NCBI GenBank assembly: GCA_021796235.1
Contig: JAJYOJ010000010.1
Location: forward strand, 1-35,253
Direction: 5' to 3'
Length of the DNA stretch: 35,253 nt
DNA from: a bacterium
GTDB taxonomy: Bacteria; Patescibacteriota; Microgenomatia; UBA1406; GWC2-37-13
Shown here in pieces: positions 1 to 35,253 of this stretch. How positions within the stretch are numbered: position 1 is the stretch's first letter; each line of letters opens with the position of its first letter. The notes under the pieces are model-generated. The model was not told the origin of the DNA. It ran no database searches and worked only from the letters and a program-made list of their open reading frames with translations. The translations under genes and the position numbers were made by a program.

Positions 1-278
1 TGCCGCAATTAATTAATATCATAAAAGAGGAAATGGCCTTTGTCGGCCCACGGCCGCTGCCGATCTGCGAAGGCCAAAAAGTCCCTGCCAAATATGCCAG
101 CCGGTTTACCGTTTTACCCGGTATTACTTCTTCATGGGTAATCGCCGGTACCGACCATTCATATTTTGATCGCTGGATGAAGCTTGATATAGAGTATGTA
201 AGGAAAAAGAGCATATGGTATGATTGGGAGATAGCGGTTAGAACTGTTTATTTAATAATAAGAAGTGTAAAAGTATAA
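1..278 (+). CDS. Bacterial sugar transferase (WcaJ/PglC type), 3' part only
   Basis: The window opens inside this gene; the frame is open from base 3 and ends at TAA 276-278. The visible part is the C-terminal catalytic region of a polyprenyl-phosphate glycosyl-1-phosphate transferase, the membrane enzyme that starts glycan assembly by loading the first sugar phosphate onto undecaprenyl phosphate. Family marks are a PQLINIIK stretch, FVGPRPL and the later PGIT motif. The N-terminal membrane helix and the catalytic Asp-Glu pair lie upstream of the window. It is followed by a PqqD-like gene and a second, complete sugar transferase, which it resembles but does not duplicate closely. Whether the gene is intact upstream cannot be seen here. 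Confidence 0.85.
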   Translation, partial: PQLINIIKEEMAFVGPRPLPICEGQKVPAKYASRFTVLPGITSSWVIAGTDHSYFDRWMKLDIEYVRKKSIWYDWEIAVRTVYLIIRSVKV

Positions 279-319
279 AAGTTGAAACCTTTACCCGTTT
301 ATATTTTTACACAAATTCT

Positions 320-574
320 ATGAAATACAAAATTAACAAAGGCTTTATCGTTCAGAAATTGGATAATAAAATGGTGATTTTCGACGGTGAAGAATCGATA
401 ATCTATACTTTCAATGAAACTGCCTCATTCATCTTTAAGAAATTGAAATCGGGTGTACCAGAAGGGGACATTGTTCATATGCTTATAAAACGATATGGTA
501 TTAAAGAAAACAAAGCGACAAAAGATCTTCACGAACTTATCGCTGACTTGAAAAAAAAGAAAATAATCACTTAA
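320..574 (+). CDS. PqqD-like peptide-binding protein
   Basis: This 84-residue protein has the PqqD pattern: a short N-terminal beta hairpin region, a Y-x-(F/L)-N-x-(T)-A turn (YTFNETA, about residues 29-35), an aromatic-rich helix, and a C-terminal helix pair ending in a lysine-rich tail. PqqD and related RRE domains bind the leader of a ribosomal peptide and present it to a modifying enzyme. It aligns end to end with the second stand-alone PqqD at 4060-4325. It sits between two sugar transferase genes, 9 bp ahead of the second, so it is probably co-transcribed with it. No clear Shine-Dalgarno site is visible. The fold assignment is good; the peptide partner is inferred from the neighbouring locus. 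Confidence 0.7.
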   Translation: MKYKINKGFIVQKLDNKMVIFDGEESIIYTFNETASFIFKKLKSGVPEGDIVHMLIKRYGIKENKATKDLHELIADLKKKKIIT

Positions 575-582
575 GAATAATC

Positions 583-1185
583 ATGGTTTACCGATTGGTT
601 CAGCAAATAATTGCCATTATTCTTTTCATCCTTTTTCTTCCATTAATGATTGTAATTGGTTTATTAATAAAATTTGATTCTTCTGGACTGGTTATTTTCA
701 CACAAATCAGATTAGGAAAAGATTTAAAAAAATTCCGGTTTTACAAATTCCGGACAATGAGGGTTGATGCCAAAAAATGTTTTCCACAGCTTTACCGATA
801 TCATTTTACAGCAAAAGAACTTACCACGCTTCAGTTTAAAATTCCCGCCGATCCACGATTGACGCGTTTGGGACGGTGGTTAAGAATGACCAGTCTTGAT
901 GAACTACCTAATTTAATCAATGTCATCCGCGGTGAGATGAATCTAGTGGGACCCAGGCCGGAAATACCTGAGATGTTAAGATATTATCAAAAAAAGGAAT
1001 TAGTAAAATTTTCTGTGCCGCCAGGAATTACCGGTTACTCACAAATCAATGGCCGTGGGCTGCTGACATTTAAACAAACAATTGCTTTGGATCTTCAATA
1101 TATCCGAGAAAAATCATGGTTGATTGATATAAAAGTGCTACTTCGGACATTGATGATAATTGTCAGGACCTCGGGAGCATTTTAA
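583..1185 (+). CDS. Undecaprenyl-phosphate sugar-1-phosphate transferase
   Basis: This is a complete short-form (PglC-like, 200 aa) sugar transferase. Residues 6-28 form the hydrophobic re-entrant membrane helix. The family motifs follow in order: KFRTM (about 55), DPRLTRLGRWLR, the catalytic pair in SLDELPN, GEMNLVGPRPE and PGITG. Such enzymes transfer a sugar phosphate from a UDP-sugar to undecaprenyl phosphate at the inner face of the membrane, the first step for exopolysaccharide or glycoprotein glycans. Its 3' end overlaps the convergent nucleotidyltransferase gene by 23 bp. The GT2 enzyme at 2367-3299 could extend the glycan. The sugar specificity cannot be read from the sequence. Confidence 0.9.
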   Translation: MVYRLVQQIIAIILFILFLPLMIVIGLLIKFDSSGLVIFTQIRLGKDLKKFRFYKFRTMRVDAKKCFPQLYRYHFTAKELTTLQFKIPADPRLTRLGRWLRMTSLDELPNLINVIRGEMNLVGPRPEIPEMLRYYQKKELVKFSVPPGITGYSQINGRGLLTFKQTIALDLQYIREKSWLIDIKVLLRTLMIIVRTSGAF

Positions 1186-2374
1186 AAGCAGATAATAATC
1201 TTCGCCGAACCACCCATAAAATTGAGTAAATAACCCGCCGGTCTAAAAAAACCAGACACCGTTTCCATAATGGAATGGGAGAAAAAAGAAAAAGATATTT
1301 AAAACGGGTGATAGCGGCCATTTCCCGTGATTCCTCATTAAAGATATTAATTTTATCTAAGTGTAAAAGTGTACAAGTATAAAGGTTTGAAGGTTTTAAA
1401 TCGGAGAGGAATTTTTGGGGAAAAGGAGTGTTGTAGTGCTTCTTAAGCAAAATAAATGTCGGGTAAACAAAGTTTTGCAGCCGGTAATATTTGATTATTT
1501 CTGTTTCTTTTTTCCAATCGATTATTGACCGGCGGATAATTTTATCCAAAAACTCCAAGCGGAAAGCGCTATGGAAATTATGGTGAAAGAAATGAAGGGC
1601 GAGATAAATAATTAAATAGGGAGCGGTAAGAATAGGGAATCGAGAATTTTGAATAGCGATAATTTTTTTTGAATTTAGCATATCAGCGGTCAACCGGGTA
1701 AGTAATTTTTGCGGATAGATAGTTTCGAGATGGCCAAGATTTCTTATAAACAAATTAAGGCAGAAATGGACATCGAAGATAATGTTAATATCGTTTATCA
1801 GCTTAGAATACGATTCCTCGACGGTTTCCTTCGGCCTGCGGTTGATTTTTAGTGAATTTATTGCGAAATTAACTTTCTTATACCCCATCGAGTAAAGGAT
1901 TTTTTCCGTTTTACAATAATGTATTCTGTCAATCAACAAGTCGCAATCGTAATATAACCGTTGCGGAAAGGTTTTTTCGTAATAAAGATGAAGAGGCAAA
2001 CCTTTAAGAAATACATAGTTAATGCCTTTCCGATGAAAAAGATTACTGATGATTCTGATTTCCTTTAAAAAAATACCTGACTGTTTGATATATGAATAAC
2101 CAGCAGTGGCGGAGGTAATTTTTCCGATAACCGACCCATTTTTGGGGACCACTTGAGACCGTTGTTCATTGTCAGCCCGGACAACAAGAGAATTTTTATG
2201 GGTGTATAAAATCCTTTTAACGGAGACAGAACCGCTTGTTTTGATAACTACCAGATCATTAACTTTTAAACTTTTAGACGGTGTGGACTGGTAATAGACG
2301 ATGTCGTCCTTATTGAATAAAGGATGCATTTCGTCGGAATCGATGATTAATTTATTCAGTCGGTGCTTATTCAT
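1163..2374 (-). CDS. Nucleotidyltransferase-like protein with degenerate S26 peptidase domain at N-terminus
   Basis: I chose the ATG at 2374, giving 403 aa and a short ATGAATAA overlap with the upstream GT2 gene. A longer reading from 2431 would lie inside that gene. Residues about 8-95 match the S24/S26 signal-peptidase fold (DEMHPLF, then VNDLVVI, SVKRIL and IGKI). The catalytic Ser before the Met is replaced by Glu, so this domain should be inactive as a protease. The remainder resembles the uncharacterised NTP_transf_5 nucleotidyltransferase family: FLKG, an arginine, the DCDLLI acidic motif, and a later DVHFCL. Genes of this family recur beside HprK-like and PqqD-like genes in lasso-peptide and HPr-rel-A loci, which fits the neighbours here. 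Substrate unknown. Confidence 0.6.
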   Translation of the reverse strand: MNKHRLNKLIIDSDEMHPLFNKDDIVYYQSTPSKSLKVNDLVVIKTSGSVSVKRILYTHKNSLVVRADNEQRSQVVPKNGSVIGKITSATAGYSYIKQSGIFLKEIRIISNLFHRKGINYVFLKGLPLHLYYEKTFPQRLYYDCDLLIDRIHYCKTEKILYSMGYKKVNFAINSLKINRRPKETVEESYSKLINDINIIFDVHFCLNLFIRNLGHLETIYPQKLLTRLTADMLNSKKIIAIQNSRFPILTAPYLIIYLALHFFHHNFHSAFRLEFLDKIIRRSIIDWKKETEIIKYYRLQNFVYPTFILLKKHYNTPFPQKFLSDLKPSNLYTCTLLHLDKINIFNEESREMAAITRFKYLFLFSPIPLWKRCLVFLDRRVIYSILWVVRRRLLSAFKMLPRS

Positions 2375-3299
2375 ATTTTGAAAAGGTCCTTGCATGTTGG
2401 TAACCCGTGGCAATAAACAGTTTGTCAACAAAGTAAAAAAAATAGAATGACAGTTTAAATAATAAATTTTTATTTTTAAATATCTCCTGCATTAGAGAGA
2501 AAGATGCTTGGTTTTCTTTTTGTTTTCGGAGTTTGCGGTATATTTTTAGCGATGATCCGGACAAGAATTGTCGATCAGGCCACAGCTTATCAAAATAATA
2601 AAATGCCCGGCCTTTATTAAACGCTTTTTTTATATGTGTGACAACGTTTTGGTAACTGAAATGGGAGACCATTGCCTTATTGTCGTATTTGATCTTTATA
2701 TTTATACCGGTAAGGCGTAAACCAAGGTCCATGTCTTCCAGCCGGGAAAAAGGAGTTAATTTTTGGTTAAAATACATTTTGTTTCTCACCAATAATTCTT
2801 TTTCCGTGGCAAAATTCTTCGAATCAATTAGTGGTGAATATATCGAGCGCCCGATTTTATATAGGCCGGACCGGAAAACTCTTTCAGCCGTATAATGCTC
2901 AAGCGATGCGAACAGATTATCCGGTAAACCGTTTTCATTCCTGCCCAATAAGACAATATGGCGGTGGGCTTGAAAAAAGTCACCGATCTGTCTTATCCAG
3001 TTTTTACCTGCCACGCAATCGTCGTCGATAAAAGCTAAAACGGAGCCACGGGCTTTTTTTATCCCAAAATTTCTGGCTAAAGGAGAACCGCTTTTTCTAA
3101 GCCAGTAACATTTCAATTTGATATTGTGGTACCTTATTGAATCGACTACTTTTTTCGCTTCGTTACAAGGTGAATTATCTACGACAATGATTTCTTGGGG
3201 CAGTTGAGTCTGGGTGGTCAGTGAGGCCAAGCATCTTTTCAACGCTTCATTCCTTTGGTAAGTCGGGACAATGACCGTGACGGTAACTTTATTTTTCAC
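2367..3299 (-). CDS. GT2 family glycosyltransferase
   Basis: This 310-residue protein starts at a GTG and has a GT-A fold. The N-terminus carries the VTVIVPTYQRNEAL signature strand and IIVVDNSP. The metal-binding acidic motif is FIDDDC near residue 92, followed by an SRLEDMDLGLRL acceptor-side ED motif near 190. There is no N-terminal signal; the C-terminus has hydrophobic stretches (FYFFYFVDKLF) that may touch the membrane. It transfers a sugar from an activated nucleotide donor. With the two sugar transferases nearby, a role in exopolysaccharide or surface glycan assembly is likely. A TATAAT element lies 9 nt before the start and overlaps the divergent promoter of the HprK-like gene. Donor and acceptor are unknown. 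Confidence 0.85.
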   Translation of the reverse strand: MKNKVTVTVIVPTYQRNEALKRCLASLTTQTQLPQEIIVVDNSPCNEAKKVVDSIRYHNIKLKCYWLRKSGSPLARNFGIKKARGSVLAFIDDDCVAGKNWIRQIGDFFQAHRHIVLLGRNENGLPDNLFASLEHYTAERVFRSGLYKIGRSIYSPLIDSKNFATEKELLVRNKMYFNQKLTPFSRLEDMDLGLRLTGINIKIKYDNKAMVSHFSYQNVVTHIKKAFNKGRAFYYFDKLWPDRQFLSGSSLKIYRKLRKQKENQASFSLMQEIFKNKNLLFKLSFYFFYFVDKLFIATGYQHARTFSKYE

Positions 3300-3308
3300 A
3301 GCCTAAAG

Positions 3309-3316
3309 ATTATAAT
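3309..3316. promoter_or_regulatory. Shared palindromic -10 element between divergent genes
   Basis: The eight bases ATTATAAT read as TATAAT on both strands (3311-3316 on plus, 3314-3309 on minus). The GTG of the GT2 gene is 9 nt away on one side and the ATG of the HprK-like gene is 15 nt away on the other. The whole intergenic gap is only 32 bp, so both genes probably start from this site and compete for polymerase. No good -35 box is visible on either side. Confidence 0.4.
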
Positions 3317-3331
3317 TTAAAACCGATCCTT

Positions 3332-4063
3332 ATGCAAAAATCGCTTGATGTTTCTGTTGCCGGTATTCCTTTTACCTTTAGTACCAACAGTATAGGCCTT
3401 TTCAACTATCTTAAAGAAAATTATTTTATAAATAAAAATATCGCCGGCCATCCAAATACTATCTCGATCCAAAAAAACAAAAACGGTTTTAACATTAAAA
3501 ACGAAAATAACCATAAGCAATTGACGGTTGAAGCGCCTGTTTTCCAATCTCTTAAAGGAATAAGCTATATCATTCGGGCTTTTATCGCCTCTAATCAATA
3601 TGACTGTTGTAGTGAACAATTGCTTTTCCTGCACGGATCGGCATTTTATAAAAACGGTACGGCATTTGTTTTTTTGGGACCGTCAGGCCAAGGAAAAACA
3701 ACGATTATTAAGGAGATTGACAAAAATAAACGACTAGCTGATGATACGGTAATTATCAAAAAGGAAAGAGATGATTTTTTTGTTTATCCGTCGCCATTTG
3801 AGAAAAAAATGATAAACTGGTCAGATAAAAAATTCCCTTTATGTTCAATTTATGTAATTGAGCAGGCGGCCCGAACCAGAATCGCCAAAATCGACGCAAA
3901 ATCCAAAATAAGCGCAATTTTTAACAACACCATTGATCTTTTTTCCGCTCCTGATTTCCATCAGCCAAAGGTGCTTTATCGTTTAAAATTAGAACTGATA
4001 TCCGATGTCATTATAAAAAAACTATTTTTTACTAAAAAAATTGACTTTATCCATAGAATATGA
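3332..4063 (+). CDS. HPr kinase-like protein (peptide or protein kinase of a RiPP-type locus)
   Basis: This 243-residue protein has the C-terminal P-loop fold of HPr kinase/phosphorylase: HGSA at 101-104, a Walker A GPSGQGKTT at 116-124, and LADD at 136-139, the acidic pair after the first helix. It lacks the conserved HprK signature that follows in true HPr kinases and has no N-terminal HprK domain, so it belongs to the HprK-related group. In the paeninodin lasso cluster such a kinase (PadeK) phosphorylates the C-terminal Ser of the peptide, and related kinases pair with PqqD proteins in HPr-rel-A systems. Here it overlaps the start of the PqqD-like gene (ATG at 4060 within its TGA), indicating translational coupling. 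The substrate is inferred to be a local peptide. Confidence 0.75.
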   Translation: MQKSLDVSVAGIPFTFSTNSIGLFNYLKENYFINKNIAGHPNTISIQKNKNGFNIKNENNHKQLTVEAPVFQSLKGISYIIRAFIASNQYDCCSEQLLFLHGSAFYKNGTAFVFLGPSGQGKTTIIKEIDKNKRLADDTVIIKKERDDFFVYPSPFEKKMINWSDKKFPLCSIYVIEQAARTRIAKIDAKSKISAIFNNTIDLFSAPDFHQPKVLYRLKLELISDVIIKKLFFTKKIDFIHRI

Positions 4064-4325
4064 ATAATAATACAAAAGTTAAAAGAAAACCAACTTTATT
4101 TCTAAAAAAATTGATAATGAATATGTGGTATTTCATGTCGAAAGTGGCAAAGTATATGAGCTTAACCCAACCGCCGAAACGATCTGGAAATATTTATGGA
4201 AACCAAGAACGATAGGACAGTTAATCAAAAAAATCACGGAAACTTATGAGGTTGATAAACAAAAAGCCAGGAGTGACATATTTGAGCTATTATCTAATTG
4301 CAAAAACAACCTTTTTCGCCTCTAA
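4060..4325 (+). CDS. PqqD-like peptide-binding protein with apparent -1 frameshift
   Basis: Two frames together make one PqqD domain. The ATG at 4060 overlaps the HprK-like stop and encodes 17 residues ending LFLKK. The rest of the domain (IDNEYVVFHV, YELNPTAETIW, then the C-terminal helices) is in the -1 frame from 4110 to 4325. The switch point is the seven-A run at 4104-4110, which in the upstream frame is a classic A-AAA-AAA slippery heptamer. The joined product of 88 aa aligns along its whole length with the 84-residue PqqD at 320-574. Without the shift the downstream frame has no ATG start and could only begin at a GTG (4125) inside the domain. Programmed or transcriptional slippage, a real mutation, or one missing A in the assembly are all possible. 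Confidence 0.65.
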
Positions 4326-4903
4326 CGGTAAATATTAATTTCCGTTTCTACTTTTATCCGAGAATCATTTATATAATAAAAGGGATTAAGGACGTCATGG
4401 ATAAGGACAGTATCGCCGATTTTTATGTCAGCAAATTGCGCCGGTATTTTATTACCGTTATTTATGATAAAAACCTTCATCTGCTTAACTTCGTAATCAA
4501 GGAATTTGTACCAGTTCCAGGATTGATAGCCGGCAAAATGCAGCGCTAACGGGAAATAAAATCCATATTGGTTCATTCCTGTACTATTAATTTTATCTAT
4601 TTTAGCTTTGGTGTCGGTGGTTAAATAAATTTCCCTTTCAGGAACTTTGTGCCATTGAGCAATCATGCCCAAGGTCCGTCTATCAATAGCCAGAGGCAAC
4701 GGGTTGAGGACTGGTATTGGTGTCGGGTAGCGAACTTTCCATGTCCAATCTTCGGCAACACCTTTTGGCGGCGTAATGGAGATGCATGATGATCGGAACT
4801 GGGCAGAATGACTGGACAGTTGGTAATACTTGTAAGTTCCAAAAGCAACAACTACGACCAGTAAAATTATCACCAAGAGAAGTATTTTATTTAACTTGAA
4901 CAT
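4322..4903 (-). CDS. Small membrane-anchored protein, function unknown
   Basis: The ATG at 4903 gives 193 aa; a TTG at 4930 in the same frame would add nine residues inside the upstream signal peptidase gene. Residues about 5-23 are a strongly hydrophobic anchor (LLLVIILLVVVVAFG), and the rest should lie outside the membrane. The outer part is rich in aromatic residues and prolines and ends in a beta-rich segment with AQFADIKIGDTVLIHD. I recognise no catalytic motif; it has no sortase Cys motif. The end of its sequence resembles the end of the membrane-anchored protein at 7033-7596 (TDLIPGKEVIVTL). It overlaps the S26 peptidase gene by 17 bp, so it may be a partner or substrate of that peptidase. 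Confidence 0.6.
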   Translation of the reverse strand: MFKLNKILLLVIILLVVVVAFGTYKYYQLSSHSAQFRSSCISITPPKGVAEDWTWKVRYPTPIPVLNPLPLAIDRRTLGMIAQWHKVPEREIYLTTDTKAKIDKINSTGMNQYGFYFPLALHFAGYQSWNWYKFLDYEVKQMKVFIINNGNKIPAQFADIKIGDTVLIHDVLNPFYYINDSRIKVETEINIYR

Positions 4904-5324
4904 AATTCTGCTTACTGATAAGTTTAACAATAAATTTTCTTCCTCTAAATATTTTAATGATTATTTTAAACGAAACGTAGGGAATTAAAGAATAAAGAAG
5001 GAAGCAATATTTAATAACGGATGCTTTATAAGAATTGAGACGGATATGGTATTGCCTGTTTTCGATATAGTTTAATTTTCCAAGGATTTGACTATGAGTA
5101 ACCGGAGGATCAATGAAATAATTATTATCGCCTTTAACAATATAATGCTGCGAGTTTTTCCAAATTACCCGGTGACTGATAAGTTTTCGGTGATTATAGT
5201 AAACGATAATATCGCCGATATGGATCTTATTAAACTTAGGCTTTTCAACATATAATCGATCTTTTGATTTAATCAAGGGGAACATACTTAGACCAAATGC
5301 CTCTCCCAAATAGTAATGATTCAT
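4887..5324 (-). CDS. S26B-type signal peptidase
   Basis: This 145-residue protein matches the archaeal/SipW-like signal peptidase group, which uses Ser and His instead of Ser and Lys. The nucleophile is in GLSMFPLI (Ser13), the general base in ISHRVI (about His51), and the downstream KGDNN motif (about 64-68) is typical. The C-terminal third holds a hydrophobic stretch (YCFLLYSLIPYVSF) that anchors it to the membrane. It cuts exported or membrane-inserted substrates on the outer face. It is more compact than housekeeping signal peptidase I and sits inside the putative peptide-modification locus, so a dedicated substrate is likely. It reads divergently from the first candidate precursor gene. 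Confidence 0.8.
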   Translation of the reverse strand: MNHYYLGEAFGLSMFPLIKSKDRLYVEKPKFNKIHIGDIIVYYNHRKLISHRVIWKNSQHYIVKGDNNYFIDPPVTHSQILGKLNYIENRQYHIRLNSYKASVIKYCFLLYSLIPYVSFKIIIKIFRGRKFIVKLISKQNYVQVK

Positions 5325-5339
5325 TTGATAATATTTACC

Positions 5340-5368
5340 TTGACAATGTATAAATCTGATGCTATCCT
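5340..5368 (+). promoter_or_regulatory. Sigma70-like promoter for first short basic peptide
   Basis: A perfect TTGACA at 5340-5345 is followed after 17 nt by TATCCT at 5363-5368, four of six matches to the -10 consensus. Transcription would begin near 5375, a few bases before the ATG at 5383, leaving a very short leader. A dedicated strong promoter supports the short reading frame being a real gene. Confidence 0.6.
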
Positions 5369-5382
5369 GAAACTATATAAAT

Positions 5383-5529
5383 ATGAAAATTAAAGCTAAA
5401 CCTAAACGAAAATTGTTTCGTTACCAACCGCCACAATTTGTTTCTAAAAGAATCAAGCTATTCACTAAATCACATTGGGATGAACTTCTCGGCTCTCCTC
5501 TTCTTGCTACTAAGTTGACAGTGCCATAA
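5383..5529 (+). CDS. Candidate RiPP precursor peptide 1 (48 aa)
   Basis: This short ORF runs from the ATG at 5383 to the TAA at 5529. The N-terminal half is strongly basic (12 Lys/Arg overall). It contains YQPPQF at residues 14-19, which fits the Y-x-x-P-x-(L/F/V) recognition motif that PqqD-like domains bind in lasso-peptide leaders. The only acidic residues in the peptide are Asp33 and Glu34, directly after Trp32, and the tail is neutral and hydrophobic with LLGSPLLATKL. It has no signal peptide. It lies between the S26 peptidase and the QueC-PqqD gene (9 bp from the end of the latter). No known precursor family is recognised; precursor status is inferred from motif, size, promoter and neighbours. 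Confidence 0.6.
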   Translation: MKIKAKPKRKLFRYQPPQFVSKRIKLFTKSHWDELLGSPLLATKLTVP

Positions 5530-5538
5530 TAAAACCCG

Positions 5539-6807
5539 CTATAATTTATTGTTTTCCCCTTTTTCTTTAAGAACTAAGGATTGATTGTTTACACAATTAT
5601 TTAAAAACAAAATAAGATCATTAGGCAACCTTTGTTGATTGCGATATCGTTTTTTTAATATTAATAATAGTTGGTGGAAAGTATTCTTACCCTTTATAAT
5701 ATGCTGCCATAAGAGTGAACCGGAATCATTTAAAATATTTATTTCACCGTATTTTTTGTCGAATAAATGAACTTGGTTTGAAACGATTGTCCAATCGATA
5801 GTTAAAGCAGGAGTAAAATAATATTTTCCCACATTACTTTTAGTAATATTTATTTTTTTGTTTTTGTTACGATCGTCAAGGCTGGATAATAAATTAAATA
5901 ATCTTTTTTTTAAAGAGAGTTGATGATGTAATCTGTCAAGCAATGAGTTTTGGTATACAGTAAGATCTTTAATGCCCATTTGTTTAAATGCATCACGCCT
6001 AATAACACATGGACCGCATTTACCGCATTGGATCTTAAAGTTCTCCATGCAAGACCATGTATGGCCTAGATTTATTTTTTTATTTATGGCATATTTAATT
6101 AATACTTTTCTTGGGAGGTAAAATTTCTTGTCTTCTTCAATTGCGCCCGTCAGTTGCCAACTGAAGTCGCCCAAGATCGTACAAAGACTTAAGTTGATAC
6201 TCCTTAATACGGTCAGCGTTGAATTTCGATGCAGCGCGGTATCTTCCGGCAAGAGACCGACAATAATTGTATTTAGGTCTTTTGCTTGTGATGCTCTTAA
6301 CCTTTGTGCATAGGCGTAAGCATTGAAGAAATAATTGTAAAAGGGATTAGTCTCATAACTGATCGATACTTTATAATTATCGCTTTCACGATTATAAACA
6401 AGATTTCTAATTACCAGCCCGATATCGGAAATTACGGCGGCCGATTGTAATGTTTTAAGGAGTCGATGAGAGGAGGTTCTCATGATCTCCACCGGATGGA
6501 ATAAGTCAGGATAGAGTTCCTTAAAAACTTTAGAATAATAACATATGCTTTCTTCTTCACCCTTAAAAAAATAATTAGGATCCAGAAAGTGCACCGGATA
6601 GACATGCAATCCGTATTTTCCCATTAGTATATTCCAAAGATTGGTCGAATCCAATCCACCGGATAAAAGCAAAATTACGCTCTCACCTTTTTTCGGAATA
6701 CGGAAAACTTGTTTCCGTTTAGTTAGAAAGATTTTATCAAGCTGTTGAAGCAATGGCTTATCTTCAAAGTTATTTTTCTGAAAAGCAGGACTAACAACCG
6801 TTTTCAT
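5539..6807 (-). CDS. QueC-like PP-loop enzyme fused to C-terminal PqqD domain
   Basis: I chose the ATG at 6807 (422 aa), because the alternative TTG at 6879 would overlap the likely promoter. Residues 49-54 are the PP-loop SGGLDS that binds ATP and adenylates a carboxylate. Residues 253, 261, 264 and 267 are the four Cys of a QueC-type zinc site (WSC, then CGKCGPC), followed by an Arg-Arg-x-AF-x-x-xG tail typical of QueC. QueC converts a carboxylate to a nitrile through an amide using ammonia. Residues about 330-415 form an added PqqD-like domain (GEINILNDSGSLLW). This fusion suggests a QueC chemistry aimed at a peptide bound by the PqqD domain, rather than queuosine synthesis. No queD, queE or queF gene is present nearby. 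Confidence 0.8.
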   Translation of the reverse strand: MKTVVSPAFQKNNFEDKPLLQQLDKIFLTKRKQVFRIPKKGESVILLLSGGLDSTNLWNILMGKYGLHVYPVHFLDPNYFFKGEEESICYYSKVFKELYPDLFHPVEIMRTSSHRLLKTLQSAAVISDIGLVIRNLVYNRESDNYKVSISYETNPFYNYFFNAYAYAQRLRASQAKDLNTIIVGLLPEDTALHRNSTLTVLRSINLSLCTILGDFSWQLTGAIEEDKKFYLPRKVLIKYAINKKINLGHTWSCMENFKIQCGKCGPCVIRRDAFKQMGIKDLTVYQNSLLDRLHHQLSLKKRLFNLLSSLDDRNKNKKINITKSNVGKYYFTPALTIDWTIVSNQVHLFDKKYGEINILNDSGSLLWQHIIKGKNTFHQLLLILKKRYRNQQRLPNDLILFLNNCVNNQSLVLKEKGENNKL

Positions 6808-6809
6808 AT

Positions 6810-6831
6810 GATGGACAATTGATGGACAATT
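6810..6831. repeat. 11-bp tandem direct repeat in leader of QueC-PqqD gene
   Basis: The unit GATGGACAATT occurs twice head to tail, at 6810-6820 and 6821-6831, immediately before the ATG at 6807 on the minus strand. It lies between the likely start site of transcription and the start codon. It could be a regulator site or a translation-control element; the sequence alone does not say. Confidence 0.6.
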
Positions 6832-6847
6832 ACACAAATGCGTTCCA

Positions 6848-6853
6848 ATTATA
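6848..6853 (-). promoter_or_regulatory. -10 element for QueC-PqqD gene
   Basis: A perfect TATAAT on the minus strand, preceded directly by TG, lies about 40 nt before the ATG at 6807. A weak TTGAAA is 20 nt further upstream. It points to transcription starting near 6841, which favours the ATG at 6807 over the upstream TTG as the start codon. Confidence 0.45.
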
Positions 6854-6861
6854 CATGATAG

Positions 6862-6890
6862 TTGACATGTTTTTTTCAATCTGTTAGTAT
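6862..6890 (+). promoter_or_regulatory. Sigma70-like promoter for second short basic peptide
   Basis: A perfect TTGACA at 6862-6867 is followed after exactly 17 nt by TAGTAT at 6885-6890, four of six matches to the -10 consensus. It drives the peptide gene at 6924 and the membrane protein 7 bp after it. The same architecture precedes the first short peptide gene, and the two are among the best promoters in the window. Confidence 0.6.
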
Positions 6891-6923
6891 TTTTAATATC
6901 TATCAGTTGGCCAGATTAAACTC

Positions 6924-7025
6924 ATGAAAAAGTTAATTAAAAAGAAAAGCTGGGCTAAAAAGGTGTACCACAAGCCAAAAGTTAATATCGCACAGATCAA
7001 GTCAAAAATCTGGACCGATTATTGA
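6924..7025 (+). CDS. Candidate RiPP precursor peptide 2 (33 aa)
   Basis: This ORF runs from the ATG at 6924 to the TGA at 7025. It is rich in lysine (11 of 33) and contains YHKPKV at residues 15-20, the same Y-x-x-P-x-hydrophobic pattern found in the first peptide and in lasso leaders. The only acidic residue is Asp32, in the C-terminal WTDY; the only other notable core residue is Trp30. It has no signal peptide. It is transcribed away from the QueC-PqqD gene and is followed after 7 bp by a membrane-anchored protein. The spacing from motif to Trp is 15 residues, versus 18 in peptide 1. The peptide could instead be a small basic regulatory protein, but the shared motif argues for a maturation substrate. 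Confidence 0.55.
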   Translation: MKKLIKKKSWAKKVYHKPKVNIAQIKSKIWTDY

Positions 7026-7032
7026 TTGTCGT

Positions 7033-7596
7033 ATGGCAAATAAGCTGTTGACAGGTATTTTTTTATTACTGTTATTTGTTATCATTATTGAGTTCGGTTA
7101 TCTGTTTATTCGGCCTCTCCAATCAGTAAATTCTTTTCCAACGCCGTCCGTAGCTCCTACCGTTACTAATGTTCCAAGGAGAACTAATTACGAGCAAGCA
7201 TACGTCATGGATCAGCATGAAATTATAAGGCTTGGACAATTGGCCGATGCCAAAGTGCTGAAAAACTTTACCTGGTCGGAAACATTCCAATCGACTCTCA
7301 TAAGTGCAAGCACAAGCGCTGGCATCAAAGCTTATCCGAATGCACCAGCAGTGGCACCTTGGCAATATGAGGCGACCATATTTTTGAAAATTAACGACAA
7401 AGAAACTTTCGGGATTGGTTTCAGCAAAAGCGATTTGAGTAAATTAAAAATAACCAAGATGAGCAAAGGAGTGGAGACACCGATAAATATTACCGACCTG
7501 ATTCCAGGAAAAGAAGTTATTGTTACTTTGAATATAGACAATCTTAAGGGGCCAAGCAATAATTTATCTTCCGGCTCGATTCAGGAATTGGACTGA
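7033..7596 (+). CDS. Membrane-anchored protein, function unknown
   Basis: This 187-residue protein has one N-terminal hydrophobic segment (about residues 5-27, FLLLLFVIIIEFGYLF), a Pro/Thr-rich spacer (about 36-50), then a soluble domain expected outside the cell. The domain ends with a beta-rich segment containing ITDLIPGKEVIVTLNI, similar in pattern to the end of the protein at 4322-4903. It shows no catalytic motif that I recognise. It follows candidate precursor 2 by 7 bp and shares its promoter, so it may act on, bind or export that peptide. Its 3' end overlaps the convergent radical SAM gene by 16 bp. Confidence 0.6.
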   Translation: MANKLLTGIFLLLLFVIIIEFGYLFIRPLQSVNSFPTPSVAPTVTNVPRRTNYEQAYVMDQHEIIRLGQLADAKVLKNFTWSETFQSTLISASTSAGIKAYPNAPAVAPWQYEATIFLKINDKETFGIGFSKSDLSKLKITKMSKGVETPINITDLIPGKEVIVTLNIDNLKGPSNNLSSGSIQELD

Positions 7597-8558
7597 TTAA
7601 TTAAGAAGGCGATACACGGCCCCGGACATTTTCCGGGAACATGGCCGTAAAACAGGCATTTCTTACACTCTTTGAGAGAGGTCTCCGTCCAATATGTATA
7701 GCGGTTTTTCAGCAACCGGCGGTTAACGGCATTAAGTGAATTTTCCTTTAGAGAGGGCTGATTTTTGGAGAGGGGAAAACAGTGAAAAGCAGATAGATTG
7801 GTTTGTATATCCATGCTACTTCCTTTACCGAAACAGCCCCAGCCAGATATTATTAAATCATTACGGGCGAGGTAATCATATTGTTTATCAGTAAACATAC
7901 AGCGGGTAAAACCACAATTGAGTGACAGCTTTATCCGTGGATTGACAGATTTAACCGCTTTGATTAGTAAATACAACTGTTTACCTATTTTAGGGAATTG
8001 CTCGAAAGTGAGAAAATTTTTTTCGCCGGCGATCGGATTGGCAAAACCGATACGGATTCCGGTGACTTGCTTAATTACATGAGGAGTGATAGTTTTTAAG
8101 ATTAAGGAAATATCGGTGGCGGTATCGATCGTTAATGATAGTGTTACCTCGGTCCGGCGGCTGAATTCATTAAGCCGTTTAATAACTAATTGCCGAATAT
8201 TTTTTTGTATTAAAAAACCCGGTGTCATGATATTGACGGTCAATTTGACCCGCGGGAAATAATCGGCCAAGAATGAGGCTTTATCATCTGAAATGATGCC
8301 GTTGGTAAAAACCTGAACATTAGAAAAATAATTTAAAGACATTTTAATTATCTCTTCGAATTTCGAATGAAGCGTCGGTTCCCCGCCCAGTAATTTTACG
8401 GTATCGATTTTATTTCTCTTCATTTTTTTTAATACATCCTCAAAATCCTTTAAACTCATTTCCCGATCAATCGTTGTCTTTTTCATTTCTGTCCTGGCAA
8501 AGCAGAAGGGGCAATTTTGATTGCAATAGTTAGTAATAAGAATATTGGGTGGTTGCAT
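7581..8558 (-). CDS. Radical SAM protein with SPASM-like C-terminal cluster domain
   Basis: The 325-residue protein has the radical SAM CxxxCxxC motif at Cys12, Cys16 and Cys19, which holds the 4Fe-4S cluster that cleaves S-adenosylmethionine, and a GGEP motif at 58-61. The C-terminal third has a Cys pattern expected for auxiliary clusters: Cys215, 220, 242, 260, 298, 301, 311 and 315, with the SPASM-like C-x-x-G pattern near 242-260. SPASM radical SAM enzymes modify ribosomal peptides or proteins, for example by carbon-carbon or thioether crosslinks. It lies at the edge of the PqqD/precursor locus, so a role as peptide maturase is likely, though an anaerobic sulfatase-maturase-like role is possible. 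Confidence 0.8.
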   Translation of the reverse strand: MQPPNILITNYCNQNCPFCFARTEMKKTTIDREMSLKDFEDVLKKMKRNKIDTVKLLGGEPTLHSKFEEIIKMSLNYFSNVQVFTNGIISDDKASFLADYFPRVKLTVNIMTPGFLIQKNIRQLVIKRLNEFSRRTEVTLSLTIDTATDISLILKTITPHVIKQVTGIRIGFANPIAGEKNFLTFEQFPKIGKQLYLLIKAVKSVNPRIKLSLNCGFTRCMFTDKQYDYLARNDLIISGWGCFGKGSSMDIQTNLSAFHCFPLSKNQPSLKENSLNAVNRRLLKNRYTYWTETSLKECKKCLFYGHVPGKCPGPCIAFLINQSNS

Positions 8559-8570
8559 AAAATTGATTAT

Positions 8571-10253
8571 TTATTCGCTTCTTCCAAAGTATTCTTTTAA
8601 TATATCACGCGCGATCGGTCCTGCGACATCTGATCCTTGGCCGCCTTTTTCGATAAGAATTGTCAGGACGATTTGTGGATTATCAGCCGGTGCATAGACC
8701 GTGATCCAGGCGTCGGGGAGCGTTGTTTCGTCGGGAGTTTGGGCGGTACCGGTTTTGCAAGCGACAGGAATCGGCTGGAATTGGGCGGAGGTTGTGCTAA
8801 CAGGAGTATTCCCGCCATTTTTATTTACGCCAAAGTTGAAAAGCGGCCAGCCCGTGCCACCCGGAGCACAGGCCTCTTTCATTCCCGTGCGTACCAGATC
8901 CAAAGTTTTTTGGGAAATTGGCAGTTTTTTACACTCAGTTTCACCAAAGATTGGATTGGTTAGATTGTCGTTTGCTCCGATTTTCAAAAGTTTTGGCTTG
9001 CACAAAGTTCCGTTATTGGCAAATACGCTTGTCGCTTGAGCAACTTGCAGGGGAGTAACCAAGAGATATCCTTGACCGATTGATAAATTATAGGTATCGC
9101 CGGTATACCATTGATCGTGGATGGTCTCTTGTTTCCAAAAGGGAGAAGGAAGCAGTCCGTCAGCTTCGTCAAACCCAATACCGGTTTTTTTACCAAATCC
9201 TAAAACATTGGCCCAGTGTTGTATCCTTTCGGGTCCCAAAAGATTACCAACCTGATAGAAAAAAATATCGTTGGAGCGCTGTAAACCCTTTACGACATTA
9301 ACCATCCCGTCGGTTCTTCCATATTCGAGAAAGTACCAGTTGCCAAAAGTTATCGGTCCGGCATGTAAAATTCCCGTATCCTCAAACTCTTTATTTTCAT
9401 CAATCTTTTTATCTTCCAAGGCGCCGGTTGCCAAAACCAGTTTGAAGATAGAGCCCGGTGAGTAGACCCCCTCGGTTGCCCGGTTGAAAAGCGGTTTATC
9501 ATCGGATTTTAGATACGAATTTATTGCATTATTATTTGCGTCAAAAAAAGCCTGTGGGCTAAACGAAGGAGTCGAGACAAAACCCAGAACTTCTCCGGTT
9601 TGAGGCTTCAGGGCAATGATTGCGCCTTTTTTTCCCTGTAACAAGTCGTAGGCTTTTTGCTGGATGTCCATGTCAAGGGCTAACTGCAAGGTTGTTCCGT
9701 CGCTCGGGGGAATAATTGACAGAGTGTTTAAAAATTTGCCCTTAGCATCAATCTCGACTAATTTTTTTCCCGGACGGCCTCGGAGGTCGCAGTCAAAAAC
9801 CTGCTCAATGCCTTTTTTTCCAATTTTATCTCCGAGTGTTAATTTATTAATGCAATTATCATTATTAAAATTATTTTGATCAGCAATTTGTTCATATCCG
9901 ACAAAAGGAGCTAAGGCTTCGGGCGACTGGTAGATGCGTTGCGACGGTAAACGCGGATCGTTTTTACTCGTATCGGCCGGCAGATTCTTAACCAAAGTAA
10001 ATCCCAGCCGATCGAGTAAGGTTCCCCGGCGTGGTTCAATGAGAAGCTCCCGGATACGATTCTGCTCGGAAAGAGTACGATAGTATTGGCCTTTAACAAC
10101 CGTAAGTTCAAAAAATCTGAGGGCTAAAAAAACAAAAACGACAACGATTATTAACAAATAGGTAAAAAAAAAGATATCCGGATAGTTATTTTTGCGACCC
10201 CCAAAATGCATGTTGCCAACTTTGCCTTTTTGGAAAAGCGAAAGCTTATTCAT
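8571..10253 (-). CDS. mrdA: Penicillin-binding protein 2 (peptidoglycan transpeptidase)
   Basis: This 560-residue class B PBP has an N-terminal membrane helix at about 27-48, a PBP dimerisation domain, and a transpeptidase domain with all three active-site motifs: SIFK at 268-271 (nucleophile Ser268), SND at 327-329 and KTG at 500-502. It crosslinks peptidoglycan stem peptides on the outer face during cell elongation. A TATAAT ends 10 nt before the ATG, on the strand opposite the divergent FolC gene. The window has no rodA gene beside it, although the two are usually adjacent in many bacteria. Identification as PBP2 rather than PBP3 rests on length, the PRRGTLLDR motif and overall layout. Confidence 0.9.
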   Translation of the reverse strand: MNKLSLFQKGKVGNMHFGGRKNNYPDIFFFTYLLIIVVVFVFLALRFFELTVVKGQYYRTLSEQNRIRELLIEPRRGTLLDRLGFTLVKNLPADTSKNDPRLPSQRIYQSPEALAPFVGYEQIADQNNFNNDNCINKLTLGDKIGKKGIEQVFDCDLRGRPGKKLVEIDAKGKFLNTLSIIPPSDGTTLQLALDMDIQQKAYDLLQGKKGAIIALKPQTGEVLGFVSTPSFSPQAFFDANNNAINSYLKSDDKPLFNRATEGVYSPGSIFKLVLATGALEDKKIDENKEFEDTGILHAGPITFGNWYFLEYGRTDGMVNVVKGLQRSNDIFFYQVGNLLGPERIQHWANVLGFGKKTGIGFDEADGLLPSPFWKQETIHDQWYTGDTYNLSIGQGYLLVTPLQVAQATSVFANNGTLCKPKLLKIGANDNLTNPIFGETECKKLPISQKTLDLVRTGMKEACAPGGTGWPLFNFGVNKNGGNTPVSTTSAQFQPIPVACKTGTAQTPDETTLPDAWITVYAPADNPQIVLTILIEKGGQGSDVAGPIARDILKEYFGRSE

Positions 10254-10300
10254 TTCAAAGTCTATTATAGTCCATTTGTTATAATAGCTTATCCCATAAT

Positions 10301-11746
10301 ATGAAAGGCACAGTAGAAATTCCCGAAGGGCGGTGGGAAAGTATTTATTCTAGATACAAAGTTTCTCTTAATTGGCTTGAATCTTTAATAAACGATCCCC
10401 AGGGAGAACGATATCTTGTTCCGAAAAGTTCAAAAGAAATGAGAGAGGGGCAGATAGCGTCATTTGAGCGAACACATCGCTTTCTAGCTTTTTTAGATAA
10501 TCCGCAAAACAACTATCATATTATTCACGTGGCAGGAACTGGAGGTAAGGGCTCAACTACTACAATGATTGATGCATTATTAAGAGCGGCTGGTCAAAAA
10601 ACAGGAAGTCACACAAGTCCATATGTTCAGGTTCCCAATGAAAAACTGGTTATTAATGGACAAATCATATCTCCATCAAATTTTTCCGAACTTGTCGACA
10701 ATTTTAGGCAGAGATATGAATATTATATTCAGCAAGATCCAAAAGGAAGACCTCTTTATGGCGAGACTTGGACAGCCTTGGCTTATTTTTATTTCAGCCG
10801 ACAAGGCGTATCATGGGCTGCCATAGAAACGGGTATGGGTGGCAGATTTGACCCAACAAACGTCAACACATCAGATATTGCTGTAATTACCAATATTGAT
10901 TTTGATCATGTTCCGCAATTAGGAACAACTCTAGGTGATATTGCCTGGCACAAAGCAGGTATTATAAAACCAGGAAGACCAGTAATTACAGGTGAAACTA
11001 AGCCGGAACCATTATCTGTTATCAAATTAGAGGCCATAGAGAAAAACTCGCCCATACTTATCTTGGGACAAGATTATAGTGCAAAAAATATTCGGAAAAG
11101 CGATGATGGCATAATTTTGGACGTACATACGCCGTTTGGAGACATGCATAATCTTTATGTTAGTTTAGAAGGTTCATTCCAGGGCTTAAACGCTGTAACC
11201 GCCTTAACAGCTACACTTTATGCCGCAGACAGACATGGATTTAGTTTGACCGAAGAACAGATTAGAAATGCTATGGCAACATTGAGCATGAAGGGGCGCA
11301 TGGAAAGAATGCAAGCCGAGCCGCTTATTATTATAGACGGAGCTCATAATCCGCAAAAGATGAGAGCTGCAGCAGCTACCTTAAAACAAGACTACACAGG
11401 GCTTAAGAAGACTCTTATTATCGGTATGCTTCAAACCAAAGATGCAGCAGACTCGTTAAAACAGATAGTTCCTTTTGTAGACGCAGTGATCGTGACTGAA
11501 CCAAATGTTGTAGGAAAGCCTTCTTTTACAGTAGAACAGATGCAAGAATTTGTTACCTCAATAAGACCTGACATCCGCGTTGAAGGAGAAAAAGACGTCC
11601 AAAAAGCAATTGCTGACGCCATGAATAACGCAAGAAAGGATGAAATGATTTTCATTACAGGATCAATATATATGTTAGGTCATGCAAGAAGTTTTTGGGA
11701 GAAAAAGGAAGACTTGTTAAATAAAATTGAATATCAACAAGTCTAA
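10301..11746 (+). CDS. folC: FolC-like Mur-family ligase (folylpolyglutamate/dihydrofolate synthase), copy 1
   Basis: This 481-residue protein belongs to the ATP-dependent Mur ligase superfamily. Its P-loop is GTGGKGSTT (about residues 80-88), with SHTSPYV downstream, the ETGMGGRFDPTN motif (about 181) and a C-terminal IIDGAHNPQKM. FolC adds glutamate to dihydropteroate or tetrahydrofolate. An unusual N-terminal extension of about 60 residues precedes the standard HFL helix. A TATAAT lies 15 nt before the ATG. It overlaps by 4 bp a convergent gene for a second, quite different FolC. The nearby dhfr and thyA genes make folate use plausible. Which copy makes polyglutamates is unclear. Confidence 0.8.
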   Translation: MKGTVEIPEGRWESIYSRYKVSLNWLESLINDPQGERYLVPKSSKEMREGQIASFERTHRFLAFLDNPQNNYHIIHVAGTGGKGSTTTMIDALLRAAGQKTGSHTSPYVQVPNEKLVINGQIISPSNFSELVDNFRQRYEYYIQQDPKGRPLYGETWTALAYFYFSRQGVSWAAIETGMGGRFDPTNVNTSDIAVITNIDFDHVPQLGTTLGDIAWHKAGIIKPGRPVITGETKPEPLSVIKLEAIEKNSPILILGQDYSAKNIRKSDDGIILDVHTPFGDMHNLYVSLEGSFQGLNAVTALTATLYAADRHGFSLTEEQIRNAMATLSMKGRMERMQAEPLIIIDGAHNPQKMRAAAATLKQDYTGLKKTLIIGMLQTKDAADSLKQIVPFVDAVIVTEPNVVGKPSFTVEQMQEFVTSIRPDIRVEGEKDVQKAIADAMNNARKDEMIFITGSIYMLGHARSFWEKKEDLLNKIEYQQV

Positions 11747-13095
11747 TCACGTAACTTCATTAGGTCTTGATAAATTTCTCCAATAAGATAAAAAGAACCA
11801 GTTATTATGAGAAATTCGTCTTTACGTTTAATTATATAACGCAGTGCGTTATGAGGATTATGAACGGTAATTATGTTTTTGAAACTAATCCGTTTTGACA
11901 ATCTAATGAAATCTTCAGGTTTTCTTGATTGATTGATCAAATCTTGTTTTTCGGTAAAAAAACTAGTTACAACTACTTTTTTTGCTATGGGTACAATATA
12001 TTTAAAAATATGTATGAAATCCTTATTTTTTTTAACAGCAAGCAAAAAAGTATATTTTTGATTTGGATAAAGTTTTCTTAGGCTTTTGGTAAACGCTGCC
12101 ATTTTCTGTGGATTATGCGCACCATCAATGATAATTGTTCTTTTTTGATATTCAAATATTTCCATTCTACCTGGAAAAGAAAGCTCCCTTAAAGAACATT
12201 TAAGCGATTGAACATCGAAGTTAAAGTGGTCCCTTCTACTTAATATGTAGGCCGCCGCGAGAGCTAAAGACGCATTTTCTGCTTGATATTCGGCAGTCAA
12301 ACCGATTTCTAGATTAGAAATCTTAATTTGTTTAAAATTAAAATCAAATACTAGATTTTTACCTGAAAATCTAATGTTTTTGAAGTTGATATTTTTTTTT
12401 ACATAACTTAAGATTGCCTCCTGTTCTTCGCTGACAGTTTCTATAACATTTCTTGCTTGTGTTTTTTGCCAAATAGTGATTACCGAATTTTTTTGCTTAA
12501 TAATCTTAGCTTTTTGAAAAGCAATCTGTCCGATTGTTCTCCCCAAAATTTCCGTATGATCCAAACCAATTCTAGTTAAAATAACTAATTTATCACTTCT
12601 CTCAGTTGTATTCGTTGCATCATACCACCCGCCCAAGCCTGTTTCCACCACCGCATAATCAACTTTTCGCTGATAAAAAATATGAAAAGTCATAGCTACC
12701 AAAATTTCAAAATATGTAGGTTTTCCAAGTATGCTCTCTTGCACTTTTTTTACGGATGGAATTATTTCATTAAGGCTTTCGCAAAATTGTCTAATTGTAA
12801 TAAACTCGTTATTTAGCTGAAAGCGTTCACGGATATCGCTGATATGTGGAGATACATGCAAACCCACTCTAAAACCCAAAGATTTTAGGATAACGCTTGT
12901 GAGATAAGCGGTAGATCCTTTCCCAGAAGTACCGGCGATATGAATTATTTTCAATTTATTTTGGGGATTTGCTAAAAGCTGTAATAAGTATTTAGCTCTT
13001 TTAAGACCCAAATCCCCGGGAAACTTATTATTTGAATTTTTTGGGATATAACCAGAAAGAAATGCTTCAGCCTGGGAAAAATTTTGAATTTTCAT
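11743..13095 (-). CDS. FolC-like Mur-family ligase, copy 2
   Basis: This 450-residue protein is a second FolC homologue, with P-loop GTSGKGST (about 54-61), HVSPHISD, ETGLGGWYDATN and IIDGAHNPQKMAAF. It is clearly diverged from the copy that converges on it and lacks that copy's N-terminal extension; the two are paralogues, not a recent duplication. Its ATG overlaps the stop of the upstream NlpC-like gene, which suggests co-transcription. It probably attaches glutamate to folate or to a related acceptor. Two FolC-like genes tail to tail may indicate a division of labour, for example dihydrofolate synthase versus polyglutamylation, or a non-folate acceptor for one of them. Confidence 0.75.
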   Translation of the reverse strand: MKIQNFSQAEAFLSGYIPKNSNNKFPGDLGLKRAKYLLQLLANPQNKLKIIHIAGTSGKGSTAYLTSVILKSLGFRVGLHVSPHISDIRERFQLNNEFITIRQFCESLNEIIPSVKKVQESILGKPTYFEILVAMTFHIFYQRKVDYAVVETGLGGWYDATNTTERSDKLVILTRIGLDHTEILGRTIGQIAFQKAKIIKQKNSVITIWQKTQARNVIETVSEEQEAILSYVKKNINFKNIRFSGKNLVFDFNFKQIKISNLEIGLTAEYQAENASLALAAAYILSRRDHFNFDVQSLKCSLRELSFPGRMEIFEYQKRTIIIDGAHNPQKMAAFTKSLRKLYPNQKYTFLLAVKKNKDFIHIFKYIVPIAKKVVVTSFFTEKQDLINQSRKPEDFIRLSKRISFKNIITVHNPHNALRYIIKRKDEFLIITGSFYLIGEIYQDLMKLRD

Positions 13096-13538
13096 AGAAG
13101 TGGTTTAATATAAACATAAAACAATGGTGGTATGAGTCTTTTTATTGTATATATTCTCTCATAACGCTTTTTGTCAGCAAATGTATCTATGGGCCATATG
13201 GAGACACCGTCGTAAGGATTCGCATGTATTAAAAGAAGTCTTCCGTCGACATTATCAACCTGAACCGCTAAATGTAATCTACGATAGTCTTTTTCCTGGA
13301 CTCGGCCAAAAATGAAAATATCTCCCAAGACGGTTTTTTCGTTATCAGGAGGCAGATCTGTAAAAATAAAACCATGATCTAAGGCAATTTCGGCAGACCA
13401 CATTCCTTTGGGGAGAGTTACACCAAACAATTTTTTATATACCTCATGAACCAGCGACTGACAATTAAGACCAGAGCTTGGTAATTTTGTTTCATTTTCA
13501 ATCGAGGGAAACGATTTAAAATTATAAGGGAGGCCCAA
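13092..13538 (-). CDS. NlpC/P60-like cysteine hydrolase
   Basis: This 148-residue protein fits the NlpC/P60 fold: LNCQSLVHEVYKKLFGVTLP (nucleophile Cys26), a GDIFIFG strand, His89 in RLHLAVQV and His105 in IHAN as the Cys-His-His set. Such proteins cut amide bonds in peptidoglycan stem peptides or act on related substrates. No signal peptide is seen, which is unusual for a cell-wall enzyme and suggests an intracellular or atypical role. The start at a TTG (13538) is uncertain; the frame stays open for 15 more codons upstream without an ATG, and these look like continuing helix. It overlaps the following FolC gene. Confidence 0.6.
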   Translation of the reverse strand: MGLPYNFKSFPSIENETKLPSSGLNCQSLVHEVYKKLFGVTLPKGMWSAEIALDHGFIFTDLPPDNEKTVLGDIFIFGRVQEKDYRRLHLAVQVDNVDGRLLLIHANPYDGVSIWPIDTFADKKRYERIYTIKRLIPPLFYVYIKPLL

Positions 13539-13615
13539 TAATTGCGATAGTTCTTGATACTTTTCGAAGTTAGAAAGCTAAAATTTATAAAACAACTGAT
13601 TTTTATTTTATCATA

Positions 13616-14293
13616 TTAATCTTTATTTAGTACCAAAAAGTTTTCTTCCCGTGGTAACTCGGAGTGGATTTTTTGAATTCTTTTTACATCTTTAAGCTGG
13701 GATTGATGCGCGTTCATGGCTTTTAGTTTTACTTCCCAGACATCCGAGATGTCAATAACTTTATCAATTTCAGATGTGTCATATCCTGGTGGCATATAGA
13801 TAAAGTAACCGCCAGGAGTATATTTGGGAATTATTGCGCGCTGTTTTTTAGTTATACAATAATAAAGAAGAGTTTTAGCAGATGGAAGTCTCTCAAAAAC
13901 GTAGGTTGTTGCCAAAGCTACTGTAATATGGTCGATATGACCGGATATGCCTCGGAGTTCGGTTGTAATTAGAGCTTTCGGTTTGAGTTCATTAAGTATA
14001 GTTTGGATTTTAGCGGCAAGATTGTGATAAAGATTATTGCACAAAGTTCCGTCCTGAAAATCCAAAAAAAAGACTTTTTTAACCCCTAAGATTTTTGCCG
14101 AGGCTAAAAGTTCTTTCTCACGAGTTTTCCACAAAGGTTCATAATTTCGGCTACGGTGATCTTCGCCGGCCTCACCGCGCGTTGCGCAAAGGATATACAC
14201 ATCCTGCGTCTTAGCAAATTTGGCTATTGTCCCGGCTGGACCAAAAGCCTCATCATCGGGGTGGGCAAATATCGCGGCGACAACTTTTTTCAT
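13616..14293 (-). CDS. PIG-L/LmbE family deacetylase
   Basis: This 225-residue protein has the zinc-binding AHPDDE motif (His11, Asp13, Asp14) near the N-terminus and the later GHIDH motif of the PIG-L superfamily, near residue 120. These metal hydrolases remove acetyl groups from N-acetylglucosamine-type sugars, as in GlcNAc-PI, bacillithiol and mycothiol precursors or antibiotic precursors. The ATG at 14293 is preceded after 9 nt by a TATAAT shared with the mutM side. The natural substrate cannot be told; no bacillithiol genes are seen here. Confidence 0.85.
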   Translation of the reverse strand: MKKVVAAIFAHPDDEAFGPAGTIAKFAKTQDVYILCATRGEAGEDHRSRNYEPLWKTREKELLASAKILGVKKVFFLDFQDGTLCNNLYHNLAAKIQTILNELKPKALITTELRGISGHIDHITVALATTYVFERLPSAKTLLYYCITKKQRAIIPKYTPGGYFIYMPPGYDTSEIDKVIDISDVWEVKLKAMNAHQSQLKDVKRIQKIHSELPREENFLVLNKD

Positions 14294-14321
14294 AAGACTA
14301 TAATTATACTACTTATAATAT

Positions 14322-15167
14322 ATGCCAGAACTGCCTGAAGTAGAAACAATTAGAAAAGGTCTAGAAAAATATTTGGTGGGAAAAAAAATAAAGGAAGTTG
14401 AAGTGCGCGATTCTAAATTATTCCAAGGCGATAAATTTCACCCTACGGGTGCAATCGTTTCAGGAGTGAGGCGTTTCGGCAAAGGTTTGGTCATAGATCT
14501 TGATAACGGCTATTCGATTGTCGCTCATATAAAACTTACCGGCCAGTTTATTTATGAAGGAAAAGAAACAAAGGAGCTTGTCCCTGATATGAAATTAGTG
14601 GCACCGGTTCCTTCCAAGTTCACACGGGCGATTTTTCATTTAGAGGGCGGAGCAACATTGTTTTTTAACGATATTCGGCGATTTGCCTGGATGAGATTCA
14701 TTAAGACCACAGAAGTTAAAACCCTGCCATTTTTTAAGGAAATGGGGCCGGAACCTTTTAAAGATTTAAAGTTTGAATATTTTAAAACAGTTCTTCAGAA
14801 ATCAACAGGCGCAATTAAGTCTACCCTTATGGATCAGAAAAAAATTGGCGGGGTGGGAAATATCTATGCCAACGATGCATTAAATCTTGCCAAAATTGAT
14901 CCAAAAAGAAGCGGAAAAAGTTTGAACGACTTAGAAATAAAAAAACTTTATGAGGCGGTTGAAACCGTTTTGAAAACCGGCTTGAAATACGGAGGGGCAA
15001 CCGAAATTAACTACGTTAACGTACTGGGTCAGGCGGGGAAGTATCAAAATCACTTTTTAGCTTATGGCCGCGCGGGAGAAAAATGTAAGCAGTGTGGAAA
15101 AGGAATAATAAAAAAAATCCGCATTGCCGGCCGCGGCACCTATTTTTGCCCGGTTTGTCAGAAATAA
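14322..15167 (+). CDS. mutM: Formamidopyrimidine-DNA glycosylase (Fpg/MutM)
   Basis: This 281-residue protein begins PELPEVET after the Met, where the N-terminal Pro is the catalytic nucleophile and Glu3 the partner acid. The C-terminus carries the four-Cys zinc finger CKQCGKGI...YFCPVCQK that contacts the lesion strand. It removes oxidised purines such as 8-oxoguanine and nicks the abasic site. An internal YVNVLGQAGKYQNH segment and a GVGNIYANDAL helix-two-turn-helix loop are typical. TATAAT occurs twice upstream (14299-14304 and 14314-14319). The intact motifs indicate an active enzyme. Confidence 0.95.
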   Translation: MPELPEVETIRKGLEKYLVGKKIKEVEVRDSKLFQGDKFHPTGAIVSGVRRFGKGLVIDLDNGYSIVAHIKLTGQFIYEGKETKELVPDMKLVAPVPSKFTRAIFHLEGGATLFFNDIRRFAWMRFIKTTEVKTLPFFKEMGPEPFKDLKFEYFKTVLQKSTGAIKSTLMDQKKIGGVGNIYANDALNLAKIDPKRSGKSLNDLEIKKLYEAVETVLKTGLKYGGATEINYVNVLGQAGKYQNHFLAYGRAGEKCKQCGKGIIKKIRIAGRGTYFCPVCQK

Positions 15168-15172
15168 TTATT

Positions 15173-15610
15173 ATGAAAAAAATTGCCGACGGGTTAAATA
15201 AACGGTTCTTAAAACTTGCCGATGCAGTAAGTTTTGGAATGGGTACTCCGACAAATATCCTTTTTTGGGTCTTGGCGGTCGGGGTTTGGTTTTTGCTCGG
15301 TATAACTCAAAAGGATTTGTTTACAAAAGGAAAATTTTTACCCGATTGGTTTACTTCAAATGCCTGGAACTTTCCCCTGAATACGATTACAACCCTGGCA
15401 GAACTTTATATCGGTTTTTTGGTTGCGGCTGCGACCAATCGAGCCGAACGTGAATTACGCAATATAATTGAGCAGATTAAATATACAATTAATAAAGTCG
15501 AAAAAATCAATACAAGTCAAAACAAAATTTTGGATCTGTTGATAAAATACCAGGAGAAGGAGATACGAGAGGAAAAAAAGATATATACGGAAGTAAAAAA
15601 AACTTCATAA
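15173..15610 (+). CDS. Low-affinity iron permease-like membrane protein
   Basis: The ATG at 15173 gives 145 aa, starting 5 bp after the mutM stop. Two hydrophobic segments (about 27-42 and 65-85) flank a short loop, and WNFPLNTITTLAELYIGFL resembles the NT-x-TT motif of the PF04120 (Fet4-like) family. The last 45 residues are a charged, probably coiled-coil tail. Members of that family are proposed low-affinity iron transporters, but the activity is poorly established, so the transport role is tentative. It probably shares a transcript with mutM. Confidence 0.5.
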   Translation: MKKIADGLNKRFLKLADAVSFGMGTPTNILFWVLAVGVWFLLGITQKDLFTKGKFLPDWFTSNAWNFPLNTITTLAELYIGFLVAAATNRAERELRNIIEQIKYTINKVEKINTSQNKILDLLIKYQEKEIREEKKIYTEVKKTS

Positions 15611-15657
15611 TCCAGTGAACAAGAGGCAAGAAATTGGTAAAATAAGGTTGTTTTAAA

Positions 15658-15731
15658 CGGGGCGTAGTTCAGATGGCCAGAACGTTGGGCTGGGGGTCCA
15701 AAGGTCGCGAGTTCAAGTCTCGCCGCCCCGA
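15658..15731 (+). tRNA. tRNA-Pro (anticodon GGG)
   Basis: A complete cloverleaf folds from 15658 to 15731. The 7-bp acceptor stem is CGGGGCG with CGCCCCG; the D stem is GTTC/GAAC; the anticodon stem is TTGGG/TCCAA with one G-U pair; the T stem is GCGAG/CTCGC. The seven-base anticodon loop CTGGGGG gives GGG at 15692-15694, reading proline CCC and CCT. The C1-G72 pair and discriminator A73 are typical of tRNA-Pro. CCA is not encoded, so it must be added by CCA-adding enzyme. A TAAAAT at 15638-15643 may be its -10. Confidence 0.93.
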
Positions 15732-15741
15732 CTTATAATCT

Positions 15742-16203
15742 ATGAAAAATAAAAGACCGGGCTGGGATGAGTATTTTATGCAGTTGGCCCAACTGATAAA
15801 AACAAGATCCAACTGTTTACGTAAAGCCTACGGTGCTATTATTGTCAGAGATTACAGAATTATTTCGACTGGTTATAATGGTACCCCGCATGGTGTAAAA
15901 AATTGTTTTGAGGGAGGCTGCGAAAGATGTACGCGTAGAGAAAGGGGAGAGATTAAAACCCACGAATATCAGGAAAGTTGTATCTGTATTCATGCGGAAC
16001 AAAACGCAATTATTCAGGCCGCTTATCTGGGAACTTCCACGAATAATTCCACAATGTATTCCACAATTACTCCCTGCTCAAGCTGCGCCAAGCTCATTAT
16101 CAACGCGGGAATAAAACGTTATGTTTATTTTGATCTTCATCACGATAGGGCGGGTTTAGATCTTCTCAAAAAGGCAGGAATTTTGGTTAAAAACCAGACA
16201 TGA
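15742..16203 (+). CDS. dCMP deaminase
   Basis: This 153-residue protein has the zinc-dependent cytidine/dCMP deaminase motifs HAEQNAI (His84, Glu86) and PCSSCAK (Cys112, Cys115), plus the Cys/His insertion typical of dCMP deaminases (CFEGGCERC and HEYQESC). It makes dUMP from dCMP, feeding thymidylate synthase, which is encoded at 28483-29454. It begins 10 bp after the tRNA gene and overlaps the next gene by 4 bp (ATGA). All catalytic residues are present. Confidence 0.9.
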   Translation: MKNKRPGWDEYFMQLAQLIKTRSNCLRKAYGAIIVRDYRIISTGYNGTPHGVKNCFEGGCERCTRRERGEIKTHEYQESCICIHAEQNAIIQAAYLGTSTNNSTMYSTITPCSSCAKLIINAGIKRYVYFDLHHDRAGLDLLKKAGILVKNQT

Positions 16204-17891
16204 TAAAAAGTTCTTTACTATTTATTGCCATTTTTTTTTTAGTAGCAAAATCGGTTTTTGCTTTTGACTTCAATAGTCCGAATAATAAATTCGGAATTCA
16301 TTTGGCGCAGCCCCATACGGAGGCAATTCAACAGGCCGCTAATCTTGTTAACTCCTCGGGCGGCGACTGGGGCTATATCACTTTGGTTATGCAGGAAAAT
16401 GATCGAAACACCCAAAAATGGCAGGATATCTTTGACCAGTTGCGCACTCTTCATCTTATTCCGATTGTTCGCTTGGCAACAACTGCCGAAGGAGAAAACT
16501 GGAAGCGGCCGACCAAAAACGATGTTGGTTCGTGGGTTCAGTTTTTGAACTCGTTAAACTGGGTGATTCAAAATCGTTATGTTATTTTATTCAACGAACC
16601 AAATCATGGACAGGAATGGGGAGGAGTTGAAGATGCTCAAAATTATGCAGATGTGACAAAAGAATTGGCTCAAGAATTAAAAAACTCAAACCCCGATTAT
16701 TTTGTCATGTTGGCGGCCTTTGATGCTTCAGCACCATCGTCTCCGCCCAATTTTGAAGATGAATATTATTTTTTACAAAACGTTATAAATAGAATAGGAA
16801 CAGACGATTTTCAAAAACTATTTGACGGCTGGGCGTCGCATTCCTATCCCAATCCGGGTTTTGCAGGAAGCGCATTGGGAAGCGGCCGGGGGACGGTCCG
16901 AACTTACCAGTGGGAAATTAATACGCTGAAAAATTTTGGTATCAGCAAGAATCTACCGGTTTTTATAACCGAAACCGGCTGGTCAGCAGATTCCCTCCCA
17001 CGTAACACCATTGCCAACAATTTAATCGAAGCCTTTGAAAATATTTGGTTACCAGATCCGCAGGTTATTGCGGTTACTCCTTTTGTTCTTGATTATCAAT
17101 CGCCGCCTTTTTTGGGTTTTTCCTGGCGCCAACAAGGCAGCGACGCTTTTTATCCGCAATATAATGCAGTTCAGAGTTTATCCAAGATTAAAGGCAAACC
17201 GAAACAAATAGAAAAGGCAGAGATTTCCGCTGATTTACCCAGTCAACTAGTTGTTAATTCAAGTTATCATTTTCATCTGACACTTAAAAATCTGGGAGAA
17301 AGCATTTTTGATCGCGATCAGGGATACTCATTCCGCCTCCAGGGCGGCACGCTTGGCGACTACTTCTTTTCTGATCTAAAAAATATTAAGCCTGGTATGG
17401 AAGTTGAGGTCGATCTTTCGTTAAAAACAGGAGAAGAAACAGGAAAAAAGAGCGTAAAGGTCGTCTTGACCAATTCAGCCAACGAAACAATAGCCGAAAG
17501 TGATTGGCAGGTTGAAACAAAACCCCTGCCGGAATTAAGTTTTATTGTAAACCTCTTTCCAAAACTTAAAACAATTGGCAACGATTTCGAGATTCAAGTT
17601 TTTGATAAGAATGAGGAACTGGTGTTTGATAAAACCGGAGTTAAAGTTCAAAATGGCAGCGGAATGTTGACAGATATTCAGAATATTGTTTTGGAACGAC
17701 CGTATCGAGTTGTTATCCTAAAGCCCTATTATCTGCCGCGTCAGACATTCGTGACATTTAAAGACGGTGAAAACCAAGCCGGGTTTAAGGCAATGCTTCC
17801 CCTAGATTTTAATCAAAACGGAAGATTGGATAGCGGGGATCTCTTAGCATTATTTAAAAACTTTCAGCTTTTCAAACTGCTTTTACCCTAG
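16200..17891 (+). CDS. Secreted glycoside hydrolase-like protein with dockerin-like tail
   Basis: The 563-residue protein has a signal peptide (residues 1-21, ending VFAFD). The first 320 residues resemble a (beta/alpha)8 glycosidase of clan A: FNEPNHGQEW (Glu133, likely acid/base) and VFITETGWSA (Glu258, likely nucleophile). A beta-sandwich-like region rich in VEVDLSL and VVLTN follows (about 340-440). At the end a single EF-hand-like loop, DFNQNGRLDSGDLLALF, looks like half of a type I dockerin or a calcium-binding repeat. It probably attacks a polysaccharide outside the cell. Which sugar is unknown, and no cohesin gene is seen here. Confidence 0.6.
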   Translation: MIKSSLLFIAIFFLVAKSVFAFDFNSPNNKFGIHLAQPHTEAIQQAANLVNSSGGDWGYITLVMQENDRNTQKWQDIFDQLRTLHLIPIVRLATTAEGENWKRPTKNDVGSWVQFLNSLNWVIQNRYVILFNEPNHGQEWGGVEDAQNYADVTKELAQELKNSNPDYFVMLAAFDASAPSSPPNFEDEYYFLQNVINRIGTDDFQKLFDGWASHSYPNPGFAGSALGSGRGTVRTYQWEINTLKNFGISKNLPVFITETGWSADSLPRNTIANNLIEAFENIWLPDPQVIAVTPFVLDYQSPPFLGFSWRQQGSDAFYPQYNAVQSLSKIKGKPKQIEKAEISADLPSQLVVNSSYHFHLTLKNLGESIFDRDQGYSFRLQGGTLGDYFFSDLKNIKPGMEVEVDLSLKTGEETGKKSVKVVLTNSANETIAESDWQVETKPLPELSFIVNLFPKLKTIGNDFEIQVFDKNEELVFDKTGVKVQNGSGMLTDIQNIVLERPYRVVILKPYYLPRQTFVTFKDGENQAGFKAMLPLDFNQNGRLDSGDLLALFKNFQLFKLLLP

Positions 17892-18530
17892 AAGCTTATT
17901 TAATTCGTGGACTCGTTGGGCAATGTCTTCTGCATTGACTAAAAAACTTCCAACAACTAAGAAATCTGGTTTATAGTTGAGAGAAGTTATCAGAGGAATT
18001 GTTTTATCGTTTATCCCGCCGTCCAAAAAGACTTTAGACCTATAGCCTGAAATACGCAGTTGTTCAATTTTCTTTAACGCTTCAGGTAAAAAATCTTGTC
18101 CTTGTAGTCCAGGACTTACAGACATTATTTGGATTGCCGGAAGTTGGCTTACCTCATATTTCGTTAAAAGATTTTCAACGGAATCTTCGGGATTTAAGAC
18201 AAGAGCGAGAGAAAAACTTGAGTATTTAGCAGTAAGCAACGAGTATTTGGGGTTTAAAGAAAAATGGAGAAAAACGGTTTCGATTTTAATATTGTTTTTT
18301 AGTTCATCCAGAAGTTTTAAGTCATTTTCATAATCTTTGGTCATTAGGTGAAAATCAAACGCAGCGTCGGTTGGTAGTTTTGGTAAATCTTCAATCCGAA
18401 TTGATTTATTTTGAACAAAAGCCCTGTCTTCGATATCAATCTGGAAATGCGGGAAATAAGGCAAAAGTTTTTCGACATTTGCCAAAAGACCCCCGGGACT
18501 TTTCTCCAAAAGGGCGGGTATTATTTGCAT
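17883..18530 (-). CDS. rpe: Ribulose-phosphate 3-epimerase, divergent
   Basis: This 215-residue TIM-barrel protein matches RPE best at the C-terminal half (IQIMSVSPGLQGQDF, VFLDGGIND, VVGSFLV). The N-terminal metal-site segments are diverged: IDIEDRAFV instead of the usual VD-x-MDG-x-FV, and FDFHLM instead of DVHLM. The acidic and histidine ligands appear retained. It interconverts ribulose-5-phosphate and xylulose-5-phosphate. The rpiB gene lies at 25158-25595, but transketolase is not in the window. It overlaps convergently with the glycosidase-like gene by 9 bp. A TAGAAT lies 6 nt before the ATG. Confidence 0.75.
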   Translation of the reverse strand: MQIIPALLEKSPGGLLANVEKLLPYFPHFQIDIEDRAFVQNKSIRIEDLPKLPTDAAFDFHLMTKDYENDLKLLDELKNNIKIETVFLHFSLNPKYSLLTAKYSSFSLALVLNPEDSVENLLTKYEVSQLPAIQIMSVSPGLQGQDFLPEALKKIEQLRISGYRSKVFLDGGINDKTIPLITSLNYKPDFLVVGSFLVNAEDIAQRVHELNKLLG

Positions 18531-18536
18531 ATCTTT

Positions 18537-18542
18537 ATTCTA
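18537..18542 (-). promoter_or_regulatory. -10 element of rpe (leaderless spacing)
   Basis: TAGAAT on the minus strand ends 6 nt before the rpe ATG at 18530. A transcript initiated there would start at or next to the start codon, with no room for a Shine-Dalgarno site. Confidence 0.4.
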
Positions 18543-18547
18543 CCATC

Positions 18548-18553
18548 TATAAT
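18548..18553 (+). promoter_or_regulatory. -10 element of M20 peptidase gene (leaderless spacing)
   Basis: A perfect TATAAT ends 7 nt before the ATG at 18561; a TTGCAT at 18525-18530 with 17-nt spacing could be the -35 box. It supports 18561 as the start rather than an upstream ATG within the rpe gene. Confidence 0.5.
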
Positions 18554-18560
18554 CTCATCC

Positions 18561-19880
18561 ATGTTTTCGGACCTCCTTAAATTTATTAGCATCCAGTCGG
18601 TTTCAACCGACTCAAAACGTTTTCCGGAAATTCTTAAGGCAGCCGAATTCCTAGAGACTAAACTTAAGAAGCTGGGATTTTCAGTTAAGTTTTATCAAAA
18701 ACCAAAAACTCCTCCTTTGGTTGTTGCGACGAGAATTATTTCAACTCAGACTAAAACAATTGGGATTTATGCACATTATGATGTCCAGCCCGAGGATCCG
18801 GCCGACGAGTGGGAAAGTCCGCCCTTCCTGTTGACAAAACGGGGGAAAAAACTTTATGGCCGGGGAGTTGCCGATGATAAAGGACATGTAATACAAATAA
18901 TTAATGCAACCAAACATTTAATCGAACAGAAAGAATTAAAAAATAATTTGGTTTTGCTTTTTGAGGGAGAAGAAGAGTCGGGGAGCGTTAATTTTGAGGA
19001 ATACGTTAAGGAAGCAAAAGAAACGCTGTCCAAAGTTGATGTTTTTTATGTTTTCGATATGGGGATGTTCGCCACAGGCATTCCGCAGATAGAATACGGC
19101 CTGAGAGGTCTTATCGATTTTGAACTTTTACTGCAAACCGGAATTCGGGATCTTCATTCGGGCAGTTATGGAAATAGAGTTTTAAATCCGGCCAATGTTT
19201 TAGCGGATTTATTTTCCCAAATGAAAGACGGAGCGACCAACAAAGTTTTGATTCCAGGTTTTTACGACAAAGTCAGATCCTTAGATAAAAAAGAGAGATT
19301 GTTATTGGGAGGCGCTGAACGAAGCGGTACAGCCCAGAAAGAAGAAGCCGGAGTTTTTGCTGTGGTTGACCTGGATAAAATACAGCCCTCGTTGTCGGCT
19401 AAAATTTTACCCTCACTTGATATCAACGGAATAATTTCTGGATACACGGGTGAAGGTTCAAAAACCATTATTCCCAAAGAGGCGCGAGTAAAGTTTTCGG
19501 TGAGGCTGGTTGAGTACCAAGATCCCGACGCGACAAGAAGCTTGATAACAAATTTTATTAAAAAACATCTGCCTGAAGGCGTTAAGTATTCAATCAAAAT
19601 TTATTCCCAGGCAGCCTTTTTTTATACAGATGTTAATAATGAATATATTCAAAAAACCGCAAAAATACTGGCGAAAGTATTTAAAAATGCAACGCGTTTT
19701 AATAGGTCTGGAGGCTCGGTACCGGCTGCGGAGCTTGTCCAGAGAATATTTAAAAAGCCAGTGGTTTTGACAGGCTTTATTTCTCCCGACAGCCATATAC
19801 ATAGTCCCGATGAAAACATCGATGCAGAAATGTTTAGTAAAGGTACAAGGGCTATAGAAGAAATTCTAGTCAATATTTGA
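18561..19880 (+). CDS. M20 family zinc dipeptidase/deacylase
   Basis: I chose the ATG at 18561 (439 aa). A longer reading from 18411 would run back through the start of the divergent rpe gene, and the promoter at 18548 supports the shorter form. The protein has the M20 metal site: AHYDVQP (His and Asp), GRGVADDKG, EGEEESGS (catalytic Glu-Glu), and FISPDSHIHSPDENI near the C-terminus. A lid domain lies between (DLHSGSYGNRVLNPA). Enzymes of this group cut dipeptides or N-acyl amino acids in the cytoplasm; the layout matches the Cys-Gly dipeptidase-like group. In a reduced genome, a role in using scavenged peptides is likely. Confidence 0.85.
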   Translation: MFSDLLKFISIQSVSTDSKRFPEILKAAEFLETKLKKLGFSVKFYQKPKTPPLVVATRIISTQTKTIGIYAHYDVQPEDPADEWESPPFLLTKRGKKLYGRGVADDKGHVIQIINATKHLIEQKELKNNLVLLFEGEEESGSVNFEEYVKEAKETLSKVDVFYVFDMGMFATGIPQIEYGLRGLIDFELLLQTGIRDLHSGSYGNRVLNPANVLADLFSQMKDGATNKVLIPGFYDKVRSLDKKERLLLGGAERSGTAQKEEAGVFAVVDLDKIQPSLSAKILPSLDINGIISGYTGEGSKTIIPKEARVKFSVRLVEYQDPDATRSLITNFIKKHLPEGVKYSIKIYSQAAFFYTDVNNEYIQKTAKILAKVFKNATRFNRSGGSVPAAELVQRIFKKPVVLTGFISPDSHIHSPDENIDAEMFSKGTRAIEEILVNI

Positions 19881-19913
19881 CTTAAACTTTATTTTCTGCT
19901 TCAATATAAATGA

Positions 19914-21218
19914 ATGGAAAAGAAAGTAATTTTTTTCGTTTTAGCCCTTGTTTTATTTTCAGCGCTTTCAAGTAACATTTTTGCCGCCCAGGCGATTCCT
20001 CTTCCGCCGCAACCGAATTTAAATCCGAGCTTTTTAGGAGAGACTCAATATTACACTGTTGATCTGCGGGGCAATGGAGAAACGGTAATTTCTGCCAAGT
20101 TTATTTTAGGCAATCAAACCAATTATCCCTTAAACCAAGTAAGTTTGAATGTTCCCCGGGTTAAACCGCAAGACCTTATCGTTTATCAAGTAATTCGTGA
20201 GCCGCAATGTATTTTATATGAACCAAACACAACGACCTGTGCAAAATATCAGGAGCCAGATTATTACAATTACTGGGGACCGGCAAAATATGAAAAAGCT
20301 GGTTTTACTCTTAAGGGCGATACAGTTGTAGTTAACCTTCCAACCCCGATTCAAAGCAATGCCAATGGAAGTTTTATGATCTATTACCGAGCCCTCGGTT
20401 ATACAAAAAAGAATCTTTTCGGTGCCTATAACTACGTTTTTACAACTTTAAAGGTTGAAGATCGCATACGCACGGTACAGGTCGGAGTTATGACAGATTC
20501 TGATCTTTACCTTGAGGGTCAGCGGGGAACTGTGAACTATAAATTTACCAGTGCACCGCTGTCTGCGGAGTCTTTAATAGTCAGACAGGGGGCAGCTGCC
20601 AATACCCAACTTGATAATTTTTATCAGCAGATTGGTCAAGGCACGATTGTTAAAACTGCGTCAGACCTTCAACCAGGAGAATCATATACAGTAAAAGGTT
20701 CCTATGCTGATTCGGCATTAAAGGTGTATGCCAATAAAATTCTTGCTGGTATAGGAGTCGTTTTTCTTGCTTTAATTTTAGTTATTTTTATTTTTAAAGC
20801 TCTTTTTAAGAATATTCCGTCCAGAAATTTGCTGTTAATAATTTTAACCAGTTTTCTAGCAGCTTTAGTAGTTTTTGGCTACACAGTTTTAGTTTTTTTT
20901 ATCAGGGTGTATTTCAATACTACGGGGTACAATTACGAACTCGTTTCCTTTTTTGATATTTTTATGGCCTTCAGTTTGATAGGAGTTTATGCGATATTTC
21001 TCATCCTTCCAGCCGTGGTTCTTGGTATCAAAAAGGGGGTCTGGTTTGGAATAGGACAGTTTGTTGCAACAATCGTCTGGCTCATGTTTTATTTTGCGGT
21101 AACATTGCTAATTCTTGTCGCCAGTGGCAGCTTTGCCGCGCCTGGAGTAGGGCAGCCTGTGCCTTTTATTAAGGGATCGGCGCCTGCGAGTTCTTCTACT
21201 TCTGATCAGATGAACTGA
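19914..21218 (+). CDS. Membrane protein with signal peptide and multi-pass C-terminal region
   Basis: This 434-residue protein has a cleavable-looking signal (residues 1-25, ending NIFAAQA), an extracellular region of about 240 residues, and four hydrophobic segments in the C-terminal 160 residues (near 278-295, 305-330, 343-368 and 374-405). The outer part has two Cys (QCILYEPNTTTC) that could form a disulfide. A low-complexity Ser/Pro tail ends the protein. I recognise no family. The region before the membrane segments is beta-rich, like a surface binding domain. It may be a surface-exposed receptor or part of the envelope; the sequence does not say more. It follows the M20 peptidase by 33 bp. 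Confidence 0.65.
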   Translation: MEKKVIFFVLALVLFSALSSNIFAAQAIPLPPQPNLNPSFLGETQYYTVDLRGNGETVISAKFILGNQTNYPLNQVSLNVPRVKPQDLIVYQVIREPQCILYEPNTTTCAKYQEPDYYNYWGPAKYEKAGFTLKGDTVVVNLPTPIQSNANGSFMIYYRALGYTKKNLFGAYNYVFTTLKVEDRIRTVQVGVMTDSDLYLEGQRGTVNYKFTSAPLSAESLIVRQGAAANTQLDNFYQQIGQGTIVKTASDLQPGESYTVKGSYADSALKVYANKILAGIGVVFLALILVIFIFKALFKNIPSRNLLLIILTSFLAALVVFGYTVLVFFIRVYFNTTGYNYELVSFFDIFMAFSLIGVYAIFLILPAVVLGIKKGVWFGIGQFVATIVWLMFYFAVTLLILVASGSFAAPGVGQPVPFIKGSAPASSSTSDQMN

Positions 21219-21239
21219 ATTTTTGTAGCTTATAGTCCA

Positions 21240-21269
21240 TTGACATTTTTCTCGGTAGCAATCTAGACT
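21240..21269 (+). promoter_or_regulatory. Promoter of dprA with leaderless spacing
   Basis: A perfect TTGACA (21240-21245) is followed after 18 nt by TAGACT (21264-21269). The dprA ATG at 21277 is 7 nt downstream, so the predicted transcript starts within about one base of the start codon. This is the best two-box example of the leaderless arrangement in the window. Confidence 0.6.
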
Positions 21270-21276
21270 CATTGTG

Positions 21277-22353
21277 ATGTCAGAAACTCCCTATTATGTG
21301 GCTTTTTCGCATTTATCTGGGATTGGACCGTTAAAGTTTGCGAAATTACGAGAGCTTTTTGGCACAGTCGAGCAGGCCTATAATGCAGAGAGAGGAGTTA
21401 TCAAAGAGCTTTTGGGCGACAATCTTACTGACAAGTTTTTTGCTTTTAAGACTCAGTTTGATCCGCAAAGGAAAACCCAAGAGATTGTTAAAAAGGGAAT
21501 ACAGATTATCACGCAAGAGATGGCAGCCTACCCGAACAGTCTTAAAAATATTCCAGATCCGCCCATTTGCTTATACGTGAAAGGCAGTATAAAGGTTTTC
21601 CAAAACTATCTTTTTTCCGTAGTCGGGACGCGAAAACCAACTCCATATGGTTCAGAGATTGCGAAAAAATTCAGCCACGAACTGGCGATCGCCGGATTTA
21701 CAATCGTCTCCGGAATGGCTTTAGGAATTGATACGATTGCTCATCAGGCGGCTCTGAATGTCGAAGGGAAAACGATTGCGATTTTAGGTTGCGGAGTTGA
21801 TATTATCTATCCGGCCAGCAATAGACCGCTGTACTTACAGATAATAAAACAAGGTGGGTGCATTGTCTCGGAATTTCCGCCCGGTCATCTTGTTAAACCC
21901 GGTCTTTTTATTGCCAGGAATAGAATTATCTCCGGCTTGAGTCGCGGAGTTCTGGTCATTGAGGGCGCTGCCGACTCCGGAGCCTTGATCACGGCAAGAT
22001 ATGCAGCAGTTCAGGGGAAGGAGGTTTTTGCTCCACCGGGGCCTCTGGGCTCGACCATGTCGGCGGCGCCCAATATACTTCTTAAACAGGGAGCAAAGTT
22101 TGTCACAGAGACTTCGGATATTCTGGAAGAGTTTAATTTAAAATTGGTGCCGCGAGAGGAAAAGAGGATCGAGGAAGAGTTAAACGAACCGGAAAGAAAG
22201 ATTTTTTCGGTTTTAAAAATGGGTCCTCATTTTGTCGAAGATCTACGCACGGTAATTGATATGCCTGTTCCGCGAATTCTTGAAATAATATCGATGCTCG
22301 AAATAAAAGGAATAATTTTAAAAAACAATGACGGCAAATATGAAACACGCTAG
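21277..22353 (+). CDS. dprA: DNA processing protein DprA
   Basis: This protein of 358 aa starts at the ATG at 21277; a GTG one codon upstream is also in frame. The Rossmann-like DprA core is clear: VVGTRKPTPYG, FTIVSGMALGIDTIAHQAAL, ILGCGVDIIYPASN, the downstream RNRIISGLSRGVLVIEG and the SGALITARYAA loop. The C-terminus is a winged-helix domain (about 285-355). DprA binds incoming single-stranded DNA and loads RecA during natural transformation. Together with ComM on the minus strand at 25615-27135, it suggests that this organism can take up DNA, as reported for many CPR genomes. The full comEC/com set is not in the window. Confidence 0.95.
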   Translation: MSETPYYVAFSHLSGIGPLKFAKLRELFGTVEQAYNAERGVIKELLGDNLTDKFFAFKTQFDPQRKTQEIVKKGIQIITQEMAAYPNSLKNIPDPPICLYVKGSIKVFQNYLFSVVGTRKPTPYGSEIAKKFSHELAIAGFTIVSGMALGIDTIAHQAALNVEGKTIAILGCGVDIIYPASNRPLYLQIIKQGGCIVSEFPPGHLVKPGLFIARNRIISGLSRGVLVIEGAADSGALITARYAAVQGKEVFAPPGPLGSTMSAAPNILLKQGAKFVTETSDILEEFNLKLVPREEKRIEEELNEPERKIFSVLKMGPHFVEDLRTVIDMPVPRILEIISMLEIKGIILKNNDGKYETR

Positions 22354-22361
22354 CAACAATT

Positions 22362-23750
22362 TCAGTTTTTCCCTAACTTTTTTAGCCAATACCTAAACTG
22401 TTCGCTTCGGTGTTTATAGTCTTTAAAAAGTCCGAAAGACGGGGCGCCGGTTGAGAAAAGGGCAATCGTATGTCTGGGACAATGTTTATACACTAATTGA
22501 ACAGCCTCTTTCATGGATTTGACGAGAAACCATTTCGATTGAGTATTTAGTAGGAAGTATTTAGTATTGAGTATATTCAATATTTTTTCTCCAACCGGTG
22601 GAAATAAAATAATAAGGGGAACTTTTTGTTTTTTAACCTCTTCGATAACCGGAATGAAGTCCTGACCACGGTCAAAGCCTCCTAAGAATAAAACACCGAT
22701 CTCGCCGGAAAAAGTTTTGAGGGAATTTAATGTGGCTTGAGGAATTGTAGCGAGAGCATCATCATAAAAGGTGATTCCTTTATAAGTTCCAACCCTCTCC
22801 AATCTTCCCGCCAGCGGTTTAAAAGTTTTAATTGCTTTTTCAACATCCTTAGTATCGATTTTTAGAATTTCGGCAACGGTTTTTACTGCTTCAAGTTGTT
22901 GTTCGATTGCCAAACCTGATCCGTCAAATCCTAGATCGTAGGAACCGGTTTTTTCGGCAAGAGATTCGAGTTCTGGGAAGCTATTGTTATAAACAAAATA
23001 ATCGTCGTTTTTTTGCCAGAGCACAATATTTTGCTTAGCTTTGAAATAACTTGTGAAATCGGAATAGTCCAGATGTTCGGGGTAGATGTTTAAAAAAACT
23101 GCAATATGAGGGCTTTTTTTTAGATCCCAGAGCTGATGAGAGGAGAGCTCAAGGATTGCCCACGGGACAAGCGCAGATTCTGTCCCGATTCCCGTCCCGC
23201 CTGTGCTCGTTACCTGCGCGCTGTCGTGACTCCTCCGAATCGTGCCACCTGCGCTTGTTGATCTATTTATCCCTAAAAGCTCCAGCGCTGGTTTTCCGAT
23301 GTTGCCGCCGATTTTCACATTAAAGCCGACAGTTTTCAAAAGATGATAGATCAGTGAGGAGGTCGTACTTTTGCCTTTAGTGCCTGTTATACCGATAATT
23401 TTTCCTTTAAAATTTTCAAAAAAAAGCTCGGTTTGGGAGGTTAAAACAGATTTATTAGCATTCAAAATAAACTGAATTTCCGGCAAAAGGGGAGAAATAC
23501 CCGGGGTTTTTATGATTACTTCATAATCTTCAAGACCCTGAAGATAGTTGCTTCCCAAGTTTAATTTTAATTGCCTATCTGTTTTAAGCTTTTGTTGTAC
23601 AGACTTAGGAAACTCTTCCAAAAGATTCTTGTCGGCAATGATCAATAATTTTTTTGGGAAAAGATTACGTAAAACTTGATAAGTTGATAAACCTTCTCGA
23701 CCCAGTCCCAAAATTAAAACTGATTTTTCCTGTAAATTGGTAAGTTTCAT
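22362..23750 (-). CDS. murD: UDP-N-acetylmuramoyl-L-alanine:glutamate ligase, MurD type
   Basis: The ATG at 23750 overlaps the murL stop (ATGA), giving 462 aa. A Mur-ligase P-loop GTKGKSTT (about 123-130), NIYPEHLDY (about 221) and GGFDRGQDF identify MurD. It adds glutamate to UDP-MurNAc-L-Ala. Residues 164-195 are an in-frame insertion rich in Gly, Ser and Thr, encoded by a GC-rich element (23167-23258), placed just before the conserved ELSSHQL strand. With murL directly upstream, this is probably the MurD2 type that adds L-glutamate, later epimerised. No murI gene is in the window. The insertion lies in a loop, so activity may be retained. Confidence 0.85.
   Translation of the reverse strand: MKLTNLQEKSVLILGLGREGLSTYQVLRNLFPKKLLIIADKNLLEEFPKSVQQKLKTDRQLKLNLGSNYLQGLEDYEVIIKTPGISPLLPEIQFILNANKSVLTSQTELFFENFKGKIIGITGTKGKSTTSSLIYHLLKTVGFNVKIGGNIGKPALELLGINRSTSAGGTIRRSHDSAQVTSTGGTGIGTESALVPWAILELSSHQLWDLKKSPHIAVFLNIYPEHLDYSDFTSYFKAKQNIVLWQKNDDYFVYNNSFPELESLAEKTGSYDLGFDGSGLAIEQQLEAVKTVAEILKIDTKDVEKAIKTFKPLAGRLERVGTYKGITFYDDALATIPQATLNSLKTFSGEIGVLFLGGFDRGQDFIPVIEEVKKQKVPLIILFPPVGEKILNILNTKYFLLNTQSKWFLVKSMKEAVQLVYKHCPRHTIALFSTGAPSFGLFKDYKHRSEQFRYWLKKLGKN
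23167..23258. repeat. GC-rich inverted-repeat element inserted in murD
   Basis: Ten-base inverted repeats ACAAGCGCAG (23167-23176) and CTGCGCTTGT (23249-23258) bound a 92-bp GC-rich segment, read in frame as part of murD. Internal CGATTC/GAATCG pairs extend the fold. It shares blocks with the element in murL in the same order and orientation: CAGATTCTG near one end, CTGCGCGCTGTCG (23214-23226) and CTCCTCCG (23230-23237). The segment differs sharply in base composition from the AT-rich gene around it. Confidence 0.75.
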
Positions 23751-25135
23751 AGATTTAGAATTTGTTTTACAGTGCCTTCCAAATTTGCCGGAATAAAGTT
23801 TTTTTTCGAGAAATTCGAGAGGATTTTTTTTGCTAATTCGGGGTATGAATTTGGCTGGGGGAGTGGTTGCCAAAAATTGTCGAGTAAGTAGGGGAGAGGT
23901 CTTCCCTTTTCAAGAAGAGCTTTGGAGCATAGATAAGCCGCAACCTTTGTTTCAGCGTAGGTTGCCACGCATTCAAACGGTTTAGGCTGTCTATCGCCTG
24001 TTAACTGTTTAAATAATGGCAATAAACTTTTATCTTCGAAAAGATTTTTGCCAAAAATTGCGGTTGTCTTCTCTATTCCAAGAAAAGGCGACAGCAACAA
24101 ATAAACTGAAAGACATTTGGGGCAATGGCCGCACCAATAACCAAGTTTAGGATAAAGGTTACAGCTTTTGAAAGCCTGTAAATATTTGGGAAATTTGCTG
24201 AAAGCCTGGGCGATCTGGAGTTCGTATAAGGGTCTCAAGAGGCTAAAATATAAGATGTCAGGTGCTAGATATTGCTGAATGTATTCGTTGAAGTCGGACT
24301 CAAATTCAAAACTTTTAGAATATTGATGGTTAATCTTAGAACCAAGATACTCGATATTTTCCTCATCGGCGCTTTTTTCGTTGGCTACGGTTATATATTT
24401 AGTCTTAAATAGTGCTGCAACTATAAGTGAGATAAAGGCCAACGAGGCTGAAAAAGGGACATGGCCGTTTAAAAAGTCTTTTTTGTTCAAAGTTAATAAT
24501 AACGGATCAAGTTGTCGCTTTACTTCGATGAATTCTTTTAGACCGGTAGATTTAAGAATCTCAGCTTTGTTGGGAAGCGGGTTGATCCAAAGGGGGACAA
24601 TAGTTTTTCCGGCTTTTTTTAGGATTTCGTAGGCGACCAGAGAATCTTTTCCGCCGCCGAAAAGGAGAAGATATTCTTTACCTTTTTCAGATTCTGCCGC
24701 GGCTTTCCTCCCCGCCCGGGTTCGTCCAAATATGTAGGCTGCACGCTGCCGGGGAACCCCTCCGTCCGCGCCGTCTGAAAAAGAAAAACGGATCTCCTCG
24801 CTCACCTTTTTTGGATCAATATTATTTTTATAAAAAAACTCCCCCATTCCTTTTATAAGCAATTTTTTCCACCAAGCAGTTTGTTTTTCATCCAGGAATC
24901 CAGCCTTAATTGTTATCTGGGCTGAGGCTGTGAGTTTCCAGTAGGAGAACATTTCGATCAGCCCGAGATGAAAAACAAGATTGTCTAGGTAGGTTGAAGC
25001 AGAAGACGGTAAGTCAAACGATGGTACGGTAACTTTGTGCGTGAATGTTAAATCTGGGGAAATGGAATAAAAAAAATTCATTACCAGACTTCCATTTTGT
25101 TCTTTCCAGTCAAACTTTTCGTAGACAAACGACAT
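23747..25135 (-). CDS. murL: MurL-type UDP-MurNAc-L-Ala-L-Glu epimerase
   Basis: This 462-residue protein matches MurL, the PP-loop enzyme found beside MurD2 in Xanthomonas, which converts the L-Glu of UDP-MurNAc-L-Ala-L-Glu to D-Glu using ATP. Marks are FGGGKDS (about 159-165), NGHVPFSASLAF, NHQYSKSFEFE, YFSLLRPLYELQIA, the SCN motif and a Cys pair in WCGHCPKC. Residues 118-151 are an in-frame GC-rich insertion placed just before the PP-loop. A TATAAT lies 6 nt before the ATG and murD follows with an ATGA overlap. The pairing implies that peptidoglycan D-glutamate is made without glutamate racemase. Confidence 0.85.
   Translation of the reverse strand: MSFVYEKFDWKEQNGSLVMNFFYSISPDLTFTHKVTVPSFDLPSSASTYLDNLVFHLGLIEMFSYWKLTASAQITIKAGFLDEKQTAWWKKLLIKGMGEFFYKNNIDPKKVSEEIRFSFSDGADGGVPRQRAAYIFGRTRAGRKAAAESEKGKEYLLLFGGGKDSLVAYEILKKAGKTIVPLWINPLPNKAEILKSTGLKEFIEVKRQLDPLLLTLNKKDFLNGHVPFSASLAFISLIVAALFKTKYITVANEKSADEENIEYLGSKINHQYSKSFEFESDFNEYIQQYLAPDILYFSLLRPLYELQIAQAFSKFPKYLQAFKSCNLYPKLGYWCGHCPKCLSVYLLLSPFLGIEKTTAIFGKNLFEDKSLLPLFKQLTGDRQPKPFECVATYAETKVAAYLCSKALLEKGRPLPYLLDNFWQPLPQPNSYPELAKKILSNFSKKNFIPANLEGTVKQILNL
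24682..24783. repeat. GC-rich inverted-repeat element inserted in murL
   Basis: Ten-base inverted repeats CTTTTTCAGA (24682-24691) and TCTGAAAAAG (24774-24783) bound a 102-bp GC-rich segment read in frame within murL. Shared blocks with the murD element, in the same order, are CAGATTCTG, CTGCACGCTGCCG (24739-24751) and CCCCTCCG (24757-24764). The outer arms differ between the copies but each is self-complementary, so the stem is conserved while its sequence is not. Confidence 0.75.
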
Positions 25136-25141
25136 TAGTTA

Positions 25142-25147
25142 ATTATA
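25142..25147 (-). promoter_or_regulatory. -10 element of murL (leaderless spacing)
   Basis: A perfect TATAAT on the minus strand ends 6 nt before the murL ATG at 25135, inside the 22-bp gap after rpiB. It suggests that murL and murD can be transcribed on their own, apart from comM and rpiB. Confidence 0.45.
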
Positions 25148-25157
25148 CCAAGTGGCA

Positions 25158-25595
25158 TTAACTATCCATCTTCCTGATTCTCCGAAGATATTTTTGTTCT
25201 TTTTTTGGTTGAGCCGAAAGAAACGTATCGATCAGTTTGGTTGCTTCTTCATAAGGGGTAAAATCAGCTGCCAGGGCAAGAACATTTATGTGATCATTTT
25301 CTCTGGCATGTCTAACTTGGCCAGCTTCGAACCCCAATGCCGCGCGAATGCCTTTATAACGGTTGGCGGCAATTGAGACTCCGACACCCGACCTGCAGAT
25401 AACGATGCCTAAAAATTCTTCGGGATTTTGTAAAACCGCCTCGGCAACCTTTTTGGCAAAGTCGGGGTTGTCATCAAGCGGGTCAAGTTGGTAATTCCCC
25501 ATATCCTCAACCCGAATATTTTTGTCCTGCAGATATTCGATCAGCTTGTTTTTAATCTCAAACCCTCCATGGTCGCAGCCGATGAAGATGGTCAT
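25158..25595 (-). CDS. rpiB: Ribose-5-phosphate isomerase B
   Basis: This 145-residue protein has the RpiB signature: FIGCDHGGFEIK at the N-terminus, ICRSGVGVSIAANRYKGIRAAL with the catalytic Cys67, and ARENDHINVLAL. It interconverts ribose-5-phosphate and ribulose-5-phosphate in the non-oxidative pentose phosphate pathway. It sits between comM and murL on the minus strand with gaps of about 20 bp. The usual CGTG is CRSG here, a minor change near the active site. The start at the ATG 25595 is preceded by TATACT 8 nt away. Confidence 0.9.
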   Translation of the reverse strand: MTIFIGCDHGGFEIKNKLIEYLQDKNIRVEDMGNYQLDPLDDNPDFAKKVAEAVLQNPEEFLGIVICRSGVGVSIAANRYKGIRAALGFEAGQVRHARENDHINVLALAADFTPYEEATKLIDTFLSAQPKKEQKYLRRIRKMDS

Positions 25596-25603
25596 TAATA
25601 ACT

Positions 25604-25609
25604 AGTATA
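25604..25609 (-). promoter_or_regulatory. -10 element of rpiB (leaderless spacing)
   Basis: TATACT on the minus strand ends 8 nt before the rpiB ATG at 25595, within the 19-bp gap after comM. It fits the same leaderless pattern as several other genes here. Confidence 0.4.
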
Positions 25610-25614
25610 CACTT

Positions 25615-27135
25615 TTATTCCTCTTTAGAACGATATTGTAGTGCTTCGGCGATAAAAGAAGCCTCTATTTGGTTTTTGCCGTTAAGATCGGCAATGGTTT
25701 GCGCGATTTTTATCACTTTGAAATAGCTGCGCGCCGAAAGCGATAGTCTAACGATCGCAGTTTTTAAAAGATTTAAAGTTTCGTTAGTCAGGACGCAGAA
25801 CTTTTTAATTTCGGCCGGGTTCATCTCGCTGTTTGTTTTTATAGTAATATTTTTAAATCTTTTTTTTTGAATAGTTCGGGCCGCCACTACTCTTTTTCGA
25901 ATAATTGCACCTGCTTCTTCAGATATTTGAGTTACCAATTTTGCGTCTTCGACCGGCGGGACATCGACGTGAATGTCGATGCGGTCTAGTAAAGGACCGG
26001 AGAGTCTTTTTTTATACTTTAAAATCGATCCAGGCATACAGCGACAGGTGCGCTTCGGATGGCCAAGGTAACCGCAGGGACAGGGGTTTGAGGCTGCCAA
26101 AAGAATGAAGCGGCAGGGGAAGGTAAGGCTGCCGGAAGCGCGGGAAATTGAAACGATGCCATCTTCCAATGGTTGTCGCAAAGCCTCAAGTACTGATCGG
26201 GGGAATTCCGGTAACTCGTCTAAAAAAAGCACTCCTCTATGTGCTAAAGTTATTTCTCCAGGCGACGGAATGGATCCTCCGCCTATTAGACCAATGCGCG
26301 AGGTTGTGTGGTGCGGGGAACGAAAGGGACGCCTGTTGATTAGAGAGGTTTGATTTAAAAGACCAGCGATTGAGTAAATTTTGGAGACCTGAAGAATTTC
26401 TTCTTTGTCAAGCGGTGGCAAAATTGAAGGAAAGGCGCGCGAGAGCATAGTTTTTCCAGTCCCGGGCGGACCTTTGAGGTGAATATTGTGAGCGCCGGCT
26501 GCGGCGATTTCAAGCGCCCGTTTTGCCTGGCTTTGACCTTTAATTTCCGAAAAATCAAACTCATATTTTTCCTCTTTTAGAATTGTTTTAATATCAACCT
26601 CTGCTTGGGGATGAATTAATTTTTGACTATTCAGGTGAAGAATTAGGTCAGAAAGTTGAAAAACCGGATAAATTGTGGTGCCCTCTATCAGAGCAGCTTC
26701 AAAGGCGTTATCGGTTGGCACGAAAATATTTTTTATACCTTTTTCCTTGGCCATAAGGACAATTGAAATAATTCCCGGAACTTTTCTTACCTGTCCTTCC
26801 AGTGACAGTTCACCGATAAAAAGACAGTTTTTCAAAAGCTCATGTCTTACCATTCCCGTAGCAGCCAAGACCCCGACTGCAATCGGCAGATCGAAACTTG
26901 ATCCTTCTTTAGGAATATCAGCCGGAGCTAAATTAACTGTGAGTCTCGAGTCGGGCATTTCGAAAGATGTGTTGACGATTGCTGTCCGCACGCGATCTTT
27001 TGCCTCATCAATTGCCTTACTCGGAAGCCCGACAATTGTAAAAGTCGGAAAACCGGTTGAAGCAACGTCGACTTCAACCTCAATTAAAACCCCATCCAAT
27101 CCGATGGTTGTTCCCGATAAAATTTTTGCCAGCAT
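25615..27135 (-). CDS. comM: ComM/YifB family AAA ATPase (Mg-chelatase-like)
   Basis: The 506-residue protein has an N-terminal LonC-like domain, a Walker A GPPGTGKTML, a Walker B LFLDELPEF, a zinc-like CPCGYLGHPKRTCRC loop and a C-terminal Mg_chelatase_C domain (RSYFKVIKIAQTIADL). ComM is a hexameric helicase that promotes branch migration and integration of DNA taken up by transformation. It is first in a minus-strand block followed by rpiB, murL and murD. Its ATG has an AGAAAGAG sequence upstream, one of few Shine-Dalgarno-like sites in the window. With dprA nearby it supports competence in this lineage. Confidence 0.92.
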   Translation of the reverse strand: MLAKILSGTTIGLDGVLIEVEVDVASTGFPTFTIVGLPSKAIDEAKDRVRTAIVNTSFEMPDSRLTVNLAPADIPKEGSSFDLPIAVGVLAATGMVRHELLKNCLFIGELSLEGQVRKVPGIISIVLMAKEKGIKNIFVPTDNAFEAALIEGTTIYPVFQLSDLILHLNSQKLIHPQAEVDIKTILKEEKYEFDFSEIKGQSQAKRALEIAAAGAHNIHLKGPPGTGKTMLSRAFPSILPPLDKEEILQVSKIYSIAGLLNQTSLINRRPFRSPHHTTSRIGLIGGGSIPSPGEITLAHRGVLFLDELPEFPRSVLEALRQPLEDGIVSISRASGSLTFPCRFILLAASNPCPCGYLGHPKRTCRCMPGSILKYKKRLSGPLLDRIDIHVDVPPVEDAKLVTQISEEAGAIIRKRVVAARTIQKKRFKNITIKTNSEMNPAEIKKFCVLTNETLNLLKTAIVRLSLSARSYFKVIKIAQTIADLNGKNQIEASFIAEALQYRSKEE

Positions 27136-27212
27136 TGTCTCTTTCTGAATTTTAGATTCTGAATTATGAATTGTCTATGGACTATAGGCAACAAAACCGT
27201 GTAAAATGGGGT

Positions 27213-27716
27213 ATGGCAAAGTCTAAACTAATGTCGACAGTACTTACGGTTGTCGTATTTGCCATCGCCTTTGCCTATGTTGAAGCCTCGGTGGTTGTCT
27301 ATCTGCGGCATCTTTCGGGCGCAATGCAGCCGACCATCAATAAAAACGAAATCTTGTGGCTTTTTCCGGGAATAGTCTTTCTGGAACCTAAAACTGCAAT
27401 AAAGCTAATAACCAACAGTCAACTTTTACAGGTCGAACAGTTTCGGGAAGCAGCAACGCTGGTTATGTTGGCGACCGTAGCTTTTTTGGCCGGCAAAAAA
27501 TTGCGGACACGCATCGGCTATTTCTTTTTAGCCTTTGGAATCTGGGATATTTTTTATTATGTTTTTTTACGGTTAATTTTAGGCTGGCCGGCACGACTTA
27601 CCGATCTTGATATTTTTTTTCTGTTGCCAACTCCCTGGGTAGGTCCGGTATTCGTACCGCTTATTATTTCTTCCTTATTGATTTTCGGATCTTTGGTAGT
27701 ATTATTTTTTACTTGA
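27213..27716 (+). CDS. Multi-pass membrane protein, function unknown
   Basis: I place the start at the ATG at 27213 (167 aa); in-frame ATG 27177 and TTG 27171 lie upstream. A TAAAAT ends 5 nt before 27213. The protein has four to five hydrophobic segments (around 5-28, 75-95, 103-125 and 143-165). Features recur in a broadly distributed but uncharacterised family: FAYVEASVVVYLR, EQFREAATLVML, FGIWDIFYY and LPTPWVGPVF. I recognise no function. It lies divergent to comM and convergent with the DUF1599 gene. Confidence 0.6.
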   Translation: MAKSKLMSTVLTVVVFAIAFAYVEASVVVYLRHLSGAMQPTINKNEILWLFPGIVFLEPKTAIKLITNSQLLQVEQFREAATLVMLATVAFLAGKKLRTRIGYFFLAFGIWDIFYYVFLRLILGWPARLTDLDIFFLLPTPWVGPVFVPLIISSLLIFGSLVVLFFT

Positions 27717-28007
27717 TTCTTTGAGTTCGAGTTTTTTAAACCAGCTACGGATATATAAAACTGCGATGACAGAGTAGACCGCAATATCAATCCAGGTTTC
27801 CTCAATTGACTCGTGCAGCGGTTTCTGTTTGTTAGCTAAAAGATGCTTGAGGCGATTAAGTTTGTCGCTTATCCTAAAAGCAATGCCAAGTTGACCGGTA
27901 TCCAAAATATTCCCTTTACCGTAATCTTTATGTTTTTTAATAAACATTTCCAGCATCTCAGCGCAGACTTTTTTGAAGGCTTCATCAAGATATTGCGGAT
28001 CTTTCAT
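27702..28007 (-). CDS. DUF1599 / nucleotide-modification-associated domain protein
   Basis: This 101-residue protein matches the DUF1599 (Nmad1) pattern: KKHKDYGKGNIL, GIAFRISDKLNRL and SIEETWIDIAVYSVIAVLYI. The family is linked by context to deoxynucleotide metabolism and phage base modification, and is proposed to act on nucleotides or modified bases. Here it sits 5 bp downstream of dhfr in a minus-strand block with dhfr, thyA and dcd, which fits a nucleotide-pool role. The activity is not established. Confidence 0.75.
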   Translation of the reverse strand: MKDPQYLDEAFKKVCAEMLEMFIKKHKDYGKGNILDTGQLGIAFRISDKLNRLKHLLANKQKPLHESIEETWIDIAVYSVIAVLYIRSWFKKLELKESSKK

Positions 28008-28012
28008 AGAAC

Positions 28013-28486
28013 TTATTTTATCAAATCAAGAAATGTATAGTGGTAACCGTCTGATTCCTGATTCTCTTTGTGCAAAATTTTGTTGAAAGCAGAGTAGTCG
28101 GGAAAGAAGGTGTCGGCAGGAGCTTCGGCATCAACAACTGTTAAATATAGTCTATCCGCCAGAGCAATCGTTTGCTTATACATCTGTCCGCCGCCTATGA
28201 CAAAAATTTCCTCTTTTTCAGTTGTTTTGGCTGTTTTGATTGCCTCTTCGAGTGAATTGACTACGATACACCCTAAGGGTGTCCAGTCTTTATTGTGTGA
28301 AACAACGATATTTACCCGATTAGGCAAAGGTTTTCCCATCGATTCAAAGGTTTTTCTTCCCATAATCACGGCGTGACCGGTTGTCAACCTTTTAAATCTC
28401 TTAAGGTCTTTGGAGATATGCCAGAGAAGTTTATTATTCTTCCCAAGTTCACGATTTTTTCCGATGACCGCAATAATTGAAATCAT
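28013..28486 (-). CDS. folA: Dihydrofolate reductase
   Basis: This 157-residue protein has the DHFR layout: ISIIAVIGKNRELGKNNKLLW, DLKRFKRLTTGHAVIMGRKTFES, the later IFVIGGGQMYKQ and a YLTVVDAEA strand. It reduces dihydrofolate made by thymidylate synthase back to tetrahydrofolate using NADPH. The ATG overlaps the thyA stop (ATGA), so the two are translationally coupled, as is common. The catalytic acidic residue near position 27 is Lys-Asp in the segment SKDLKRF, as expected. Confidence 0.95.
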   Translation of the reverse strand: MISIIAVIGKNRELGKNNKLLWHISKDLKRFKRLTTGHAVIMGRKTFESMGKPLPNRVNIVVSHNKDWTPLGCIVVNSLEEAIKTAKTTEKEEIFVIGGGQMYKQTIALADRLYLTVVDAEAPADTFFPDYSAFNKILHKENQESDGYHYTFLDLIK

Positions 28487-29454
28487 TTTTTGTTCAATTC
28501 AAATATATTTTTACGGTTACCGAAGTATCCGCCTGTGACACTAAGGGCTGCCTTTATTGGTGGATAAGGATTATACCCTTCCAAAATTACGTATTCTGGT
28601 CTGAAGTCATTAATTTTTTTAAAATCTTCTGAAAATTTTATTGTTGGAGATGTTCTTGGTTGTCTTTTTAGTTGTTCTTTTACTTGTTCTAGGTGTATTT
28701 CGTAAATATGGACATCTCCAAAGGTATGGACAAAGTCGCCAGGCTCGTAACCTGTTATTTTGGCAAGAATTAGAGTCAATAATGCATAGGAAGCGATATT
28801 AAAAGGTACGCCCAGAAAAATATCGGCGCTTCGTTGATAAAGTTGGAGGGACAATTTGCCGTTATTGACATTGAGTTGATACATATTGTGACAGATTGGA
28901 AAATGCGAAGTATTCTTATAACTTGCCATGGTATATAAATATTCCGGATTCCAGGAGGTAACTATGGCGTTATGGGCGGCTGCATCTTTCATGATTTCAT
29001 TAACCGCCCAACTTAATTGGTCAATGGTTTTTTTTGTCCGAGTCGGCCACCGACGCCAAAGTTCGCCGTAAATTCTCGGTAGATTTCCCCACTTTTGGGC
29101 AAATTTTCTATCGGTACGGATTTTTTCGATAAAATCTTCTTTTTCAATTTTAGTCTTTGGATTCAGGATCTTGTATTTCCGATAAGGATAGTCATCCCAG
29201 ATATGGACATTGTTATCGACCAAATATTTTATATTTGATTGTCCTGATAAAAACCAGTAAAGTTCGTAGAGGACTCCCTTCCAGTAGACTTTTTTGGTTG
29301 TTAAGAGTGGAAAACCTTTGGATAAATCGAATCTGATCTGTCGGCCAAAAAGACTGTAGGAAGCATCTCCTGTTGCCCGGTCAACCTTTCGGGCGCCATT
29401 TTTAAGAATTTCTTTTAGAAGATCTAAATATTGACTTTCAGGATGGATATTCAT
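28483..29454 (-). CDS. thyA: Thymidylate synthase ThyA
   Basis: This 323-residue protein is the folate-dependent type: SWNPEYLY, the catalytic Cys188 in FPICHNMYQ, QRSADIFLGVPFNIASYALL and a HTFGDVHIYEIH motif that binds folate and dUMP. It methylates dUMP to dTMP. It is longer than E. coli ThyA (264 aa), mainly from an insertion near residues 85-150, and the C-terminus extends past the usual end. A TAATCT lies 7 nt before the ATG. dCMP deaminase at 15742-16203 could supply its dUMP. Confidence 0.95.
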   Translation of the reverse strand: MNIHPESQYLDLLKEILKNGARKVDRATGDASYSLFGRQIRFDLSKGFPLLTTKKVYWKGVLYELYWFLSGQSNIKYLVDNNVHIWDDYPYRKYKILNPKTKIEKEDFIEKIRTDRKFAQKWGNLPRIYGELWRRWPTRTKKTIDQLSWAVNEIMKDAAAHNAIVTSWNPEYLYTMASYKNTSHFPICHNMYQLNVNNGKLSLQLYQRSADIFLGVPFNIASYALLTLILAKITGYEPGDFVHTFGDVHIYEIHLEQVKEQLKRQPRTSPTIKFSEDFKKINDFRPEYVILEGYNPYPPIKAALSVTGGYFGNRKNIFELNKK

Positions 29455-29461
29455 AAAAATT

Positions 29462-29467
29462 AGATTA
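29462..29467 (-). promoter_or_regulatory. -10 element of thyA (leaderless spacing)
   Basis: TAATCT on the minus strand ends 7 nt before the thyA ATG at 29454. No convincing -35 box or Shine-Dalgarno site is present. Confidence 0.35.
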
Positions 29468-29479
29468 CTTAGGTTAATT

Positions 29480-30022
29480 TTAAATCTGTTTTTCTCTTCT
29501 TTTTGTCGTTACCCTTCCTCCTTGCCACTGGCCTTTATACTGTGTTCCTCCGCCGTCGACCCATTCAAACTGGGCGTGGGCAAAACGGCAGCCGAGCTCC
29601 ATGGTTACCGGTATCGCGCCTTCATTTTTTGCTGCAAATGTAACTTTGCCTTGGTAGCCGGGAGCAACATTACCGGTACGGATAATCAAGCCCGATCTGA
29701 AAGTAGTTGTCCGTGGTTTAAAGTTAACAGTGACATCGAGGGGAATGTTAAAAGATTCAATTGAGGTCATAAGACAAAATTCTCCGGGTTTTATTGTATA
29801 AGAAGAGTTTTTTTTGGGATTATATTTGGCGACGGTCTTGATTTTTGGCGTTTCCCGATGGGTGATTCCGAGAAAGGCTTTTCCGCCGGCAAGTTTGTGA
29901 ATTTCTCCCAGACAGATATCAAACCCGGCGCCTTCGGGAGCTTTCAACTCGCGTTCGGAAAGGTTTTCGACCAGTTTAATTTTTCTAACAAGTTGGAGAA
30001 GTTTTTTTGGTCCGATAACCAT
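29480..30022 (-). CDS. dcd: dCTP deaminase/dUTPase-fold protein lacking catalytic residues
   Basis: This 180-residue trimeric dUTPase-fold protein aligns with Dcd from the PRTTTFRSGL motif to the C-terminal QYKGQWQGGRV segment, which matches the usual KY-x-x-Q-x-G-x-V end. Two key places differ. The Dcd motif I-D-P-G-(W/F)-x-G reads NVAPGYQG (Ala120 for Asp), and the catalytic Glu of the L-E-x-x-N motif is Ala130 in TFAAKN. It may therefore lack deaminase activity, unless the catalytic geometry is new. Binding of deoxynucleotides, for storage or control, is possible. It lies in the thymidylate block, before thyA by 25 bp. Confidence 0.7.
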   Translation of the reverse strand: MVIGPKKLLQLVRKIKLVENLSERELKAPEGAGFDICLGEIHKLAGGKAFLGITHRETPKIKTVAKYNPKKNSSYTIKPGEFCLMTSIESFNIPLDVTVNFKPRTTTFRSGLIIRTGNVAPGYQGKVTFAAKNEGAIPVTMELGCRFAHAQFEWVDGGGTQYKGQWQGGRVTTKRREKQI

Positions 30023-30073
30023 ATTATTGAAAAGTTTCTACCATTGTAATCAAGCGTAGTTTAGTTTTCAACC

Positions 30074-30394
30074 CTATCTTTTATTTTTTTTACTAGTTTG
30101 TAACGGCTTAGGAGCGAGGGCAGAAGTTATCCGACAGGCTGGACTATGGTTATGTGTGGCTTCTGCATGCAGATTGATAATTGCTATAATGGCTTCATTA
30201 CGAAACGCATCAAAACTCGTTATTGTTCTCATATTATTAAGCATAAGATAGGTCGCTGAAAAAATATTACAATTGCCGGGATGCTTATGTACCGAATCCA
30301 CTCCAGATAAAACATACGGCACTTCCACCATATAAGGTCCCGTAGAAAACTCGGTTGCTATTATTTTAAGTCTTTCGAAGTCTTTTTCTCCCAT
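30074..30394 (-). CDS. Hypothetical protein
   Basis: The ATG at 30394 gives 106 aa, with a TATAAT 12 nt upstream; a longer reading would start within the carbonic-anhydrase-like gene. The protein has no signal or membrane segment. It contains His and Cys residues (VHKHPGNC, ATHNHSPAC) and a helical middle (NEAIIAIINLHAEATHN). I recognise no family. The codon use looks ordinary, so it is probably a real gene, but its start is uncertain. Confidence 0.5.
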   Translation of the reverse strand: MGEKDFERLKIIATEFSTGPYMVEVPYVLSGVDSVHKHPGNCNIFSATYLMLNNMRTITSFDAFRNEAIIAIINLHAEATHNHSPACRITSALAPKPLQTSKKNKR

Positions 30395-30407
30395 AATTAA
30401 GAGGTTA

Positions 30408-31196
30408 TTATACCATCTTTCCCATCTCTTGGAAGGTGAATCCGCCATCTTCGTCGAACTCGACCGAATAGATCGGAAGCCCAGTCGCCAAACGTTTAAG
30501 AATCTCAAAAAGATGTTTTTCGCCCTCGTCGGACAAGACCTGGTAAAGATATTCGGCGTCGCAGCCGGGAAATAGTTTTACCGCATTATTATCAAGCAGT
30601 TTTTTTGCCATAAGCCTATGCCGTTCATCAACCAAACTGGCATGGTAGATAAAAATCTCGGTCTCAACGCTTCCTTCTTCAGTCTTTAACATAGACCGGG
30701 GATAAACGCTGTAATTTCCTTTAACTTGCACGACCGCTCCTTCTCGGTGTTCACCGGTTAGAACGGTTTGTTTTGCCCCTTGTTTTTTAAAATCAGCAAG
30801 GACCGCACCAATTTCTTTTATCTGTTCTTTTTTTAGATCAAAAGCTTCGGGGTCGAGATTTATCTGTTTCCAATGGCCACAGCCACCGGCCAAAATATTT
30901 TTATCCGCGTGCTGATCGGTATGGAACTGAAAGTTTTTTACTTCACCAGCTACTTCTGCAACTGTTCTCATTGTTTTTTCGGTATCAATCCCAAAGCCGT
31001 AGTTGTTGGCCGTCGCAACAATTAGAGCCGATTCGCCCAAGTCTGCGCCCGGCAGGGCAAGAGGAGGTAAATTTTCTATTTTTTGATATCGTCCATCTAC
31101 ACAGCGGCTTAAAAACTTTGTTTCATTGGTAATCTTATAAGCGTTTTCCGAAATAAACTCTCTAATTTGTTCTTTAGTAAGAATTATTTTTTGCAT
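30408..31196 (-). CDS. Cadmium-carbonic-anhydrase-like protein
   Basis: This 262-residue protein has a metal-site pattern resembling carbonic anhydrases of the beta or cadmium (CDCA) type: SRCVDGRY with Cys32, His96 in FHTDQHAD, and Cys106 in GGCGHW. The ten-residue spacing of His96 and Cys106 matches the CDCA family, where Cys-His-Cys hold zinc or cadmium. It should hydrate carbon dioxide if active. The N-terminal Asp34 and Arg36 follow the usual Cys-x-Asp-x-Arg pattern. No signal peptide is present, so it is cytoplasmic. The assignment is by pattern only. Confidence 0.45.
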   Translation of the reverse strand: MQKIILTKEQIREFISENAYKITNETKFLSRCVDGRYQKIENLPPLALPGADLGESALIVATANNYGFGIDTEKTMRTVAEVAGEVKNFQFHTDQHADKNILAGGCGHWKQINLDPEAFDLKKEQIKEIGAVLADFKKQGAKQTVLTGEHREGAVVQVKGNYSVYPRSMLKTEEGSVETEIFIYHASLVDERHRLMAKKLLDNNAVKLFPGCDAEYLYQVLSDEGEKHLFEILKRLATGLPIYSVEFDEDGGFTFQEMGKMV

Positions 31197-31203
31197 GAAG
31201 CAA

Positions 31204-31209
31204 ATTATA
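31204..31209 (-). promoter_or_regulatory. -10 element of the carbonic-anhydrase-like gene (leaderless spacing)
   Basis: A perfect TATAAT on the minus strand ends 7 nt before the ATG at 31196. The divergent GT4 gene has its own TACAAT on the other strand, so the 39-bp gap holds two back-to-back leaderless-type promoters. Confidence 0.45.
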
Positions 31210-31223
31210 CTAAATAGTTTTGC

Positions 31224-31229
31224 TACAAT
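31224..31229 (+). promoter_or_regulatory. -10 element of GT4 gene (leaderless spacing)
   Basis: TACAAT ends 6 nt before the ATG at 31236, matching the leaderless arrangement. Confidence 0.4.
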
Positions 31230-31235
31230 AATTTC

Positions 31236-32282
31236 ATGCAGTCTTCAGTGTTTGTTTATGATCCAACCGTTCATGATGAACAAAGCAAAGTGCGTGGTGT
31301 TGGCCGATATCTAGAGATTTTGAGGGAGAATTTTCAGGACGAGTGGAAATTTACCAACAATTTATCGCTAATCAGCAAGCATGCTCCCTCGGTTTTCATC
31401 AATCCTTTTTTTAATTTCCTTCAAAAACCGGTTGCGATGCGGCGAGTTGCAAAAAAGCAGATTGCCGTCGTCCACGATCTTATTCCTCTCAAATATCCAG
31501 ATAGTTTCCCAATCGGTATAAAGGGCAAAATAAACGTGTTTTTGAGCAATTTGGCTCTCAAAAACTATGATACGATCGTTACCGATTCGCAAGCGAGCAA
31601 AAGAGACATTATAAGAATATTAAAGTTGTCGGAAAATGTGATAAAAGTCATATATCCCTGCTTGCCAAAGGTCTTTTTAAAGTCAAAATCCGAAACTCCA
31701 AACTCTAAACTCGGAATAAACTCTAATTCTAAAAATTTGAAAATTGCTTCGGGTTTTTGCCTTTATGTTGGAGATGCGACCTGGAACAAGAATCTGGTTA
31801 ATCTAGCCAAGGCCATAAAAATTGCAAACGTAACCTGTGTTTTTGTCGGAAAAGTTTTTACAGACGCAGACAAGTTGTCAAACCCCTGGCAAAATGAGTT
31901 AAAAGAGTTTCTTTCCGAAACCAGAAACGACAAACGGTTTATTTTGGCCGGATTTTTACCGGATAAAGAACTGATCAACTTATATAAACAAACTAAGTTA
32001 AATATATTATTGTCTCGGGATGAAGGATTTGGTTTTTCTTTTCTCGAAGCCGCCTCGCAGGGTACGCCTTCGGTATTATCAGACATTGAGGTTTTTAGAG
32101 AGCTGGCCAGCGACTCGGCCAGTTTTTCGAGTTTTGAAGATTGTTATGAGGCTGCAAATAAAATAGGCGAGATTTACTTTAATAAAGGAATGCAGAAGAA
32201 CTTGGGGCTTAAGGCTCTACAACGATCTAAATATTTTGACACTACGAGATTCAAAAGTGAGTTTTTGAAAACAATCGGCTAA
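31236..32282 (+). CDS. GT4 family glycosyltransferase
   Basis: This 348-residue protein has a GT-B fold. The N-terminal half has IAVVHDLIPLKYP and TDSQASKRDI; the C-terminal half has the nucleotide-sugar site with GFLPDKELINLYKQ, then LLSRDEGFGFSFLEAASQGTPSVLSD, the E-x7-E motif of retaining GT4 enzymes. It transfers a sugar in the cytoplasm onto a glycan or lipid acceptor. Its TGA-free stop overlaps the start of the next gene, a secreted beta-helix protein, by one base, so they are probably co-expressed. Substrate unknown. Confidence 0.88.
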   Translation: MQSSVFVYDPTVHDEQSKVRGVGRYLEILRENFQDEWKFTNNLSLISKHAPSVFINPFFNFLQKPVAMRRVAKKQIAVVHDLIPLKYPDSFPIGIKGKINVFLSNLALKNYDTIVTDSQASKRDIIRILKLSENVIKVIYPCLPKVFLKSKSETPNSKLGINSNSKNLKIASGFCLYVGDATWNKNLVNLAKAIKIANVTCVFVGKVFTDADKLSNPWQNELKEFLSETRNDKRFILAGFLPDKELINLYKQTKLNILLSRDEGFGFSFLEAASQGTPSVLSDIEVFRELASDSASFSSFEDCYEAANKIGEIYFNKGMQKNLGLKALQRSKYFDTTRFKSEFLKTIG

Positions 32283-33778
32283 TGAAAAAATTATTCTATA
32301 TTATTTCATCTCTTACAGTCTTATCGCTGCTCGTTATTTTGTCCGCTTCCAAACCGAGGGCAGTTAAGGCCATCGCCTGTGGCGGGACATTCCCTCCGGG
32401 GGTTGCCGGTGGAGTAGACAGGCTTCAGCAGCAGATTAATAATGCTAAAAGCGGCGCCGTAATCAATCTTCCAGCCGGGACCTATTCCGGTCCTAACGCA
32501 GTACCTATAGGTCTAGGTAATTCTATTTTTGTGTCTGCCGATAGGGGAGCTTCCGAAACCTGCATGATCCGCATAGAAAACAAAACACTGACTCTTAAAG
32601 GGGCCGGGCCGGGAGAGACATACCTTTATGGCGAAGAACATGCCAAACCGGACCAGCCGCCGTATCAGACAAGGGCGGGCATCTGTATAATTAATTCGAA
32701 AGTTACAGTTGACAATCTAACGATTCAGGAGTTCCAGAAACGTTGTGCGGTAGTTTACAATTCCCAGGTTACGGTAAAAAACAGTGTTGTTGCTGGCTGT
32801 GACGAGGGAGGATTCTCTTTACTGGGTAACTCTTCGGGCTTATTCGTAAACAACTCCTTTGCCGAGATGAACTTTGGGGGCGTAATGCTTTGGCAAAACT
32901 CGGTTGCCAAAATCGTCAATAACAATTTTTATAATGCCGCGCTTTTATATTTTTATCACCCCGGAACAAACGATCAGGCAAGGGCGGATATTATAAATAA
33001 TATTTTCAGCGCCGTAAAATCAGATATAACGCAGGTTGATTGGTGGAAGGCAGACCCGGCCCAACTTCAGTCGAATAGATTGTCTTACGATCTGGTTTAC
33101 AGAAGTGCCGATCAAACCTGTGACCCAAGCTTCCAACTGTGGTGCGGTAACTACAAGGGTAAAATTACTGCCGATCCTCTTTATAATTCTCCGGCTACCG
33201 ATCCGTGCGGGATCGCTCCTCAGTCAGACTTTAGTCTTAAGGCGGGATCTCCGGCCGTTGGCGTCGGAGACCCGACCATCCCCGGGCCAAAAAATTTGGG
33301 AGTCGCCGGTGGTCCGTGCACCGATGGAAATTCGGCAATTTGTTCTCAATTTATTGCGGGCAATGTTCCTGCCCCGGTTCAACCTCCGCCGCAAAATCAG
33401 AACCCTACGCCGGTTAATCAAGCTCCCCCGGGAGGAACCACAACCAGCAATATCGGCATTCCCGACATTTACTCCTCAACCATCACTCAATTTTCCACCT
33501 TGTTAGGCTATCTGTTGCACGGAGTGAATTTTCCCAATTATGGACTGTCGGTAAACCAAACTAATCAACCGAGTCAGACCGGAATTAGTTTTACTACGTT
33601 TGTAATTTTGGCAGTTGTTTTTATCATGGTCATCCATTTTGCAGTTGGAATAACAAACGAGTTTAATGTTTTCCTTATGATTGGTTATTTTGTCTTTGGT
33701 GGAGTAGTCGGATGGTGGTTTGGAACGTATGAGTCAGGTCTGGTTCTCGCAATTATTTTAACCCTGCTTTTTTGGTAG
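32282..33778 (+). CDS. Secreted beta-helix protein with C-terminal membrane segments
   Basis: The 498-residue protein has a signal peptide (about 1-30), then a domain with right-handed parallel beta-helix repeats (VTVDNLTIQEF, VTVKNSVVAGC, LFVNNSFAEM, KIVNNNFYNA, ADIINNIFSA) rich in Asn ladders. A proline-rich linker (about 363-385) follows, and two or three hydrophobic helices close the protein (about 440-498). Beta-helix proteins often bind or cleave polysaccharides; no catalytic residues are obvious. The membrane end would anchor the domain on the cell surface. It starts on the last base of the GT4 stop codon. The function may be attachment or glycan handling. Confidence 0.65.
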   Translation: MKKLFYIISSLTVLSLLVILSASKPRAVKAIACGGTFPPGVAGGVDRLQQQINNAKSGAVINLPAGTYSGPNAVPIGLGNSIFVSADRGASETCMIRIENKTLTLKGAGPGETYLYGEEHAKPDQPPYQTRAGICIINSKVTVDNLTIQEFQKRCAVVYNSQVTVKNSVVAGCDEGGFSLLGNSSGLFVNNSFAEMNFGGVMLWQNSVAKIVNNNFYNAALLYFYHPGTNDQARADIINNIFSAVKSDITQVDWWKADPAQLQSNRLSYDLVYRSADQTCDPSFQLWCGNYKGKITADPLYNSPATDPCGIAPQSDFSLKAGSPAVGVGDPTIPGPKNLGVAGGPCTDGNSAICSQFIAGNVPAPVQPPPQNQNPTPVNQAPPGGTTTSNIGIPDIYSSTITQFSTLLGYLLHGVNFPNYGLSVNQTNQPSQTGISFTTFVILAVVFIMVIHFAVGITNEFNVFLMIGYFVFGGVVGWWFGTYESGLVLAIILTLLFW

Positions 33779-33782
33779 ATAT

Positions 33783-34604
33783 TTATAAAGAAAAAAGTCG
33801 CTTGGCATTTTTGGTTGTCACATCGATTAAATGATTAGCTGAAGTTTTATTAATTTGAGCTAAAAAGTCCGCTATCGCTTTAAGGTTTTTCGGTTGATTG
33901 GGGAATTTATATCCGGCAGGTTTTAAAAACGGCGAATCGGTTTCCAATACCAGGAGATCCAAAGGAATTTTTTTGACAAATTCCTGTTTATCGGTCCTGT
34001 AGGTTACGTCGCCATCAACACCAATAAAGATTTTATGTTTTTGAGCGAAATTCAAAAGTTCCTGATCCGGTTCGCAACAATGAAAAACTGTTTTACCCTC
34101 TAATTTTCTATTCCATTTTTTTTCTAAAACCTCAATCGTATCGTTTTTGGCTTCTCGGTTGTGGAGAATAAGACTTTTTTTATATTTTAATGCCAAATTA
34201 ATTTGTTCTGCCAAAAGCTTTTTTTGCAGTGCAATAAAATCTTCCCCAGTTTCATAATTTTTGTATTTAGTTTGTTCATAATAATGTCGATCCAGTCCCA
34301 CCTCGCCGATAGCTACAACTTTTTTATTAGGTAGTAATTTTTCTATCGTTTGCATTAGTGATTTATCATTTAAGTTTGCCGATTTGAGGCTAAAAACATG
34401 ATGTGGATGAATTCCAATAGCAGCATAGATTCCTGCAAACCTTTCAGCAATTGCTACTCCCGCGATTGAAGTTTTAACATCGGTACCCGGAATAACAATG
34501 TACGAAATTCCCGCGGCTTTTGCAGCCGAGATTACAGCCGAAACTTGCTTATCAAACGCCTCAAAATTTAAATGACAGTGAGTATCAAATATACCACTTG
34601 ACAA
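33783..34604 (-). CDS. tatD: TatD family metal-dependent DNase
   Basis: This 273-residue protein starts at a TTG (34604), 7 nt after a TACGAT. It has the TatD metal site: FDTHCHLNF (His-x-His) at the N-terminus, AIGEVGLDRHYY, LILHNREA, VFHCCEPD and VLETDSPFLKPAG. TatD enzymes are 3'-5' exonucleases and metal hydrolases that act in DNA repair and degradation. It converges on the beta-helix gene. No ATG lies near the conserved N-terminus, so the TTG start seems real. Confidence 0.9.
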   Translation of the reverse strand: MSSGIFDTHCHLNFEAFDKQVSAVISAAKAAGISYIVIPGTDVKTSIAGVAIAERFAGIYAAIGIHPHHVFSLKSANLNDKSLMQTIEKLLPNKKVVAIGEVGLDRHYYEQTKYKNYETGEDFIALQKKLLAEQINLALKYKKSLILHNREAKNDTIEVLEKKWNRKLEGKTVFHCCEPDQELLNFAQKHKIFIGVDGDVTYRTDKQEFVKKIPLDLLVLETDSPFLKPAGYKFPNQPKNLKAIADFLAQINKTSANHLIDVTTKNAKRLFSL

Positions 34605-34611
34605 GACGCTA

Positions 34612-34617
34612 ATCGTA
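34612..34617 (-). promoter_or_regulatory. -10 element of tatD (leaderless spacing)
   Basis: TACGAT on the minus strand ends 7 nt before the TTG start at 34604. It is a weaker hexamer (five of six including the key T, A and final T), but the spacing matches the others. Confidence 0.35.
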
Positions 34618-34639
34618 AACTTATAATTGTATCAACCTT

Positions 34640-35035
34640 ATGATTTCTTCCAAAATAAAAAAACTTAACGTTTTTCTGGCCTCCCTTGCTTTAGCCCCAA
34701 CCGTTTCCGCCCAAAGTGAAACAATAAGTCTTGGTTTTACTCCACCCACCGTTACTGATATTTTATCATTCGCCGTAAAGATTTTTTTTACAATTGCGGC
34801 CCTTACGGCCTTACTTTTTTTACTAACTGGCGCGCTTCAGTGGATCACCTCAGGCGGCAATAAAGAGAGCGTTGACAAGGCCCGTGAGAGAATTCAACAA
34901 GCTATCATAGGATTAGTTATCATAATCGGAGTTGTAGCTCTGGCTGTTACTTTTGAACAGTTTGTTTTCAAACAGCAAATTTGTTTCGGCTTTACCTGTC
35001 CAATCAAAATTCCAAGCCTTATTCAATCACAATAA
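34640..35035 (+). CDS. T4SS-pilin-like two-helix membrane protein
   Basis: This 131-residue protein has a signal-like start (ending VSAQS), two hydrophobic helices (about 43-66 and 85-108), and the characteristic linker QWITSGGNKESVDKARERI before the second helix (AIIGLVIIIGVVAL). This layout is typical of the T4SS_pilin (TrbC/VirB2-like) family, which is common and often multi-copy in CPR bacteria. Such proteins are thought to form pili or channels, but no experiment is known for this one. Two Cys near the end (QICFGFTC) may form a disulfide. TATAAT at 34622-34627 is 12 nt upstream. A second family member follows. Confidence 0.75.
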   Translation: MISSKIKKLNVFLASLALAPTVSAQSETISLGFTPPTVTDILSFAVKIFFTIAALTALLFLLTGALQWITSGGNKESVDKARERIQQAIIGLVIIIGVVALAVTFEQFVFKQQICFGFTCPIKIPSLIQSQ

Positions 35036-35040
35036 ACATA

Positions 35041-35253
35041 ATGTTTGCTTCTCCTGTTTATGCACAAATTCTTAAGCCGTGGGGGAGTTGTGTAACACCC
35101 GAAGGAGTACCAACTTTAAGCTGTTTGACAGTTGTTTTTAATAATATTTTGACAATCGCATCGGCATTTATAATTTTAGTGCTTTTTATTATGTTTGTGG
35201 TCGGAGCTTTCAATTATCTTACATCCTTTGGCAACCCGGAAAAGGTCAAAAAA
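35041..35253 (+). CDS. T4SS-pilin-like protein, 5' part only
   Basis: An ORF starts at the ATG 35041, 5 bp after the previous stop, and runs off the window end (71 codons visible). It has a short hydrophobic N-terminus (FASPVYAQ), two Cys (WGSC, LSC), one clear helix (IASAFIILVLFIMFVVGAF) and the start of the NYLTSFGNPEKVKK linker, matching the first helix and linker of the pilin family. It is a second, diverged copy in tandem with 34640-35035 and probably shares its transcript. Confidence 0.75.
   Translation, partial: MFASPVYAQILKPWGSCVTPEGVPTLSCLTVVFNNILTIASAFIILVLFIMFVVGAFNYLTSFGNPEKVKK

Follow-up and report, generated by a model that had tools for sequence, protein, structure and literature searches.

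Around two short basic ORFs in a small bacterial genome lie genes for an HprK-like protein, PqqD-family proteins, a peptidase, a QueC-like ATPase and a radical SAM enzyme, which raises the question of whether they form a single peptide-modification system. The window analysed here is a whole contig of 35,253 nucleotides from a 0.92-Mb genome of Roizmanbacteria type (Microgenomates), and the bacterium carrying the locus is tiny and probably host-dependent. The locus is genuine, and its behaviour is that of a RiPP-type locus. We consider it quite likely that it serves QueC- and PqqD-dependent peptide modification; much less certain is which bond the QueC-like enzyme forms.

Genes of the locus

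Profile searches recovered, at positions 3332-8558 and upstream, all the genes that a preliminary description had named, the SPASM label apart. Upstream are a discrete PqqD-family protein (RiPP recognition element, RRE; 320..574, plus strand; Pfam PqqD 3.6e-13), which aligns at 51% identity with the PqqD of another locus (L013 6413-6688), and an accessory gene for an S24/S26-like peptidase fused to an NTP_transf_5 nucleotidyltransferase (1163..2431, minus strand; PF14907 1.3e-17, PF00717 4.5e-4), with an architecture identical to that of L058 9393-10721. These Pfam matches agree with the second PqqD and the nucleotidyltransferase/S26 fusion described there earlier. The HprK-like protein, a P-loop kinase-like protein (3332..4063, plus strand), matches NCBIfam ScmC best (2.7e-6) and HprK_rel_A at 0.034, with no match to Pfam Hpr_kinase. 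Its H101, S103, P-loop G116, G121 and K122, and D138 are invariant among nine homologues from such loci, the conserved motifs being H-x-S, GxSGxGKT and DD. Next comes a second discrete PqqD-family protein (4083..4325, plus strand; PqqD 4.7e-15); its homologous frame has no ATG, and the ATG at 4060 sits in a different frame.

Two proteins of one membrane-anchored family, TM-I, are encoded at 4322..4930 (minus strand; homologue at L012 1217-1786, E=3e-18) and 7033..7596 (plus strand; homologue at L099 11147-11740, E=5e-8). In the alignment the former has an N-terminal TM segment followed by an extracytoplasmic domain, and the latter begins 8 bp after ORF B, an order of peptide and membrane protein also seen at L057 13427-12722. 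The S26B-type (Ser-His) signal-peptidase-like protein (4887..5324, minus strand; NCBIfam sigpep_I_arch 3.3e-13), in which Ser13, His51 and KGD are invariant across four homologues, is a candidate leader peptidase. A search of the window genome for the DUF4330-like membrane protein of the relatives, run without a positive control, gave no match. The neighbours do not vary at random, a possibility raised by the preliminary description: the set of HprK-like, PqqD, S26, membrane and radical SAM proteins recurs in other genera, albeit with its order shuffled.

The radical SAM enzyme (7581..8558, minus strand; PF04055 3.6e-17) has homologues in G036, G109 (two copies), G016, G026 (two) and G052. It had been labelled a SPASM protein; the radical SAM part stands, and the SPASM part is unconfirmed, as Pfam SPASM gave no match, yet the Cys-rich C-terminus carries a conserved CxxC-x9-CxxxC plus further Cys residues.

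The remaining enzyme is a QueC-like PP-loop ATPase that carries a fused PqqD/RRE domain at its C-terminus (5539..6879, minus strand, with an ATG start at 6807; Pfam QueC 2.6e-10, PqqD part 4.9e-4). Its profile matches include Cap9 (PDB profile, 9.6e-5), QatC (NCBIfam 2e-8, 33.5 bits against a cut-off of 280) and the lasso RRE TbiB1 (1.3e-3). The structure model matches PP-loop enzymes including Cap9 (TMt 0.67), and that of the fused C-terminal domain matches TbiB1 (TMt 0.80). The PF06508 superfamily features, namely the SGGxDS loop, a zinc Cys cluster and, in the model, the QueC fold, are present.

Short ORFs and their association with QueC-like and PqqD genes

Peptide A (MKIKAKPKRKLFRYQPPQFVSKRIKLFTKSHWDELLGSPLLATKLTVP; 5383..5529, plus strand) and peptide B (MKKLIKKKSWAKKVYHKPKVNIAQIKSKIWTDY; 6924..7025, plus strand) both open with a basic leader containing Y-x-x-P, as do precursor-like ORFs beside QueC-like or radical SAM genes in other genera. 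Peptide A shares RY-x-x-P-x3-SKRIK with the peptide at L012 9521-9652, and peptide B, ending in IWTDY, has the C-terminal W..Y of the L012 11177-11266 and L014 peptides. With a leader PSSM built without the window, A ranked 5 and B ranked 4 of 16,994 positions, their scores being only moderate. Each was said to have its own TTGACA promoter, and each does carry TTGACA-N17 to a -10 preceded by TG (TTGACA-17-TATCCT at 5340..5368 for A and TTGACA-17-TAGTAT at 6862..6890 for B, both plus strand). These elements are promoter-like by sequence, and such sites as a class show no excess over shuffles (24 versus 20).

A search for such ORFs beside QueC and PqqD elsewhere, suggested in the preliminary description, found them in 4/4 genomes with the fusion and at each of the 11 additional loci where a QueC-like gene has a PqqD gene nearby. 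Thus a Y-x-x-P ORF is present at 15/15 QueC-like loci with a PqqD domain or gene versus 0/12 without PqqD (Fisher P = 4e-7, uncorrected for kinship); since the loci are related by descent, the QueC tree showing two to three changes, this value overstates their independence. The 12 QueC-like loci with neither precursor nor PqqD (L058, L060, L061, L063, L064, L066, L067, L016, L017, L024, L087 and L088) show that a QueC-like gene alone is no marker of the system. At L015 a precursor is present and no PqqD lies on the 9 kb examined, which begins at a contig end. The association, together with the gene set recurring in other genera, supports the earlier proposal that these genes form one system.

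The leader itself was evaluated with a plain PSSM, as a HMMER profile proved useless, probably through a composition correction that discounts basic sequence. In leave-one-locus-out runs the precursor ranked first in 10/12 loci. The leader pattern had first been picked by inspecting the tested loci; five loci fetched after the model was fixed are independent of that choice, and in 5/5 the short ORF with the highest score encoded a Y-x-x-P peptide and lay next to QueC and PqqD. Short Y-x-x-P ORFs were also concentrated within 2 kb of the enzymes, with 19 near versus 8 far although the far class holds twice the sequence (P=1e-4), and shuffles predicted 2.7 near the enzymes. Moreover, a dN of 0.14, a saturated dS and mostly third-position changes between the L127 and L128 precursors indicate purifying selection at the protein level.

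The minimal cassette of QueC, peptide and PqqD is contiguous in L062 and L065, and in the window QueC and PqqD are fused. Precursors of the three-gene cassette have 21-48 residues. A conserved Glu/Asp near the C-terminus was considered as an obligatory modification site and dropped, the L127 and L128 peptides having no Asp/Glu after the leader; peptide A itself lacks the acidic residue found near the C-terminus in 9/11 tabulated peptides.

Proposed mechanism and alternatives

Short encoded precursors, a conserved Y-x-x-P leader, variable cores and adjacent modifying enzymes are found at this locus, as are three RRE/PqqD domains with a predicted leader-binding role. From these data we infer leader binding, enzyme-peptide pairing, a bond, cleavage, export and a function, along the following lines. 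The two short precursors would each be expressed from a small gene that has a promoter-like element of its own, and the PqqD/RRE domains, two discrete and one fused to QueC, would hold the basic N-terminal Y-x-x-P leader. The QueC-like PP-loop ATPase would then work on the leader-bound peptide, with peptide A as the best fit, adenylating a peptide carboxylate with ATP, most likely the C-terminal one, and the activated carboxylate could be passed to ammonia or an amine to yield an amide, nitrile or lactam. Conversion of a RiPP C-terminal carboxylate to a nitrile by an AS-like enzyme is a precedent (PMC13060819). The probable substrate of the radical SAM enzyme is peptide B, of the type that tends to end in Tyr: a C-terminal Tyr occurs in 7/10 peptides of radical SAM loci versus 1/10 elsewhere (P=0.02). 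Matching A to QueC and B to the radical SAM enzyme is indirect: L012 has a C-terminal-Tyr peptide, yet its genome gave no match to the radical SAM enzyme of the window. The S26B peptidase may cut the leader off at the membrane, with accessory roles for the HprK-like protein, the nucleotidyltransferase and the membrane-anchored proteins.

Other readings must be weighed. It is rather unlikely that the QueC-like enzyme takes the place of the asparagine-synthetase-type lasso cyclase and links a side-chain Asp/Glu with a core amine in a lasso-like macrolactam. PP-loop chemistry, the lasso-type leader, a lasso-type PqqD (NF033536 1.4e-13, below the model cut-off), the frequent acidic residue near the C-terminus and the WDEL in peptide A would all fit; however, the L127 and L128 peptides offer no acidic residue, cores are often very short, and no B2 protease was seen among the proteins scanned. 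A little less likely still is a cell-surface-linked tailoring of peptides or glycans, in which the QueC-like enzyme would be a carboxylate-amine ligase from surface polysaccharide loci and the short peptides would be tethered to glycans or exported together with them. The genes flanking the window locus include sugar transferase and glycosyltransferase genes, QueC-like relatives that lack PqqD neighbour PLP decarboxylases, methyltransferases and ABC-2-like exporters, and several peptide cassettes adjoin exporter-like genes, but this would leave the strict link between PqqD and Y-x-x-P peptides unexplained, and no exporter was found in the window.

We find it improbable that the enzyme couples 7-carboxy-7-deazaguanine (CDG) to a short-peptide amine, in the manner of Cap9 from type IV CBASS and as suggested for QatC, possibly in defence or signalling. 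QatC and Cap9 are its nearest named relatives, and QueC-family enzymes can modify proteins (PMC13279940). However, the QueD family (PF01242) was undetected in 9/9 genomes with the system and found in control G015, and the CDG-recognising motifs (YxQxHxxE, VPxRN, YPDC) of canonical QueC, an enzyme of preQ0 synthesis and so of nucleoside biosynthesis, are absent from the QueC-like proteins, which argues against deazaguanylation. The precursors open with basic leaders instead of an N-terminal Gly motif, no QatA/B/D or CD-NTase was seen at the loci examined, and Pfam scans of the window showed neither a KAP NTPase nor a TatD gene as a neighbour. That the short ORFs arose by chance or encode nothing, and that the enzymes make up no system, is very improbable: the moderate scores of the two window ORFs and the unexceptional promoter-like sites would allow it, but the out-of-sample recovery, the association with PqqD and the protein-level selection in relatives contradict it.

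If the locus is indeed a QueC- and PqqD-dependent system, QueC-family enzymes, lately recognised as phage-defence protein modifiers, would seemingly serve a peptide-modification cassette as its core enzyme, in minimal-genome organisms that presumably live on other cells. With only three genes (QueC-like, peptide, PqqD), the cassette is compact enough for reconstitution and would allow a direct test of QueC chemistry on peptides, and the common leader allows QueC-like, radical SAM and YcaO enzymes to be tracked jointly across CPR genomes.

Comparison with known systems

No published description of the combination of QueC, PqqD and RiPP was found in the searchable literature, within which the label "undescribed type" holds. 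The parts consulted of two 2026 papers on the QueC family (PMC13329287, PMC13279940) contain no RiPP role for that family (PF06508: QueC, QatC, Cap9). With this family the enzyme shares the SGGLDS loop, the zinc Cys cluster followed by D-x-T-x-Y, and the QueC/PP-loop fold; it differs in the fused or adjacent PqqD/RRE, the linked tiny precursors, the absent canonical substrate motifs and the undetected QueD.

Lasso biosynthesis of the B1/PqqD type has in common the Y-x-x-P leader, a known lasso RRE recognition motif (PMC12710340), the lasso-type PqqD/RRE, the HprK-like and NTP_transf_5 accessories and a central PP-loop ATPase. Here, however, that ATPase is of QueC type and not asparagine-synthetase type, a radical SAM enzyme and an S26B peptidase are present, and the cores are much shorter. 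Among the window proteins scanned, which comprised some but not all of the small ORFs, none exceeded the cut-off for Transglut_core3 (B2), Asn_synthase or ABC transporters; for these proteins the preliminary description was right that the B2 protease, the cyclase and the exporter are absent and that this is not a standard lasso cluster.

Mycofactocin (MftA/B/C) and SynChlorMet also combine a short precursor, a PqqD/RRE protein and a radical SAM enzyme; the mycofactocin precursor and B-type peptides both end in Tyr, the only feature in common with an MftA-type precursor, and SynChlorMet has the HprK-like ScmC. The leader is different, the QueC-like enzyme is extra, and scores fall far below the family cut-offs (MftC 29.3 versus 265 bits, ScmC 27 versus 125, ScmD 27.8 versus 100, ScmE 36.1 versus 400). 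RiPP clusters are known in candidate phyla radiation bacteria as CPR graspetides (PMC8939145), which use an ATP-grasp ligase and have different precursors and enzymes. The nitrilobacillin (PesC) pathway shares the ATP-dependent modification of a RiPP carboxylate, here only proposed; its PesC is asparagine-synthetase-like and partnered by MNIO and HExxH enzymes, whereas the enzyme described here is of QueC type and accompanied by PqqD.

Gene content of the locus

The window (contig C19, 35,253 bases) belongs to a 922-kb genome, 96% complete, in the same family as the named Candidatus Roizmanbacteria relatives. Each gene claimed in the preliminary description was located at its position: a PqqD (320-574), a peptidase/NTP_transf_5 fusion (1163-2431), an HprK-like protein (3332-4063), a second PqqD (4083-4325), a membrane protein (4322-4930), an S26B-type peptidase (4887-5324), QueC-PqqD (5539-6879), another membrane protein (7033-7596) and a radical SAM (7581-8558). 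Two points need correcting. The radical SAM, described as a SPASM enzyme, has a conserved Cys-rich tail, but Pfam SPASM gives no match. The second PqqD is present, but its reading frame has no ATG; the one at 4060, which overlaps the stop codon of the HprK gene, is in another frame. An interrupted frame, a misassembly or initiation at a rare codon would account for this stretch (4060-4325). The HprK-like, S26B and membrane proteins recur among Roizmanbacteria-type loci and, by analogy, may have accessory roles. Two adjacent Mur-ligase/folylpolyglutamate-synthase-like genes lie on opposite strands at 10301-13095.

Short peptides and their association with QueC and PqqD

Relatives were retrieved with the QueC-like protein as query, and a PqqD profile was searched against all QueC-like loci. 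The first set comprised 10 loci with PqqD and peptide, 12 with neither and one, L015, with the peptide only (Fisher 1e-5); L015, taken from a contig end, showed no PqqD on the 9 kb examined. Five more QueC-like genomes found afterwards were tested with models already fixed, and in 5/5 no more than about 300 bp separated PqqD from QueC and the top-scoring short ORF was a Y-x-x-P peptide adjoining both. In total, short Y-x-x-P ORFs occurred in 15/15 QueC-like loci with PqqD versus 0/12 without (Fisher 4e-7), these P values being optimistic because the loci share ancestry, with two to three changes of the peptide/PqqD label on the QueC tree. L062 has the order QueC (687-1664), peptide (1661-1738) and PqqD frame (from 1739), and L065 is arranged similarly. 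In L058, L060, L061, L063, L064, L066 and L067, the QueC-like genes come with neither PqqD nor peptide; these loci resemble surface-glycan loci, and several of them also encode PLP decarboxylases, methyltransferases and ABC-2-like exporters.

In other genera, short basic Y-x-x-P ORFs adjoin QueC-like or radical SAM genes. Alignment on the motif reveals a common leader in which basic residues precede Y-x-x-P and most of the positions that follow it are K/R or I/V; the ends of the peptides vary. The ORFs cluster around these enzymes: 19 lie no more than 2 kb away, compared with 8 at greater distance in twice as much sequence (P=1e-4), and a Markov shuffle gave 2.7 for the near set. With the window left out of the leader PSSM, ORF B (6924-7025) ranked 4th and ORF A (5383-5529) 5th among 16,994 six-frame positions, and leaving out one locus at a time ranked the local peptide first in 10/12 loci. 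Between the close pair L127 and L128, the peptide genes differ mainly at third positions (dN 0.14, dS saturated), and each is preceded by a TTGACA...TATACT element that resembles its counterpart.

In L015 (2041-2628, contig shared with L022), a Y-x-x-P precursor with the Cys-rich core TAGSGTCCCGTC continues in frame into a Hint-like domain, whose homologues match Pfam Hint_2 (8e-5), and is adjoined by YcaO-like and nitroreductase genes; it would be uncommon for a precursor to be joined to a domain that processes itself. Another Y-x-x-P peptide, in L099 (16419-17151), adjoins a PP-loop ATPase of a different kind (SGGKDS, by eye PAPS-reductase-like), which suggests that the leader serves several PP-loop families.

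Possible reactions on the peptides

QueC-PqqD carries an SGGLDS loop and a zinc Cys cluster, and among PDB entries its profile matches Cap9, QatC and the lasso RRE TbiB1. A structure predicted for it with AlphaFold2 at moderate confidence (pLDDT 71.6) fits both the TbiB1 RRE (TM-score 0.80, rmsd 1.8) and PP-loop ATPases, Cap9 among them (TM-score 0.67 on target). According to PMC13329287 and PMC13060819, it is established for this fold that ATP activates a carboxylate, which ammonia or an amine then attacks. As Asp and Glu are missing downstream of the leader in the L127 and L128 peptides, the C-terminus is the only carboxylate that every precursor has, which favours formation of a C-terminal amide, nitrile or conjugate over a side-chain lactam. 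The QueC-like enzyme would activate the peptide C-terminus with ATP before one of these products is formed; the closest precedent is a RiPP C-terminal nitrile made by an asparagine-synthetase-like enzyme (PMC13060819). Deazaguanylation, for which the base could come by salvage, is unlikely, since the YxQ, RN and YPDC signatures of the canonical QueC of L018 (a relative's copy beside QueD- and QueE-like genes) are absent from QueC-PqqD, and QueD was undetected in nine genomes with the system by a search that found it in control genome G015. In QueC and Cap9, the Tyr and Asp of YPDC read CDG (PMC13279940).

The radical SAM family of the window is present in 6/373 class genomes sampled. Peptides ending in Tyr number 7/10 in loci with this enzyme versus 1/10 elsewhere (P=0.02), the latter being that of L012. 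Since MftC of mycofactocin decarboxylates a C-terminal Tyr, aided by an RRE protein (PMC5264612), a decarboxylation-like reaction of the radical SAM on peptide B is a testable guess. The L012 peptide adjoins an FAD-linked oxidase (9666-11266), in a genome with no match to the window's radical SAM family. L100 has two radical SAM genes next to a Y-x-x-P precursor (7771-7941, core NCACGTCGCGYTICAY), and L098 (475-2837) combines a window-family radical SAM with YcaO-like and nitroreductase-like genes; a precursor was looked for there and none was found.

Comparison with known systems

RiPPs are known from CPR bacteria in the form of graspetides (PMC8939145), and a literature search for QueC linked to PqqD in a RiPP found no such paper. 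The window proteins score far under the cut-offs of the SynChlorMet, mycofactocin and QatC families. Although neither a lasso cyclase nor a B2 protease was found among the window proteins scanned, the leader and PqqD are lasso-like, and we class the locus as RiPP-type, its core enzyme being of the QueC type.
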